Positions 1 to 51,822 of a stretch of 51,822 nucleotides of DNA are shown here, piece after piece. Source of the DNA: Chitinophagaceae bacterium (GTDB taxonomy: Bacteria > Bacteroidota > Bacteroidia > Chitinophagales > Chitinophagaceae); the NCBI GenBank assembly GCA_022841365.1, contig JALHRP010000021.1, forward strand, positions 3,674-55,495, read 5' to 3'. Positions within the stretch are counted from its first letter, which is position 1. Each line of letters opens with the position of its first letter. A program made the translations under genes and the position numbers. The notes beneath the pieces were generated by a model, which did not search any database, was not told the origin of the DNA, and saw nothing but the letters and a program-made list of their open reading frames with translations.

Positions 1-2
1 GA

Positions 3-227
3 GAGATTGTGAGAAAGCGCTTACTCGCTTATGATGCATGGTGGCGAATGATTCGTAATCTTGAAATCAGAACAGAAGAACAGCTGAATTATTTTTCGAA
101 AGGGGAAAGCGTTCCGGATTTCTTATGGCGTATCCTGAATTTTCAAAAGCGAATTCCGTTAGCTGTATTAAATAAAGGTGTATTTTCTAAATTACTTATG
201 TTTACTTCTTATTTATTAAACAGGTAA
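3..227 (+). CDS. C-terminal part of a protein, truncated by the window edge (possibly a glycosyltransferase)
   Basis: The reading frame is open to the left edge of the window, so the apparent GTG at position 9 need not be a start. About 75 C-terminal residues are visible. They are basic and aromatic-rich (AYDAWWRMIRN, FLWRILNF) and end in a short hydrophobic stretch. I recognise no domain. Its stop is one base before the GTG start of the next gene, a family 2 glycosyltransferase, so the two are probably co-transcribed. By context it may be another glycosyltransferase or a polysaccharide-assembly protein; this is inference. Confidence 0.55.
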   Translation, partial: EIVRKRLLAYDAWWRMIRNLEIRTEEQLNYFSKGESVPDFLWRILNFQKRIPLAVLNKGVFSKLLMFTSYLLNR

Positions 228-228
228 A

Positions 229-1110
229 GTGGTATCCATCATCATCATTAATTACAACACATTCTCACTTACATGCAATTGCGTTGAAAGTATTTATTCA
301 AATACAAAGGGGATAGACTTTGAGGTGATCCTTGTGGACAATGCATCTGATGAAACGGATCCCCGGCAATTCAAAGAACGTTTTCCTGATTTGACATTGA
401 TTACAAGTGCCACGAATACAGGGTTTGCAGGCGGTAATAATATCGGGATTTCGAAAGCAAAAGGAGATATGATTCTTTTACTGAACAGTGATACCTATCT
501 GCAGGATGATGCAATCAGCAAAGCTGTGATCCATTTTTCAACCTTGCAAAAGCCAGGCGTGCTGGGAGTACAGATGAGGTATCCTGATGGGGTAATTCAG
601 TATACCGCCCGACGCTTCAGAAGTATCAGTTGGGAGTTGTTTGATTTGTTTCGATTTATTCCAATGCTGATGCCGTATAAAAAAAGAGCAAAGCTTATGT
701 TGGGTAAATATTTTAAAGCAGATTTTAATTGTAGCTGTGACTGGGTAAACGGTGCATTTTTTTTATTCTCAAAAAGTATTCTTGATCATTTTCCCGACAG
801 AAAGTTAGATGAACGTTTCTTCATGTACGGCGAAGATCAATTATGGTGCTGGCAGTTTCATCAGCTCGGGTATACAAATTATTTTTATTCTGAGACATCT
901 ATTATCCATATCAATAATGCAAGTACAAAGCAACAGAAGCGGCTGCAACTTCTGAAAATAATGTTCCGTCATGAGTTGGCGGTTATGCGGGAGCGTAAGG
1001 GAAGCGGTTTGTATTATTATTTGTTTGTGTTTATTTACGGGTGCAAAGAGTGGAGCAGGTTTTTTATTAAGAGTTTGCTTTTTCGCTTTACAGGTAAGAT
1101 GCTGAGATAA
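229..1110 (+). CDS. Family 2 glycosyltransferase (rhamnosyltransferase/WbbL-like)
   Basis: A GT-A fold glycosyltransferase of 293 residues that would transfer a sugar from a nucleotide donor to a growing surface polysaccharide on the inner face of the membrane. The N-terminus has the typical strand VSIIIINYN, then VDNAS, the NTGFAGGNN loop and NSDT as the DxD-like metal site near residue 88. GEDQLWCWQFHQLGY near residue 205 corresponds to the ED acceptor-site motif of this family. The C-terminus is basic and hydrophobic and may sit at the membrane. The start is a GTG one base after the upstream stop, with no ATG nearby, which suggests translational coupling. Acceptor and sugar cannot be told from sequence. 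Confidence 0.85.
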   Translation: MVSIIIINYNTFSLTCNCVESIYSNTKGIDFEVILVDNASDETDPRQFKERFPDLTLITSATNTGFAGGNNIGISKAKGDMILLLNSDTYLQDDAISKAVIHFSTLQKPGVLGVQMRYPDGVIQYTARRFRSISWELFDLFRFIPMLMPYKKRAKLMLGKYFKADFNCSCDWVNGAFFLFSKSILDHFPDRKLDERFFMYGEDQLWCWQFHQLGYTNYFYSETSIIHINNASTKQQKRLQLLKIMFRHELAVMRERKGSGLYYYLFVFIYGCKEWSRFFIKSLLFRFTGKMLR

Positions 1111-1219
1111 AACGGAGTTTGTTTATTCTTCAACTTTCGGAGATATTGTTTGGAAGCACGAACAATTATTTTTTGTTTCACCAGGAACACAAAGTATCTT
1201 GTTACACTTCTTGTAATAA

Positions 1220-2329
1220 TTAAGATAAATTAGGAATTATTTTTCTGGTGATATTCCCCCAATAGTAAGTCTGGTAATACGCTTCGGGAGTAGGAGTGTG
1301 AATATTGTTATTGCTCAGAATCATTTTTGCAAAACTGCTCCAGTCGTTATCTGCAACAGTTAATAGTTTGGGGCCACATAATTTTTTATCAATTCCTGCA
1401 GCTCCGGTTTCAGTTGAAAGAACTGTTGTGCCTAGTGCAATGGCTTCAATCATTTTTGTTTTAACACCGCCGCCGCTCTGCACCGGGTTCAGAAAAAGAT
1501 CAGCCGCCTTAAAGTACAGTTCAATATCCTCTACAAAGCCTGCATAATAAATGTTTTGATGGTTCCATGCTTTTAGTTCATCGAATTCTGCAGGCAATCG
1601 TTTTCCCGTAATTAAAATCGTATACTTCAGTGAAGTGTGCAGCAATACAGTATTGATCTCTTCAATGATCACCTTTAATGCATCCAGGTTAGGCTTGTAA
1701 TCCAACAGCCCGTTAAACAGCAGCAATTTGTGTGTGGGATCAAAACCATGTTTACTGCAAACCAATGCTTTGCTTTCTGCTTTATTGGCCGGGCTTTGCT
1801 GTTGATTAATTCCATAAGGCACAAGTATGCATTTGGCGGCTTCAATTTTCATCTTTTCAATCATCCATCTGCGGTCTTCTTCTGAAATACAAAACACAGT
1901 ATGGGCCTGTTTCAATACCCATTGCTCATATCGTTTCAGCAAAGGCCACCAGCTTTTTCCAATTGTCCGGAAACGTTCGTATTCAATATTGTGGGTATGT
2001 ACAATCAGTTTGATCTTACAATTCTTTTTCAACAGCCATCCCAGCCAACCGAGATAAGGATGTTCAATAATAACAGTTGTGATCTGTTGTTCAGTAATCA
2101 GTTTTTTTATACGGAAGTACAAACCGGGATCTGCATAACGAAACTTACTCTTATACAGCAATGGATGAAACACATAGCTCTTGGCCATTGTAGCATCGTT
2201 GTCAGTTGTTCCTGCAACATGCAGGTTGCATTGCTCACCAAGGTATTGGTTAAAATGGGCAATCAGTTTTTGTCCACCTGAAAAATAAGGGAGATAAGGA
2301 TAAGAAACAATGTTCAGAACCTTCTCCAT
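1220..2329 (-). CDS. Family 4 glycosyltransferase
   Basis: A GT-B fold glycosyltransferase of about 369 residues. The N-terminal half has the acceptor-side pattern PYLPYFSGGQK. The C-terminal half has the nucleotide-sugar binding region, with GGGVKTKMIEAIALGT carrying the conserved E-x7-E-type motif of GT4. A longer frame runs upstream into the preceding YfhO-like gene, but ATG at 2329 (MEKVLNIVSYP) is the natural start: it lies one base after that gene's TAA, giving TAACATG. This points to translational coupling of the two genes. Likely role: cell-envelope glycan synthesis; substrate unknown. Confidence 0.85.
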   Translation of the reverse strand: MEKVLNIVSYPYLPYFSGGQKLIAHFNQYLGEQCNLHVAGTTDNDATMAKSYVFHPLLYKSKFRYADPGLYFRIKKLITEQQITTVIIEHPYLGWLGWLLKKNCKIKLIVHTHNIEYERFRTIGKSWWPLLKRYEQWVLKQAHTVFCISEEDRRWMIEKMKIEAAKCILVPYGINQQQSPANKAESKALVCSKHGFDPTHKLLLFNGLLDYKPNLDALKVIIEEINTVLLHTSLKYTILITGKRLPAEFDELKAWNHQNIYYAGFVEDIELYFKAADLFLNPVQSGGGVKTKMIEAIALGTTVLSTETGAAGIDKKLCGPKLLTVADNDWSSFAKMILSNNNIHTPTPEAYYQTYYWGNITRKIIPNLS

Positions 2330-2330
2330 G

Positions 2331-4838
2331 TTAAGCCTGCTTGCTTTTTTTCCATTCCATAAATAAACCGGCAATCACAATCAGATAGGTGAGGAGCGCT
2401 GAAATCAATACAATGGTATCACCTGTTTTATAGGATTGAGGTTCGAAACGGAATTCTATTTGATGATTCCCTGCCGGTATTGCAAGTCCACGCAAGGCAT
2501 AGTTTGTTTTCACAATCTCTGCTTTCTTGCCATCAATGAATGCATTCCATCCTTTATTATAATACACTTCGCTGAACACAGCAAACTGGTTGCTGTTAGC
2601 TTTTGATTCGTAGTTTATGAGATCGTTTTTGTTTTCGATCAGCTGAATGGATGCTGTTGAATCGTATACCGGATCTGCACCAACAACTGATTTAAACTTC
2701 ACCTGTACTACCGCTGTATCACGGAGATTAGTACTGTCCAAAGCCTTCATTTCCTCTTTTCCGTTGGATACATATTTAATTCCTTTCACCAACCAAACCG
2801 GACCAAAAGCAGATGGGTTCATTTGTGCAAATGGTGCCCCTGTTTGCGGATTTTGCACAATAAAATATTTTGTATTGAGCATGTTCAATACCTGCATGTT
2901 GTTCTTTACAATCTGGTTTTCGATAAGATCCTGATAAATCTGCAGTTTGGCAGGGTGGTAACCGCCGATTGAATTGTGATGATAAGCTGTTACAGATTCA
3001 TTTACAAAATCAACAGTTGTATTAAACACACGGAAATATCCTTTATCCTGTTTAATCTGTCTGTCTGCATCAGTCATTGCAAATGCATTATCAAAATCAG
3101 AGCCATCAACAAAATTATTTTCATTGAGGTAACGTTTGCCAACAGAGAGCAGATCAATTGAGCTCAGCAATAATAAAATGATCATGGCAGGTACAGCTTG
3201 CAATTTCTTAGTACTTGCAAACCATAATACCAGTAAGGTTAGTGATATAAAAATAAATGACCGTATCAGATCACCTGCAAACAAGCTCTTGCGGTCTTCC
3301 TGTATAGCTGTAATAAAAGCTTTACCAAACGACTCTGCCTGTTGCTGTACTTCGGCACCGGGTTGCTGCCCTTGTTGTGCATACTGTTGCAACATGGCAC
3401 CCGTCATATTTTCTTTAACGCCTTTATCATTCGGCGAAGTATAATCAAACGAAATGTACAGGAATCCTAAAAGGGCAACGATCACTGCTGCACCAATAGC
3501 AGTTTGTTTCAATGCCTTTTTTACTGCTGCAGCCTCTGCAGTTGCAGATAATAAATTGTTCAACGCAACAGTAGCAAGCACCACAAAACAAAGTTGCGGC
3601 ATCACCAGCCCCATGGATGGTGCACGGAATTTTTTATACAAGGGTAAATAATCAAACAGAAAATAGTTGACACTCTCTAAATTATTGCCCCATGCAAGAA
3701 TGATCCCAAACATACCTGCACCAAACAAACTCCATTTAAGCCATCCTTTTTCATAGAACATGGCAAACAGGAACAGCAACATGATCACTGCTCCAAAATA
3801 TACAGGGCCCGAAGTGGGTTGCTGTTTTCCCCAATAAGAAATGCCGTTAGCATATTGGAGTGCGCTATCTTCCGGCTGGCCAATTTCAATTAGTTTATCT
3901 GCAAACTTCGATGTCTTGTATTCATTACCTCCATTACTTCCGCCAAACATGCCTGGCACAAGCATGGTGAATGTTTCTGTAATTCCAACGCTGTATTTAA
4001 AGGCATAATCTTTATCAAGTCCGCCACTGGTGGTATTTTTATCCGTTGTTTCTTTTAATTCACTTATACCGCCACGCATACTTTCTTTTGAATATTCCCA
4101 TGTGGTGAGTGTGCCGATTGCATTACTTCCTAATGCAATGATGCCGATGATGGCAGCAATGGCAATGCTTTTAAATGCAGCAGCAAGTTCTTTCTTTTTA
4201 AAACTTACAATAAAGAACCCAATTGTAATAGCGCCTAAAATCAGGAGTGTATAATAAACAATCTGCAAGTGATTCGTGCTAACCTGCAATACAAATCCTG
4301 TTGCCAATGCAGCACTGCCGATCCACCATCGTTTGTTAAAGAGTAATAACAAACCTGCAATTACCAATGGTGCATATCCGATAGCCAGCATTTTTGTATC
4401 ATGCCCTGCACCAATGATGATGGGATCGTAGGTTGAATATGCATATGAAACAGCTCCCATAATACCGATCCAGGGATTAATCCCCAACACTAATGCCAGC
4501 AGATAAAAACAAAGACAGGCAAGAAAGAAAAAGTTTGCCGGCTTAGGTAAGCCCAGCGTCAAAATATAACTCACATAATTAAATGATATTTTGTGAGTAC
4601 CTTCTAACGCAATCTGGTAAGTGGGCATACCGCCAAACATACTGTTGGTCCATTTAGGAAACTGACCCAATTTTTCTTTTTGTTCAAACGACTGTTGCGC
4701 CATTCCTTTCCAGCCGATATTATCATGTGCATTGAGAACTTTTCCTTCAAAGGCGGGCTTGCAATAAACCAATGCAATTAAAAAGAAAACAGCAATGGCA
4801 ATTGCATGGGGGATGAGCTTCTTAAAATCGAACTTCAT
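2331..4838 (-). CDS. YfhO-family polytopic membrane protein
   Basis: An 835-residue integral membrane protein of the YfhO family (a GT-C-like group linked in Firmicutes to lipoteichoic-acid glycosylation). A first membrane segment (residues about 12-30) is followed by an extracytoplasmic loop with NAHDNIGWKGMAQQ and FGGMPTYQI, typical of the family. A run of hydrophobic helices follows, then a soluble domain near the C-terminus and a last helix. It is followed one base later by the GT4 gene, so the pair may act together in decorating a surface glycan or lipid. A role as a lipid-linked sugar transferase is inferred from the family, not shown here. Confidence 0.8.
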   Translation of the reverse strand: MKFDFKKLIPHAIAIAVFFLIALVYCKPAFEGKVLNAHDNIGWKGMAQQSFEQKEKLGQFPKWTNSMFGGMPTYQIALEGTHKISFNYVSYILTLGLPKPANFFFLACLCFYLLALVLGINPWIGIMGAVSYAYSTYDPIIIGAGHDTKMLAIGYAPLVIAGLLLLFNKRWWIGSAALATGFVLQVSTNHLQIVYYTLLILGAITIGFFIVSFKKKELAAAFKSIAIAAIIGIIALGSNAIGTLTTWEYSKESMRGGISELKETTDKNTTSGGLDKDYAFKYSVGITETFTMLVPGMFGGSNGGNEYKTSKFADKLIEIGQPEDSALQYANGISYWGKQQPTSGPVYFGAVIMLLFLFAMFYEKGWLKWSLFGAGMFGIILAWGNNLESVNYFLFDYLPLYKKFRAPSMGLVMPQLCFVVLATVALNNLLSATAEAAAVKKALKQTAIGAAVIVALLGFLYISFDYTSPNDKGVKENMTGAMLQQYAQQGQQPGAEVQQQAESFGKAFITAIQEDRKSLFAGDLIRSFIFISLTLLVLWFASTKKLQAVPAMIILLLLSSIDLLSVGKRYLNENNFVDGSDFDNAFAMTDADRQIKQDKGYFRVFNTTVDFVNESVTAYHHNSIGGYHPAKLQIYQDLIENQIVKNNMQVLNMLNTKYFIVQNPQTGAPFAQMNPSAFGPVWLVKGIKYVSNGKEEMKALDSTNLRDTAVVQVKFKSVVGADPVYDSTASIQLIENKNDLINYESKANSNQFAVFSEVYYNKGWNAFIDGKKAEIVKTNYALRGLAIPAGNHQIEFRFEPQSYKTGDTIVLISALLTYLIVIAGLFMEWKKSKQA

Positions 4839-4910
4839 AAAGAAAATATTTTCTGTTTCAGTGAGGCAAAATAATGGTATTTTGGGGTATTGGCAGCATT
4901 TTTAACGCTT

Positions 4911-5189
4911 ATGAAGGGATTTTTGTTTTTCAGTAAGGTCGGGTTCATGTTGAACATCGTTTTCTTTGTTTGTGTGATCTTTTGGCTGATGCCTCATATG
5001 GTTTTACCGCAGGCACTCACTTCACTGCTTATTATTGCAGGTTGGCCGTTGTCCCTGCTGGTGAATGCAGTGTTGTTTATCTGGTTTCTGTATTATTTGT
5101 TTGCAAAAAGAACCGACATTCAGCCGTTCCGCATGTTCCTGTTCAACAGTATCGTTTTTATTTTTCAACTTATTTTTTTCTTTTTATGA
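4911..5189 (+). CDS. Small hydrophobic membrane protein, unknown function
   Basis: A protein of 92 residues with about three hydrophobic helices (residues 6-30, 37-60 and near the C-terminus). ATG at 4911 is preferred over an upstream TTG at 4890. Its TGA stop overlaps the ATG of the next gene (ATGA at 5186-5189), so it is almost certainly co-translated with the queuosine-precursor transporter. I do not recognise a family. It starts 72 bases from the divergent YfhO-like gene, so 4839-4910 must hold both promoters. Confidence 0.6.
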   Translation: MKGFLFFSKVGFMLNIVFFVCVIFWLMPHMVLPQALTSLLIIAGWPLSLLVNAVLFIWFLYYLFAKRTDIQPFRMFLFNSIVFIFQLIFFFL

Positions 5190-5986
5190 TTAAACAAATC
5201 ATCAGCGATAAACCAACACGCTTGTTTATTATTCTTGGTGGATTTTTTATTGCCAATGCTTTAATTGCTGAGATCATTGGGGTTAAAATATTTTCATTGG
5301 AGAAAACACTGGGGTTTACGCCCATGGAATTAAATCTGTTTGGCAATCTGCTGTCTGTAAATCTTACTGCAGGGGTGTTGTTATGGCCGGTTGTTTTTAT
5401 TATGACCGACATCATCAATGAATATTATGGTATGAAAGGGGTTCGATTTTTATCTTATCTCACTGCAGGTCTTATTGCATTTGCATTCATCATTTTTTTA
5501 CTGGCGATGAAATTAACTCCTGCCGATTTTTTTATCAGCAGCAAGCAAGGGAGTGGTGTACCCGATATGGAAAAGGCATATAACAGTGTACTGGGTCAGG
5601 GTGGATTTATTATTATCGGTTCGTTAACTGCATTTATTCTTGGGCAGTTGATTGATGTGTTTGTGTTTCATAAAATCAAAAAAGTAACAGGAGAAAACCG
5701 CATCTGGCTGCGGGCAACCGGATCTACTTTAGTGTCTCAGTTTATTGACAGTTTTGTCGTGCTGTTTATTGCATTTTATATTGGTACAAGAGTAAACCAA
5801 CAGGCAAATGATTTTGTATGGCCTTTCAGTTTGTTTATTGCGGTTGGTATTGTGAATTACATTTATAAATTTATCGTTGCAATTCTGTTAACTCCGGTCA
5901 TTTATCTGGTGCATAACCTCATTGAAAAATTTCTCGGAAAAGAAAGAGCAGCAGAAATGAAAAAGGCTGCTATGGCCAATGAATAA
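5186..5986 (+). CDS. Queuosine precursor transporter, YhhQ/VUT family
   Basis: A 266-residue transporter of the YhhQ (DUF165/VUT) family, which takes up preQ0/preQ1 or related 7-deazapurines for queuosine in tRNA. About six membrane helices are visible. Family signatures include WPVVFIMTDIINEYYG near residue 68, where the acidic/Asn run is characteristic, and GSTLVSQFIDSFVVLFIAF near residue 180. The open frame extends upstream, but the ATG at 5186 gives the normal length and overlaps the stop of the preceding small membrane protein. The stop at 5984-5986 directly abuts the convergent NUDIX gene. Confidence 0.88.
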   Translation: MIKQIISDKPTRLFIILGGFFIANALIAEIIGVKIFSLEKTLGFTPMELNLFGNLLSVNLTAGVLLWPVVFIMTDIINEYYGMKGVRFLSYLTAGLIAFAFIIFLLAMKLTPADFFISSKQGSGVPDMEKAYNSVLGQGGFIIIGSLTAFILGQLIDVFVFHKIKKVTGENRIWLRATGSTLVSQFIDSFVVLFIAFYIGTRVNQQANDFVWPFSLFIAVGIVNYIYKFIVAILLTPVIYLVHNLIEKFLGKERAAEMKKAAMANE

Positions 5987-6439
5987 TTAAAAACGTTCCT
6001 TCAAAAGGTTCACTACAATTTTATCAATAGGTAAGCTAACGGTATCAGCAGTAAAGTCGCTCCATTCAATTAAACGAAATACTTCTGCTTCGCCTGTTGG
6101 ATCAGCTATTTGATGCGGTTCAAAATCAAATGCAGTTTGCTTAAACTCAACGGAAATAGGCTCCAGTGGTTTTACAAAATAATAGATGGAAATAATTTGG
6201 TGTGCCGGATTAAATGCACTCCTCTGATAAATATCGGTGGTATAAAGATGATCGCCGATTTCAACTTCCAGATTCATTTCTTCTTTCATCTCCCGCTTTA
6301 AACAATCTCTGGTGCCTTCGCCAAACTCTAAACCACCACCCGGAAACTTAGTGATGTATGCCCCACGAATAAACTCATCTGTAACAACTACCTGTCTGGC
6401 TTCTGTTAAAATAATGCCGTATACCCGTATATTAAACAT
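5987..6439 (-). CDS. NUDIX hydrolase
   Basis: A 150-residue enzyme that would hydrolyse a nucleoside diphosphate linked to another group. The NUDIX box is at about residues 36-58: GGLEFGE, seven residues, then REMKEEMNL. All the metal-binding glutamates of REUxEE are there, while the usual Gly just after EE-x is Asn. Both ends look complete for a minimal NUDIX protein. It is convergent with the YhhQ gene with no spacer. Substrate cannot be predicted. Confidence 0.88.
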   Translation of the reverse strand: MFNIRVYGIILTEARQVVVTDEFIRGAYITKFPGGGLEFGEGTRDCLKREMKEEMNLEVEIGDHLYTTDIYQRSAFNPAHQIISIYYFVKPLEPISVEFKQTAFDFEPHQIADPTGEAEVFRLIEWSDFTADTVSLPIDKIVVNLLKERF

Positions 6440-6482
6440 GCTCTGTTTTATATTGTTGTTTGATGTTGCTGAACTACGCAGC

Positions 6483-7421
6483 TTAAAATAATTTCTTCCG
6501 CATAAAATAAATGCCGATCAGCAACGATAAACCCAACGACAGCAGAATGGGAAAATAAAATGCAAAGCTGGAGTGAGCGCCCGGTATGGGCACATTCATT
6601 CCGTATATACTGGCTACCAATGTTGGCAACTGTAACATAATGGTAATAGAGGTAAGCCGTTTCATTACCTGGCTTTGGTTGTTGCTGATAACACTTGCAA
6701 ATGCATCCAGTGATGAGCTGAGGATATTGGTATAGGTGTTGGCCATTTCCAAGGCCTGACTTGTATCAACAATTAAATCCTGCAGTATTTCATCCTCATC
6801 TTCAGTAAGACTTAAAAAACGGGTGCGTTGCAGTTTCATTAACAGCAGTTCGTTGCTGCGCAGTGCGGTAACAAAGTACACCAGGCTTTTCTGTATACGC
6901 ATCAGATCAAGCAATTCCTCATTCCGGTTGGCATCGTATAATTTTTGTTCCAGCAAATTTCTTTTGTGATTGATTTCTTTTAAGAACTCCATAAACGCCT
7001 GTACAACCTTTTCAAAAATCTTGAGCACCATCAGATTTTTCTTATCTGGGTGCCTGTTTTGAAATGTGTTGAGGAATTTTTTAATGGCGCCGTTATCAAA
7101 CGAGTTAACCGTTACAATCTGGTTGTGAGTTAAAATAATACAGATCGGGATGGTGATATAAAATGCATCGCTGTCGTTAAACGAATTATTTTCCGTTGGA
7201 GTTTTAATCACAATCAGCTTCACATTGTCTTCCAGTTCAAAACGGGAGCGTTCATCAATATCCAGTGAGTCTGCAAGGAAATCAAGCGGTATATCAAGTG
7301 CTTCTGCAACTTCAGAAAATTCTTCCTGTTTTAACGGCGGAACAATATTCACCCATGCACCTTCTTCAGGTTTTTCAATAGCGAGTGTTTTACCGTCTAC
7401 ATTTTTAAAGAATTGCAGCAT
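6483..7421 (-). CDS. corA: CorA-family magnesium/divalent cation channel
   Basis: A 312-residue CorA-type channel for Mg2+ (or Co2+/Ni2+) in the inner membrane. A long cytoplasmic N-terminal domain with a helical funnel is followed by two C-terminal helices. The selectivity motif YGMNVPIPG lies near residue 275 at the end of the first helix, and the protein ends in a short basic tail (MRKKLF). The length fits bacterial CorA. The ATG is 26 bases from the DinB stop. A TACCTTTG element 8 bases upstream of the ATG suggests its own, nearly leaderless, transcript. Confidence 0.92.
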   Translation of the reverse strand: MLQFFKNVDGKTLAIEKPEEGAWVNIVPPLKQEEFSEVAEALDIPLDFLADSLDIDERSRFELEDNVKLIVIKTPTENNSFNDSDAFYITIPICIILTHNQIVTVNSFDNGAIKKFLNTFQNRHPDKKNLMVLKIFEKVVQAFMEFLKEINHKRNLLEQKLYDANRNEELLDLMRIQKSLVYFVTALRSNELLLMKLQRTRFLSLTEDEDEILQDLIVDTSQALEMANTYTNILSSSLDAFASVISNNQSQVMKRLTSITIMLQLPTLVASIYGMNVPIPGAHSSFAFYFPILLSLGLSLLIGIYFMRKKLF

Positions 7422-7428
7422 AGCGGCG

Positions 7429-7436
7429 CAAAGGTA
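7429..7436 (-). promoter_or_regulatory. Possible -7 promoter element of corA
   Basis: Read on the minus strand this is TACCTTTG, matching the Bacteroidota -7 consensus TAnnTTTG. It lies just upstream of the corA ATG, so the transcript would be almost leaderless. I see no clear TTG -33 box, so support is partial. Confidence 0.35.
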
Positions 7437-7447
7437 ATGAGCGGCTG

Positions 7448-8020
7448 TTAATCTGCGACTGAAAATTCAACGGCTTCGTTTTGCCTGATACGAATGGTCT
7501 TGTAATGGTGCGTGTTATGAAACAGGTTAAAGTACAGCCATTCTCTGATGGTAATCATTCCCAGCACGGGATGGGGCGATTGATACAGATCAATGTTTTC
7601 ATCTTCCCAGTAATAACGGATCTGATCAAGGTATTTTTGTGCAACCTGTTCAAAGCGGCTTACGAGTCTTTCTTTTGCACCCGGTTCCTGTTTCACAGCG
7701 GGGCTGAATCTTTTATCGGGTGAAATACCTTCTTCTACTTTTTTATAGTAAACATCAACCAGTTCTTCGTAGGAGAAAGATGAATGTGTTGGCTTGCCGA
7801 ATTTCCATTTGATATAAAATTTAGGGAACAGCAATGTGAGCCAGCTCTTGTGCAGTATTAAAGAAAGATGCTCCAGATTTTCTGCAACAGACCATTGTTC
7901 AGATTTGTAAAAAAACTGGTGTTCCTCCATTTTTCGGCACAGCTTCAGAATATCCTCAATGGTATTCTCCGCATGGTTGAGGATTTGGAATTTGTTTAAA
8001 TGATAGCGTTTGGCAATCAT
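7448..8020 (-). CDS. DinB-like four-helix protein
   Basis: About 190 residues with the DinB/YfiT-type pattern. An N-terminal helix with SEQWSVAENLEHL carries the first metal histidine of this superfamily. PHPVLGMITIREWLYFNLFHNTHH at the C-terminus carries the H-x3-H site. Members bind a metal and may act as thiol- or nucleophile-dependent transferases; the actual reaction is unknown here. The frame stays open upstream into low-complexity sequence (NPNPNPN) and the end of dapF. ATG at 8020 (MIAKRYHLNKFQ) gives the natural domain and is preferred. Confidence 0.75.
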   Translation of the reverse strand: MIAKRYHLNKFQILNHAENTIEDILKLCRKMEEHQFFYKSEQWSVAENLEHLSLILHKSWLTLLFPKFYIKWKFGKPTHSSFSYEELVDVYYKKVEEGISPDKRFSPAVKQEPGAKERLVSRFEQVAQKYLDQIRYYWEDENIDLYQSPHPVLGMITIREWLYFNLFHNTHHYKTIRIRQNEAVEFSVAD

Positions 8021-8063
8021 CGGGTGTAGGTTAGGGTTAGGATTTGGATTAAGCTTTCTTGTT

Positions 8064-8843
8064 TTATACGTTGATGGATCCTGTGTAGACAAACTTTGCC
8101 GGTCCGCAGAGCCAGATGTTTTCAAAATTTGTATTGGATCGTTTTTCAAATTTTACTTTTAAGTTTCCTCCGGATGTTTGAATAATTTTTTCCTGTGGTC
8201 CGTTTCCTTCATCACTTGCAGCTATTGCCGCAGCAGTTACTCCTGTTCCGCAGGATAAGGTTTCGTCTTCTACACCACGCTCATAAGTACGAATGAGTAA
8301 GTGTGTTGACAGCCTCTGAACAAAATTAACATTGATGCCAGTTTTTGAAAAGGGGGGGGAGTTGCGAATTGATTTTCCTTCGGAATATACATCAATTGCC
8401 TTCACATTATTTTCCCATTTAATATAATGCGGTGATCCTGTGTTTAAAATCACATGATCTCCATATTTTTCAATTGCATTTACATCTTTCATTTTCAGTT
8501 CTACCCAATCTTTTTCATTGATGGTGGCTTCGTGTAACCCGTCTGTAGCAAGGAATACAGCCGATTTGTCAATTACCTGCATGTGTTTTGCAAAAGCAAC
8601 CAGACAACGCCCTCCATTTCCACACATACTCCCTTCGGCACCATCAGCATTGTAATAAATCATCTCAAAATCATAACCTTCTTTTTGTTGCAAGAGCATT
8701 AGCCCATCTGCTCCGATGCCAAATCTTCGGTTGCATAAAAAGGCTATTTCTACGCTGGATAATTGCGTATAATTACCAAGACGATTATCCAATATGATGA
8801 AATCGTTACCGGTTCCCTGATATTTGTAAAAGTGAATTGTCAT
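8064..8843 (-). CDS. dapF: Diaminopimelate epimerase
   Basis: A 259-residue enzyme that interconverts LL- and meso-diaminopimelate for lysine and peptidoglycan synthesis. Both catalytic cysteines are visible: Cys74 in MCGNGGRC and Cys198 in SCGTGV. The N-terminus (FYKYQGTGNDFIILDN) is canonical. The ATG overlaps the stop of the upstream nucleoside phosphorylase gene (ATGA at 8840-8843), so the two are translationally coupled although their pathways differ. Length is normal. Confidence 0.96.
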   Translation of the reverse strand: MTIHFYKYQGTGNDFIILDNRLGNYTQLSSVEIAFLCNRRFGIGADGLMLLQQKEGYDFEMIYYNADGAEGSMCGNGGRCLVAFAKHMQVIDKSAVFLATDGLHEATINEKDWVELKMKDVNAIEKYGDHVILNTGSPHYIKWENNVKAIDVYSEGKSIRNSPPFSKTGINVNFVQRLSTHLLIRTYERGVEDETLSCGTGVTAAAIAASDEGNGPQEKIIQTSGGNLKVKFEKRSNTNFENIWLCGPAKFVYTGSINV

Positions 8844-9715
8844 AACGATGAAATTATTTCAAGCGATTGAACAATCAGTTTCTCAACAGCTGCATTTCCA
8901 TCTTTGCTGAATTCTTTTTTTACTCTGTTGGCAACAATGGCACTGATGGAGAGGCATTGATGCCCCAGTATCTTTCCCAGGCCATAAATAGCCGCTGTTT
9001 CCATTTCAAAATTAGTGATCCTGTGCTGACCAAACTGAAACGCTGTTAAACGATCTATAAGTGCAGGATTGGAAAGTCCCATTCGTAACACTCTTCCCTG
9101 CGGACCATAAAAACCAGGACATGTTACCGTAATTCCATGCTGATAACCATGAACAAAATGTTTGAGCAGTTGTGACCCTGCGCCTGTAACATAAGGGTAT
9201 GATAAACTATCCTGCACCTGTGTATGGGTTACAAATGCATGGAGCAATTGCTTTTCCTCTTCGTTGTATTCAGTCCGGTAAAAATGCAGTAGGTTATCAA
9301 TTCCCAATCCATGTGTAGATACCACAAATCCATCCACCGGAATATCGGCCTGCAATGCTCCTGATGTTCCTAAACGTATAATTTGAAGTGTGGTTAAATT
9401 TGGTTTGATGACTCTTGTTTCAAAATCAATATTCACCAGTGCATCGAGCTCGTTTAAAACTATATCTATATTGTCGGGGCCAATGCCTGTTGATACAACT
9501 GATATCCGTTTCTTGCCAACATATCCTGTGTGCGTTACAAATTCACGGTGCTGTTGCTTATGTTCAACAGAATCGAAATGTTTGGATACTTCTTTTACAC
9601 GATCAGGATCACCAACCGTTATAATGGTATGCGCCAGTTCTTCGGGACGTACATTTAAATGATAAACAGCCCCTCTTTGATTAATGATGAGTTCACTTTC
9701 TGCAATTCTTTGCAT
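8840..9715 (-). CDS. Nucleoside phosphorylase (uridine phosphorylase-like, PNP/UDP family)
   Basis: A 291-residue PNP_UDP_1-family enzyme that would cleave a nucleoside with phosphate to give base and ribose-1-phosphate in the cytoplasm. Visible family features are the phosphate site IRLGTSGALQ around residue 114, TVGDPDRV near the N-terminus, and NFEMETAAIYGLG near residue 235, the ribose/base-binding motif. It resembles uridine phosphorylases, but the substrate base is not certain. It is the first gene of a two-gene unit with dapF. Confidence 0.85.
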   Translation of the reverse strand: MQRIAESELIINQRGAVYHLNVRPEELAHTIITVGDPDRVKEVSKHFDSVEHKQQHREFVTHTGYVGKKRISVVSTGIGPDNIDIVLNELDALVNIDFETRVIKPNLTTLQIIRLGTSGALQADIPVDGFVVSTHGLGIDNLLHFYRTEYNEEEKQLLHAFVTHTQVQDSLSYPYVTGAGSQLLKHFVHGYQHGITVTCPGFYGPQGRVLRMGLSNPALIDRLTAFQFGQHRITNFEMETAAIYGLGKILGHQCLSISAIVANRVKKEFSKDGNAAVEKLIVQSLEIISSL

Positions 9716-9720
9716 AGTTC

Positions 9721-9753
9721 TTTGGGAGTATTTGCCCGAATATACTACATTTG
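9721..9753 (+). promoter_or_regulatory. Promoter of the tRNA-Cys gene
   Basis: TTTG at 9721-9724 and TACATTTG at 9746-9753 are separated by 21 bases, matching the Bacteroidota primary sigma consensus (TTG, about 19-21 bases, TAnnTTTG). Transcription would begin near 9760, about 50 bases before the mature tRNA 5' end. Confidence 0.55.
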
Positions 9754-9809
9754 CACCTCACAAATTGGATGGCAGTATGCTCAGTACAGTTCATCAAATG
9801 TGAGCAAAA

Positions 9810-9880
9810 GGTCCTGTGGCCGAGTGGCTAGGCAGAGCTCTGCAAAAGCTCGTACAGCGGTTCGAATCCGCTCGGGACCT
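9810..9880 (+). tRNA. tRNA-Cys (anticodon GCA)
   Basis: A full cloverleaf can be drawn. The acceptor stem is 9810-9816 with 9873-9879 (one G-U pair), and the anticodon stem GAGCT/AGCTC is at 9835-9839 and 9847-9851. The loop CTGCAAA has GCA at 9842-9844. The T arm AGCGG-TTCGAAT-CCGCT completes the fold. Base 73 is U (9880), the identity base of bacterial tRNA-Cys. CCA is not encoded. It is a single gene with its own promoter and terminator. Confidence 0.96.
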
Positions 9881-9885
9881 CCGGT

Positions 9886-9918
9886 AAAGGCGTCAGATAA
9901 ACTGGCGCTTTTCTTTTT
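9886..9918 (+). terminator. Rho-independent terminator after tRNA-Cys
   Basis: GCGTCAG (9890-9896) pairs with CTGGCGC (9902-9908) through one G-U pair and a 5-base loop. It is followed by TTTTCTTTTT. It lies directly behind the tRNA and in front of the next small gene. Confidence 0.8.
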
Positions 9919-9929
9919 AACTTCGATCT

Positions 9930-10331
9930 ATGCGTTACTCAAATTATATCGGTATCATCGCTGCATTACTGCTTGTGTTTGCAGCAACCTTTCCATGGAT
10001 TTATATTCCGTCTGTACAAGCAACTGTTTCCGGCTTTGGATCTGAAACCGTGATGAAGTTTGGTAAACCCGTTTTAATGAACCTGATTATGCTGGTGCTG
10101 AATGTGCTGTTCTTTTTAATTCCAAAGCTTTGGGCCAAGCGTTTTAATCCATTTATTGCATCAATAGGATTTGCCTGGGCTCTGCGTAATCTTTTACTGC
10201 TTTCTACCTGCAGAAACGGTGAGTGTCCCGAACGGACCATCTGGCTGTACGTTTATTTTTTTGCAGCCTGTGTGGTATTGATTATGACCTTGCTGCCTGA
10301 AATCAAAACTAAATCAAACGACCCTGCTTAA
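9930..10331 (+). CDS. Small four-helix membrane protein, unknown function
   Basis: A 133-residue protein with about four hydrophobic helices, at residues about 6-25, 50-68, 78-95 and 105-122. Two cysteines (STCRNGECPE, near residue 97) lie in one loop. I recognise no family. The ATG is 11 bases after the T-tract of the tRNA terminator, so it may live on read-through or an unseen promoter. Its TAA overlaps the stop of the convergent ABC-type gene. Confidence 0.6.
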   Translation: MRYSNYIGIIAALLLVFAATFPWIYIPSVQATVSGFGSETVMKFGKPVLMNLIMLVLNVLFFLIPKLWAKRFNPFIASIGFAWALRNLLLLSTCRNGECPERTIWLYVYFFAACVVLIMTLLPEIKTKSNDPA

Positions 10332-11227
10332 GCTACTGAAGAGAATACCGGTTCGGGGTCCACTTCTTTTTCATCATCTGTTTGCAGCTCTACTCTGTGT
10401 AAAATATCTTTGAGCGATGCTATGCGCTGTATCATATACGGCACGGTATCTAACCCACTCACAAACTTGAGGATGTATGTGTATATGCCAATCAGGTCTC
10501 CTGCCTGTAAGGTTTTGCCCGACATCTTAGATGAGATAATAAGTGCTGCAGAAATGATCACAATCACCAGTAATTCCATTACACCAAAATTCCATGCTTC
10601 CTGATCGCTGATGCGTATCTGCCACTTGCGGAGATTATTATAATGCTGATTGATGCGGATTGTATTTTTTGTAGCCAGTACATTTACCTGTTCTTCCAGT
10701 TCATCGTTTCTTAATTTATTCAGCCGGCGCATCCGCTTGCCGTAAATATAACCGGTAACTGTTACAGGAATCAGCATGGTTAAACAAAGCAGCACCACCT
10801 GTGCATCATAGAAACAAAGTAAAATGAGCGAGCCGGCAATGTTATAAACGGCTTCAATGATATAGTTTAAATCAAACTCAAGAAAATCAATAAACTCTCT
10901 TGATAAATTGGAGTGAGCGCTGAGTTTAGACAGATCTTTGTTTTTATTACGGCTCATTAAGCGAACCACCAGTGAAGTATAAATGTCTGAATAGGTTCTT
11001 GAATCGTACATATGCCGGATGGTTCCTGTAACAACCCACAGCAGATGTGCGGCAACCAGCAAGATCAATCCGTTGTAAGAATTTTTTAATAAATCATTCA
11101 CAGCCTCTCCTAAAAAATAAGGCCGCAACAATAATCCCAGCATTTCTACAGCAAATAAACTGTAGGTGAGTAACAGTTTATAGCGGTGTTGTTTTACAAT
11201 CGTTTGGATCACCCATTTTCCAGGCAT
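10328..11227 (-). CDS. ABC exporter six-helix membrane domain without ATPase domain
   Basis: A 299-residue protein that matches only the transmembrane half of an ABC exporter: about six helices and long cytoplasmic extensions with the family's basic loop GKRMRRLNKLRNDELEEQVN. It stops where a nucleotide-binding domain would start. No Walker A, signature or Walker B sequence exists in this frame or nearby. NCBI and Pfam know such stand-alone proteins (ABC transporter six-transmembrane domain group). An AAGGAG Shine-Dalgarno sequence lies 6 bases before the ATG, rare in this window. It follows the ATP-grasp/SET cluster on the same strand after 140 bases and could export or anchor its product; that link is inference. 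Confidence 0.75.
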   Translation of the reverse strand: MPGKWVIQTIVKQHRYKLLLTYSLFAVEMLGLLLRPYFLGEAVNDLLKNSYNGLILLVAAHLLWVVTGTIRHMYDSRTYSDIYTSLVVRLMSRNKNKDLSKLSAHSNLSREFIDFLEFDLNYIIEAVYNIAGSLILLCFYDAQVVLLCLTMLIPVTVTGYIYGKRMRRLNKLRNDELEEQVNVLATKNTIRINQHYNNLRKWQIRISDQEAWNFGVMELLVIVIISAALIISSKMSGKTLQAGDLIGIYTYILKFVSGLDTVPYMIQRIASLKDILHRVELQTDDEKEVDPEPVFSSVA

Positions 11228-11367
11228 AACTATCTCCTTGCTTTATTAAATCTTCAAAATAGACTGTGCAGAATCGCCGGAGTTTAGTGGATGGTATGAT
11301 TTCTTTTTCCGGCAGAATGGATTAGTAAGGGTAGTGCAAAGATAAGCAGAGGTGCGGGCAGAACAGT

Positions 11368-12801
11368 TTAACTCTTTGTCAGTTGCTGTTCACGGCTGCT
11401 GACAGAATTTCCCTTTTGTCCGGAAACTATTTTGCGGCAGTTGGGTGCACCGCACTGGCAATCAAAGGTTTCAGCTGAATCATCTAATAATTGAGCATAA
11501 TCCATAGTGAGTTCTTCTCCTGGCTGAATAGGCTTTATAGCGATCAGATTCAGGCCCATGTAGGCAGTATTAGGACTGCAGGAATGGTTCTGCGGTGCCC
11601 ATTCGGAGGGGTTGTTATCCCATAAAACATATACTTCAGTGCTGAGCGGTACGGCATAATGTTTAAACAGCAGCTTCTCTTCGGGCAGCCAGTTGTTATC
11701 TACAAAACGTTTTGTAACGATGCGTTGGGGCCGTTCTTCTCCTTTAAAAATAACTTCAGCTTCTGCAATGGACTGCGTGGCATATATACCAAAGCCGGCA
11801 ATTGAATTCCCCTTCATGATGTATTTCTTTTGCCTGCGTTTATGACGGGCAATACCTTCATCAATGATATGCTGCAGAAAACCTGCCTGACCAATGCCAT
11901 CGGCTTTAATAATGTAATCGGCACTGCCTTCATACCCATCAGTATAAAAAACAGAACAGGTAAAATTTACTTCTAAGAAAAATAATTTACCTGCTTCATT
12001 CATTCTAAAATCCATCCGTGCATAACCAACGCCGCCAAAACTGCGGAAGATGCGTTGAGCCGCTTCTGTTAATTGTTGTTTGATGGCAGGATCAGTAACA
12101 GGAATATTGCTTTCGGGATGCAGTTCAGATGTTTTGAGTGCATAGGTTTTAAATGTTCTTCCTTCAGGAAAAATAAATTCAATGGGTTGAAAAACTTTGC
12201 ACTTCTTTTCATCTTTTGCATTGGCAGCAACCAAAACTGTAAACTCTCTGCCTGCAATATATTCTTCTACCAACAATTGCGGATAGGAAGAAAGTACTGT
12301 CGTTGCTTTCTGTTTTAACTCATCAAGGTTATTGCAAACCGAATGTTCATCAATACCCAAACTGTCGCCGGCCTTTGCAGGTTTTACAAATAAAGGGTAA
12401 GTCAAATGCTTTACTTCCTGTTCGAGTTGATCAACGTTTTCAATCAAAGCATAATTAGCAGTTGCCACTCCTTCGGTATAGGCCACATACTTCATCAATT
12501 CTTTTGGAGGATCGTATAACAAGGTATTAGGTCCTGTAAACGGCAGGTTGAGTAATTCCAATGTATAAATCACATCAATAGAAGGAACTTCCCATTCCAG
12601 ATAACCTTCGCATAAGTTTACAAAACAATCATATCCTTTTTTACTCAGCTCAAGCAGTTGTTTGTAGGTGGTGAGTTTGTTGAGAAACACATGATCGAAC
12701 TGAATATGCGGCAACAAATGCGATACGTTGCGGGGCGGATCGTAATATTGATAATCAACAGCAGAAGTGGAGTAGTCGGGTTGCAATACACAAATCTTCA
12801 T
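11368..12801 (-). CDS. ATP-grasp ligase (D-Ala-D-Ala ligase-like) fused to a SET-domain lysine methyltransferase
   Basis: A 477-residue fusion. Residues 1 to about 320 are an ATP-grasp ligase of the D-Ala-D-Ala ligase type, with nucleotide lysine K140 (FVKPA), acidic pair E179/E180 (VEEYIAG) and metal ligands D264 (RMDFRM), E277 and N279 (LEVNFTC). Residues about 326-460 are a SET domain with NHSCSPN at 405-411 and the catalytic tyrosine region GEELTMDY at 428-435. A post-SET zinc site is formed by C408, C448, C450 and C455 (CQCGAPNC). All key residues of both enzymes are kept, so both activities are plausible: ATP-dependent peptide or amide bond formation, and AdoMet-dependent methylation of a lysine-type amine. 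It is 12 bases behind the related ATP-grasp gene. Substrate unknown. Confidence 0.85.
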   Translation of the reverse strand: MKICVLQPDYSTSAVDYQYYDPPRNVSHLLPHIQFDHVFLNKLTTYKQLLELSKKGYDCFVNLCEGYLEWEVPSIDVIYTLELLNLPFTGPNTLLYDPPKELMKYVAYTEGVATANYALIENVDQLEQEVKHLTYPLFVKPAKAGDSLGIDEHSVCNNLDELKQKATTVLSSYPQLLVEEYIAGREFTVLVAANAKDEKKCKVFQPIEFIFPEGRTFKTYALKTSELHPESNIPVTDPAIKQQLTEAAQRIFRSFGGVGYARMDFRMNEAGKLFFLEVNFTCSVFYTDGYEGSADYIIKADGIGQAGFLQHIIDEGIARHKRRQKKYIMKGNSIAGFGIYATQSIAEAEVIFKGEERPQRIVTKRFVDNNWLPEEKLLFKHYAVPLSTEVYVLWDNNPSEWAPQNHSCSPNTAYMGLNLIAIKPIQPGEELTMDYAQLLDDSAETFDCQCGAPNCRKIVSGQKGNSVSSREQQLTKS

Positions 12802-12813
12802 ATCATCTTGCTG

Positions 12814-13950
12814 TTAACGCACAGCCACTGCTTTTTTTGTTTTTTGTTTATGACGTTGCATCGCATCCTGCAGAATATGAAGAATTAAACCGGAATAAGA
12901 TTGATTACTTAATCGTACAATGGCACCAATCGACGTATAGTTTTCATCTTCACTTAAACCGCATTGTGCATTTACTTCCAGCACATACATGCGGCCGGTT
13001 TTTTTATCCATACGAATGTCAACCCGTCCGTAACCTGTTCCGCCCACTGCACAATATGCTTTCCAGCTGAGATCCATGATCTTTTTTTGCAGATTGATGG
13101 GAGGGAGGTGGTATTGATAAAAATCTTCTTCTTCGCCAAGGGATTGTTCCTTTTCATAGGTTTCCCATAAACGGTCGAAGGATAAAAACTTTTCTGTATC
13201 GGGTAAATCTTTATGAAAAATGCGTTCAACAGGAACATATACTTTCCTGCTGCGTGGTGAGTGATGCGATCCTGAAATGAAAACAGTGTATTCAGGCCCG
13301 TTAATAAATTCTTCTGCCACCAATCCGCCAAAAGAGAAATCCCAGCCACGGTAACCATCAAATAATTCTTTCACCAGTGTTTTTAATTCTTCATCGTTAT
13401 GCACTACGTTCTTTACGCCCAGTCCCATGCTGCCACCGCTCACTGCAGGTTTAATAATCAATGGTGTACCAACACGGTCGCAGATATTGCTGAGTTTTTG
13501 TTTTGCATGATGAATGGGTACCCATGCTGCATGTGGAATACCGGCATTATCAAACAACTCCTTCATAACGATCTTTGAAGTAGTGTTATCATAAAAGGCA
13601 GCATCAGCACCCGTGAAGATGAGTTTCTTTTCTTTTAAATAATGAATCACCGATACACCCGGTGTTCCATTCACTTCATCGCCATCGCATAAATTCAGTA
13701 CCAAGGGTGTTTGAAAAGAAGTGGTGGCGGCAATATCATCAATGATCTCTTTAAAATTGTTTTGCGTTACAGGTTGCCATTTCCAATTGAGTTGTAATTC
13801 TGCAAACACCTTTGTGTATTCATCAATGCTTTGTGTAAAATCGTAGTAGTAATCAAGATTTGCATCATTGGTTTGCAGATGCGGTACCAATACCCATATA
13901 AACAAAGGCTGCTCAGTGGAAGGGAGAGAAAGTAACGGGTTTAAAAGCAT
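12814..13950 (-). CDS. D-Ala-D-Ala ligase-like ATP-grasp enzyme
   Basis: A 378-residue ATP-grasp protein related to the N-terminal part of the following fusion. Visible residues are K167 (LIIKPAVSGGSMGLGV, the lysine plus glycine-rich loop), E213/E214 (VAEEFINGPEYT), D311 (GYGRVDIRMD), E325 and N327 (LEVNAQC). It has no SET domain. Both ligases carry a cysteine two residues after the metal-binding Asn (EVN-x2-C) and end in a similar helix (ILHILQDAMQRHKQK / LQHIIDEGIARHKRR). It is not the cell-wall Ddl: its N-terminus and C-terminus differ from Ddl, so another amino acid or peptide is the likely substrate. It lies 17 bases after the SET gene. Confidence 0.85.
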   Translation of the reverse strand: MLLNPLLSLPSTEQPLFIWVLVPHLQTNDANLDYYYDFTQSIDEYTKVFAELQLNWKWQPVTQNNFKEIIDDIAATTSFQTPLVLNLCDGDEVNGTPGVSVIHYLKEKKLIFTGADAAFYDNTTSKIVMKELFDNAGIPHAAWVPIHHAKQKLSNICDRVGTPLIIKPAVSGGSMGLGVKNVVHNDEELKTLVKELFDGYRGWDFSFGGLVAEEFINGPEYTVFISGSHHSPRSRKVYVPVERIFHKDLPDTEKFLSFDRLWETYEKEQSLGEEEDFYQYHLPPINLQKKIMDLSWKAYCAVGGTGYGRVDIRMDKKTGRMYVLEVNAQCGLSEDENYTSIGAIVRLSNQSYSGLILHILQDAMQRHKQKTKKAVAVR

Positions 13951-13967
13951 ATTGTAAATGTAAAAGA

Positions 13968-14462
13968 TTAATGCTTTAATTGATCAATTTTAGATTGAAT
14001 AAAATCAGTCAACCTGTACTGACGCAATGTATCGTTACTGAGTTCTTTTGCTCCTTTGATGATACCAATGCAATTGGCTTCACCACACAAACAATGAAAG
14101 GGCTCTGCCATAAACCATTCGGTTGATGGATAGAAAAAGGTAAACTCATCGCCTGCTGCTATTGCTTTTAATGCTGTTAATTCCATGGTTGTGGTATTAA
14201 AGAATGCATTGGGGTTGCAGCTATGGTTGATGTATTGTAAAAATTCCGGGCTGAGAATGATATGTTTGTTTTCTGCAATCTGCACGGTGTATTTAGATGG
14301 ATGATCATGTATTTCTCCGGATCCAAAACTGCAGATGACCTCATTGGGCTGATACGATTTGGTGGAGCAAAGAAGCTGATGATCGGAGCCGGTGAGTTGG
14401 TGGATTTCAGCAAAACCATAGTGGCCGGTAACCACGGTTGCTGCAAGGGTTGAAATGCTCAT
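13968..14462 (-). CDS. Stand-alone SET-domain methyltransferase
   Basis: A 164-residue minimal SET protein, first gene of the cluster. It keeps NHSCNPN at 79-85, the GDEFTFFYPSTEW segment at 104-116 with catalytic-type Tyr111, and a post-SET zinc site from C82, C124, C126 and C131 (CLCGEANC). SET enzymes methylate lysine side-chain amines with S-adenosylmethionine. Bacterial substrates are known for few of them. The gene is 17 bases ahead of the ATP-grasp gene, and a second SET domain is fused to the next ligase. This suggests two methylation steps or two substrates in one pathway. Confidence 0.85.
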   Translation of the reverse strand: MSISTLAATVVTGHYGFAEIHQLTGSDHQLLCSTKSYQPNEVICSFGSGEIHDHPSKYTVQIAENKHIILSPEFLQYINHSCNPNAFFNTTTMELTALKAIAAGDEFTFFYPSTEWFMAEPFHCLCGEANCIGIIKGAKELSNDTLRQYRLTDFIQSKIDQLKH

Positions 14463-14526
14463 GATGGAATTTTAGTGATAATAGTTTGAAATTAATAATA
14501 GATGTTTAATAATGGCAATAGTTTAA

Positions 14527-14560
14527 TCCAATGTTGAATGAATGTGTATAAAACATTGGA
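14527..14560. repeat. 9-bp inverted repeat upstream of the SET/ATP-grasp cluster
   Basis: TCCAATGTT at 14527-14535 and AACATTGGA at 14552-14560 are perfect inverted copies around a 16-base AT-rich centre. They lie 65-98 bases before the ATG of the SET gene, between it and the trxA terminator. The symmetry and spacing suit a dimeric regulator, but a hairpin of no function is possible. Confidence 0.4.
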
Positions 14561-14567
14561 CATTAAA

Positions 14568-14595
14568 AAACCCGTTTCAAAACTGAAACGGGTTT
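14568..14595 (-). terminator. Rho-independent terminator of trxA
   Basis: AAACCCGTTTC (14568-14578) and GAAACGGGTTT (14585-14595) form an 11-bp stem with a 6-base loop. On the minus strand it is followed by a run of six T (14565-14570, partly in the stem), 22 bases after the trxA stop. It isolates trxA from the SET/ATP-grasp cluster. Confidence 0.9.
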
Positions 14596-14617
14596 CTATA
14601 ATCGTTGTAATAAAAGC

Positions 14618-14935
14618 TTACATATGTTGCTCAATCTTTTTTACAAAGTTGCCTTTTGGCTGAGCACCTACTAATTTATCAACTACCTGTCCGTTCTTAA
14701 TGAACAGGATGGCAGGGATAGAAGTAATGCCATAGTTCATACTCACTTGTGGGTTTTCATCTACATTTACTTTGCCCACTTTTACTTTACCGTCGTATTC
14801 TTTGCTCAGTTCTTCAATAACCGGCCCGATTGCACGGCAAGGTCCGCACCACTCAGCCCAAAAATCTACTACGCTGAGTTTATCTGAACTGATGACTTCT
14901 GTTTGAAAATTTGAATCTGTGAATTGTTGTGCCAT
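14618..14935 (-). CDS. trxA: Thioredoxin
   Basis: A 105-residue cytoplasmic thioredoxin. The active site WCGPC is at about residues 29-33, followed by the cis-proline loop (SIPAIL, near residue 72). There is no signal peptide, unlike the TlpA-type proteins elsewhere in the window. It has its own promoter candidate (TAAATTTG at 14967-14974) and a strong terminator, so it is a single-gene unit. It reduces protein disulfides, with electrons from thioredoxin reductase encoded elsewhere. Confidence 0.96.
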
Positions 14936-14966
14936 ATCGTTTTTCTTTTTATGTTGAAAGGAAGGG

Positions 14967-14974
14967 CAAATTTA
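14967..14974 (-). promoter_or_regulatory. Possible -7 promoter element of trxA
   Basis: Minus-strand TAAATTTG fits TAnnTTTG exactly and lies about 32 bases before the trxA ATG. No clear TTG is seen at the expected distance upstream. Confidence 0.4.
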
Positions 14975-15012
14975 AGCCCATTCCTGTTAATCTGATGTTA
15001 TGTCATTATCCA

Positions 15013-15038
15013 CAGTTGTTTACAAGTAAAAACAACTG
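15013..15038. other. Hairpin between the copper operon end and trxA
   Basis: CAGTTGTTT (15013-15021) and AAACAACTG (15030-15038) pair around an 8-base centre. It lies 86 bases after the last gene of the copper operon. It may end that operon's transcript, but there is no T-run, so this is uncertain. A weaker inverted repeat GCAGTTAA/TTAACTGC is nearby at 15057-15079. Confidence 0.35.
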
Positions 15039-15123
15039 GTTGAAGCTACAGGTTTGGCAGTTAACAGGTCCTTAACTGCTGATTTTGCATTTGTCAACAT
15101 GTACGAATAACCTCATGGTATAA

Positions 15124-16320
15124 TCAAAAAGGCAGACTTGCCAGCTTGATTGTTTTCTCCATATTATCTGTCCATGCAAAAATTAATTGTTTGCCCGATT
15201 TGGTCATCTGCGGAAAACCGCTTGATCTTGAATCAGATGATTGGGCAATAATCACCGGTTGACCTTTTGTACCATTTGCATTTACTTTTACTGCTTTAAT
15301 GGTTGATCCTTCCATCCAGCTAACCATGGCTGTTTCATTGTCGAGCATTACCACATCAACCCGGCCAATTGCTTTGCCTTCATCTACCTGGATTGGCGTG
15401 TTAAAAGTAGCACCTCCATCTTCAGAAAAAATGATCTTCACCTGCGCTTTATTTTCTTTCATGGAGAACCATACAATGGCTAAATTATTTCCAACTGCAT
15501 CAGCTCTTGGTCCGTTCACCGGACAACCAGCAATCTTCCATTGATCAGGAAAGATGGTTTTTGATTGAGTCCACTCACCATTTACAAATCGTACAATGGA
15601 CATATCTCTTATCTCTTCATCTGAACGATCTCTGTAAACAATGATGGGGCCATTATCTGTAATGGCAATGGTTGTCTGGCAACAATCGCAGATTCTTCCG
15701 TCAAGTTCCCACTCATTTGTCTTGGTTCCTTTTTTGTCAAGTAAGGCGGCTCTCAATGTCATTTCACCATGATGTCCTTCATGTTTGCTGTGATCATTGC
15801 CTTCCATCGCTGTTTTTCTTCCATCGAGCCAGGAAACAAGAAACTGATCTTTGTATGGAGTGATGGATACAAAACCATGTTCGGCTTTCTTACCATCATC
15901 ATGTAATGTAGCAGGAGTGCTCCATGTTTTTCCTGCATCAGCAGATGCAACTAATTTAATATCGTACGTAAATGTGGCGGTATCGCTTTTTTGTAAAAAA
16001 TGTGCAAGCATGTTGCCTGCTGCATCAGATGATACAACCGGATAATCGGCCCAGTTCACAAACCAGTTATTGCCGGAGCTGATGGTTGAAGGCGAAGTCC
16101 ATTGCTCATTAACCAATGATGAGAAATGAAGCGATGCTTCTTTTCCTTTTTTTTGCATCCATGATAAATGAACGGTGCCTTTTGCATCTGTAAACAAATA
16201 GGGTGCTGAGCAGGAGTCTGCTGCAGGAGATGCAAGCATGGTTAATGCACCTGTTGATTTGTTATCAGGATTTGAACAGGCGGTTGCTGCAACAAGAAGG
16301 ACAGTGATGAGTTTTTTCAT
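15124..16320 (-). CDS. BNR/sialidase-like beta-propeller lipoprotein, last gene of the copper operon
   Basis: A 398-residue exported lipoprotein. The signal ends in a lipobox at Cys15 (VAATACS). The body has several BNR-type Asp-box-like turns (SADAGKTW, SEDGGATF), typical of sialidase-like propellers. There are no clear sialidase catalytic arginines, so glycosidase activity is doubtful. Two features suggest metal contact: DHSKHEGHHGEM at about 176-187 and CDCC at 211-214. The start at 16320 follows the TlpA stop by one base (TAAAATG) and is preferred over an in-frame ATG 15 bases upstream. Role in copper handling is inferred from operon position. Confidence 0.7.
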   Translation of the reverse strand: MKKLITVLLVAATACSNPDNKSTGALTMLASPAADSCSAPYLFTDAKGTVHLSWMQKKGKEASLHFSSLVNEQWTSPSTISSGNNWFVNWADYPVVSSDAAGNMLAHFLQKSDTATFTYDIKLVASADAGKTWSTPATLHDDGKKAEHGFVSITPYKDQFLVSWLDGRKTAMEGNDHSKHEGHHGEMTLRAALLDKKGTKTNEWELDGRICDCCQTTIAITDNGPIIVYRDRSDEEIRDMSIVRFVNGEWTQSKTIFPDQWKIAGCPVNGPRADAVGNNLAIVWFSMKENKAQVKIIFSEDGGATFNTPIQVDEGKAIGRVDVVMLDNETAMVSWMEGSTIKAVKVNANGTKGQPVIIAQSSDSRSSGFPQMTKSGKQLIFAWTDNMEKTIKLASLPF

Positions 16321-16321
16321 T

Positions 16322-16819
16322 TTATTTTCCGGCATTAATTAGTAAATCAATATTTTCTCTTGAATCCCATTTTCTGTTACCCATTTCGGAGAATACCAGT
16401 TTCCCGGATGGATTAATTATAAATGTAGTGGGGAGTGCCATGATGTTCAGGCTTTCCATATTTTCTGCCCGTACGTAATGAAAAGGGTAGGGATGTTTTT
16501 GTTTAAACTTTTCAATCTGCTCCACTGTTTCATCTGAAGCAAACAGGTACACAATGTTTTTATCGTTTAACTGTTCCTGCATTTTTTGTATAGAAGGCAT
16601 TTCTTCAATACAGGGTCTGCACCAGGTTGCCCAGAAGTTGATGAAAAGTGTTTTGCCTTTGTATTGATTGAGATCAATGGCAGTATGATCCAGTTCAGTG
16701 AGTTGAATTTTGTCGTACTCCGTTTCAACTGTCTGTTTATTTTTATCAGCTGCTTCCTGTCCGTTACAAGCTGCCAGCAGCAACAAAACTGATATGTGTA
16801 TAAAAAATCTCAAACGCAT
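16322..16819 (-). CDS. TlpA-like thioredoxin-fold lipoprotein
   Basis: A 165-residue lipoprotein (lipobox LLAAC, Cys18) with a thioredoxin fold and the active site WCRPC (Cys67/Cys70), followed by a cis-Pro segment ALPTTF. Such proteins reduce or shuffle disulfides outside the inner membrane, and some help load copper proteins. ATG at 16819 is chosen because it gives a normal signal peptide; a start 30 bases upstream is possible. It is between the second adaptor and the BNR protein and is one base from the latter, so it may keep the Cys-rich partner reduced (inference). Confidence 0.85.
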   Translation of the reverse strand: MRLRFFIHISVLLLLAACNGQEAADKNKQTVETEYDKIQLTELDHTAIDLNQYKGKTLFINFWATWCRPCIEEMPSIQKMQEQLNDKNIVYLFASDETVEQIEKFKQKHPYPFHYVRAENMESLNIMALPTTFIINPSGKLVFSEMGNRKWDSRENIDLLINAGK

Positions 16820-16865
16820 TGCTGATTCTGTTTTTTTTAGAGCGCACAATATTACTCACATTTTT

Positions 16866-18131
16866 TTAGTGGTTATGCCCCGCCATCGGGTCTGCCCCTT
16901 TTTTAAATACGTATTCGCTGTGGAGGAGATAAGCACCCTGCACTACCACCACATCACCGGCCGTTAAACCTGATTTGATTTCAATCTGATCATTACTTTC
17001 CAACCCCACCTGCACCATTTTACTTTTAAATGATTGTGCTCCTGTTCTGATCCACACGGTTGCGCTTTTGCCATCTCTGATCACAGCATCAATGGGTAAA
17101 GTGAGCGTTGAGCGTTGCGTACTTTTCAATACTACATAAGCAGGCATCCCTGGTTTTAATTGATTACCGCTGTTGGGAATGGATACACGGATGAGATTGA
17201 TTCTTGTATCGGGATTGATTTCAGGGTTTACAAATTCAATACGTCCTTTCAATTCTTTGCCTTCCATATCGGGCAGTTGAACGGTGGCTGTTCCATTGAG
17301 ATCAATGGTTGATAGCTGTAATGTATATACCTGTGCTTCGGCCCAGAGTGTAGAGAGATCGGCCAGCTTTACAATGGTGCCGCCCTCCATTACATAATCC
17401 CCTTCACGAATATCCATGGAGGTAATATAGCCTGCTGCTGTACTGTAAAATGTTGTGAGCGGAGTTGGCTTTTTTGTTTTGGCCAGTTCATTGATCTGCG
17501 CTTCACTCAATCCCCACAGCAATAATTTGTTTTTAGCGCTTTGCAGTAACTGTTCATAGTCAATGACGGTTTCTGCAGCAAATGTTTTCTTCTGCTCCAG
17601 AGCAAGCAGGTATTCCTGTTTGGCATTGTTGAGATCTTCACTGTAGATGGCATATAAAGCTGCACCTTTGCTTACATAATCTCCCATGTTTTTGAAATAT
17701 AATTTTTCTATCCTGCCCATCACTCTTGAACTCACAGAAGAAGTTTTCATTTGATCGAAGTTGAGACTGGCAGTTAAGACCAAACGATCGCCGATGGTTC
17801 CTGTGCGGATGGTATCGGTTTGAATATTGCCCAACTGTATCTGCTGATCACTGAGCTGCAGTTCATCTTTCTTTTCACCGGTTCTTTTTTTAACAGCTGT
17901 AAGATCCATTTTGCAAATGGGACATTTACCCGGCTTTTGTTCAACTACCTGTGGATCCATGGAGCAGGTGTAGTAGACATCACTCTCTGTTTGTTTCGTT
18001 GATTTATTCTTGCAAGCAGAAAGTATGAACAGGCAACAGGCAATAAGCAATAGGCAAACAGATGATCTACATAGTAAATTGCCAATTGTCAATTGCCCAT
18101 TGCCTGTTGAAATGTTTAGTTGTTTCATCAT
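16866..18131 (-). CDS. RND efflux periplasmic adaptor (CusB-like) with one heavy-metal-binding domain
   Basis: A 421-residue membrane fusion protein linking an RND pump to TolC. After a lipoprotein signal (Cys40, LSAC) comes an HMBD at about 54-78 (YYTCSMDP ... CPICKMDL), then the barrel-sandwich and beta-barrel domains (RVMGRIEKLYFKNMGDYVSKG). It ends HNH with a His near the C-terminus. The first 40 codons contain a palindromic heptad repeat (18028-18109) that encodes the unusually long N-region and the hydrophobic core LLLIACCL. It starts two bases after the stop of the first adaptor. Likely metal: Cu or Ag. Confidence 0.88.
   Translation of the reverse strand: MMKQLNISTGNGQLTIGNLLCRSSVCLLLIACCLFILSACKNKSTKQTESDVYYTCSMDPQVVEQKPGKCPICKMDLTAVKKRTGEKKDELQLSDQQIQLGNIQTDTIRTGTIGDRLVLTASLNFDQMKTSSVSSRVMGRIEKLYFKNMGDYVSKGAALYAIYSEDLNNAKQEYLLALEQKKTFAAETVIDYEQLLQSAKNKLLLWGLSEAQINELAKTKKPTPLTTFYSTAAGYITSMDIREGDYVMEGGTIVKLADLSTLWAEAQVYTLQLSTIDLNGTATVQLPDMEGKELKGRIEFVNPEINPDTRINLIRVSIPNSGNQLKPGMPAYVVLKSTQRSTLTLPIDAVIRDGKSATVWIRTGAQSFKSKMVQVGLESNDQIEIKSGLTAGDVVVVQGAYLLHSEYVFKKGADPMAGHNH
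18028..18109. repeat. Palindromic heptad repeat inside the adaptor's signal-peptide region
   Basis: On the plus strand the left arm is CAACAGG-CAATAAG-CAATAGG-CAA (18034-18057) and the right arm is made of TTGCC-AATTGTC-AATTGCCC units (18078-18109). The two arms are roughly inverted copies. The left arm matches a second copy at 25740-25763 in 23 of 24 bases. It lies wholly inside coding sequence. Confidence 0.7.
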
Positions 18132-18133
18132 TA

Positions 18134-19513
18134 TTACTGTTTTACCTTAATAAAGCTTTCACTGTCCATTAAATATTGTGCAATCACCGCAACAGAATCT
18201 GTTGCAGTTACTCCGCTGAGGATTTGAATATGTCCCTGATGTAAAATGCCTGTGTTAATTTTCCGTGCTTTAAAACCGCCATCTGTTTTTTGAAAGACCA
18301 CTTTATCTAATCCAAGTGACAATACCGCTTCTTTCGGTAACCAATAGGCTTCTTTTGAATTGCCGTAAATAACAGCTCTTACCTGACTGCCGATGGGTAT
18401 TCTTAAACTGCTGTTATTAAAATAAACTCTTGCTGTTAAGGTTTTACTTTCCTGCCTGTAAAACGGTTCAATAAAATCAATGCTTGCCCTGAAATCTTTA
18501 TCTGGCATGGTTTCCGGCACTACTCTTACGGTGTTCCCTTTTTTAACCAGTCCCTGATTATCACCAAAAATATTCAGCAATGCCCATGCACGTGTTGGAT
18601 TATAGAGTATAAAAACCGATTGACCTTTGTTGATGTACATGCCTTCTTTCAAAGAAAGTTCTTCGGTTAGCTGAGCAATGTCTTTCATTTTGTTAGATGA
18701 AGGATTCATTGAAGCGCCTGTTGATTCATGAATATGACCACTGTAATTACTGTATACTGCAATGGTGAAAGCTGCTTGTTTTGTTTGAATAACCTGTTGC
18801 AATTGTTGATTGCTCATACCCAGCAGTAACAGTTTTTGTTTAGCCGATTCAATGAAGCTTGTATTTTCGGGATCGTTCTTTAACAGGAATAATAAATTCT
18901 GTTGTGCAGTTAATATCTCCGGACTGTAAATATCCATGATACGCTGTCCTTTGCTGATCTTTTGATAACGGTAACGGACATAGAGTTTTTCAATACGTCC
19001 GCTTACTCTTGCAGCAATCGTTCCCACTTCTCTTGTATCATATGCAATGGTACCTAACGCTTCAATTTCTATTTGTTCTTCTTTCTGTTCAATGGTTGTA
19101 ACAGGAATGGATGAAATCACAAACTCATTGGTTGGTTTCAGTAATGCATCCAATCCAATTTCTGCAGATGCGCTGCCACCGGTTTCTTTTTTCACCAAGT
19201 CCATTCCGCAAATGGGGCAGGAGCCGGGTTTGTCTTTAATTACATCCGGATGCATGGGGCAGGTATATTCAACTGTTGCATTTTCATGATCATGATTTTG
19301 CTGTGTGGCAGATTGTTGCATCTTTACCAGATCCATTCCACACTTGGGACAAGTGCCAGGCTTGTCGCTAAACACCGAATCCTGCGGCATAGGGCAGGTA
19401 TACATGTCTTTTGCAACATCCTGCTTGTGGTTTGCATGCGGATCATTACTATTACAAGAAGTAATAAACAGAATAATAACAGCGGCGATGAAATAAATTC
19501 TTTTCATATTCAT
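18134..19513 (-). CDS. RND efflux periplasmic adaptor (CusB-like) with two heavy-metal-binding domains
   Basis: A 459-residue lipoprotein (Cys20, ITSC) and the first of two tandem adaptors. Two HMBDs are at about 38-63 (MYTCPMPQD ... CPKCGMDLV) and 83-107 (YTCPMHPDV ... CPICGMDLV), separated by a His-containing linker. The membrane-fusion core begins near residue 120 and contains [18 protein letters not shown]. The sequence differs enough from the next adaptor that they are not a recent duplication. A second ATG at 19507 has a better AGAGGA spacing and may be the real start. Role: pass metal to the pump and bridge to TolC. Confidence 0.88.
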
Positions 19514-19518
19514 TCCTC

Positions 19519-21021
19519 TTAACTAAGTTGATATTGTAACATCATTCCATCATCTTCATGTTCAAGATTGTGGCAATGAAAAACAAATTTGCCTGTGTTA
19601 TTTTCAAAAGGCACTACTACTCGTACTGTTTCACCCGGCATAACCAGCACCGTATCTTTCCATCCGTTTTCAGCTGCTGTTAATTGATTTCTTCCGCCAC
19701 TGCGTTGCAGTACCTGAAAGAAAACTCCATGCAAGTGCATGGGATGCGGTTCATCGCCTTTGCTGTTATCAAACACCCATACTTCATTGGTATTGGCAGC
19801 AACATACTCATCAATGCGGCCACCATCGTACAATTTGCCATTAATCCGATGCCGCATTTTCATGCCATCATTCATCGGATAACCATGATGTTCCATTGCA
19901 TTTGAAATTTCAAATGTTCTTGTTTTAACTGCTGACGAAGCTGTAAGCGTTGTGATGGATGAAAGCGTTGCAGGTATTGTAAATGTATCCGTAGCCGGTA
20001 CAGTTACTTTAAACTTCATGATTTTAAATTCCTGTTTGCCCTGCGCATCTCCTCCATTGGAGAAGCCTTTACTCGTTAAATACACATCGGTGCCAGGTGA
20101 AATGCCTGCAAAGTTTACCAGCACATCCAGTCGTTCTCCCGGAGCAATCAATATTTCTTTTACAGTAACAGGATTTTTTAACAAGCCTCCATCGTTTCCG
20201 ATAATGACCATATCTGTATTGTTACTGAATGCAAGATTATAAACCCTTGCATTAGATCCATTGAGTATACGCAGACGGTAAAAACGTGTAGCCACTTCTG
20301 TATAAGGAGAATCAATTCCATTCACCAGTACTGTTTCGCCCATAAAGCCTGCCATCACTTCTTCTGCACCCGGCGTGTAAGGAATACCACCCGGTGTAAT
20401 TCGTTTATCCTGTATCACTAACGGTAACTCATAACTGCCCGAAGGAAAATTGAGAGCAGCTTCTTCAGCATCATTGATCAGGAACATGCCGGCCAATCCC
20501 TGAAAAACCTGTTTAGCCGTTTTGCCATGCGGATGCGGATGATACCAGCTTAAACCTGCCCGTTGATTGATGGTAAACTGGTAGCGGAATGTTCCGCCTG
20601 CATTTGCCAGTTGATCGGGATGACCATCCATGAGAGCCGGAATTTTTAATCCATGCCAGTGCACATTGGTATGTTCAGTTAAATTATTCTGTAATAAAAT
20701 ATTTACGGCCTCTCCTTTATTTACTCTGAAAGTGGGGCCGAGTAAATTGTTTTGCTGATAACCAAGCACAGGGATTGAAGAACCGTTTACTGTGGCAGAT
20801 GTAACCTGTGCAGTTAATGTATGATTGGCTCCGGCCTGTGTTGGAAACGAAAGCAATTTGCTGAAATTTCCTTCATTCACCATAACCGGCTTGGTCATTA
20901 AACCCATGTGATGCGGATTTTTACAGCTGCTCAGGCTTGAGAGAAAACCTGTAAATGCACTGCCGGTTAAAATTGTTCCTGCACTAAGGCCGGTCATTTT
21001 AATAAACTCATTTCGTTTCAT
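19519..21021 (-). CDS. Multicopper oxidase (CueO-like)
   Basis: A 500-residue periplasmic multicopper oxidase, which would oxidise Cu(I) to less toxic Cu(II) with O2. All four copper-binding blocks are visible: HWHG (121-124), HPHPHG (161-166), HPMHLHG near residue 430, and [12 protein letters not shown] (482-493), which gives T1 ligands Cys483, His488 and axial Met493. The N-terminus has a signal with a KR pair and a possible lipid-attachment Cys (SSC, residue 33). A TTG three codons upstream is in frame, but ATG at 21021 is preferred. It is 11 bases after the TolC stop. Confidence 0.93.
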
Positions 21022-21032
21022 GTTTTTCAATT

Positions 21033-22280
21033 TTATTTTTTTTCAATCAATCGTTCAATCGTTACCTGTAATTGCAATGTTTCATTCAGCAGCTCAATGT
21101 ATTCAAGTTGCTTCATGTTTAACCGTTCCCATGCATCATACAGCATAAACAGTTCTTCAGTGTTCTGTTCATAACCCAGCTGCATGGTTTTGTAATTATT
21201 TTTTAACGCAGGGAGAATCGTTTCTTCATACAGTCTCAGTTGTTTTTTCTTCAACTCCATTTCGTTGCGCATGCCATAAGCCATGCCACTGTATTCATTT
21301 ACCATCATTTCTTTTTGTGATTGAATGGCGCTTACTTTCCAGTTAAGACTTTCAATATTTGCTTTGTTCATTTTCGACGACCATCTCGCCATCGGTATAC
21401 GCATCATTCCCATGATGGTATACTGCAATGGTTGTCCGCCAAAACCGGTCATATGATCGAAGCGGATACCAAACTGCGGTTTAAGACTTTGCTTTTCTGT
21501 TTCCTGTTTCAGTCTGGTAAGATTGATTTCTTTGTCTAATACTTTCATATCGCTTCTGGTCATGTAAAAAAGTGTACTGTCGAATACTACATTTGTAAAA
21601 TCGGTTAACCGGTAGGTCGTATCAATATCAAAATAGATCATTGCGTTTCTGCCCATGAGTGCATTTAAGCGTATGCGTTTATCCTGTATTTCATTTTCAA
21701 ACATCAGCTGCATATTTTTTACATCACCCAATGCTGCTTTGGCTTTGTAGTAAGCACTTATTTTTTCAAGACCGTTTTTGTAACGGATCTCTGCATTTTT
21801 AATCATGAAGTCAAGAATCTTTTCGTTCTCTTTCACAACGGTTATTTTCTTTTGCAGGATGATCCATTGATAATAAAATTGTTTGGCATCATTGATCAGC
21901 TCGTTGAGGGTGGCATTCTTCTTTTCTTTTTCTACTGAAGACATCGCTTTCATGTATCGTTCATCTGCATTCAGTTTTCGTTTATTGGCAAACATCTGCT
22001 CACCTGAAACCATAACAGAGCCCATGCCGGGTATATCGCCTTCTCTGTGCCACAATCTTACATCATAAGGTGTCATAAACTGACCAATACCGATTTGCGG
22101 CGGCATCCAGCTCCTTGCACCTTTCGCTGCTTCATCCATTGAACGGATCTCGTTGTTGTACATTTTTACAACCGGATGCGATACGGTGATGCTGTCAATG
22201 ATGGCGTCGAGTTTCATCGTTTGTGCTGCAACAAATGTTGCAGTAAACAGTAATGAAAGGATGATAGCGAATTGCTTCAT
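21033..22280 (-). CDS. TolC-family outer-membrane efflux protein
   Basis: A 415-residue outer-membrane channel component with signal peptide (cut after FVAAQ). Long amphipathic helices follow, with repeated asparagine/glutamine-rich segments (NNYKTMQLGYEQNTEELFML near residue 370) typical of TolC-like CusC proteins. The Met-rich sequences (MGMMRIPMARWSSKMNKAN) might bind Cu/Ag, but this is a guess. It sits between the GDCCVFCSYG-type gene and the multicopper oxidase and should complete the tripartite pump. Confidence 0.85.
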   Translation of the reverse strand: MKQFAIILSLLFTATFVAAQTMKLDAIIDSITVSHPVVKMYNNEIRSMDEAAKGARSWMPPQIGIGQFMTPYDVRLWHREGDIPGMGSVMVSGEQMFANKRKLNADERYMKAMSSVEKEKKNATLNELINDAKQFYYQWIILQKKITVVKENEKILDFMIKNAEIRYKNGLEKISAYYKAKAALGDVKNMQLMFENEIQDKRIRLNALMGRNAMIYFDIDTTYRLTDFTNVVFDSTLFYMTRSDMKVLDKEINLTRLKQETEKQSLKPQFGIRFDHMTGFGGQPLQYTIMGMMRIPMARWSSKMNKANIESLNWKVSAIQSQKEMMVNEYSGMAYGMRNEMELKKKQLRLYEETILPALKNNYKTMQLGYEQNTEELFMLYDAWERLNMKQLEYIELLNETLQLQVTIERLIEKK

Positions 22281-22290
22281 AATTATTTAT

Positions 22291-22500
22291 TTAAGAACAA
22301 CAATTTTTATTTTCCTGAACAGGAGGACATGCTGCTGAACCATATGAACAAAACACACAACAGTCGCCCTGCTTTGGTTTTAAAACCTGCCTGCAGTTTT
22401 CACAGGTATAGAAATACTGACAGGCATCCGTTGGCATTGTTTCCTGCTTCTGATGCCCGCAATGCGGACAGGTAATTATTGATGTAAGTACTGTGTTCAT
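22291..22500 (-). CDS. GDCCVFCSYG-motif small Cys-rich protein
   Basis: A 69-residue protein with three cysteine clusters: CPHCG (11-15), YTCENC (31-36) and GDCCVFCSYGS (45-55), and a Cys-Cys end. The motif is that of a small family found beside metal-resistance genes in Bacteroidota and Proteobacteria. There is no signal peptide, so it is probably cytoplasmic, a zinc-ribbon-like or copper-binding protein. Function unknown. It is 8 bases after the second RND half and 10 bases before TolC. Confidence 0.8.
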   Translation of the reverse strand: MNTVLTSIITCPHCGHQKQETMPTDACQYFYTCENCRQVLKPKQGDCCVFCSYGSAACPPVQENKNCCS

Positions 22501-22508
22501 GTTTTGTT

Positions 22509-24431
22509 TTATTCTTTCACATCAATCAAATCAATTTTACCCTTTCGTTTTAATTCACGTTCTTTTATCATTTCAAAAATCACCGGAGTAATGAGAAGCA
22601 CATAAATGGTTGATGAGATGGTTCCGCCAATTAACGGAATCGTAATGGGTCGCATAATATCACTTCCAACTCCTGTTGCCCAGAGTATGGGGAACAATCC
22701 AAACAATCCAACTGATACCGTCATCAACTTCGGACGTAATCGTTTTGCAGATCCTTCAATTACAAATTCACGGATGATGGCACTGGTAAGTGTTGCTTTT
22801 GAATTGCCATGTTTGGCAACCATGCTTTGCATGGCTTCATTGAGATAGATGGTCATGAGCATGGCTGTTTCAATGGCCATACCAAACAACGCAATAAAAC
22901 CAACTGCCACTGCTACCGATAAGTTGATGCCATAGAAGTACACCATAAACACACCGCCGATCAGTGCAAACGGAACAGTGAGCATGGTTACTGCAGCTTC
23001 TTTAAATGAATGATAGGTGAAGTACAGTACCATGAAGATGATGATGAGTACAATGGGCAGAATGGTTTTTAAAGTTTGGTTGGCACGTATCTGATTTTCC
23101 CACTGGCCGCTCCATTCTAAAAAATATCCTTTAGGTAATTTGGTGATCATTTTGTTCAACCGTTCCTGTGCTTCTTTTACGGTGCTTCCTAAATCCCGTT
23201 CACGAACATTGAACAAAACCGTTCCTCTCAACATGGCATTTTCTGAATTGATCATCGGTGGACCATCGCTCAAACTGATATCTGCCACTGCTTCTAAAGG
23301 AATAGGGCCAAAGTCCATTGTTTGCACCTGTAACCGTTTTAATGCAGTGAGATTGTTCCTGAAATCCTGTCCATACCGTGCATTCACAGAAAAACGTTGA
23401 CGACCTTCAACCGTTGTTGTAAGCTTCATGCCACCCAATGCACTTTCAATCACCAGATTCACATCATCCACACTCAAACCATATCGTCCGATCTCTTCAC
23501 GCTTCACTGCAATATCAATGTACTTGCCACCGGTGATGGGTTCAACATACAAATCTTTTACACCATCAATACCTGTGAGTTGCTGTTTAATGTTTTGTGC
23601 AAATGCATAAATACTGTCGAGATTTTGTCCGTATACTTTCAACCCTACATCGGTTCGTATACCTGTTGAAAGCATATTGATGCGGTTGATGATGGGTTGT
23701 GTCCAGCCATTGGTAACACCGGGTATCTGCATCTTTGCATTCAGCTCATTGATGATGGCATCTTTCGTCAAGTTATCCCGCCATTCGCTTTTTGGTTTTA
23801 AAAGAATGATGGTTTCAATCATGCTGATAGGAGAGTTGTCAGTCGCCGTATTTGCACGACCAGCTTTACCCAGCACATGTGCCACTTCAGGAATAGTACG
23901 GATCAATTTATCCTGCACCTGCAACAACCGTTTTGCTTCTGAATTAGAAACATCGGGTAATGTAACCGGCATGAATAACAGCGAGCCTTCATCGAGTGGT
24001 GGCATAAATTCAGAACCGAGACGTGTCATCATGACTATACCAGCAGCCAATGCAATCAGGTTGACAGCAATGGTTGTTTTGCGCCATTTCAAACACCATT
24101 TTAAAATGGGTGTATAGATTTTTTCTAAGGTTCTGGTGATGGGGTTGGCGTTCTCCGGCTTTAACCGGCCTTTCAGAAAAAAAGAAATCAACACCGGCAT
24201 TAAGGTGATGGCGAGTACCGCATCAATCAACAGAATAAATGTTTTGGTCCATGCCAACGGGTGAAACAATTTTCCTTCCATCCCCGTTAAAAGAAATACG
24301 GGAAGAAAAGATGCCACCACAATAATGGTTGAATAAAATACACCCGGCCCAACCTGTTTTGATGACCGTTCAATGATCTCCAGCTTTTCGGCTGCAGTTA
24401 ACGGATCTTTATGTCGTTTAAATAATTTCAT
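22509..24431 (-). CDS. CusA/CzcA RND heavy-metal pump, C-terminal two-thirds (separate ORF)
   Basis: A 640-residue protein that corresponds to the part of a CusA/CzcA pump after TM4: cytoplasmic linker, ERSSKQVGPGVFYST (TM5 region), the large second periplasmic domain and TM7-12 ending in VLLITPVIFEMIKEREL. GVGSDIMRPITIPLIGG near residue 600 is the conserved TM11/12 region. Its ATG overlaps the TGA of the N-terminal part (ATGA at 24428-24431), so the halves are translationally coupled and could assemble. Normal pumps of this family are a single chain of about 1040 residues; the two parts add up to 1072. Confidence 0.88.
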   Translation of the reverse strand: MKLFKRHKDPLTAAEKLEIIERSSKQVGPGVFYSTIIVVASFLPVFLLTGMEGKLFHPLAWTKTFILLIDAVLAITLMPVLISFFLKGRLKPENANPITRTLEKIYTPILKWCLKWRKTTIAVNLIALAAGIVMMTRLGSEFMPPLDEGSLLFMPVTLPDVSNSEAKRLLQVQDKLIRTIPEVAHVLGKAGRANTATDNSPISMIETIILLKPKSEWRDNLTKDAIINELNAKMQIPGVTNGWTQPIINRINMLSTGIRTDVGLKVYGQNLDSIYAFAQNIKQQLTGIDGVKDLYVEPITGGKYIDIAVKREEIGRYGLSVDDVNLVIESALGGMKLTTTVEGRQRFSVNARYGQDFRNNLTALKRLQVQTMDFGPIPLEAVADISLSDGPPMINSENAMLRGTVLFNVRERDLGSTVKEAQERLNKMITKLPKGYFLEWSGQWENQIRANQTLKTILPIVLIIIFMVLYFTYHSFKEAAVTMLTVPFALIGGVFMVYFYGINLSVAVAVGFIALFGMAIETAMLMTIYLNEAMQSMVAKHGNSKATLTSAIIREFVIEGSAKRLRPKLMTVSVGLFGLFPILWATGVGSDIMRPITIPLIGGTISSTIYVLLITPVIFEMIKERELKRKGKIDLIDVKE

Positions 24432-25726
24432 GTGCTTTGCTTATTATCTATTGTCTGTGTTTTTTCCAGCTGTGCTTCGCTGATATGCCGGTACGCATTT
24501 TCAACCATCACAATACCATCATCAACCACCACACCAATGGCCAGTGCAATACCTGTGAGCGACATAATGTTGGATGATATGCCAAACATTTCCAGGAAAA
24601 TAAAACCTGCTGCTACTGAAATGGGTAATTGAATAAGGATGATGAGTGCACTCCGCCAATGAAACAAAAAAAGCAGTACAACAATTGAAACAGCGATCAT
24701 CTCTTCAATCAATGTGCCCTTTACCGATTCAACTGCTTCCTGTATTAATGTACTTCTGTCGTAGGATGTTTTAAAGGTTACGCCTTCGGGTAATCCCTTT
24801 TCCACTTCTTTCATTTTTTCTTTTACTGCTGTAATTACTTTGTTGGCATTTTCGTTGTAACGCATCACTACAATACCACCCACTACTTCACCTTTGCCAT
24901 CCATATCAAAAATGCCGAGGCGTAAATCTCCACCCATTTGTACCGATCCAATATCTTTTACACGAACAGGAATACCATTGTAATTATTCAGGGCAATATT
25001 TTCAACATCTTCTTTGTTTTTGATATAACCCAATCCACGGATGATGTAAGCCATATCTGCCATTTCAAATTTCCGTCCGCCCACATCATTGTTGTTGCTC
25101 TTCACTTTGTTCATAACATCCATCAATGAAATATTGTAGAACTGCAGCTTCACCGGATCAATCACGAGTTGATATTGTTTTTCAAACCCACCAAACGATG
25201 CAACTTCCGCAACGCCGGGTACTGTTTGCAATGCGAATTTGATATACCAATCCTGCAATGCACGTTGTTCACCCAAATCCATTTTAGGTGCATCCAGATG
25301 ATACCAGTATATATGACCAACACCTGTTCCATCTGGACCAAGCGAAGGCGTTACACCTTGCGGCAATAAACGTTGGGCAAAATTTAAACGTTCCAATACT
25401 CTTGTTCTGGCCCAATAGATATCAACGTTGTCTTCAAAAATCACATACACAAAACTCATCCCGAACATGGAAGAACCACGGATGTTTTTAATTTTCGGAA
25501 TGCCTTGCAGATTACTCACCAACGGGTACGTAACCTGGTCTTCAATTACCTGCGGACTACGCCCCATCCATTCTGTAAAAACAATCACCTGGTTTTCACT
25601 CAAATCAGGAATGGCATCAATAGGGTTTTTATTGATGGAGTAAATGCCATACGCAAACAAGCCTGCTGCAAGCAGCAATACTACTAGCCTGTTACGCAAG
25701 GCGACTTCAATTAATTTTCGAACCAT
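24428..25726 (-). CDS. CusA/CzcA RND heavy-metal pump, N-terminal part (separate ORF)
   Basis: A 432-residue protein with TM1 (RNRLVVLLLAAGLFAYG), the first periplasmic domain and TM2-TM4. TM4 keeps the proton-relay acidic pair (AIGVVVDDGIVMVENAYRH). It then ends in a short polar tail (EKTQTIDNKQST) instead of running into TM5. ATG at 25726 is chosen; a longer frame starts inside a palindromic repeat. The tail nucleotides (24433-24460) look like a decayed heptad repeat. Function as a split pump is plausible, but loss of function is also possible. Confidence 0.85.
   Translation of the reverse strand: MVRKLIEVALRNRLVVLLLAAGLFAYGIYSINKNPIDAIPDLSENQVIVFTEWMGRSPQVIEDQVTYPLVSNLQGIPKIKNIRGSSMFGMSFVYVIFEDNVDIYWARTRVLERLNFAQRLLPQGVTPSLGPDGTGVGHIYWYHLDAPKMDLGEQRALQDWYIKFALQTVPGVAEVASFGGFEKQYQLVIDPVKLQFYNISLMDVMNKVKSNNNDVGGRKFEMADMAYIIRGLGYIKNKEDVENIALNNYNGIPVRVKDIGSVQMGGDLRLGIFDMDGKGEVVGGIVVMRYNENANKVITAVKEKMKEVEKGLPEGVTFKTSYDRSTLIQEAVESVKGTLIEEMIAVSIVVLLFLFHWRSALIILIQLPISVAAGFIFLEMFGISSNIMSLTGIALAIGVVVDDGIVMVENAYRHISEAQLEKTQTIDNKQST
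24433..24460. repeat. Degenerate heptad repeat at the RND split point
   Basis: On the minus strand the sequence reads ACACAGA-CAATAGA-TAATAAG-CAAAGCA, four 7-base units close to the CAATAAG/CAATAGG units of the two larger copies. It contains stop codons in the downstream gene's frame. It is short and AT-rich, so resemblance by chance is possible. Confidence 0.4.
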
Positions 25727-25739
25727 ACTTATTAATTTG

Positions 25740-25798
25740 CAACAGGCAATAAGCAAGAGGCAAGGACTATCTTTTGCCCATTGCTCATTGCCAATTGA
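25740..25798. repeat. Palindromic heptad repeat between DUF3347 gene and RND gene
   Basis: CAACAGG-CAATAAG-CAAGAGG-CAA (25740-25763) matches the adaptor copy at 18034-18057 in 23 of 24 bases. The right arm has TTGCCCA-TTGCTCA-TTGCCAA-TTG units. It fills the whole gap between the DUF3347 stop at 25799 and the last bases before the RND start. Confidence 0.7.
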
Positions 25799-26422
25799 TT
25801 ACTGGATTACTTCCTCAACCGAACCACAAGTGAGCATCTTTGCACCGAAATAAGGATTCTTTACTTCTTTCATTTCACTGATCCACATTGCACCTTTGTT
25901 ATCATTTGCCATGGGACAATGATCGTGGTACAAAGGCCGGCCTGCGCCAAATGCTTTCACCAGCGAATACATATCCTCGCTCATGAGTATAAAATGAGAG
26001 CGTTGGTGTTTAATATCAGAAGCGTTCTTTGCTACGTGCTCAGCATGATCCTGCAGCTCAGATGTAATTTCATCATACGCTTTTTTCTGCTCTGCTGTTA
26101 ACAACGACTTGTCAACTTTTTTAACCGCTTCTGCCATTGCTTTACCGCCATTGGCGGCTTCTTCGGGGTTGTCATTAGCTAATGCATTTTTGATATGCAG
26201 ATAATGATCAACGATCAATTTAACAGCAGATGCTGCAGTTGCATCAACATCAATATATTTTACAGCTACTGTTTTTAAATCTTTATCGTCCGCCACAGCA
26301 GTAGTATGTTGTGCAGTATCTTTCATATCATGCCCGTCGTGCTCGTTTTTTGATTCATTGTTTGTGCAGGCTGACAGTATCAATGCACTTATGATTGCTG
26401 TTGTAAATAATTGCTTATTCAT
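25799..26422 (-). CDS. DUF3347 copper-associated lipoprotein
   Basis: A 207-residue lipoprotein (Cys19, ILSAC) with a His/Asp-rich linker (NEHDGHDM, residues about 26-34) and a helical DUF3347 domain. The C-terminal signature YHDHCPMANDNKGAMW ... NPYFGAKMLTCG contains His, Cys and Met residues arranged like a copper site. The same domain is often fused to or next to CusB-like adaptors. Likely a periplasmic copper-binding or delivery protein; no enzyme activity is known. Confidence 0.85.
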   Translation of the reverse strand: MNKQLFTTAIISALILSACTNNESKNEHDGHDMKDTAQHTTAVADDKDLKTVAVKYIDVDATAASAVKLIVDHYLHIKNALANDNPEEAANGGKAMAEAVKKVDKSLLTAEQKKAYDEITSELQDHAEHVAKNASDIKHQRSHFILMSEDMYSLVKAFGAGRPLYHDHCPMANDNKGAMWISEMKEVKNPYFGAKMLTCGSVEEVIQ

Positions 26423-26442
26423 GATTGTTTATTTTTTCTTGA

Positions 26443-26889
26443 TTAATGATGATGATTGGAGTGATCATCTTTTTTCTCTTTTAAATCCATTCCGCATTTG
26501 CTGCATTTACCGGGCTTATCAGCTGTAACATCTGCATGCATGGGGCATACATATTTTTTTGCAACCTCTGTTTTTGTTTTCTCTTTTGATTTTACCAGGT
26601 CCATTCCGCATTTGTTGCACTTACCCGGTTTGTCGCTTGTAATATCTGCATGCATGGGACAACTGTAACTGATTGCCACCTCTGACTTTCTGTTTTCTTT
26701 TTTTGATTTTACCAGATCCATTCCGCATTTGCTGCACTTACCGGGTTTGTCGCTTGTAACATTTGCATGCATGGGGCAGCTGTAAGTAACTTTGTCCGTT
26801 TTCTGTTTTTTCTTTTCCTGATTTTGTGCCATTGCACTAACGGCAAGCAAACTGCAAACTGCCATCATTAGTAATTTGATTGATTTCAT
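26443..26889 (-). CDS. Periplasmic protein with three heavy-metal-binding domains
   Basis: A 148-residue exported protein (signal cut near SAMAQ) made almost only of three HMBD repeats at about 36-60, 75-99 and 113-136. Each has the form Y-x-CPMHA-x-[VI]T-x-DKPGKC-x-KCGMD. Lysine-rich linkers join them, and the tail is HSNHHH. The units are near identical, showing internal duplication. There is no catalytic domain, so it should act as a periplasmic metal buffer or donor to the adaptors, which carry the same domain. Confidence 0.88.
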   Translation of the reverse strand: MKSIKLLMMAVCSLLAVSAMAQNQEKKKQKTDKVTYSCPMHANVTSDKPGKCSKCGMDLVKSKKENRKSEVAISYSCPMHADITSDKPGKCNKCGMDLVKSKEKTKTEVAKKYVCPMHADVTADKPGKCSKCGMDLKEKKDDHSNHHH

Positions 26890-26970
26890 TTGAATATATT
26901 TTATAAATTAAAAATAGAAATGCAAATAGCCCGGCAGCATTGCTACCCGGCCAGTAAAGAAGAAAATAAA

Positions 26971-27369
26971 TTAAATGCGGAAACTGCAGTTGCGGATGTA
27001 ATCCGGACAATCTGCCGTTCGGGGAGGTGCATGACTCAGCGGATATTCTTCCGTAATGGACAAAACCGGAATTGCTGTAAAAGTTAAATGCGTAACCGGC
27101 ATCGCAACTGCTAATGAAACAGAAAGCTGAACAGATGCTGCTGTTTTTTGGTCCTTTTCAATCTTTAGTTGCTTCTGTTCATCCTTGCAGCAGCCATTCG
27201 TACCGCTGCTTTCCTTCTCCATTCCGCAGTTTTTGCAGGCATTTTTTTCATCGTTGTGCCCAAAACTCCAGTCAACCAGTTGATCCATGCAATAATGCAT
27301 TTGAACCGTGGCCCCACCGGAGGTGCTGATGTAAAGAAATGATAGTATGGCTACGATGAGCTTTTTCAT
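26971..27369 (-). CDS. HYC_CC_PP-type Cys/His-rich protein, first gene of the copper operon
   Basis: A 132-residue exported protein (signal peptide to about SGGA) with the three marks of this group: HYCMDQLVDW near residue 25, a Cys-rich centre (CKNCGM ... GCCKDEQK) and a C-terminal HAPPR. The C-terminus has more cysteines (ADCPDYIRNC). Members occur at the head of copper operons in Bacteroidota; function is unknown but metal binding in the periplasm is likely. A possible promoter lies directly upstream (27380-27410). Confidence 0.75.
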   Translation of the reverse strand: MKKLIVAILSFLYISTSGGATVQMHYCMDQLVDWSFGHNDEKNACKNCGMEKESSGTNGCCKDEQKQLKIEKDQKTAASVQLSVSLAVAMPVTHLTFTAIPVLSITEEYPLSHAPPRTADCPDYIRNCSFRI

Positions 27370-27379
27370 GTATTCAACA

Positions 27380-27410
27380 TAAAGTTATACAATCTTAAAT
27401 TACCAGCAAC
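27380..27410 (-). promoter_or_regulatory. Possible promoter of the copper operon
   Basis: On the minus strand GTTG (27410-27407) is followed after 19 bases by TAACTTTA (27387-27380), one base away from TAnnTTTG. The predicted start is only a few bases before the ATG at 27369, so the mRNA would be nearly leaderless. No regulator gene is nearby. Confidence 0.3.
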
Positions 27411-27665
27411 ATTCCAATACGCATTATTATTAACCCGTGTTCTATGACGGTTATCGTACTCATGGGCAGCAATTTATTTTTTACTTTTTTTCAACTGCTG
27501 CAGATCATCCGGGAGAGGCTGTAACGATTTGTTGTAGCTGTTTATTTTTACAAAGCTAAAGCCATATACAGTTGTAAATGTTATACAATCATGGATTTGT
27601 TTCATAAAATTACATGTTCTGATAGAGTCGCACCTGCCCGACTAAAGCTATTCAGGCGGGGATGA

Positions 27666-27691
27666 CACTGATTTGAAAGATTAACACAGAT
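27666..27691 (+). repeat. AACACAGAT-type dispersed repeat copy
   Basis: 26 bases ending in TTAACACAGAT match 34656-34681 at 21 of 26 positions. Both copies lie in gene-free sequence. Confidence 0.4.
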
Positions 27692-27876
27692 TATATTGAA
27701 TGTTGTAAAGCGAAAAAGAGAGGTTTTTTGGGAATCTAATATCGGATGACTGGAATAATCAGTGTATATCCGTTGTTTCTGTTCATTCCTTGTTTCTATT
27801 GAGCGATATAAACAATCTAAGAGTGGCCGGAGAGCTGCTTCAGACCATATTTCGGATATACAATTTCATTCGTTCA

Positions 27877-29112
27877 TCAGCTTTGATTTGTTTTTTTTAG
27901 CGGATACCATTTTAAAAAAGTACAGGATCTCCAGAGCCATTCAACCGGACCATAGTTAAAATAACGGAGCCATGTTCTGCAAAGATAAATCTGTATTAAA
28001 AAAACCGGAATCGCAATCATCATATTCAACCAGGGTGCAGTTTTTTCAAACAGGCCAAAACCAATGTTGTAAAACAGTAAAAGACCAAAAAAAGTTTGTG
28101 AGAGATAAACAGTTAAGGCCATTTTACCAACCGGAGCCAGCGGGAAAAGCAGTTTTTGCCAACGGCTACGGTACATGAGCATGGTTAAGCCGGCAAGATA
28201 AAAAACAGTCATGCTGCTGCCTGCCGTATCAAATAAAAATCCAAACAGCAATTGCATGGGAGGTTTCGTTTCTAATGAGAGTTTAAATGCATCGTTCACT
28301 GCAATTAAGCCAAGTGCAAATAGCACAATGCCCAATGTGATCAAGCCGCTGTATTTACATATGCGTTTGATGATTGGTTTATACAGCTCAGGTTGTTCAA
28401 ACCATTTTCTTCTGCCTGCATACATTCCCAGCATAAAAAAACCAAGTGTAATGTATATGCGTCCACTTTGAAACTGAAAGCTGAATTTTGTTGATAAGCC
28501 ATCCCAGTTATTTTTGATGACATCAATTAATGATCCATGTTTTATAGCTGCATAATAGAGTGCTGCATCGTTATCTACGGGTAAAGGAGTAGCCGCAGCG
28601 TTATTTCCGGCAGGTGAAGGAAATAACAGGTGTACAATTTCAATTATCCGTGCAGGCAGATTGATGACCAGTAACATTGCAATGATGAATAACAGGCGGT
28701 TGCTGATATTGCGTATAAACAAAAGAATAAAACCGAGCGGCACATAAATGGACAAGATATCACCTCTCCAGAAAGCATGATGCAGTAGCCCTATAATGCC
28801 CAGTGTCAGGAGCCGCCAGCAATACCGGAGTACAAAGCGTTCTTCTTTTTTCTCAAGGCTCTGCATTTGTAAAAAGAAACTCAACCCAAACAGGAAAGAA
28901 AAAAACGTAAAAAACTTTCCGGAAATAAAGATGCCATTGATCACTGATGCAATGGTACTGCCTGTATCAGTAAACTTTTCATAGGTGCTTTGCGGTAAAG
29001 CGGCACCGCTGTACCAATAAATAAAATGTGCAAGAAGAATTCCGAAAAGAGCAAAGCCCCGCAGCGCATCTACAGTTGTGATGCGCTGAGCAGATGAAGA
29101 TGATGGATGCAT
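27877..29112 (-). CDS. DUF418-family polytopic membrane protein
   Basis: A 411-residue membrane protein with about ten helices. It starts with the family motif RITTVDALRGFALFGILLAH and has a C-terminal DUF418 block (YFNYGPVEWLWRS). It resembles acyltransferase-like membrane proteins (YeiB group), but no catalytic residues can be assigned. Its own transcription unit; the neighbours on both sides are not functionally related. Function unknown. Confidence 0.85.
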   Translation of the reverse strand: MHPSSSSAQRITTVDALRGFALFGILLAHFIYWYSGAALPQSTYEKFTDTGSTIASVINGIFISGKFFTFFSFLFGLSFFLQMQSLEKKEERFVLRYCWRLLTLGIIGLLHHAFWRGDILSIYVPLGFILLFIRNISNRLLFIIAMLLVINLPARIIEIVHLLFPSPAGNNAAATPLPVDNDAALYYAAIKHGSLIDVIKNNWDGLSTKFSFQFQSGRIYITLGFFMLGMYAGRRKWFEQPELYKPIIKRICKYSGLITLGIVLFALGLIAVNDAFKLSLETKPPMQLLFGFLFDTAGSSMTVFYLAGLTMLMYRSRWQKLLFPLAPVGKMALTVYLSQTFFGLLLFYNIGFGLFEKTAPWLNMMIAIPVFLIQIYLCRTWLRYFNYGPVEWLWRSCTFLKWYPLKKTNQS

Positions 29113-29209
29113 GAAAAAGGTTTAATGAGCTGATGATATACTGAGCCGAAAAGATAATTCCCTGCAGTCAATGTAGAAAACAAACTGTGTTAAAAAGAAG
29201 GTAATCTCT

Positions 29210-32200
29210 TTAAGCGGTGGTTACATTCACACTCAGCTCCGGATTGTTTAACAGGAACTCTGTCATCTCATCGTTCAGTTCAAATCCTTTCTCCACTGTA
29301 TTCATCCCGATCTTCCAGTTTTCTTTTGGTTCGTACAAGTTGAATTTTAAACTGCTTTTTCCGGGATGCTGTTTGATATTTTTGTCAATAAAGTTCACCA
29401 TGTCTTCCGTTAAGAAACGTGGCTCTACATCAACAATCACTTGCCTGGTCATGTTGCGTTTTACTGTTTCAAGCAACAGTACCTGATTAATTTTAAATTC
29501 AAAATCATCGGCTTTGTTCCAGCGGTTTTTAAACGTTCCCGTGATGTACACTACCGAGCCCGGTGTAAAATGATCTTTAAACTTTACATAATCTTCACCA
29601 AACAATGCAAATTCTGTATTACCTCCGTAATCTTCTATTGCACAAATGCCAAATTGCTTTCCTGTTTTGGTTACCCGTTGATTGTGCGTGGTCACTAAAC
29701 CTGCCAAACGAAACTGCTGAAACGGATTTGCATGCAGCAGAATGGCTTCTTTAAACTCATTGAATTCAGAAAGCGGAGTAATACGGTAATGTGTTAATTC
29801 AAATCTGAAATGATCCAGCGGATGTCCGCTGATATAGATGCCCGTGATTTCTTTTTCATGATCCAGTTTTTCAGTCAACGTCCATTCTTCACAGGCCACA
29901 ATTTTTGGTGTGGGAATTTCCATCATCATGCTTTCACCAAATAATGTGTTGGTATTGCTTTGCACATTCGCCTGATAACGGTTGCCGAAATTGATGATAC
30001 GCTCCAGTGTGTTCACCGTATCGCCCGGCATTACATGAAAGTATTGTGCACGGTGATAAGCTGTAAAGCAATCAAATGCTCCGCCATACACCAGACTCTC
30101 CAGTGATTTTTTATTAACGGTGCGTTGGTTAATGCGTTTAATAAAATCAAACACATCTTTATACGGACCTTTTTTATTTCGCTCTTCAATGATGCTTTCG
30201 ATGGCAGCTTCACCCACACCTTTTAAACCGCCTAATCCAAAACGGATTTCACCGGCTTTATTTACTGCAAATCCATTTTGCGATTCATTAATATCCGGAC
30301 CAAGTACTTTAATGCCCATGCGTTTACACTCTTCCATAAAGAAGGTGATCTTTTCAATTGCGCCGGCATTATTTAACACCGCACTCATATACTCACCCGG
30401 GTAGTGTGCTTTTAAATACGCTGTTTGATAAGCCACCAATGCATAACAGGTAGAGTGTGATTTGTTGAAAGCGTATTGTGCAAAGGCTTCCCAATCGGTC
30501 CAGATTTTTTCCAGTTTATCAGATGGATGTCCTTTTGCAGAAGCACCATCAATAAACTGTTTCTTCATTTTATCCAATACGGCCTTTTGCTTTTTACCCA
30601 TTGCTTTACGCAATACGTCGGCATCACCTTTACTGAAACCGCCCAGCTTTTGTGCAAGCAGCATTACCTGTTCCTGATATACCGTAATACCATAGGTTTC
30701 CTTCAGGTATTCTTCCATCTCCGGCAAATCGTAACTGATGGCTTCTTTACCATGCTTCCGGTCAATAAAGTTGGGGATGTAGGCAATAGGGCCGGGGCGA
30801 TACAAAGCGTTCATGGCAATGAGATCACCAAACTGATCTGCTTTTAATTCACGCAGATATTTTTGCATACCCACACTTTCAAACTGGAACGTTCCAATAG
30901 TTGCACCATGTTGATACAGCTCAAATGTTTTTGCATCATCCAATGGAATATTGTCAATATCTATTTCAACGCCATGATTTTGTTTGATGAGTTGTAATGC
31001 ATTTTTTAGAATGCTCAATGTTTTTAAACCAAGAAAGTCCATCTTGATTACACCGGCTTCTTCAATCACACTTCCTTCAATCTGTGTTAACCAGAGTTCG
31101 GATTCTTTTGATGTACAAACAGGAATCAAATCTGTAAGATCACGTGGTGCAATGATGATGCCTGCGGCATGGATACCGGTGTTACGGACAGACCCTTCCA
31201 GAATTTCTGCTTCATGTAAAATGCGGGCTGGTAAGTCATCTCCATTATATACTTGACGGATTTTTTTTACTGTCTCCATTTCATCTGGACCGAGACCTTC
31301 TTTCTCTGCCAAACTTTTATCGCCGGTTAATGGTGCATGCAATACACGTTTTAATGAAACACCCGGACGTTCAGGAACCAGCTTTGATAATGCACGGCTT
31401 TCCGGCAATGGCAGATCCATTACACGGGCTACGTCAGCAATACTGCTTTTTGCAGCCATGGTGCCGTATGTAATAATTTGTGCTACCTGTGCCTTACCAT
31501 ATTTGTCAACAACATAATCAATTACTTTCTGGCGGCCTTCATCATCAAAGTCGGTATCAATATCCGGCATTGATTTACGATCAGGATTTAAGAAACGTTC
31601 AAACAGCAAATTGTATTTAATAGGATCAATATTGGTGATGCCTATACAATACGCAACAACACTTCCTGCAGCAGAACCACGACCGGGGCCAACAAACACC
31701 CCCATCTCTCTGCCTGCTTTAATAAAGTCGCTCACAATTAAGAAGTAACCGGCAAAGCCCATTGTTTTAATGGTGAACAGTTCAAAGTCTATACGTTCAC
31801 GAACTTCTTCACCAATTTCATGGTAGCGTTCTTTTGCTCCCAGGTAAGTAATATGTTTCAGATATTCCCATTGGTTGAGATTGGCATCTGTATGCACCTG
31901 AAATTCTTTTGGTATAGGAAAAGCAGGTAAGAGAATGTCTTTCTTCAGGTTCAATACATCAACCTTGTCAACTATTTCGTTGGTGTTGTCAATTGCTTCG
32001 GGTAAGTCATTGAAGAGCTCCTTCATTTCTCCCGATGTTTTAAAATAAAACTGATCGTTAGGGAAAGCGAAGCGTTTATTTTTTATACTGATGTCATCAT
32101 CTGCAAATTCACGAAGGGCGGGTGTGGATTGTTTTTCTCCTGTATTGATACAGAGTAAAATATCATGCGCATTAAAATCTGTTTGATCTACATAATGTGA

Positions 32201-32842
32201 ATCGTTGCTGGCAATAACTTTTACGTTGTACTTTTTTGCAAACTTCAGCAATACGGCATTTACTCTGTCCTGCTCTGCCATTCCATGACGCTGAATTTCT
32301 ACATAATAATCTTTCTGAAAAATATTAAGCCACCACTTAAATTCATTTTCTGCTTCTTCTTCATCTTTGGTTAAGATCATTTGCGGCACCATGGCACCGA
32401 GGCAGCAGGTTGTGGCAATCAATCCTTCATGATATTTATGGATGAGTTCTTTGTCAATACGTGGGTACTTGCTGTACATCCCTTCAATAAATCCCAGCGA
32501 AGTGAGTTTTACTAAATTTTTATAACCCTGTTCATTTTTTGCAAGTAATACCTGATGAAAACGCCGGTCTTTTTGTTCTTTGCTGAATGTTTTGATGTGG
32601 CGGTTTTCAGTTAAATAAAATTCGCAGCCAACAATGGGTTTTACTTTCAGCGACCCATCGGCATTTGTATTTTTATACGCCTGTGCAACAAATTGAAATG
32701 CACCAAACATGTTTCCATGATCGGTGATGGCCAATGCCGGCATGTCGTCTTTAATAGCCTTATCATACAATGCGCTGATGGATGCAGCTCCATCGAGCAA
32801 TGAATATTGAGTGTGAACGTGTAAGTGGGAAAACCTTGTCAT
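29210..32842 (-). CDS. dnaE: DNA polymerase III alpha subunit
   Basis: A 1210-residue replicative polymerase. The N-terminal PHP domain has HVH at 8-10 and DHG at 41-43. The catalytic aspartates are in PDIDTDFDDEGR at 426-437 (Asp427 and Asp429). GPGRGSAAGSVVAY at 385-398 is the conserved palm-finger loop. The helix-hairpin-helix (KGVGEAA) and a C-terminal OB-fold (about 1000-1100) follow. Length is normal for Bacteroidota. It is transcribed alone, 97 bases before the DUF418 gene. Confidence 0.97.
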   Translation of the reverse strand: MTRFSHLHVHTQYSLLDGAASISALYDKAIKDDMPALAITDHGNMFGAFQFVAQAYKNTNADGSLKVKPIVGCEFYLTENRHIKTFSKEQKDRRFHQVLLAKNEQGYKNLVKLTSLGFIEGMYSKYPRIDKELIHKYHEGLIATTCCLGAMVPQMILTKDEEEAENEFKWWLNIFQKDYYVEIQRHGMAEQDRVNAVLLKFAKKYNVKVIASNDSHYVDQTDFNAHDILLCINTGEKQSTPALREFADDDISIKNKRFAFPNDQFYFKTSGEMKELFNDLPEAIDNTNEIVDKVDVLNLKKDILLPAFPIPKEFQVHTDANLNQWEYLKHITYLGAKERYHEIGEEVRERIDFELFTIKTMGFAGYFLIVSDFIKAGREMGVFVGPGRGSAAGSVVAYCIGITNIDPIKYNLLFERFLNPDRKSMPDIDTDFDDEGRQKVIDYVVDKYGKAQVAQIITYGTMAAKSSIADVARVMDLPLPESRALSKLVPERPGVSLKRVLHAPLTGDKSLAEKEGLGPDEMETVKKIRQVYNGDDLPARILHEAEILEGSVRNTGIHAAGIIIAPRDLTDLIPVCTSKESELWLTQIEGSVIEEAGVIKMDFLGLKTLSILKNALQLIKQNHGVEIDIDNIPLDDAKTFELYQHGATIGTFQFESVGMQKYLRELKADQFGDLIAMNALYRPGPIAYIPNFIDRKHGKEAISYDLPEMEEYLKETYGITVYQEQVMLLAQKLGGFSKGDADVLRKAMGKKQKAVLDKMKKQFIDGASAKGHPSDKLEKIWTDWEAFAQYAFNKSHSTCYALVAYQTAYLKAHYPGEYMSAVLNNAGAIEKITFFMEECKRMGIKVLGPDINESQNGFAVNKAGEIRFGLGGLKGVGEAAIESIIEERNKKGPYKDVFDFIKRINQRTVNKKSLESLVYGGAFDCFTAYHRAQYFHVMPGDTVNTLERIINFGNRYQANVQSNTNTLFGESMMMEIPTPKIVACEEWTLTEKLDHEKEITGIYISGHPLDHFRFELTHYRITPLSEFNEFKEAILLHANPFQQFRLAGLVTTHNQRVTKTGKQFGICAIEDYGGNTEFALFGEDYVKFKDHFTPGSVVYITGTFKNRWNKADDFEFKINQVLLLETVKRNMTRQVIVDVEPRFLTEDMVNFIDKNIKQHPGKSSLKFNLYEPKENWKIGMNTVEKGFELNDEMTEFLLNNPELSVNVTTA

Positions 32843-32987
32843 AGTCAGGCGTCAAATTTCGGGTTCTGCTTTTAATTAACAGACAGAAAGAAATCCACAA
32901 TGGGTTTTATTTCAATGGGGTTGAATGAAAATATGGCAGCAGTCAGTCGTAAATTGTCTTTAAAGCATCGTCAATTTGGCCTGTTTC

Positions 32988-33018
32988 TTGCTCAGCTTGG
33001 CTGTTGACCGTACATTTG
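32988..33018 (+). promoter_or_regulatory. Promoter of the NlpC/P60 gene
   Basis: TTG at 32988-32990 and TACATTTG at 33011-33018 are separated by 20 bases, an exact match to the Bacteroidota pattern. The predicted start, near 33025, leaves an approximately 18-base leader. Confidence 0.6.
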
Positions 33019-33042
33019 CTGCGGCAAAAATGATTCAATCCA

Positions 33043-33723
33043 ATGAAGAATTTGCTTCTTTCCATTACTGTTCTCTTATTGCTCTCCAGTTGCAGTGCAG
33101 TTAAAAATGCATTTCAGCCAAAGGCAGGTTCTGCTCCGGTTACAACAAAGCAATCTCCTTTAATTGAACATATTGAAATAAAGCAGGAACAAACGCCTGC
33201 AGTTATCCGTACATCTTCCGGTCAGCAGTCAAATGTTTTTAATACAAAACAGGTGGTAAGCGATTACTCTTCGCTTGAATTATTTTCTCTCACACAGTTT
33301 AAATATGCTATCCGTTTAAATATACCTGTTGAGCAAGTGCAGAATAAGAGTTTATATAATGTTATTGATGAATGGTGGGGTACACCTTACCGTTTGGGTG
33401 GCACAACACATAAGGGAATAGACTGTTCAGCTTTTGTGCAAACCATTATGCTGGGTGTATTTGCAGTACAGCTACCACGCACTGCACGTGAACAAAGGGG
33501 TATTTCTGAATGGATTCCTGTTGATGATTTGCGTGAAGGTGATCTGGTTTTTTTCAATACCAGAGGTGGCGTATCGCATGTAGGTGTGTATCTCCATAAC
33601 AATAAATTTGTACACGCATCAACTTCCAGCGGGGTTATGATCAGTGATTTAAATGATACCTACTGGAGCCGCAAACTCATTGGTGCAGGCAGAGTTTTAC
33701 AAAACATCAATCCAAGACCATAA
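33043..33723 (+). CDS. NlpC/P60 (C40) peptidase lipoprotein
   Basis: A 226-residue lipoprotein (Cys17, LSSCS) with a C-terminal NlpC/P60 domain that would cleave peptidoglycan stem peptides. The catalytic triad is visible: Cys128 in KGIDCSAF, His179 in GGVSHVGVY and His191 in KFVHAS. Residues about 20-100 are a linker without recognisable domain. It has a promoter and a terminator of its own. Likely a cell-wall endopeptidase used in growth or turnover. Confidence 0.92.
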   Translation: MKNLLLSITVLLLLSSCSAVKNAFQPKAGSAPVTTKQSPLIEHIEIKQEQTPAVIRTSSGQQSNVFNTKQVVSDYSSLELFSLTQFKYAIRLNIPVEQVQNKSLYNVIDEWWGTPYRLGGTTHKGIDCSAFVQTIMLGVFAVQLPRTAREQRGISEWIPVDDLREGDLVFFNTRGGVSHVGVYLHNNKFVHASTSSGVMISDLNDTYWSRKLIGAGRVLQNINPRP

Positions 33724-33744
33724 TCGTTATCTTTGCTCATAGAC

Positions 33745-33771
33745 AGGCTTCAATAAGTTGAAGCCTTTTTT
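33745..33771 (+). terminator. Rho-independent terminator after the NlpC/P60 gene
   Basis: AGGCTTCAA (33745-33753) and TTGAAGCCT (33758-33766) form a perfect 9-bp stem with a TAAG loop, followed by a T-run to 33771. Confidence 0.9.
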
Positions 33772-33863
33772 AATTGAGAATAACAGGTATGCCCTGTTTA
33801 ATTGTGGTTGATGATATTTATCAGAATGCCAGGCATGCCGAAATTTTTGTAACGATTTCATTT

Positions 33864-34622
33864 ATGTTGACGAAACGAATTATTCCCTGTTTGGATATTA
33901 AAGATGGCCGCACGGTTAAGGGCACCAACTTTGTTGATCTGCGTGATGCCGGCGACCCTGTTGAACTTGGTGAGTTGTATGCACTGCAGGGAGCCGATGA
34001 ACTGGTTTTTCTTGATATCACTGCAACGGTTGAAAAACGCAAAACACTCAGCGAACTGGTAAAACGCATTGCCCGGCATGTAAATATTCCGTTTACTGTT
34101 GGCGGTGGTATCAGCTCCGTTGAAGACATGAGCGTATTGCTTAACTCCGGTGCAGATAAAGTGAGTGTAAATACAGCAGCATTTAAAAACCCGCAACTCA
34201 TCAATGATATTGCCATGGCAGCCGGCAGTCAATGTTGTGTACTGGCCATTGATACCAAGAAAGAAGAAGACGGAGAATGGTATGTGTACCTGAATGGTGG
34301 GCGAACTAAAACCGATAAGAAATGCGTGGATTGGGCAAGACAGGCTGTTGATCTCGGCGCAGGTGAAATTCTGCTTACCAGTATGAATAACGATGGAACC
34401 AAGCAGGGGTTTGCTTTAGACATCACCAAACAGCTTTCGGTTGAATTGCCCATTCCGGTCATTGCAAGTGGTGGAGCGGGCACTATGCAACATTTTGCTG
34501 ATGTGTTTGAACAGGCTTTTGCCGATGCAGCGCTGGCTGCCAGTATTTTTCATTTTAAGGAAATTGAAATTGTGGATTTGAAAGCCTTTTTAAAGGATAA
34601 AAATATTGCAGTAAGAGTTTAG
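33864..34622 (+). CDS. hisF: Imidazole glycerol phosphate synthase cyclase subunit
   Basis: A 252-residue (beta-alpha)8 barrel that makes imidazole glycerol phosphate and AICAR in histidine synthesis. The two catalytic aspartates are at the canonical numbers, Asp11 (PCLDI) and Asp130 (LAIDTK), which confirms the ATG at 33864 rather than an upstream in-frame start. [11 protein letters not shown] is the phosphate-binding strand. HisH, its glutaminase partner, is not in the window. The next gene is HisIE after 125 bases of repeat-containing DNA. Confidence 0.95.
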
Positions 34623-34655
34623 CTTTGCGAAGCAAGACAATTGAGTCACTGATAA

Positions 34656-34726
34656 CACGGATTTTGCAGATGAACACAGATAGGCTTTGATCTGTCAGAT
34701 CAGCTTCAATCAGCTTCATCTGTGTT
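34656..34726. repeat. Repeat element between hisF and hisIE
   Basis: AACACAGAT (34673-34681) and ATCTGTGTT (34718-34726) are inverted copies. Between them are GATCTG-T-CAGATC (34689-34701) and a perfect tandem of the 10-mer ATCAGCTTCA (34699-34718). Bases 34656-34681 match a second copy at 27666-27691. Confidence 0.6.
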
Positions 34727-34747
34727 TCTATAAAAAATATAAACACA

Positions 34748-35344
34748 TTGAAACCAGATTTTTCAAAATACCACGACGGACTGTTACCGGCCATCATCCA
34801 GGATTACAAAACCAGTAAAGTTTTGATGCTTGGTTTTATGAATGAAGAGGCATTTATTAAAACTGAAGAAACCGGTAAAGTAACGTTCTACAGCCGGAGT
34901 AAACAACGCTTATGGACCAAGGGTGAAGAGAGCGGTAACTTTTTAACCGTGAAACAGGTGTTGCTCGATTGCGACAAGGATACCTTGCTTATTAAAGCAG
35001 AGCCGGCAGGTCCTACCTGTCATACCGGAGCAGATACTTGCTGGAGCGAAAAAAATCACAGCGACGACTTTTTATCGTATTTAGAAGACATCATCGAACT
35101 GCGCAGAAAAAGCAGCGATGAAACGTCGTACGTACGACAGCTTTTTGCAAAAGGAATTAATAAAATTGCACAAAAAGTAGGAGAAGAGGCAACTGAAGTA
35201 ATTATTGAAGCGAAAGATAATAATGAGGAATTGTTTCTGGGTGAATCGGCCGATCTGCTGTTTCACTTTATCGTTTTGTTAAGAGCGAAAAATGTTTCTT
35301 TGCAGGACGTACTGTATGTTTTAAAACAACGTCATTCAAAATAA
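34748..35344 (+). CDS. hisIE: Phosphoribosyl-AMP cyclohydrolase / phosphoribosyl-ATP pyrophosphatase
   Basis: A 198-residue bifunctional histidine enzyme. The HisI part (about 1-105) has GPTCHTGADTCW with the zinc cysteines. The HisE part (about 110-198) has SYVRQLFAKGINKIAQKVGEEATEV, the PRA-PH helix with catalytic Glu residues. The start is TTG at 34748: no ATG is near, and the sequence KPDFSKYHDGLLPAIIQD fits the family's N-terminus exactly. It is one base before the TlpA-type gene. Confidence 0.93.
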   Translation: MKPDFSKYHDGLLPAIIQDYKTSKVLMLGFMNEEAFIKTEETGKVTFYSRSKQRLWTKGEESGNFLTVKQVLLDCDKDTLLIKAEPAGPTCHTGADTCWSEKNHSDDFLSYLEDIIELRRKSSDETSYVRQLFAKGINKIAQKVGEEATEVIIEAKDNNEELFLGESADLLFHFIVLLRAKNVSLQDVLYVLKQRHSK

Positions 35345-35345
35345 T

Positions 35346-36437
35346 ATGAAGAACCTGATCTTAATTTTATTCCTGAGCTGTACATCACTAGTACTGCAGG
35401 CCCAGCAGATGTATTCCATTAAAGGAACCATCAAAGGAGCCAAAGAAAATGCAAAGGTTACCTTGCGTTTCGATAACCAGGATAGTGAAATTCTTGGCGA
35501 AACAATCATCAAAAATCAACAGTTTGAACTGAAGGGAAATATTACAGAAGTAGCCATGCATGTACTTGCAGTTGAAGGCAGCGAACGCAACCTCGGTATT
35601 TTTCTCGACGGATCAAATGTTACAGTGAACGGACGGATTGATTCATTATCTGAGGCAACTGTAACCGGCTCTGCATCGCACCGTTCATTTGTTGAATTTC
35701 GTACGCTGTTTGATCCCTATTTTTCAAAGCTGGATGTATTGGGTAAACAATTAAGCAATCCCGCTATGCAGGCCAAACAGGATTCGCTGTATACCATTGC
35801 AAGAACCATCATCAGCGATTTAAATATAAAGGCCGATGATTTTATTGAACGAAATAAACAATCGGCAGTAACGCCACTCTTATTATTTATTCTCTATAAT
35901 TTCTTTCAGCAACCCGACGTACTGGATGAACGTTTTGTAAAGCTCACGGAGCAATCGCAAAAAAGTTATTACGGTAGAATGGTCAATACAATTGTAATGG
36001 ACAATCGTATTGGCAAAGTGGGTACTGAAGCAATTGATTTTGCACAGGCCGATACATCGGGCAGAATGGTAACACTCCAATCGTTTCGTGGTAAATATGT
36101 ACTGGTTGATTTTTGGGCAAGCTGGTGTGGCCCCTGCCGTATGGAAAATCCGAATCTTGTTTCAGCTTATAATAAATACAAGGATAAAAATTTTACGGTG
36201 CTGGGTGTTTCACTTGATCGTGATAAAAATGCATGGTTACAGGCCATTGCCAAAGATGGTTTGCAATGGACGCATGTAAGTGATCTTAAGTTTTGGGGAA
36301 ATGAAGCCGCCCGTTTGTATAAAATTTCTGCTATTCCGCAAAACTTTCTGGTAGGTCCTGATGGAATTATTGTTGGCCGCAACCTGCGTGGTGAAGAGTT
36401 GCAGATGAAGCTGGAAGAAATTTTCAAATCAAACTAA
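35346..36437 (+). CDS. DUF4369-TlpA disulfide reductase-like protein (copy 1)
   Basis: A 363-residue exported protein. Signal peptide to about LQAQQ, an N-terminal DUF4369 beta-domain (residues about 22-110), a helical middle and a C-terminal AhpC/TSA-thioredoxin domain. The active site is WCGPC (WASWCGPC, about residue 255), and the cis-proline is in SAIPQNF. Such proteins are common in Bacteroidota, with roles in periplasmic thiol redox chemistry. It starts one base after the HisIE stop, giving transcriptional coupling with histidine genes. Confidence 0.9.
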   Translation: MKNLILILFLSCTSLVLQAQQMYSIKGTIKGAKENAKVTLRFDNQDSEILGETIIKNQQFELKGNITEVAMHVLAVEGSERNLGIFLDGSNVTVNGRIDSLSEATVTGSASHRSFVEFRTLFDPYFSKLDVLGKQLSNPAMQAKQDSLYTIARTIISDLNIKADDFIERNKQSAVTPLLLFILYNFFQQPDVLDERFVKLTEQSQKSYYGRMVNTIVMDNRIGKVGTEAIDFAQADTSGRMVTLQSFRGKYVLVDFWASWCGPCRMENPNLVSAYNKYKDKNFTVLGVSLDRDKNAWLQAIAKDGLQWTHVSDLKFWGNEAARLYKISAIPQNFLVGPDGIIVGRNLRGEELQMKLEEIFKSN

Positions 36438-36439
36438 GC

Positions 36440-37570
36440 ATGTATAAAAATTGGTTGCTGTCAATTGCTTTACTGATCACTGTTGCATCAACAGCACAAC
36501 AAAACAAGTTTGTACTGAAAGGAACACTACCTGTTTCAGCAAAAAAATACAATGTATTGCTCAGCTGGAACAATGGTAACGATGGTGAAGAAGTAAAACT
36601 GATCAATGGTAAGTTTGAAATAAAAGGAACTGTTGAAGCACCGGTGCTTGCAACACTTACTGTAACAGAAGCTTTCCCAAAAGCTGGTAAAGGGTTTAAC
36701 CGTCTTGAGTTTGAACAGAACTCTCTTAATTTATTTTTAGATACCGGTACGATCACAGTTACAAGTAAAACCTTTTTATGGGATGCGGTAGTAAAAGGCT
36801 CGCCGGTAGTTTCTGATTATTCTGCCTATCAGCAACAGATCACTCCGCTCTCACGACTTGAAAGCAAGCTGGGCGAAGTATATGACGGATATTTAAAAGC
36901 CAAAAATCAAAAAATGGCTGTTGAGGTATTTGAATATTACAAAGGCATTCTTCATTTATATTATTTAGAGCAGATGCAGTTTGTGAAAAGTCATCCATCT
37001 TCACCGGTATCTTTTTATTTAGCGCAGGAAGCTTTAGGAAATGAAATGGATGCTGCCAAAGCAGATCCGATGTTTGCTTTGCTGTCTCCCGAACTGCAGA
37101 ATTCTGAAAAAGGAAAAGAATTAAAAGCGCAGATTGAAGTGGGTAAACGTACAATGGTAGGAGTAAAGGCAGTTGATTTTACACAGCCCGATGTAAATGG
37201 AAATCAAATAGCCCTTTCATCGTTCAAAGGCAAATATGTGTTGGTTGATTTTTGGGCAAGCTGGTGCGGACCTTGCCGTGCCGAAAGTCCGAATCTTGTA
37301 AAAGCGTATAACACTTACAAGAATAAAAACTTTGAAATATTCGGTGTATCTCTTGATGAAAATAAAGACAGATGGCTGAAGGCTGTGAAAGATGATCAAT
37401 ATACCTGGCCACAGGTAAGTGAATTAAAAGGTTGGGCCAATCCGGTAGCAGAACTGTATGGCATTATTGGTATTCCGTTTAACATTTTAGTTGATCCCAA
37501 CGGAGTCATCATTGCTCGTAACTTAAGAGGAGAGGCGTTGGAGAAGAAGTTAGCGGAGATATTGAAATAA
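36440..37570 (+). CDS. DUF4369-TlpA disulfide reductase-like protein (copy 2)
   Basis: A 376-residue exported paralogue of the preceding gene, two bases after it. It has the same order: signal peptide (STAQQ), DUF4369-like domain, helical middle and thioredoxin domain with WASWCGPC near residue 268 and IGIPFNI. The last 140 residues of the two copies are nearly alike, whereas their N-terminal domains differ, suggesting the copies receive different partners. The gene ends before a terminator flanked by inverted repeats. Confidence 0.9.
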   Translation: MYKNWLLSIALLITVASTAQQNKFVLKGTLPVSAKKYNVLLSWNNGNDGEEVKLINGKFEIKGTVEAPVLATLTVTEAFPKAGKGFNRLEFEQNSLNLFLDTGTITVTSKTFLWDAVVKGSPVVSDYSAYQQQITPLSRLESKLGEVYDGYLKAKNQKMAVEVFEYYKGILHLYYLEQMQFVKSHPSSPVSFYLAQEALGNEMDAAKADPMFALLSPELQNSEKGKELKAQIEVGKRTMVGVKAVDFTQPDVNGNQIALSSFKGKYVLVDFWASWCGPCRAESPNLVKAYNTYKNKNFEIFGVSLDENKDRWLKAVKDDQYTWPQVSELKGWANPVAELYGIIGIPFNILVDPNGVIIARNLRGEALEKKLAEILK

Positions 37571-37574
37571 GAGA

Positions 37575-37674
37575 CAAGAAACAAGGTACAAGATTCAACA
37601 ATTAAGTATAAAGGAAAAGCCGATACTCGTTTTAAGAGCATCGGCTTTTCTTGTGTCTTGAACCTTGGTTCTTG
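37575..37674. repeat. Inverted repeat pair flanking a bidirectional terminator
   Basis: Left arm 37575-37593 (CAAGAAACAAGGTACAAGA) and right arm 37656-37674 are inverted copies agreeing at 17 of 19 bases. They surround the hairpin at 37615-37649. Confidence 0.65.
37615..37649. terminator. Bidirectional terminator between convergent genes
   Basis: AAAAGCCGAT (37615-37624) pairs with ATCGGCTTTT (37640-37649); one mismatch then CTC/GAG extend it. A-rich and T-rich ends serve either direction, between the TlpA copy 2 gene and the convergent GH20 gene. Confidence 0.8.
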
Positions 37675-37686
37675 TGCCTTGATCTT

Positions 37687-39360
37687 TTATTTCTTCACTT
37701 CAACCGTTGACTTTGGATCAAAATACGCCCTGCTGTAATTCACCTTCAGCAGATCATATCGTTTAAACTGAACGAGTAATCGTTTTTCAAAATCATCCCA
37801 ACTCCGGTTTTCTTTACTGCTCCACAACACTTCACTTAATGCAGCCATACGTGGAAAGATCATGTATTCAATCTTGCTTGTATTGTTCATGTATTCGGTC
37901 CACACGTTGGCTTGTGCACCTCGTACAAATTTTGTTTGTGATTCGGGCAATTCTTTGGGCACCGGTTCGTAGCTGTACACTTTTTGGATGGTTGTAAAAC
38001 CACCAATGGTTACAGAATCTTCATTTGCTGCCTGTTTATGATCGAAGTACACATGGCTGCCGGGCGTCATAATTACATAATGATTTTCTTTTGCTGCCGC
38101 AATACCACCCGCTTCACCACGCCAGCTCATCACCTGTGCATTGGGTGCCAAACCACCTTCCAGTATTTCATCCCAGCCAATTAATATCTTGCCTTTACTG
38201 TTGAGATACTTTTCTATGCGCTGCACAAAATAACTCTGCAGTTCATGTTCATCTTTTAATTGCAGATCCTTCATTCTTTTCTGACAGGCAGGACATTGTT
38301 TCCAATGTGTCTTGGGGCATTCGTCGCCACCAATATGTACATACTTCGAAGGGAATAAAGCAATCACTTCATCTAACACATTTTCTAAAAAAGTAAAAGT
38401 GGTATCCTTGCCTGCACAAAACACATCATCAAACACGCCCCATGTTTCCTGTACAAATTTTACCCTTCCGTTTTGTGCTTCCTGTACTGTTTTCATGCTC
38501 ACCATGTTAATGGGAATAGCTGTTGTTCTGTTAGGAAAACAACTCAACCATGGATAAGCTGCAATGGCTGCACTGCTGTGACCCGGCATTTCAATTTCGG
38601 GGACAACTTCAATAAACCGGCTTTTGGCATACGCAACTACTTCTTTTATTTCTTCCTGTGTGTAATAACCTTCATGTGGTTTATTGTCGTTCCCTTTGCC
38701 GGGGTAACGACCAATAATAGTTCCATTCCGTTTGCTGCCAACCTCAGTGAGCAATGGATATTTTTTGATCTCCATGCGCCAGCCCTGATCTTCGGTTAAA
38801 TGCCAGTGAAAGGTATTGAGCTTATGTAATGCGAGGTAATCAATATACTTTTTGATGAATGCTACCGGTGCATAATGTCTTCCCACATCCAGGTGCATGC
38901 CACGATAATCAAAACGGGCACGATCAAAAATTTCCACAACAGGAATTTGTTTTGCAGCTGTTGAATTAACAGGTAATAACTGAATCAATGTTTGAATGCC
39001 GTGAAATGCAGACTCATCAAAGTTGGCATTGATCCTGATTCCTTTTTCAGTTACAGAAAGTTTATAAGCCAGTGCACCTCCAGTAGGCATGCGGATGGGA
39101 AACAAAACAATATCTGCTTTTTCTGTTTTTGGAATCAGCTCCACTTCAATATTATAATACTTCTTTAAATAATCTGTCAGATAAACAGTCAAAGCATTGT
39201 CAGCCTTATCTGAAAAATAATTGGCCAGAGTCAGCTTGTTCTTAAGTGTGTAAGAACCTTTGCCTGCTTTTGTTTCAAGCGGTTTGGGAATGATGTTGAT
39301 TTCCTGTGCATTTACAAATACAAAACTCAATAAAGCAGTAAGCCATAAAAGCAATCTCAT
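37687..39360 (-). CDS. GH20 beta-N-acetylhexosaminidase
   Basis: A 557-residue exported enzyme (signal cut after VNAQ) that would release N-acetylglucosamine or GalNAc from chitin or glycan ends by substrate-assisted catalysis. Residues about 20-145 form the N-terminal GH20b domain; the catalytic barrel follows. The catalytic pair Asp346-Glu347 is in HIGGDECPKTHW, preceded by HWHLTEDQGWRMEIKKYP and EIEMPGHS. Single-gene unit ending at a bidirectional terminator. Confidence 0.95.
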   Translation of the reverse strand: MRLLLWLTALLSFVFVNAQEINIIPKPLETKAGKGSYTLKNKLTLANYFSDKADNALTVYLTDYLKKYYNIEVELIPKTEKADIVLFPIRMPTGGALAYKLSVTEKGIRINANFDESAFHGIQTLIQLLPVNSTAAKQIPVVEIFDRARFDYRGMHLDVGRHYAPVAFIKKYIDYLALHKLNTFHWHLTEDQGWRMEIKKYPLLTEVGSKRNGTIIGRYPGKGNDNKPHEGYYTQEEIKEVVAYAKSRFIEVVPEIEMPGHSSAAIAAYPWLSCFPNRTTAIPINMVSMKTVQEAQNGRVKFVQETWGVFDDVFCAGKDTTFTFLENVLDEVIALFPSKYVHIGGDECPKTHWKQCPACQKRMKDLQLKDEHELQSYFVQRIEKYLNSKGKILIGWDEILEGGLAPNAQVMSWRGEAGGIAAAKENHYVIMTPGSHVYFDHKQAANEDSVTIGGFTTIQKVYSYEPVPKELPESQTKFVRGAQANVWTEYMNNTSKIEYMIFPRMAALSEVLWSSKENRSWDDFEKRLLVQFKRYDLLKVNYSRAYFDPKSTVEVKK

Positions 39361-39404
39361 AAAATATTCTTTAGATGTCTAAATGTACAACTTGAATCTT
39401 TTCT

Positions 39405-39508
39405 AACCGCAGAGAAAAAAGAACCTGCCTTTGCCGGCAGGCAGGTGCAAAGAAAAACGCAGAGGATTTTCTCTGCGTTAAACTCGGTATCTCTGTCTCT
39501 CTGCGGTT
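39405..39508. repeat. Composite palindromic repeat element
   Basis: Outer arms AACCGCAGAGA (39405-39415) and TCTCTGCGGTT (39498-39508) are perfect. An inner hairpin has AACGCAGAG (39456-39464) and CTCTGCGTT (39471-39479). A third GC-rich palindrome CCTGCC ... GGCAGG (39424-39445) lies between. It fills most of the gap between the GH20 gene and the S15 gene. Confidence 0.75.
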
Positions 39509-39514
39509 GGTATC

Positions 39515-41407
39515 TTACTTCAACACCGGTAATACAATATTCGACGCATTCTTAGCATCATGCCATATCTTAATGGTTGCTTTTTGATAATCGCTTTCAA
39601 CAGCTTCGTAAATATTTACAAACTTCTGCGGATTGCGGTCAACCAATGGAAACCAGCTGCTCTGAATCTGAATCATGATACGATGTCCTTTTTTAAATGT
39701 ATGCGCCACATCAGGCAATTCAAATTTTACTTTCTCAATTTTATTTGGAGTAAATGCTACCGGTACTTCAAAACTGTTTCTGAATTTGCCACGCATCACT
39801 TCACCACGCACCAGCATTTGATAATCGCCCATGGGATAACTGCCCACACCTTGTCTGCCAGCTGCCTGTCTGTCGCCGGGATAAGTAAAGTCACTGGGGA
39901 ATACATCAATCAACTTTACTACAAAATCAGCATCGGTTGTTGAGATGCTTGCAAGCAGATCGGCAATAACTGTTCCCGCAAGTGTTACATCATCTGTTAA
40001 TACTTCTGTTTGAAATGAAAGCACATCTGTCCGTCTGTTGGCAAAACGCTGATCATCGGTCATGTAAGCAACAGTACGGCTGAAGTGTACATCTTCTGTA
40101 TAAGGAACAGGTTTGGCCGGATCACTTACATATTCGCTGAAACCCTTTGTGTTAGTGGGTTTGCTCCAATCCAGTTTTCCATTTTGTTGTAAGTACATCG
40201 GTTTGTTCTCAACATTTGCAGCGGGCCATTGTGAAAAATTACGCCATTTATTTTCTCCGGTAAAGAACACCGTTGCTTCTGCTAAATCTGCCACATTTGC
40301 TTTTCCTTCGAGGTGGTGCATGAAGAACGGAATTTCAATTTCGTTCTGATACCAGGTAGAAGTGTTGCTGCCGAATTGTGCATTGCCCATCTTTGTTCCA
40401 TCGGTGCTTGCCCATTGTCCATGATACCAAGGACCCATTACAATACGGTTATTATTTTTTGCTTTCTTTTCAATGGCTTCATATGTACGCCATGCTCCGT
40501 AACAATCTTCGGCATCAAACAAACCACCAACAACCAATGTTGCCGTATTAGATGGGATGTTATTTACAAAGTTGCGAACGTTACGTGCCTGCCACCAACT
40601 ATCGTAGTTGGGATGTTTGTACATCTCTTGCCAAAATGCAATACTGTCGCCAATTAATTTCGCCAGATTTTTTGTGCTGCCTGCTTCTAAATAAAATTTA
40701 TACGCATCTCTTGTAGGGAATTGAAAACCGGGAGAGCCGACTGTTGTTGGTTTTGGTCTTGGTTTTCCAAAAGAGGAATAAAACGAAAATCCATCCATTT
40801 GAAAAAATGCACCATTGTGATGAAAGTCATCGCCCATAAACCAATCAGTAACTGGTGCCTGTGGGCTCACTGCTTTTAAACTCGGATGGTTGCTCAACGC
40901 TGCCATGGTAGAGTAGAAGCCGGGATAAGAAATGCCAAAGATGCCCACTTTGTTATTGTTGTTGGGTTGATTTTTTACCAACCAATCAATGGCATCGTAG
41001 GTATCGCTTGCCTCATCTATTTCTTTCTCTTTTTTATTTGGGTTGAACGGACGTACATCTTCAAACACACCTTCACTCATCCAGCGGCCACGTACATCCT
41101 GAATAACAATGATGTAGTTTCTGCGCATATAATAACGCCAATGATTGTTCCAGAACGTACGAAAATTTGCTTCTCCATAAGGTGCACAGGAGTAAGGTGT
41201 ACGGGTCATGAGAATAGGATGTGGTTCACTGTTATCTTTTGGCGCATAAACCGCAGTAAACAGTTTTACACCATCCCGCATGGTAATATAAATTTCCTTT
41301 TTGGTGTAGTTGTCTCTGATCCATGCCGAATCCTGCGGATTGGCTGTTTGTGCAAGAAGCACCGACAATAAAAAGAACGCTGCAATTGTACAGAAGAGTT
41401 TTCTCAT
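39515..41407 (-). CDS. CocE/NonD-family (S15-like) hydrolase
   Basis: A 630-residue exported alpha/beta-hydrolase (signal to about LLAQT) of the Xaa-Pro dipeptidyl peptidase/cocaine esterase group. The nucleophile is Ser160 in GISYPG. YVNVRDGVKL-type strand (ITMRDGVKLFTAVYAP) is at the start. A C-terminal jelly-roll domain (about 400-620, AHTFKKGHRIMIQIQSSWFP) is typical. Substrate could be a Pro-containing peptide, a beta-lactam or an ester; not decidable here. It is 6 bases after the repeat. Confidence 0.9.
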   Translation of the reverse strand: MRKLFCTIAAFFLLSVLLAQTANPQDSAWIRDNYTKKEIYITMRDGVKLFTAVYAPKDNSEPHPILMTRTPYSCAPYGEANFRTFWNNHWRYYMRRNYIIVIQDVRGRWMSEGVFEDVRPFNPNKKEKEIDEASDTYDAIDWLVKNQPNNNNKVGIFGISYPGFYSTMAALSNHPSLKAVSPQAPVTDWFMGDDFHHNGAFFQMDGFSFYSSFGKPRPKPTTVGSPGFQFPTRDAYKFYLEAGSTKNLAKLIGDSIAFWQEMYKHPNYDSWWQARNVRNFVNNIPSNTATLVVGGLFDAEDCYGAWRTYEAIEKKAKNNNRIVMGPWYHGQWASTDGTKMGNAQFGSNTSTWYQNEIEIPFFMHHLEGKANVADLAEATVFFTGENKWRNFSQWPAANVENKPMYLQQNGKLDWSKPTNTKGFSEYVSDPAKPVPYTEDVHFSRTVAYMTDDQRFANRRTDVLSFQTEVLTDDVTLAGTVIADLLASISTTDADFVVKLIDVFPSDFTYPGDRQAAGRQGVGSYPMGDYQMLVRGEVMRGKFRNSFEVPVAFTPNKIEKVKFELPDVAHTFKKGHRIMIQIQSSWFPLVDRNPQKFVNIYEAVESDYQKATIKIWHDAKNASNIVLPVLK

Positions 41408-41484
41408 GCAAATAATTTAAGAAGGGAAGTTATTGAATTTGAATGAAAGCTGATTAACCGGTTATATAAAAGCGCAAGGGCCTG

Positions 41485-42036
41485 TTAATACTGTTTCTCT
41501 GCAAGAACATGCCATTTATTATCTGTTAACTTCAGCAATGAAATGGTATTGGTGTGAAAACTTTCTTCAAAGGATTGGTTTGAAAAATGTTGCCATGCTT
41601 CATCAAAGTCGCCCGGTTTAATATCTCTGTTGGCAATGGTGATGTGTGGATGAAAAGGCCTTGTATCGGGTTTTATGGCTCGTCCCAATGCCTGTATAAA
41701 ATGATCTTCTACCTGTTTTCTTAAACTGTTTAATAAAGGATCATCATTTACCTTAATAAACAGTACTCTGTTACTGAAGTGAGAAAAACTCTGCAGTTGA
41801 ATTTCAACCGGAGGTAAATCTGTTTGAATACTTTCTACTGTTTCCAGTAATGTTTGTTCTGATAAACGATCGAACCAGAAAGGAGTCACCAATGTAATAT
41901 GCGCAGGTGATTTTAATGCAACGGTACAGCCAAACCGATCTCTCATCCATAATTTATGTTGTTCCACTTTTTGATCAATGGCAGTTGGACAAAGCAACGC
42001 AACATAATACATACAATATGGATCAACAGCAGGCAT
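41485..42036 (-). CDS. 2'-5' RNA ligase/cyclic phosphodiesterase-like (2H) protein
   Basis: A 183-residue 2H-phosphoesterase fold protein. The two HxT motifs that define it are present: HITL (about residue 46) and HITIA (about residue 131). These enzymes act on 2',3'-cyclic phosphates or 2'-5' linkages in RNA. It starts two bases after the stop of the Nramp-like gene, so it is the last gene of the pxp operon, with no obvious functional link. A second in-frame ATG eight codons in is possible. Confidence 0.85.
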   Translation of the reverse strand: MPAVDPYCMYYVALLCPTAIDQKVEQHKLWMRDRFGCTVALKSPAHITLVTPFWFDRLSEQTLLETVESIQTDLPPVEIQLQSFSHFSNRVLFIKVNDDPLLNSLRKQVEDHFIQALGRAIKPDTRPFHPHITIANRDIKPGDFDEAWQHFSNQSFEESFHTNTISLLKLTDNKWHVLAEKQY

Positions 42037-42038
42037 AT

Positions 42039-43238
42039 TTATAAAAATAATTTTGGGAGTTCATTAATCACAGTGATCACACTCATCCATAACATCAACA
42101 GTACAACCAGCCATCCGCTCCAGAGTAACCACCCGGGATGATGGTAATGATCAAGCTTTCGTTTCATCATGATCCATAACATTAATCCCAGAGAGAAAGG
42201 TAAGATAAAACCATTTAATGCCCCAACCAACACCAGAATAAGAATCGGTTTGCCAATGAATAAAAAGATTCCTGTAGAAATAATGATGAATGCAATGATT
42301 GTGAGCCGTTGCCAGCGGTCAAAAAAAGGATGCATTGTTTTTAAAAAAGTAACAGATGTAAATGCAGAACCAACAACAGAAGTGATGGCTGCACTCCACA
42401 ATACAATCCCAAATAATTTGTATCCTGTTACTCCCAGTACAGATTCAAAAACAGATGCAGTTGGATTGGCAGGGTTGAGTTGAAATCCTTTTGTAACTAC
42501 TCCCAGCACAGCAAGGAATAATAAAATACGCATGCATGCTGTTAAGATGATACCGTTTACAGCACTGCGTTCTACTTCTTTCATACTGAGGCTTGCTGTT
42601 TTATCTTCCAGCAAACGATGAGCTCCGGCAAACGTTATATATCCGCCCACAGTGCCCCCTACCAATGTTACAATGGATGTAAAATTGATGGTTGATGGCA
42701 GAAATGTACGGTGAATGACTTCTCCCAACGGCGGTTGTGCAAAGATGACAACATAAAGCATGAGCACCAGCATTAAAATCCCAAGCAGCTTTACAAACAG
42801 GTCCATTGCTTTTGAAATATCTTTCGACAGAAAAATAATAATTGCAATAACAGCACTGATCATACTGCCTGTTTCAACACTTACAGGGAATAAAATATTT
42901 AAACCTAATCCTGCGCCTGAAATATTACCAATGTTAAATGCAAGTCCGCCCAGACAAATTAAAACAGTTAATACATGACCGCTGCCGGGCAACACTTCGT
43001 TAGCCAATTCTGATCCACGTTTTTTGTTGGCGGTGAGTATTTGCCAGATGTTGAGTTGTGCAACAATATCAATGAGCACTGAAACAAGTATTACAAAACC
43101 CATGCTGGCAAGAAGCTGCTGGGTAAACACAGTGGTTTGTGTTAAGAAGCCCGGGCCAATAGCAGAAGTGGCCATGAGGAATGCTGCGCCGGCGCCTTTG
43201 CCACCTAATAATCTTAAGTTAGTTTGTTTTGATGTCAA
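42039..43238 (-). CDS. Nramp-like transporter (YcsG type) of the 5-oxoprolinase operon
   Basis: A 399-residue membrane protein of the Nramp superfamily with about 11 helices. In Bacillus the homologue YcsG is also next to the pxp genes. The metal-binding DPGN of helix 1 in true Nramps is SAIGPGF here, and the helix 6 MPH is TFAGAHR, so divalent metal transport is doubtful and pyroglutamate or a related anion is a reasonable guess. The only start codon in frame is TTG at 43238, which overlaps the pxpA end by 20 bases. Confidence 0.85.
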   Translation of the reverse strand: MTSKQTNLRLLGGKGAGAAFLMATSAIGPGFLTQTTVFTQQLLASMGFVILVSVLIDIVAQLNIWQILTANKKRGSELANEVLPGSGHVLTVLICLGGLAFNIGNISGAGLGLNILFPVSVETGSMISAVIAIIIFLSKDISKAMDLFVKLLGILMLVLMLYVVIFAQPPLGEVIHRTFLPSTINFTSIVTLVGGTVGGYITFAGAHRLLEDKTASLSMKEVERSAVNGIILTACMRILLFLAVLGVVTKGFQLNPANPTASVFESVLGVTGYKLFGIVLWSAAITSVVGSAFTSVTFLKTMHPFFDRWQRLTIIAFIIISTGIFLFIGKPILILVLVGALNGFILPFSLGLMLWIMMKRKLDHYHHPGWLLWSGWLVVLLMLWMSVITVINELPKLFL

Positions 43239-43956
43239 TGTGGTTTTGTTTTAATGCAACCGAAATTGCTTTTGCAAACTTCATTGCATGTGCGCCGTCG
43301 CCATGAATACAAATGGTATCTGCAATAAGCGGAATATGTTTTCCTGCAATGGAAGTGACCTTTTGCTGTTTGATCATTTGCAACACCTGCGCTGCCGCTT
43401 GCTGTTCATCATCAATTAATGCATTGGGTTGGGAGCGGGGAGTTAAACTGCCATCATCCTGATAAGTACGATCAGCGAAAACTTCACTGGCGGTCTTCAA
43501 TCCGATTTTTTCTGCTTCTGAAATGGAATAACTTCCGCTTAAACCAAATAAGATTAAAGAGCTGTCAAAATCTTTTACTGCTTTTGCAATGCCGGCGGCA
43601 ATGGATTTATCTTTTGCTGATTGATTATACATTGCGCCGTGTGGTTTTACATGATGCAGCTGACTGCCTTGTTCATGTGCAAGCCGTGAAAGGATGTGGA
43701 GTTGTTCAATAACAAGTTCATAGAGCTCTTCTGCTGATCGTTGCATTTCTTTTCTTCCGAAATTTTCTTTATCGGGCCAGGAAGGATGTGCACCAATGGC
43801 AACTCCATGTTCCAAACAATGTTGAATGGTTCGTTTCATCGTATAAACATCACCCGCATGAAAGCCACAGGCAATATTTGCAGAACTGATGAGTGGAATG
43901 ATCTGCTCATCCGTTTGCATGCCTTCACCTAAATCACAATTGAGATCAATTTGCAT
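43219..43956 (-). CDS. pxpA: 5-oxoprolinase subunit A (LamB/YcsF family)
   Basis: A 245-residue protein of the YcsF family, with the opening IDLNCDLGEGMQTD and ANIACGFHAGD. PxpABC together hydrolyse 5-oxoproline (pyroglutamate) to glutamate with ATP, recovering the damage product of glutamine and glutamate. It follows pxpC after a 136-base gap that holds a long inverted repeat. Length is normal. Confidence 0.93.
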   Translation of the reverse strand: MQIDLNCDLGEGMQTDEQIIPLISSANIACGFHAGDVYTMKRTIQHCLEHGVAIGAHPSWPDKENFGRKEMQRSAEELYELVIEQLHILSRLAHEQGSQLHHVKPHGAMYNQSAKDKSIAAGIAKAVKDFDSSLILFGLSGSYSISEAEKIGLKTASEVFADRTYQDDGSLTPRSQPNALIDDEQQAAAQVLQMIKQQKVTSIAGKHIPLIADTICIHGDGAHAMKFAKAISVALKQNHIDIKTN

Positions 43957-43971
43957 ATTTATTTTAAGTTT

Positions 43972-44051
43972 CCGTCAGACGCCCTCGTCGGACGGATTCA
44001 TCATTTTTTCTCAACTACTTTTCTATCCCGTCCGACGAGGGCGTCTGACGG
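43972..44051. repeat. 24-bp perfect inverted repeat in the pxp operon
   Basis: Arms 43972-43995 and 44028-44051 are perfect inverted copies starting with CCGTCAGACGCC and ending with GGACGG. Each arm is itself almost palindromic. They are GC-rich against an AT-rich 32-base centre. The element is in the gap between pxpC and pxpA. Confidence 0.85.
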
Positions 44052-44092
44052 GTACTTGCTTTCTTCTTCTCTATGTCTCAGTATGCCATATT

Positions 44093-45079
44093 TTAATTGG
44101 CAATTCGATGAATCAAATCTTTCACTTCTTTCATACTCCTCATATTCTTCAAATATAATTCTTCTGCTTCCTGTAAACTGATGAGTTGAAAATGAATTTC
44201 ATCACCCGGTTTTTTTTGTGCCAGCACAGGAATGTCTGCTGCGCATACCTGCCCAATACGTGGGTAACCTCCAATGGTTTGTCCATCGGCCATTAATACA
44301 ATCAGTTCGCTGGATGGTGTTAATTGAATGGTTCCCTGTGTTACAGGCGATGAAATGATTTCACAAGGTTGTTCTGTTTGTAATGTTGTTCCGCTTAAGC
44401 GATAACCCATACGGTTGCTTTGTGCACTCACTGTAAAGTCATTTGCTGTAAATGCAATTTGTGAAGCATCCTTCAGCACATTCCATTCAATGCCTTTTAT
44501 GATTCTGATGATAGTTGTATCAAAGGTTGGGATGTTGTAATTCAATTGAACAGTTGCACCCGATTGCAATACTGTCAACAAATTCTTCTGTACATCCGTT
44601 AAAGATTCTTTCATGAGCAACAGATCTTCTTTCTTTAATGATCTTCCATGATGACCTCCGGCTTTAACAAGCAGGTAAGTGGAATGACTGTTGAGAAATG
44701 AATCACTTTTATATCCACCTGCAACAGCCATATACAAACGAAAACCTGGCAATTGCTGTTTCAACTCAATAACAGAATTGGCCGGAATGAATACCGGCTG
44801 ATATAATTGAATGGTTTGATCATTCAGTTGAGGTTGCAAACCTCCACCTGTAAATGCAACAACGCTGTCCTGTAAAAAATGAAAACGATGTGGCGATTGG
44901 GTTGTTTCTAATACAGCTTCTGTTTCATCATTGCCAATGAGCATATTCGCAAGTACTGCTGATTGTGTGTCCATTGCTCCGCCCTTGCTTACACCAAATT
45001 GCTGAAAGCCCCGTCTCCCTGTATCCTGCAGTGTAGTTAGGAATCCGCATTGTTCAATATGAATCACTGATCCTTTCAT
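44093..45079 (-). CDS. pxpC: 5-oxoprolinase subunit C (KipA-like)
   Basis: A 328-residue KipA/biotin-dependent carboxyltransferase-like protein. The signature LQDTGRRGFQQFGVSKGGAMD lies near the N-terminus (residues 16-36) and SPVTQGTIQLTPSSELIVLM near residue 246. It forms the catalytic complex with PxpB and PxpA. Order on the strand is pxpB, pxpC, pxpA. It is 32 bases after pxpB. Confidence 0.93.
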   Translation of the reverse strand: MKGSVIHIEQCGFLTTLQDTGRRGFQQFGVSKGGAMDTQSAVLANMLIGNDETEAVLETTQSPHRFHFLQDSVVAFTGGGLQPQLNDQTIQLYQPVFIPANSVIELKQQLPGFRLYMAVAGGYKSDSFLNSHSTYLLVKAGGHHGRSLKKEDLLLMKESLTDVQKNLLTVLQSGATVQLNYNIPTFDTTIIRIIKGIEWNVLKDASQIAFTANDFTVSAQSNRMGYRLSGTTLQTEQPCEIISSPVTQGTIQLTPSSELIVLMADGQTIGGYPRIGQVCAADIPVLAQKKPGDEIHFQLISLQEAEELYLKNMRSMKEVKDLIHRIAN

Positions 45080-45111
45080 TTGTTGTAATTACGTTGGCGG
45101 CGGTTAGTAAT

Positions 45112-45846
45112 TTAATGTTTAAAACCACTGTCGGGATTTTCAACCGCCGACAGGGTAGCAAATTCATTTTTTGTTACTGATCTAAATTGAACCTGATCAC
45201 CTGCTTTCAGCAGGAACGGATTTTCTTTTTGCTGATCAAATACATTGATTGCAGAACGGCCAATAATGTTCCAGCCTCCCGGTGTTGCTAAAGGGTAGAT
45301 GCCTGTTTGATTACCTGCAATAGCAACCGAACCTGCAGGCACCTGCACTCTTGGCTGGGCCTTTCGTTTGGTCACTAATTTTTCATCCACTGTTCCCATG
45401 TATGGAAAGCCGGGTGTAAAACCAATCATGTAAATGGTATAAACAGGTTTTGTATGCAGTTGAATGATTTCATCAACTGAAAGATTTAATTGTACAGACA
45501 ATTCCTGCAGATCAATTCCGTACTCTGCTTCATAACATACAGGAATGGTTATTACAGGAGAAGTAGTTGTGTTGTAACTTGTTTGTTCAGCAGCTTCAAT
45601 TGTTTTTTTCAGTTGATCAATGACAGCAGATGCAATGGTTCCTTGTTGCTGAACAACTTCTGCCGGATTGTAATAGACAGCCAGTGAATTGTATGCAGGC
45701 ACCGTTTCAACAAACCCTTTAAAAGGATCCTGTTCCAGAATATTTTTTATCTGCATCACCTGTTGATGCAGCTCTTCGCTTATTGTATTGCCGAATGAAA
45801 GCAATACAGCTGTTTCACTCAGTGATGTGTATTGAATATGCTGCAT
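45112..45846 (-). CDS. pxpB: 5-oxoprolinase subunit B (KipI-like)
   Basis: About 244 residues of the KipI family. The core GFTPGFPYMGTVDEKL and RVQVPAGSVAIAGNQTGIYP, and PGGWNIIGR, are complete. The open frame reaches upstream to 45879, but that lies inside the pyk terminator, so the ATG at 45846 (MQHIQYTSL) is preferred; 45852 is an alternative. First gene of the operon. Confidence 0.9.
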   Translation of the reverse strand: MQHIQYTSLSETAVLLSFGNTISEELHQQVMQIKNILEQDPFKGFVETVPAYNSLAVYYNPAEVVQQQGTIASAVIDQLKKTIEAAEQTSYNTTTSPVITIPVCYEAEYGIDLQELSVQLNLSVDEIIQLHTKPVYTIYMIGFTPGFPYMGTVDEKLVTKRKAQPRVQVPAGSVAIAGNQTGIYPLATPGGWNIIGRSAINVFDQQKENPFLLKAGDQVQFRSVTKNEFATLSAVENPDSGFKH

Positions 45847-45871
45847 GAACATTGAAAATACAAAATCAATA

Positions 45872-45906
45872 AACAACAACGCCCCGAAAACCGGGGCGTT
45901 GTTGTT
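45872..45906 (-). terminator. Rho-independent terminator of pyruvate kinase gene
   Basis: A perfect 15-bp stem (45872-45886 with 45892-45906; AACAACAACGCCCCG) with a 5-base loop. It begins 20 bases after the pyk stop and ends just before pxpB, separating the units. The minus-strand 3' side is T-rich. Confidence 0.9.
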
Positions 45907-45925
45907 TATTCTGTGATGCAGCGGA

Positions 45926-47419
45926 TTAATCTACAACGGTTATTTTAATCAGGTTGGTAGGCAAGTGCAGGTGTACCGGTGTGCTGCCGGTGTTCACTAC
46001 AATTTCACCAGTTTTTACAAAGCCACGTTCTTTTAAAATATTGATCTGATCACTGATAATACCATCCACACTGATTTCTTCAGAGTAATAAAATGCACGA
46101 ACACCCCAGCTTAAACTCAGTTGATTCACCAATGTGCGTTCTTTCGTAAAAATAAATAAAGGCGCTTTGGGTCTGAAGCTGCTGAGCATAAAACCGGTAT
46201 AACCACTCTGCGTCATACCTATTAATGCAGCTGCATGTACATCTTTTGCAATTTCGCAGGCGTTGTAACAAATGGCATCACTCAGGAAAGAAGGAGAGTG
46301 GGGCTGAGGTTTCAGATCTTCTTCTCTGTCGTAACGGTAGTAAGAACTCGTTTCTACTTCTTCAATAATCTTACACATGGTTTCTACCACCAGTGAAGGA
46401 TGATTGCCTGTTGCAGTTTCACCACTCAGCATTACCGCATCAGCACCTTCCAGTACAGCATTTGCAACGTCGGTAATTTCACTTCTGTTTGGTTTCACTC
46501 TGTCTATCATACTTTCCATCATTTGCGTTGCCACAATCACGGGCTTTGCACGATGGATACATTTTTTGATGATATCTTTTTGAATTAACGGAACCTGTTC
46601 TACAGGAAGTTCAACACCCAGATCACCACGGGCAATCATGATGCCATCACTTTCAATAATGATGTCACGAATATTGGCCACCGCTTCGGGCTTTTCAATT
46701 TTTGCAATGATCTTGCTTTTGCTTTTCCGCTCATCTAATTTGTTTCGCAGAATGATGATGTCTTTTACATTACGTACAAACGAAAGCGCCACCCAGTCCA
46801 GCTCCTGATCAATAATAAAATCCAGATCGGCGAGATCTTTATCGGTTAAAGCAGGTAAAGAAATTTTTGTATCGGGTAAGTTGATCCCTTTTTTTGATGA
46901 TAATTTACCGCCCAACGTTACCTGTACCTGCACATCTTTTTCACGGGTAATGCCCACCACTTTTACTTCCAGTTTACCATCATCAATTAAAATGATATTG
47001 CCCGGCTTTACATCTTTATGCAGATCGGGATAAGAAACATAAATGCGTTCTTTAGTACCTACCAGTTTTTCGTTGGTGAATGTGAGGATGTCACCTTCAG
47101 CCACATCAATACCGCCGCCTTCCATTTCACCTACACGGAGTTTTGGTCCCTGCAAATCGCCAAGGATAGCAATATTATACGGTTCGTTTTTATTAATAGC
47201 ACGGATATATTCTATGATCTGTGCTTTATCTTCATGACTGCCATGCGAAAAATTCAAACGAAATACATTAACACCCGATTTTACAAGTTGAAGCAGCTTG
47301 TCGTAGGTATCACATGCAGGTCCAACTGTTGCAACAATCTTAGTGCGGTGACTCATATGTCTTACACCGGCAGCTTTATCCATTTCGGTATGTAAGTATT
47401 TGGAAACGTTTTTTGACAT
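45926..47419 (-). CDS. pyk: Pyruvate kinase
   Basis: A 497-residue glycolytic enzyme that makes pyruvate and ATP from phosphoenolpyruvate and ADP. Visible: TKIVATVGPACDTYDKL, NVFRLNFSHGSHEDK, metal/active-site MIARGDLGVELP, IVATQMMESMI and MLSGETATGNHP. The C-terminal allosteric domain is complete. It is in the same direction as pfkA, 76 bases after it, so the two key glycolytic steps may be co-expressed. A later ATG (MSHRTKIV) is possible. Confidence 0.96.
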   Translation of the reverse strand: MSKNVSKYLHTEMDKAAGVRHMSHRTKIVATVGPACDTYDKLLQLVKSGVNVFRLNFSHGSHEDKAQIIEYIRAINKNEPYNIAILGDLQGPKLRVGEMEGGGIDVAEGDILTFTNEKLVGTKERIYVSYPDLHKDVKPGNIILIDDGKLEVKVVGITREKDVQVQVTLGGKLSSKKGINLPDTKISLPALTDKDLADLDFIIDQELDWVALSFVRNVKDIIILRNKLDERKSKSKIIAKIEKPEAVANIRDIIIESDGIMIARGDLGVELPVEQVPLIQKDIIKKCIHRAKPVIVATQMMESMIDRVKPNRSEITDVANAVLEGADAVMLSGETATGNHPSLVVETMCKIIEEVETSSYYRYDREEDLKPQPHSPSFLSDAICYNACEIAKDVHAAALIGMTQSGYTGFMLSSFRPKAPLFIFTKERTLVNQLSLSWGVRAFYYSEEISVDGIISDQINILKERGFVKTGEIVVNTGSTPVHLHLPTNLIKITVVD

Positions 47420-47495
47420 GACAAGAGTAATTTGAGAATTAGTTAATTTGAAAATTATAGTTGAACATCATCTGTGATTGTAACTCCCCGAGTGC

Positions 47496-48479
47496 TTAGC
47501 TTGCAAGAATCTTTACAATCTTCATCCATTCATCATTTACCCGTTGTTTTGCTTTTACAGCTTTATCTAATGGGGTAAAATGAAGTTTATTGTTCATTAT
47601 GCCGATCATGGTGTTGTGCCTTCCTTCCATCAATGCATCAACTGCAGCATAACCCAAACGACTTGCAATTACACGATCAAGACAAGTGGGTGATCCGCCC
47701 CGTTGAATATGTCCGAGAATACAAACTCTGGTATCGAGGTGCGGCATTCTTTTTTTAATGATGGCAGCTACTTCATTACCACCACCGGTTTCATCACCTT
47801 CGGCCACCACAATCATGTTCACCAGTTTTTTGCGGCGTTCTTTTTCTTCGAGTGAATCTACAACTGCTTCAATGTCTGTTTTTGTTTCAGGAATCAGAAT
47901 ATGCTCGGCACCTGTTGCTATACCGCTGTGCAATGCAATATAACCTGCATCACGGCCCATCACTTCAATAATAAACAGTCGGTCATGGGCATCGGCAGTA
48001 TCACGAATTTTGTCAATGGCCTCAACAGCGGTGTTTACGGCTGTATCAAAACCAATGGTAAAATCGCTGCCGGCAATATCTTTATCAATGGTGCCCGGTA
48101 AACCAATACAGGGTATATCAAACTCGTTCGAAAATTTCTGTGCACCTCTGAAGCTGCCGTCACCGCCAATAATCACCAGCCCGTCTATGCCATGTTTTTT
48201 GAGATTATTGCAGGCTTTTTTACGGCCTTCCGGTTCAAAAAAATCTTTGCATCTGGCGGTTTTAAGAATGGTGCCGCCCCGTTGAATAATATTGGCAACA
48301 CTACGGCTGTGCATGGGAACAATGTCATCATCCACCATGCCCTGATAGCCTCGCATAATTCCAAACACTTCCAGATTATGATAAAGGCCTGTACGAACAA
48401 CGGCCCTGATAGCTGCATTCATTCCCGGTGAATCACCGCCTGATGTAAGTACTCCAATCTTTGAAACTTTACTGCTCAT
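47496..48479 (-). CDS. pfkA: ATP-dependent 6-phosphofructokinase
   Basis: A 327-residue enzyme that phosphorylates fructose-6-phosphate. LTSGGDSPGMNAAIRA and GGDGSFRGAQ mark an ATP-type enzyme (Gly rather than Asp before Ser at the nucleotide site). The catalytic loop is PGTIDKDIAGSD, in which the usual Asn between the two aspartates is Lys. ATG at 48479 is preferred over a TTG two codons upstream. Upstream of pyk on the same strand. Confidence 0.95.
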   Translation of the reverse strand: MSSKVSKIGVLTSGGDSPGMNAAIRAVVRTGLYHNLEVFGIMRGYQGMVDDDIVPMHSRSVANIIQRGGTILKTARCKDFFEPEGRKKACNNLKKHGIDGLVIIGGDGSFRGAQKFSNEFDIPCIGLPGTIDKDIAGSDFTIGFDTAVNTAVEAIDKIRDTADAHDRLFIIEVMGRDAGYIALHSGIATGAEHILIPETKTDIEAVVDSLEEKERRKKLVNMIVVAEGDETGGGNEVAAIIKKRMPHLDTRVCILGHIQRGGSPTCLDRVIASRLGYAAVDALMEGRHNTMIGIMNNKLHFTPLDKAVKAKQRVNDEWMKIVKILAS

Positions 48480-48640
48480 GTTCAAACTCAGTTAGTAAAT
48501 GATGGCTGCAGCATAACAAACTGTTTTAAATGCATACAGCCGCTTTTATTGAGGTCTCAAAAATAAGGAAATGCTATGATAACAATTGTTCGTACTGTTC
48601 TTTCAATCGTTTGCAGTAACTTAAGCGCAAAATATTTTTT

Positions 48641-50740
48641 ATGAAATCCTGTTTTTTAATTGCTGTAAATATGATGTTGATGGCAGAACTCACTGCACAA
48701 TTGCAATACCCTGTAACAAAAAAGAGCGATGTAAAAGAAAATTATCATGGTGTTGAAGTGGCAGATCCTTTTCGCTGGCTGGAAGATGATAACAGTGCAG
48801 AAACAAAAGCTTGGGTAATTGAACAAAATAAAGTCACCTTTAATTATCTCCAGACCATTCCATTTCGTAACAAAGTAAAAGAACGGCTGAGCGAAATGTG
48901 GAATTATCCCCGCATCGGTTCTCCATCAAAAGAAGGCAACTGGTATTATTTCAGTAAAAATGACGGCTTGCAAAATCAAAGTATTCTTTACCGGCAAATG
49001 GGTTTAACAGGTGCGGCCGAAGTATTTCTTGATCCCAATAAATTATCGGCTGATGGAACTGCTGCACTGGGCGGAACTTCTTTTTCAAAAAGCAGCAGGT
49101 ACTTTGCGTATTTGGTTGCTCAAAGCGGCAGCGACTGGCAGGAAATTTATGTGATGGATGTTGCTACGAAAAAATTATTAGCCGATAAAATTCAGTGGGT
49201 CAAGTTTAGTGCTGTTACATGGAAGGGTGATGATGGTTTTTATTACAGCCGTTATCCGGCACCGGATGATAAAAATAAACTCAGTAAACAAAATCAGTTT
49301 CATGCAGTGTATTATCATAAAATGGGTACAGCACAGGAGCAGGATGAACTGGTGTTTGAAGATAAGGCCCACCCTTTACGTAATGTGGGTGCAGGGCTTA
49401 CAGAAGATAATCGTTTCCTCATTCTCAGTACCAGTGAAGGCACCAGCGGTAATGAAGTTTGGGTAAAAGATTTGCAGCAAAAACAAAAAGAATTTTCATT
49501 ACTGGTTCCGGGTTTTAAAACTGAACCTTCGGTTATTGAAAATGTTGCTGATAAATTATTAGTACACACCAATGATGGTGCACCCAATTACAAAGTGATT
49601 TTAATTGACCCGAAAAATCCTAAAGTGCAGCAGATTGTTATTCCTGAGCGGCAGGAAGTATTGCAAAACGTAAACACAGGCGGCGGTTATTTATTCTGCT
49701 CTTATCTGAAAGATGCTTCTACCAAAGTGTTTCAATATACAATGGACGGAAAACTTGTACGGGAAATAAAATTGCCTGGTATTGGATCAGCCGGTGGTTT
49801 TGGCGGCAAGAAAGAAGACAAAGAGTTTTTCTACACTTACAGCTCTTATAATTCTCCTGCAACAATTTACCGTTACAATATTGCAACAGGCAGTTCTGTA
49901 TTGTTTCGTAAAACAGAAACTAAATTTAAAAACGAAGAGTACGAAACCAAACAGGTGTTTTTTACCAGTAAGGACGGTACAAAAGTGCCCATGTTTTTAA
50001 CGGCAAAAAAAGGAATAAAACTGGATGGTAATAATCCGGTGCTGCTGTATGGTTATGGTGGATTTAATATTCCTCAAACACCCGGGTTCAGCATCAGCAA
50101 TGCATTCTGGATGGAGCAGGGTGGTATTTATGCTGTAGTTAATCTGCGTGGTGGTAATGAATATGGTGAAGCCTGGCATAAAGCAGGTATGCTGGAAAAC
50201 AAGCAACATGTGTTTGATGATTTTATTGGAGCTGCAGAATATTTAATTGCAAATAATTATACGAACAAAAATAAGATTGCTATCCGTGGTGGATCCAATG
50301 GTGGTTTGCTGGTAGGGGCTTGCATGACACAGCGTCCTGATTTATTTAAAGTAGCGTTACCTGCAGTTGGAGTAATGGACATGCTGCGTTATCATTTATT
50401 CACCATCGGCTGGGCATGGGCGGTTGAGTATGGCCGCAGCGATAATGCAGAGCAGTTTAAATATCTCATCCAATATTCGCCGTTGCATAATTTAAAAGAC
50501 GGCACATCTTATCCGGCAACATTGGTTACAACTGCCGATCACGACGACAGGGTTGTACCTGCTCACTCATTTAAATTTGCTGCAAGGTTACAGGAAGCAC
50601 ACAAGGGTAGCAATCCGGTGCTGATAAGAATTGAAACAAAAGCCGGACATGGTGCAGGCAAACCAACAAGTAAACAGATTGAAGAGGCGGCAGATATCTG
50701 GAGCTTTGTGATGTACAATATGGGAATGGAATTGAAATAA
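48641..50740 (+). CDS. Prolyl oligopeptidase (S9A)
   Basis: A 699-residue exported serine peptidase (signal through about ELTAQ) cleaving after proline in small peptides. N-terminal propeller, then the alpha/beta-hydrolase domain with triad Ser552 (RGGSNGG), Asp636 (DHDDRVVP) and His670 (KAGHGAG). NLRGGNEYGEAWHKAG near residue 505 is typical. It has a strong terminator. Divergent from pfkA; promoter must lie in the 161-base gap. Confidence 0.96.
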   Translation: MKSCFLIAVNMMLMAELTAQLQYPVTKKSDVKENYHGVEVADPFRWLEDDNSAETKAWVIEQNKVTFNYLQTIPFRNKVKERLSEMWNYPRIGSPSKEGNWYYFSKNDGLQNQSILYRQMGLTGAAEVFLDPNKLSADGTAALGGTSFSKSSRYFAYLVAQSGSDWQEIYVMDVATKKLLADKIQWVKFSAVTWKGDDGFYYSRYPAPDDKNKLSKQNQFHAVYYHKMGTAQEQDELVFEDKAHPLRNVGAGLTEDNRFLILSTSEGTSGNEVWVKDLQQKQKEFSLLVPGFKTEPSVIENVADKLLVHTNDGAPNYKVILIDPKNPKVQQIVIPERQEVLQNVNTGGGYLFCSYLKDASTKVFQYTMDGKLVREIKLPGIGSAGGFGGKKEDKEFFYTYSSYNSPATIYRYNIATGSSVLFRKTETKFKNEEYETKQVFFTSKDGTKVPMFLTAKKGIKLDGNNPVLLYGYGGFNIPQTPGFSISNAFWMEQGGIYAVVNLRGGNEYGEAWHKAGMLENKQHVFDDFIGAAEYLIANNYTNKNKIAIRGGSNGGLLVGACMTQRPDLFKVALPAVGVMDMLRYHLFTIGWAWAVEYGRSDNAEQFKYLIQYSPLHNLKDGTSYPATLVTTADHDDRVVPAHSFKFAARLQEAHKGSNPVLIRIETKAGHGAGKPTSKQIEEAADIWSFVMYNMGMELK

Positions 50741-50763
50741 TTGAAAAGTAAATCTCCTTTGTT

Positions 50764-50804
50764 ATAAACTATGCCGCAACCTGTAACATTGCGGCATAGT
50801 TTAT
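50764..50804 (+). terminator. Rho-independent terminator after the prolyl oligopeptidase gene
   Basis: A 16-bp perfect stem (50764-50779 with 50789-50804, core ACTATGCCGCAA) with a 9-base loop and a T-rich 3' side. Confidence 0.88.
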
Positions 50805-50839
50805 TTCATTTCTGCTGTTGAAAGTTTTATATTCATTCC

Positions 50840-51739
50840 ATGAAAGTATTTGTGACAGGTGCAAACGGATTATTAGGACAACACCTCATTCGCCAGTTGG
50901 TTGAAGAGGGCAAGTTCGCTATCCATGCAACCGGCAAAGGCCCCAGCCGCTTACCATACGGACAAGGTAACGGTGTTACCTATCATGAGCTGGACATCAC
51001 TGATTTTAAACAATCTCAATCACTGGTTGAAAAACTTTCGCCACATATCATCATTCATGCAGCTGCTGTAACCCAACCCAACGATTGTGCAGCAGATAAA
51101 ACAACCTGCTGGAAAACAAATGTAGGCGCTACACGTACATTGATAAAAGCTGCACAAAAAACCAAGTCATATTTTATTTATCTCAGTACCGATTTTGTGT
51201 TTGATGGTACGGATGGTCCGTATGATGAACATGCAATACCCAATCCGGTAAATGATTACGGCGAAAGTAAATTGCTTGCAGAAGAAATGGTGGAGATGAG
51301 TGGTTTGCATTGGGCCATTGTACGAACGGTTTTAGTGTATGGTGGTAAAGTGCCGGGCGGCCGTCCTAATTTTATTCAATGGGTGAAAGATAAATTAACA
51401 GCAGGTGAAAAAATAAAAGTGGTGAATGATCAGTTCAGAACACCTACTTATGTTGAAGATCTTGCCAAAGGAATTATTCTGGTGCTGTTGAAACATGCAA
51501 AGGGTATTTATCATATTTCAGGTAAAGAAATGTGCACACCCTATCAGCTGGCATTGCTGGTTGCAAATGTATTGCAGGCCGATGATTCGTTGATAGAACA
51601 GGTTACAGCAGAAACATTTAAAGAGCCGGCCAAACGACCGGCCAAAACCGGATTCATTATTACAAAAGCAGTAAAGGAGTTGGGCTATGTTCCTGTTAAG
51701 CTGGAAGAAGGAGTAAAACGGGTGCTGGGGCTTGCTTAA
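50840..51739 (+). CDS. RmlD-like (dTDP-4-dehydrorhamnose reductase-like) SDR oxidoreductase
   Basis: A 299-residue extended SDR. The NAD(P) motif GANGLLGQH is at 7-15, IIHAAAVTQP at 71-80, the Ser/Thr site STDFVFDG at 116-123, and the catalytic Tyr140-x3-Lys144 (YGESK). It is of the RmlD/sugar-reductase type, but there are no rhamnose genes beside it, so the substrate is open. Its TAA overlaps the stop of a convergent gene that runs off the window. Confidence 0.85.
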   Translation: MKVFVTGANGLLGQHLIRQLVEEGKFAIHATGKGPSRLPYGQGNGVTYHELDITDFKQSQSLVEKLSPHIIIHAAAVTQPNDCAADKTTCWKTNVGATRTLIKAAQKTKSYFIYLSTDFVFDGTDGPYDEHAIPNPVNDYGESKLLAEEMVEMSGLHWAIVRTVLVYGGKVPGGRPNFIQWVKDKLTAGEKIKVVNDQFRTPTYVEDLAKGIILVLLKHAKGIYHISGKEMCTPYQLALLVANVLQADDSLIEQVTAETFKEPAKRPAKTGFIITKAVKELGYVPVKLEEGVKRVLGLA

Positions 51740-51822
51740 ATCCGTTTATAATTTCTGTAATCAAACAATCTTTTTCCCGTTGTCTTTTCAATATAATACA
51801 GCAGTTGTGTTTTGATGTTTCT
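51736..51822 (-). CDS. C-terminal end of a protein, truncated by the window edge
   Basis: An open frame of 28 codons enters from the right edge and ends in TAA (51738-51736), which overlaps the stop of the RmlD-like gene by two bases. The residues are Lys/Tyr-rich (QLLYYIEKTTGKRLFDYRNY). Such tightly convergent stops also occur at 10328-10331. Its frame is intact, but it is too short to identify. Confidence 0.5.
   Translation of the reverse strand, partial: RNIKTQLLYYIEKTTGKRLFDYRNYKRI

Follow-up and report, generated by a model that had tools for sequence, protein, structure and literature searches.

The window analysed, a stretch of 51,822 nucleotides of Chitinophagaceae DNA, carries on its minus strand a gene set encoding a stand-alone SET-domain methyltransferase, an ATP-grasp ligase, an ATP-grasp-SET fusion and an ABC membrane protein. 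The set is a real, patchy and co-inherited module, found in some environmental bacteria and, distantly, in some green sulfur bacteria. This ligase/methyltransferase module with its transport gene is apparently undescribed: no description of the combination of SET, ATP-grasp, ATP-grasp-SET and ABC genes was found in the literature, in agreement with the original prediction, which knew of no system with this make-up. The reading preferred here, to which we give an even chance, is that the operon directs the ribosome-independent synthesis of a small methylated amino-acid amide or short peptide, which is then exported.

The four open reading frames are separated by 17, 12 and 140 bases. The first gene (13968..14462) encodes the stand-alone, BurB-like SET protein of 164 aa, recognised as an ORF with a Pfam SET match. 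The second (12814..13950) encodes an ATP-grasp ligase of 378 aa, of the D-Ala-D-Ala ligase (Ddl) family fold and not itself a Ddl, as judged from Pfam, NCBIfam and residue comparison. The third (11368..12801) encodes the fusion, of 477 aa, defined by Pfam, an alignment of 19 orthologues and an AF2 model. For the HMMs, the fusion was split into an ATP-grasp part, about residues 1-325 (11827..12801; Pfam match 113-279), and a SET part, about residues 326-477 (11368..11826; Pfam match 336-435), which contains the motifs WAPQNHSC, LTxDY and CxCxxxxC. The fourth gene (10328..11227) encodes an ABC_membrane_3 transmembrane protein of 299 aa without ATPase domain, assigned by Pfam and associated with the others by co-occurrence. 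ORFs, gaps and families agree with the predicted arrangement of three genes 12-17 bases apart, followed 140 bases further on by an ABC membrane domain on the same strand. Across loci, the median gap is 6 bases between SET and ligase genes and 17 bases between ligase and fusion.

The 5' border of the operon is likely marked by an intrinsic-terminator-like hairpin with a T-run (14565..14597, minus strand), located in the interval that separates the SET gene from the thioredoxin-like gene upstream. Its folding energy is -19.4 kcal/mol (z -5.6), a value equalled by none of 200 shuffled sequences; the hairpin is visible in the alignment of Lacibacter-type loci and weaker in L068. A scan for consensus promoters and terminators performed no better than on shuffled sequence (12 vs 15.5 and 6 vs 4.8, respectively) and did not list this hairpin, which came from alignment and folding. 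In the gap between fusion and ABC gene, an element resembling TAnnTTTG, which we take to be a promoter motif, is present at 11337..11344 (minus strand) and in 7/7 aligned Lacibacter-type gaps; it is possibly a separate promoter of the ABC gene.

Of 99 related genomes searched, 26 carry the ATP-grasp gene, and the fusion was detected in exactly these 26; the SET gene occurs in them and in three others, bearing out the expectation that the genes would be co-conserved. The ABC gene was found in 18 of the 99, all within the triad-bearing 26: it is present in 18/26 triad genomes, being missing from eight, vs 0/73 of the remaining ones (E <= 1e-20), with Fisher values of 6e-14 by genome and 2e-6 by genus. 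dN/dS ranged between 0.04 and 0.15 in 11 of 16 comparisons, those where dS could be estimated. Because of this co-occurrence and of these dN/dS values, the operon is not considered a chance assembly.

The genome survey kept 80 of 354 matches. Of the named loci, 64 extend far enough upstream to show the order of the triad, which is SET-ligase-fusion in 56 of them; the ABC gene comes next in 51 of the 74 that extend far enough downstream. One genome (L051) shows the order ligase-fusion-ABC-SET, which places the ABC gene inside the unit. Among 20 further loci, four have the ligase-fusion pair but no SET gene next to it, and in three distant ones the fusion stands without either ligase or adjacent SET; G098 carries two stand-alone SETs and no triad. 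No additional biosynthetic gene is common to the operons compared, and the genes around the fusion in L166 and L167 include no recognisable partner. DapF, phosphorylase and metal-efflux genes were discarded as partners, being found, among the loci compared, in those of the same genus only and replaced in other genera. A plasmid search with the fusion produced nine records, none reaching 80% coverage; the eight listed align with 42-57% of the query, in the ligase part only, and are 26.9-29.4% identical to it there. PADLOC models gave no matches for the four proteins (E <= 0.01), and an anti-phage defence system was rejected on this basis.

The usual assumption is that SET enzymes methylate protein lysines, and a role for lysine had originally been deduced from the SET domains. 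Among solved structures, the stand-alone SET (Pfam SET, 35.4 bits; cut-off 22.4) is most closely related to BurB, closeness being measured by sequence scores and fold search. BurB is the top match among PDB sequences, with 1.4e-14, or 6.1e-20 when a profile is used; it also occupies Foldseek ranks 1-3 for the AF2 model (pLDDT 92.8), with TM 0.69-0.71 and 29-32% identity (PDB 9L4T, 9L4V). According to the portions of the reports consulted, BurB is a SET-domain S-methyltransferase of free methionine (PMC12542666; PMC7496086), acting in DMSP/malleicyprol biosynthesis, where its product S-methylmethionine is a DMSP precursor (PMC12542666). The lysine premise is weak, since this closest solved relative methylates methionine on sulfur. 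Across 19 fusions and 18 stand-alone proteins, there is no variation at the SET Cys positions (NHSC and CxCxxxxC) or at the catalytic-type Tyr; as HSC, Tyr and Cys are common to BurB, the presence of NHxC, Tyr and post-SET Cys does not discriminate in favour of a protein-lysine SET.

Ten plasmid-borne relatives of the SET gene were found, and the neighbourhoods of four were inspected. One lies in a PKS/aminotransferase/aldehyde-dehydrogenase cassette, and one overlaps a diaminopimelate-decarboxylase-like gene; the other two have no amino-acid enzyme directly adjacent. An aminotransferase gene lies about 2 kb from one of the latter, on the opposite strand. In public records, the rows of 8/10 plasmid relatives name the product as a protein-lysine methyltransferase.

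The fused SET domain (Pfam SET, 43.2 bits for the fusion) matches, by sequence, BurB and the histone lysine methyltransferases to a similar degree: its profile, built on 16 sequences, detects BurB at 2.2e-12 and KMT2A at 2.1e-11 in the PDB. The residue two positions before the Tyr is Met or Leu in the fused SET, Met in BurB and Phe in the stand-alone SET. Many lysine methyltransferases have Phe at this switch position, and the split therefore leaves the choice between BurB-like and lysine activity undecided. The almost full-length alignment of the fused SET with KMT2A/2D would fit a protein-modifying function, in which a specific protein receives methyl groups on its lysines from the SETs and amino acids from the ATP-grasp enzymes, as in RimK or tubulin-tyrosine-ligase systems. 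Protein lysines are also the best-known SET substrates, as stated in the part of PMC3980110 consulted. This alternative survives better than the others, and is nonetheless unlikely: no protein target was recognised within the operon, its ligases belong to a family, Ddl, that joins amino acids, and the transporter is left unexplained. In a distant genome (G623), the fusion is followed, after 441 bases, by genes for an N-formylglutamate amidohydrolase, a MATCAP-type carboxypeptidase and a glutathione-synthetase-type ATP-grasp protein, a context favourable to protein modification; the MATCAP family is, however, missing from 23 of the 24 genomes tested, including 11/11 members of the order with the triad, and the MATCAP/formylglutamate-amidohydrolase cassette was rejected as a general partner.

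The ABC protein matches Pfam ABC_membrane_3 (PF13748) with 143.3 bits, and shows neither an ATPase family by Pfam nor a Walker A motif. A complete ABC exporter combines transmembrane and ATPase domains; the protein of the window has the membrane domain only, while its green sulfur bacterial counterpart has both. In green sulfur bacteria, each of the six loci that reach far enough is arranged as SET-fusion-full ABC exporter-short SET, the exporter in L163 being identified by Pfam and by a PDB sequence match; for a stand-alone SET homologue from one green sulfur bacterium, too, the closest solved structure by sequence is BurB. Homology between the ABC_membrane_3 protein and this exporter was considered and is unsupported by hhalign, which detected no significant profile similarity (probability 0.45%, from a shallow alignment). 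The complete exporter strengthens the earlier suggestion that export is possible. It argues at the same time against an intracellular role of the product, in which a zwitterionic methylated amino acid or dipeptide (sulfonium or betaine) would serve as compatible solute or as sulfur/methyl store, and the ABC protein would not be an exporter. Such a role would accommodate the lack of an ATPase in the ABC_membrane_3 protein and the properties of BurB, whose product leads to DMSP, itself a solute (PMC12542666, in the part consulted); no downstream genes of Bur type (BurI/D/E: decarboxylase, aminotransferase, dehydrogenase) were detected among the four neighbours scanned, and we regard it as quite improbable.

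Both ligases match Pfam Dala_Dala_lig_C, with 69.1 bits for the stand-alone enzyme (cut-off 24) and 87.4 for the fusion. With NCBIfam TIGR01205 they score 74.2 and 97.1 bits, respectively, vs a cut-off of 245.65; the genome's own Ddl, used as a control, reaches 263.8 and 330.2 bits vs cut-offs of 245.65 and 310. H63, Y216 and E15 are, in the numbering that we assume, active-site residues of E. coli DdlB. Residues matching H63 and Y216 are present in 0/19 fusions and 0/19 stand-alone ligases, the alignment being gapped around H63 and less certain there than around Y216. An E15-type Glu is found in 0/19 fusions and 2/19 stand-alone ligases, leaving 36/38 without it; in this poorly aligned region, 18/19 have an Asp one column past the E15-type site. 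The Lys, two Glu, Arg, Asp, Glu and Asn of the ATP/Mg site are kept in 19/19 fusions and 19/19 stand-alone ligases. The original claim that catalytic and zinc residues are kept in all the proteins holds for the invariant SET Cys and Tyr and for the ATP site (38/38), and fails for the H63/Y216-type residues (0/38) and, with an uncertain alignment, for the E15-type residue (2/38). Since the genome has its own Ddl, the scores fall far below cut-off and active-site residues are missing, the operon ligases are not Ddl; a plain D-Ala-D-Ala ligase was rejected for both by scores and residues, as the original prediction required. The fold was predicted and searched for the fusion alone of the two ligases: its AF2 model (pLDDT 84.7) gave 919 Foldseek hits, and the 50 among them that were listed all belong to Ddl or Van-type ligases.

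The Ddl fold would suit a cell-envelope variant, in which the ligases, like Van enzymes, provide peptidoglycan or another surface polymer with a methylated dipeptide or depsipeptide, and a diaminopimelate epimerase gene (8064-8843) does lie 1.5 kb from the ABC gene. This neighbour is, however, kept in the same genus only, among the loci compared. In addition, two Ddl active-site residues are absent in 38/38 ligases, an ordinary Ddl is available in the genome, and the operon contains no mur-type gene, so that this option appears very unlikely. Least probable of all is a graspetide-type ribosomal peptide pathway with a precursor encoded elsewhere: ATP-grasp, methyltransferase and ABC transporter make up a graspetide-like set (PMC8939145, in the part consulted), but the term SET domain is absent from PMC8939145, the ATP-grasp domains score best as Ddl and not as RimK-type (among 25 of 54 families listed per ligase), and no precursor-like small ORF is common, by eye, to the fusion-ABC gaps, 39/56 of which hold an ORF of at least 12 codons on either strand, none shared beyond near-identical genomes (by eye, with two per gap listed).

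For nonribosomal assembly and export count the co-occurrence of the triad, the restriction of the ABC gene to triad genomes, the conserved order, the position of the ABC gene inside the unit in L051, the green sulfur bacterial exporter, the relation to BurB, the neighbourhoods of two plasmid-borne SET relatives (the PKS cassette and the diaminopimelate-decarboxylase-like gene) and the lack, by eye, of a shared precursor-like ORF in the fusion-ABC gaps. Against it count the changed SAM-contact residues, the equally good match of the fused SET to histone enzymes, the eight triad genomes without the ABC gene, the missing ATPase and the dissimilarity to the green sulfur bacterial exporter, the loci with incomplete sets, the two plasmid-borne relatives without an adjacent amino-acid enzyme and the want of a further biosynthetic gene common to the operons. 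From gene content, order and conservation, the families of the parts, the predicted folds of the stand-alone SET and the fusion, and the loss of Ddl residues, we infer the following order of steps, with free amino acids as substrates and an amide as product to be exported. The BurB-like SET would methylate a free amino-acid side chain (methionine sulfur or a side-chain amine) with S-adenosylmethionine. The two Ddl-fold ATP-grasp enzymes would convert carboxylates into acyl phosphates and from these create one or two amide bonds, yielding a short peptide or an amino-acid amide. The second ligase, through its fused SET domain, may add a further methyl to its own substrate or product, and the ABC membrane protein, or the complete green sulfur bacterial exporter, would carry the product across the inner membrane. 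More tentatively, and with the chances against it, the operon may hold the first example of a ligase-SET assembly enzyme, and the module, shared by Chitinophagales and green sulfur bacteria, may make an undescribed class of exported nonribosomal di- or tripeptides with a sulfonium or quaternary-ammonium side chain. If so, one branch of SET enzymes works on free amino acids in secondary metabolism, and not on proteins. As its SETs are both paired with and fused to amino-acid ligases, and its stand-alone SET is closest to a solved SET enzyme with a free amino acid as substrate, the conserved operon makes the question of bacterial SET substrates directly testable with four small proteins, and it marks a seemingly unexplored biosynthetic module of environmental Bacteroidota and green sulfur bacteria.

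Ddl and Van ligases share with the operon ligases the ATP-grasp family, the ATP-site residues and, for the fusion, the fold; the operon enzymes differ from Ddl in the loop following the E-x-N motif and in the fusion to, or pairing with, SET domains. KMT2A/2D and SETD2 have in common with the operon SETs the SET fold, NHSC, the catalytic-type Tyr and the post-SET Cys, whereas the stand-alone SET is clearly closer, by score, to BurB. We know of no SET methyltransferase in phosphonoalamide-type pathways. Peptides of this type are likewise built by ATP-grasp ligases in small natural-product pathways (PMC11867202, in the part consulted). The methyltransferases of graspetides are O-methyltransferases, UbiE-like or C-methyltransferases in the portion of PMC8939145 consulted, their ATP-grasp family matches differ from those of the operon ligases, and a precursor of the operon was not seen in the fusion-ABC gaps. 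BurB is, like the stand-alone SET of the window, a small bacterial SET protein, with HSC motif, Tyr, Thr-x-Gln and Cys positions in common, and belongs to a small-molecule pathway, described without a ligase partner in the part of the literature consulted. In a profile alignment, its SAM-contact His93 corresponds to His80 of the window SET, while Arg133 and His138 are replaced by Glu120 and Leu125, and functional identity with BurB is therefore not implied; the window SET has FFYPSTEW where BurB has MDYASTED.

The four genes proposed for the operon are all encoded on the minus strand at the positions originally read, with ORFs in agreement and domains upheld by Pfam: a SET gene (13968-14462), an ATP-grasp gene (12814-13950), an ATP-grasp-SET fusion (11368-12801) and an ABC membrane domain gene (10328-11227), separated in this order by gaps of 17, 12 and 140 bases. 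The ABC protein showed neither an ATPase family match in Pfam nor a Walker A motif. The gene preceding the SET gene, a thioredoxin by its translation, is followed by a strong terminator-like hairpin, identified from sequence and folding and absent from the output of the consensus terminator scan; because of this hairpin, the SET gene probably opens the operon. A TAnnTTTG-like element, found in the 140-base gap and in 7/7 aligned close relatives, may be a promoter that serves the ABC gene separately. The stop codons of the ABC gene and of a convergent ORF (9930-10331, plus strand) overlap by 4 bases (10328-10331). Beside the operon, ORF translations of the 16866-21030 region indicate a protein resembling multicopper oxidases, along with HlyD-type efflux components that bear heavy-metal-binding motifs; relatives of these efflux proteins adjoin the operon in some loci of the same genus and not in others.

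The genes of the original prediction proved co-conserved in a comparison of 99 related genomes, the window's own included. The full-length fusion was detected in 25 of them, and G004 adds one fragment at a contig end; the stand-alone ligase occurs in exactly the same 26 genomes (E <= 1e-20), and the stand-alone SET in all 26 plus three others (E <= 1e-15), of which two give weak matches and G098 encodes two copies that match strongly. The ABC protein (E <= 1e-20) was found in 18 genomes, all among the 26, and in 0/73 of the rest; Fisher tests gave 6e-14 by genome and 2e-6 by genus, values which are guides, since the genomes are related. The SET gene of G034 lies away from the operon, and the ABC gene of G057 is on another contig.

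Gene order was read in 80 named loci, kept from 354 fusion matches. The ligase adjoins the fusion in 61 of the 64 loci having at least 2.5 kb upstream, 56 of which show the SET-ligase-fusion order, and the ABC gene comes next after the fusion in 51 of the 74 having at least 1.3 kb downstream; one locus (L051) is arranged ligase-fusion-ABC-SET. Among 20 further loci, four (L168, L169, L170, L173) carry ligase and fusion with no adjoining SET gene, in three distant ones (L165, L166, L167) neither a ligase nor a SET gene adjoins the fusion, and L160 has only the ligase-like half. The flanking genes vary from genus to genus. In 11 of 16 comparisons dN/dS was 0.04-0.15, rough values given a dS that is high in several of these and saturated in the remaining 5. 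In L175 stand-alone ligase and fusion are separated by genes for a DNA methylase and a restriction endonuclease of the BglII type (10881-12481), which look like a restriction pair inserted into the operon.

The window belongs to a Chitinophagaceae genome, and among the fusion matches listed its closest named species are from Lacibacter (87% and 84% identity). A draw of 396 genomes from the order gave the fusion (E <= 1e-40) in 64, of which G121 has the ligase half only; at this threshold a draw of 395 from the phylum gave it in 17. Twelve of these 17 fall outside the order, nine of them in one genus, which we infer to be green sulfur bacteria since the FMO protein is encoded in 4/4 tested members and 0/4 others. 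Six of 61 genomes drawn from the green sulfur bacterial family carry the fusion, which is therefore a patchy accessory trait there. SET is followed by the fusion in all seven green sulfur bacterial loci read, and in the six that are long enough genes for a complete ABC exporter and then for a third, short SET protein come next; no stand-alone ligase was found in these stretches. The exporter was identified in L163 by Pfam and PDB sequence match, and those of the other five loci are 85-94% identical to it. The short SET protein (about 118 aa; L163, 12756-13112), encoded by the last gene of this operon, matches the stand-alone SET profile weakly and has counterparts at matching places in L162, L164, L179, L189 and L191.

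Both ligases belong to the D-Ala-D-Ala ligase (Ddl) family by Pfam, the fold having been predicted and searched for the fusion alone, and all ATP-site residues checked are kept in 38 aligned sequences. Plain Ddl identity was ruled out: NCBIfam Ddl scores are 97.1 (fusion) and 74.2 bits (stand-alone) against a cut-off of 245.65, which is exceeded by the genome's ordinary Ddl, encoded on another contig, and equivalents of H63 and Y216 of E. coli DdlB are missing from 38/38 aligned sequences. At the E15 position, in a poorly aligned region, Glu occurs in 2/19 stand-alone ligases and 0/19 fusions. Both ligases differ from Ddl in the loop following the E-x-N motif, a loop that helps to form the second substrate site of Ddl, and an N[L/I]C[E/D]G motif common to both families stands at the place of the Ddl histidine motif. 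Downstream of the L165 fusion (G623; 5041-10792, same strand) lie an ATP-grasp gene of the glutathione-synthetase type and genes for an N-formylglutamate amidohydrolase and a MATCAP-type carboxypeptidase; as a ligase/peptidase group, these could attach amino acids and take them off again. MATCAP family members are missing from 23 of 24 genomes tested. On a Thioflavicoccus mobilis plasmid (L193, 3485-8966) a Ddl-like ATP-grasp gene follows genes for diaminobutyrate aminotransferase, sbnA and an ornithine-cyclodeaminase type, and has a KamA-type gene next to it, read from the opposite strand; the group appears to be a distinct diamino-acid ligase pathway.

The lysine premise of the original prediction was not supported for the stand-alone SET, whose best solved relative is BurB (PDB 9L4T, 9L4V) by phmmer (1.4e-14; next 5.7e-8), by profile search (6.1e-20; next 1e-8) and, with a predicted model of pLDDT 92.8, by Foldseek (2.9e-10, TM 0.69-0.71, against 1.1e-6 and TM 0.53 for SETD2). 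A green sulfur bacterial homologue likewise has BurB as best solved relative by sequence. BurB S-methylates free methionine, held by main-chain contacts (PMC12542666; PMC7496086). For this reason the stand-alone SET is rather more likely than otherwise a small-molecule enzyme, and the putative substrate should be restated as an amino acid, possibly methionine, or lysine. Two SAM contacts of BurB, Arg133 and His138, are replaced by Glu and Leu in the aligned stand-alone SET of the window. Ten plasmid-borne SET relatives were found and four neighborhoods inspected: one is part of a PKS locus, where genes for an aldehyde dehydrogenase, an aminotransferase and a dioxygenase adjoin it; another, in a signalling gene cluster of a Sphingomonas paeninsulae plasmid (L198, 5809-7547), overlaps a diaminopimelate-decarboxylase-like gene and could form with it a methylate-then-decarboxylate pair; the other two have no amino-acid enzyme directly adjacent, one having an aminotransferase about 2 kb away on the opposite strand. 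The window's own genome (L060, 16154-18331, contig C22) and two relatives (L061, L062) also have another small SET gene outside the operon, encoding about 135 aa and accompanied by one or two conserved genes for proteins of 240-263 aa.

The best explanation, to which we give about even chances, is a pathway in which the BurB-like SET would methylate a free amino acid, the Ddl-fold ligases would form one or two ATP-driven amide bonds, the fused SET would add further methylation and the ABC protein would transport the product; substrates, step order, product and transport direction are those we infer. Its basis is the architecture, the co-inheritance, the families, the loss of Ddl specificity and BurB as nearest solved relative. 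For the fused SET, the profile gave equally good matches to BurB (2.2e-12, over the C-terminal half) and to KMT2A (2.1e-11, over almost the entire domain), so that this domain could be of either kind; modification of a protein is the leading rival, at a clearly lower probability. ORFs of at least 12 codons, on either strand, occur in 39 of 56 fusion-ABC gaps, up to two per gap having been compared by eye, and no small ORF is common to them beyond near-identical genomes; nor is any further biosynthetic gene common to the operons. The product of the proposed pathway is for these reasons probably small. A pathway for an internal solute is doubtful, a cell-envelope variant is more doubtful still, and a graspetide pathway is highly improbable.

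The finding is real, with support beyond what the original prediction could draw on. No description of an ATP-grasp-SET fusion or operon was found among the 4 to 15 best-ranked matches of each literature search, a scope with most subscription journals outside it. By term, SET domains go unmentioned in two surveys of ATP-grasp systems (PMC8939145, PMC4431377), and ATP-grasp, ligase and operon in the main text of a review of bacterial SET proteins, which records Chlorobium SET genes (PMC3980110). The combination and the fusion, without description in the literature searched, are built from known enzyme classes.
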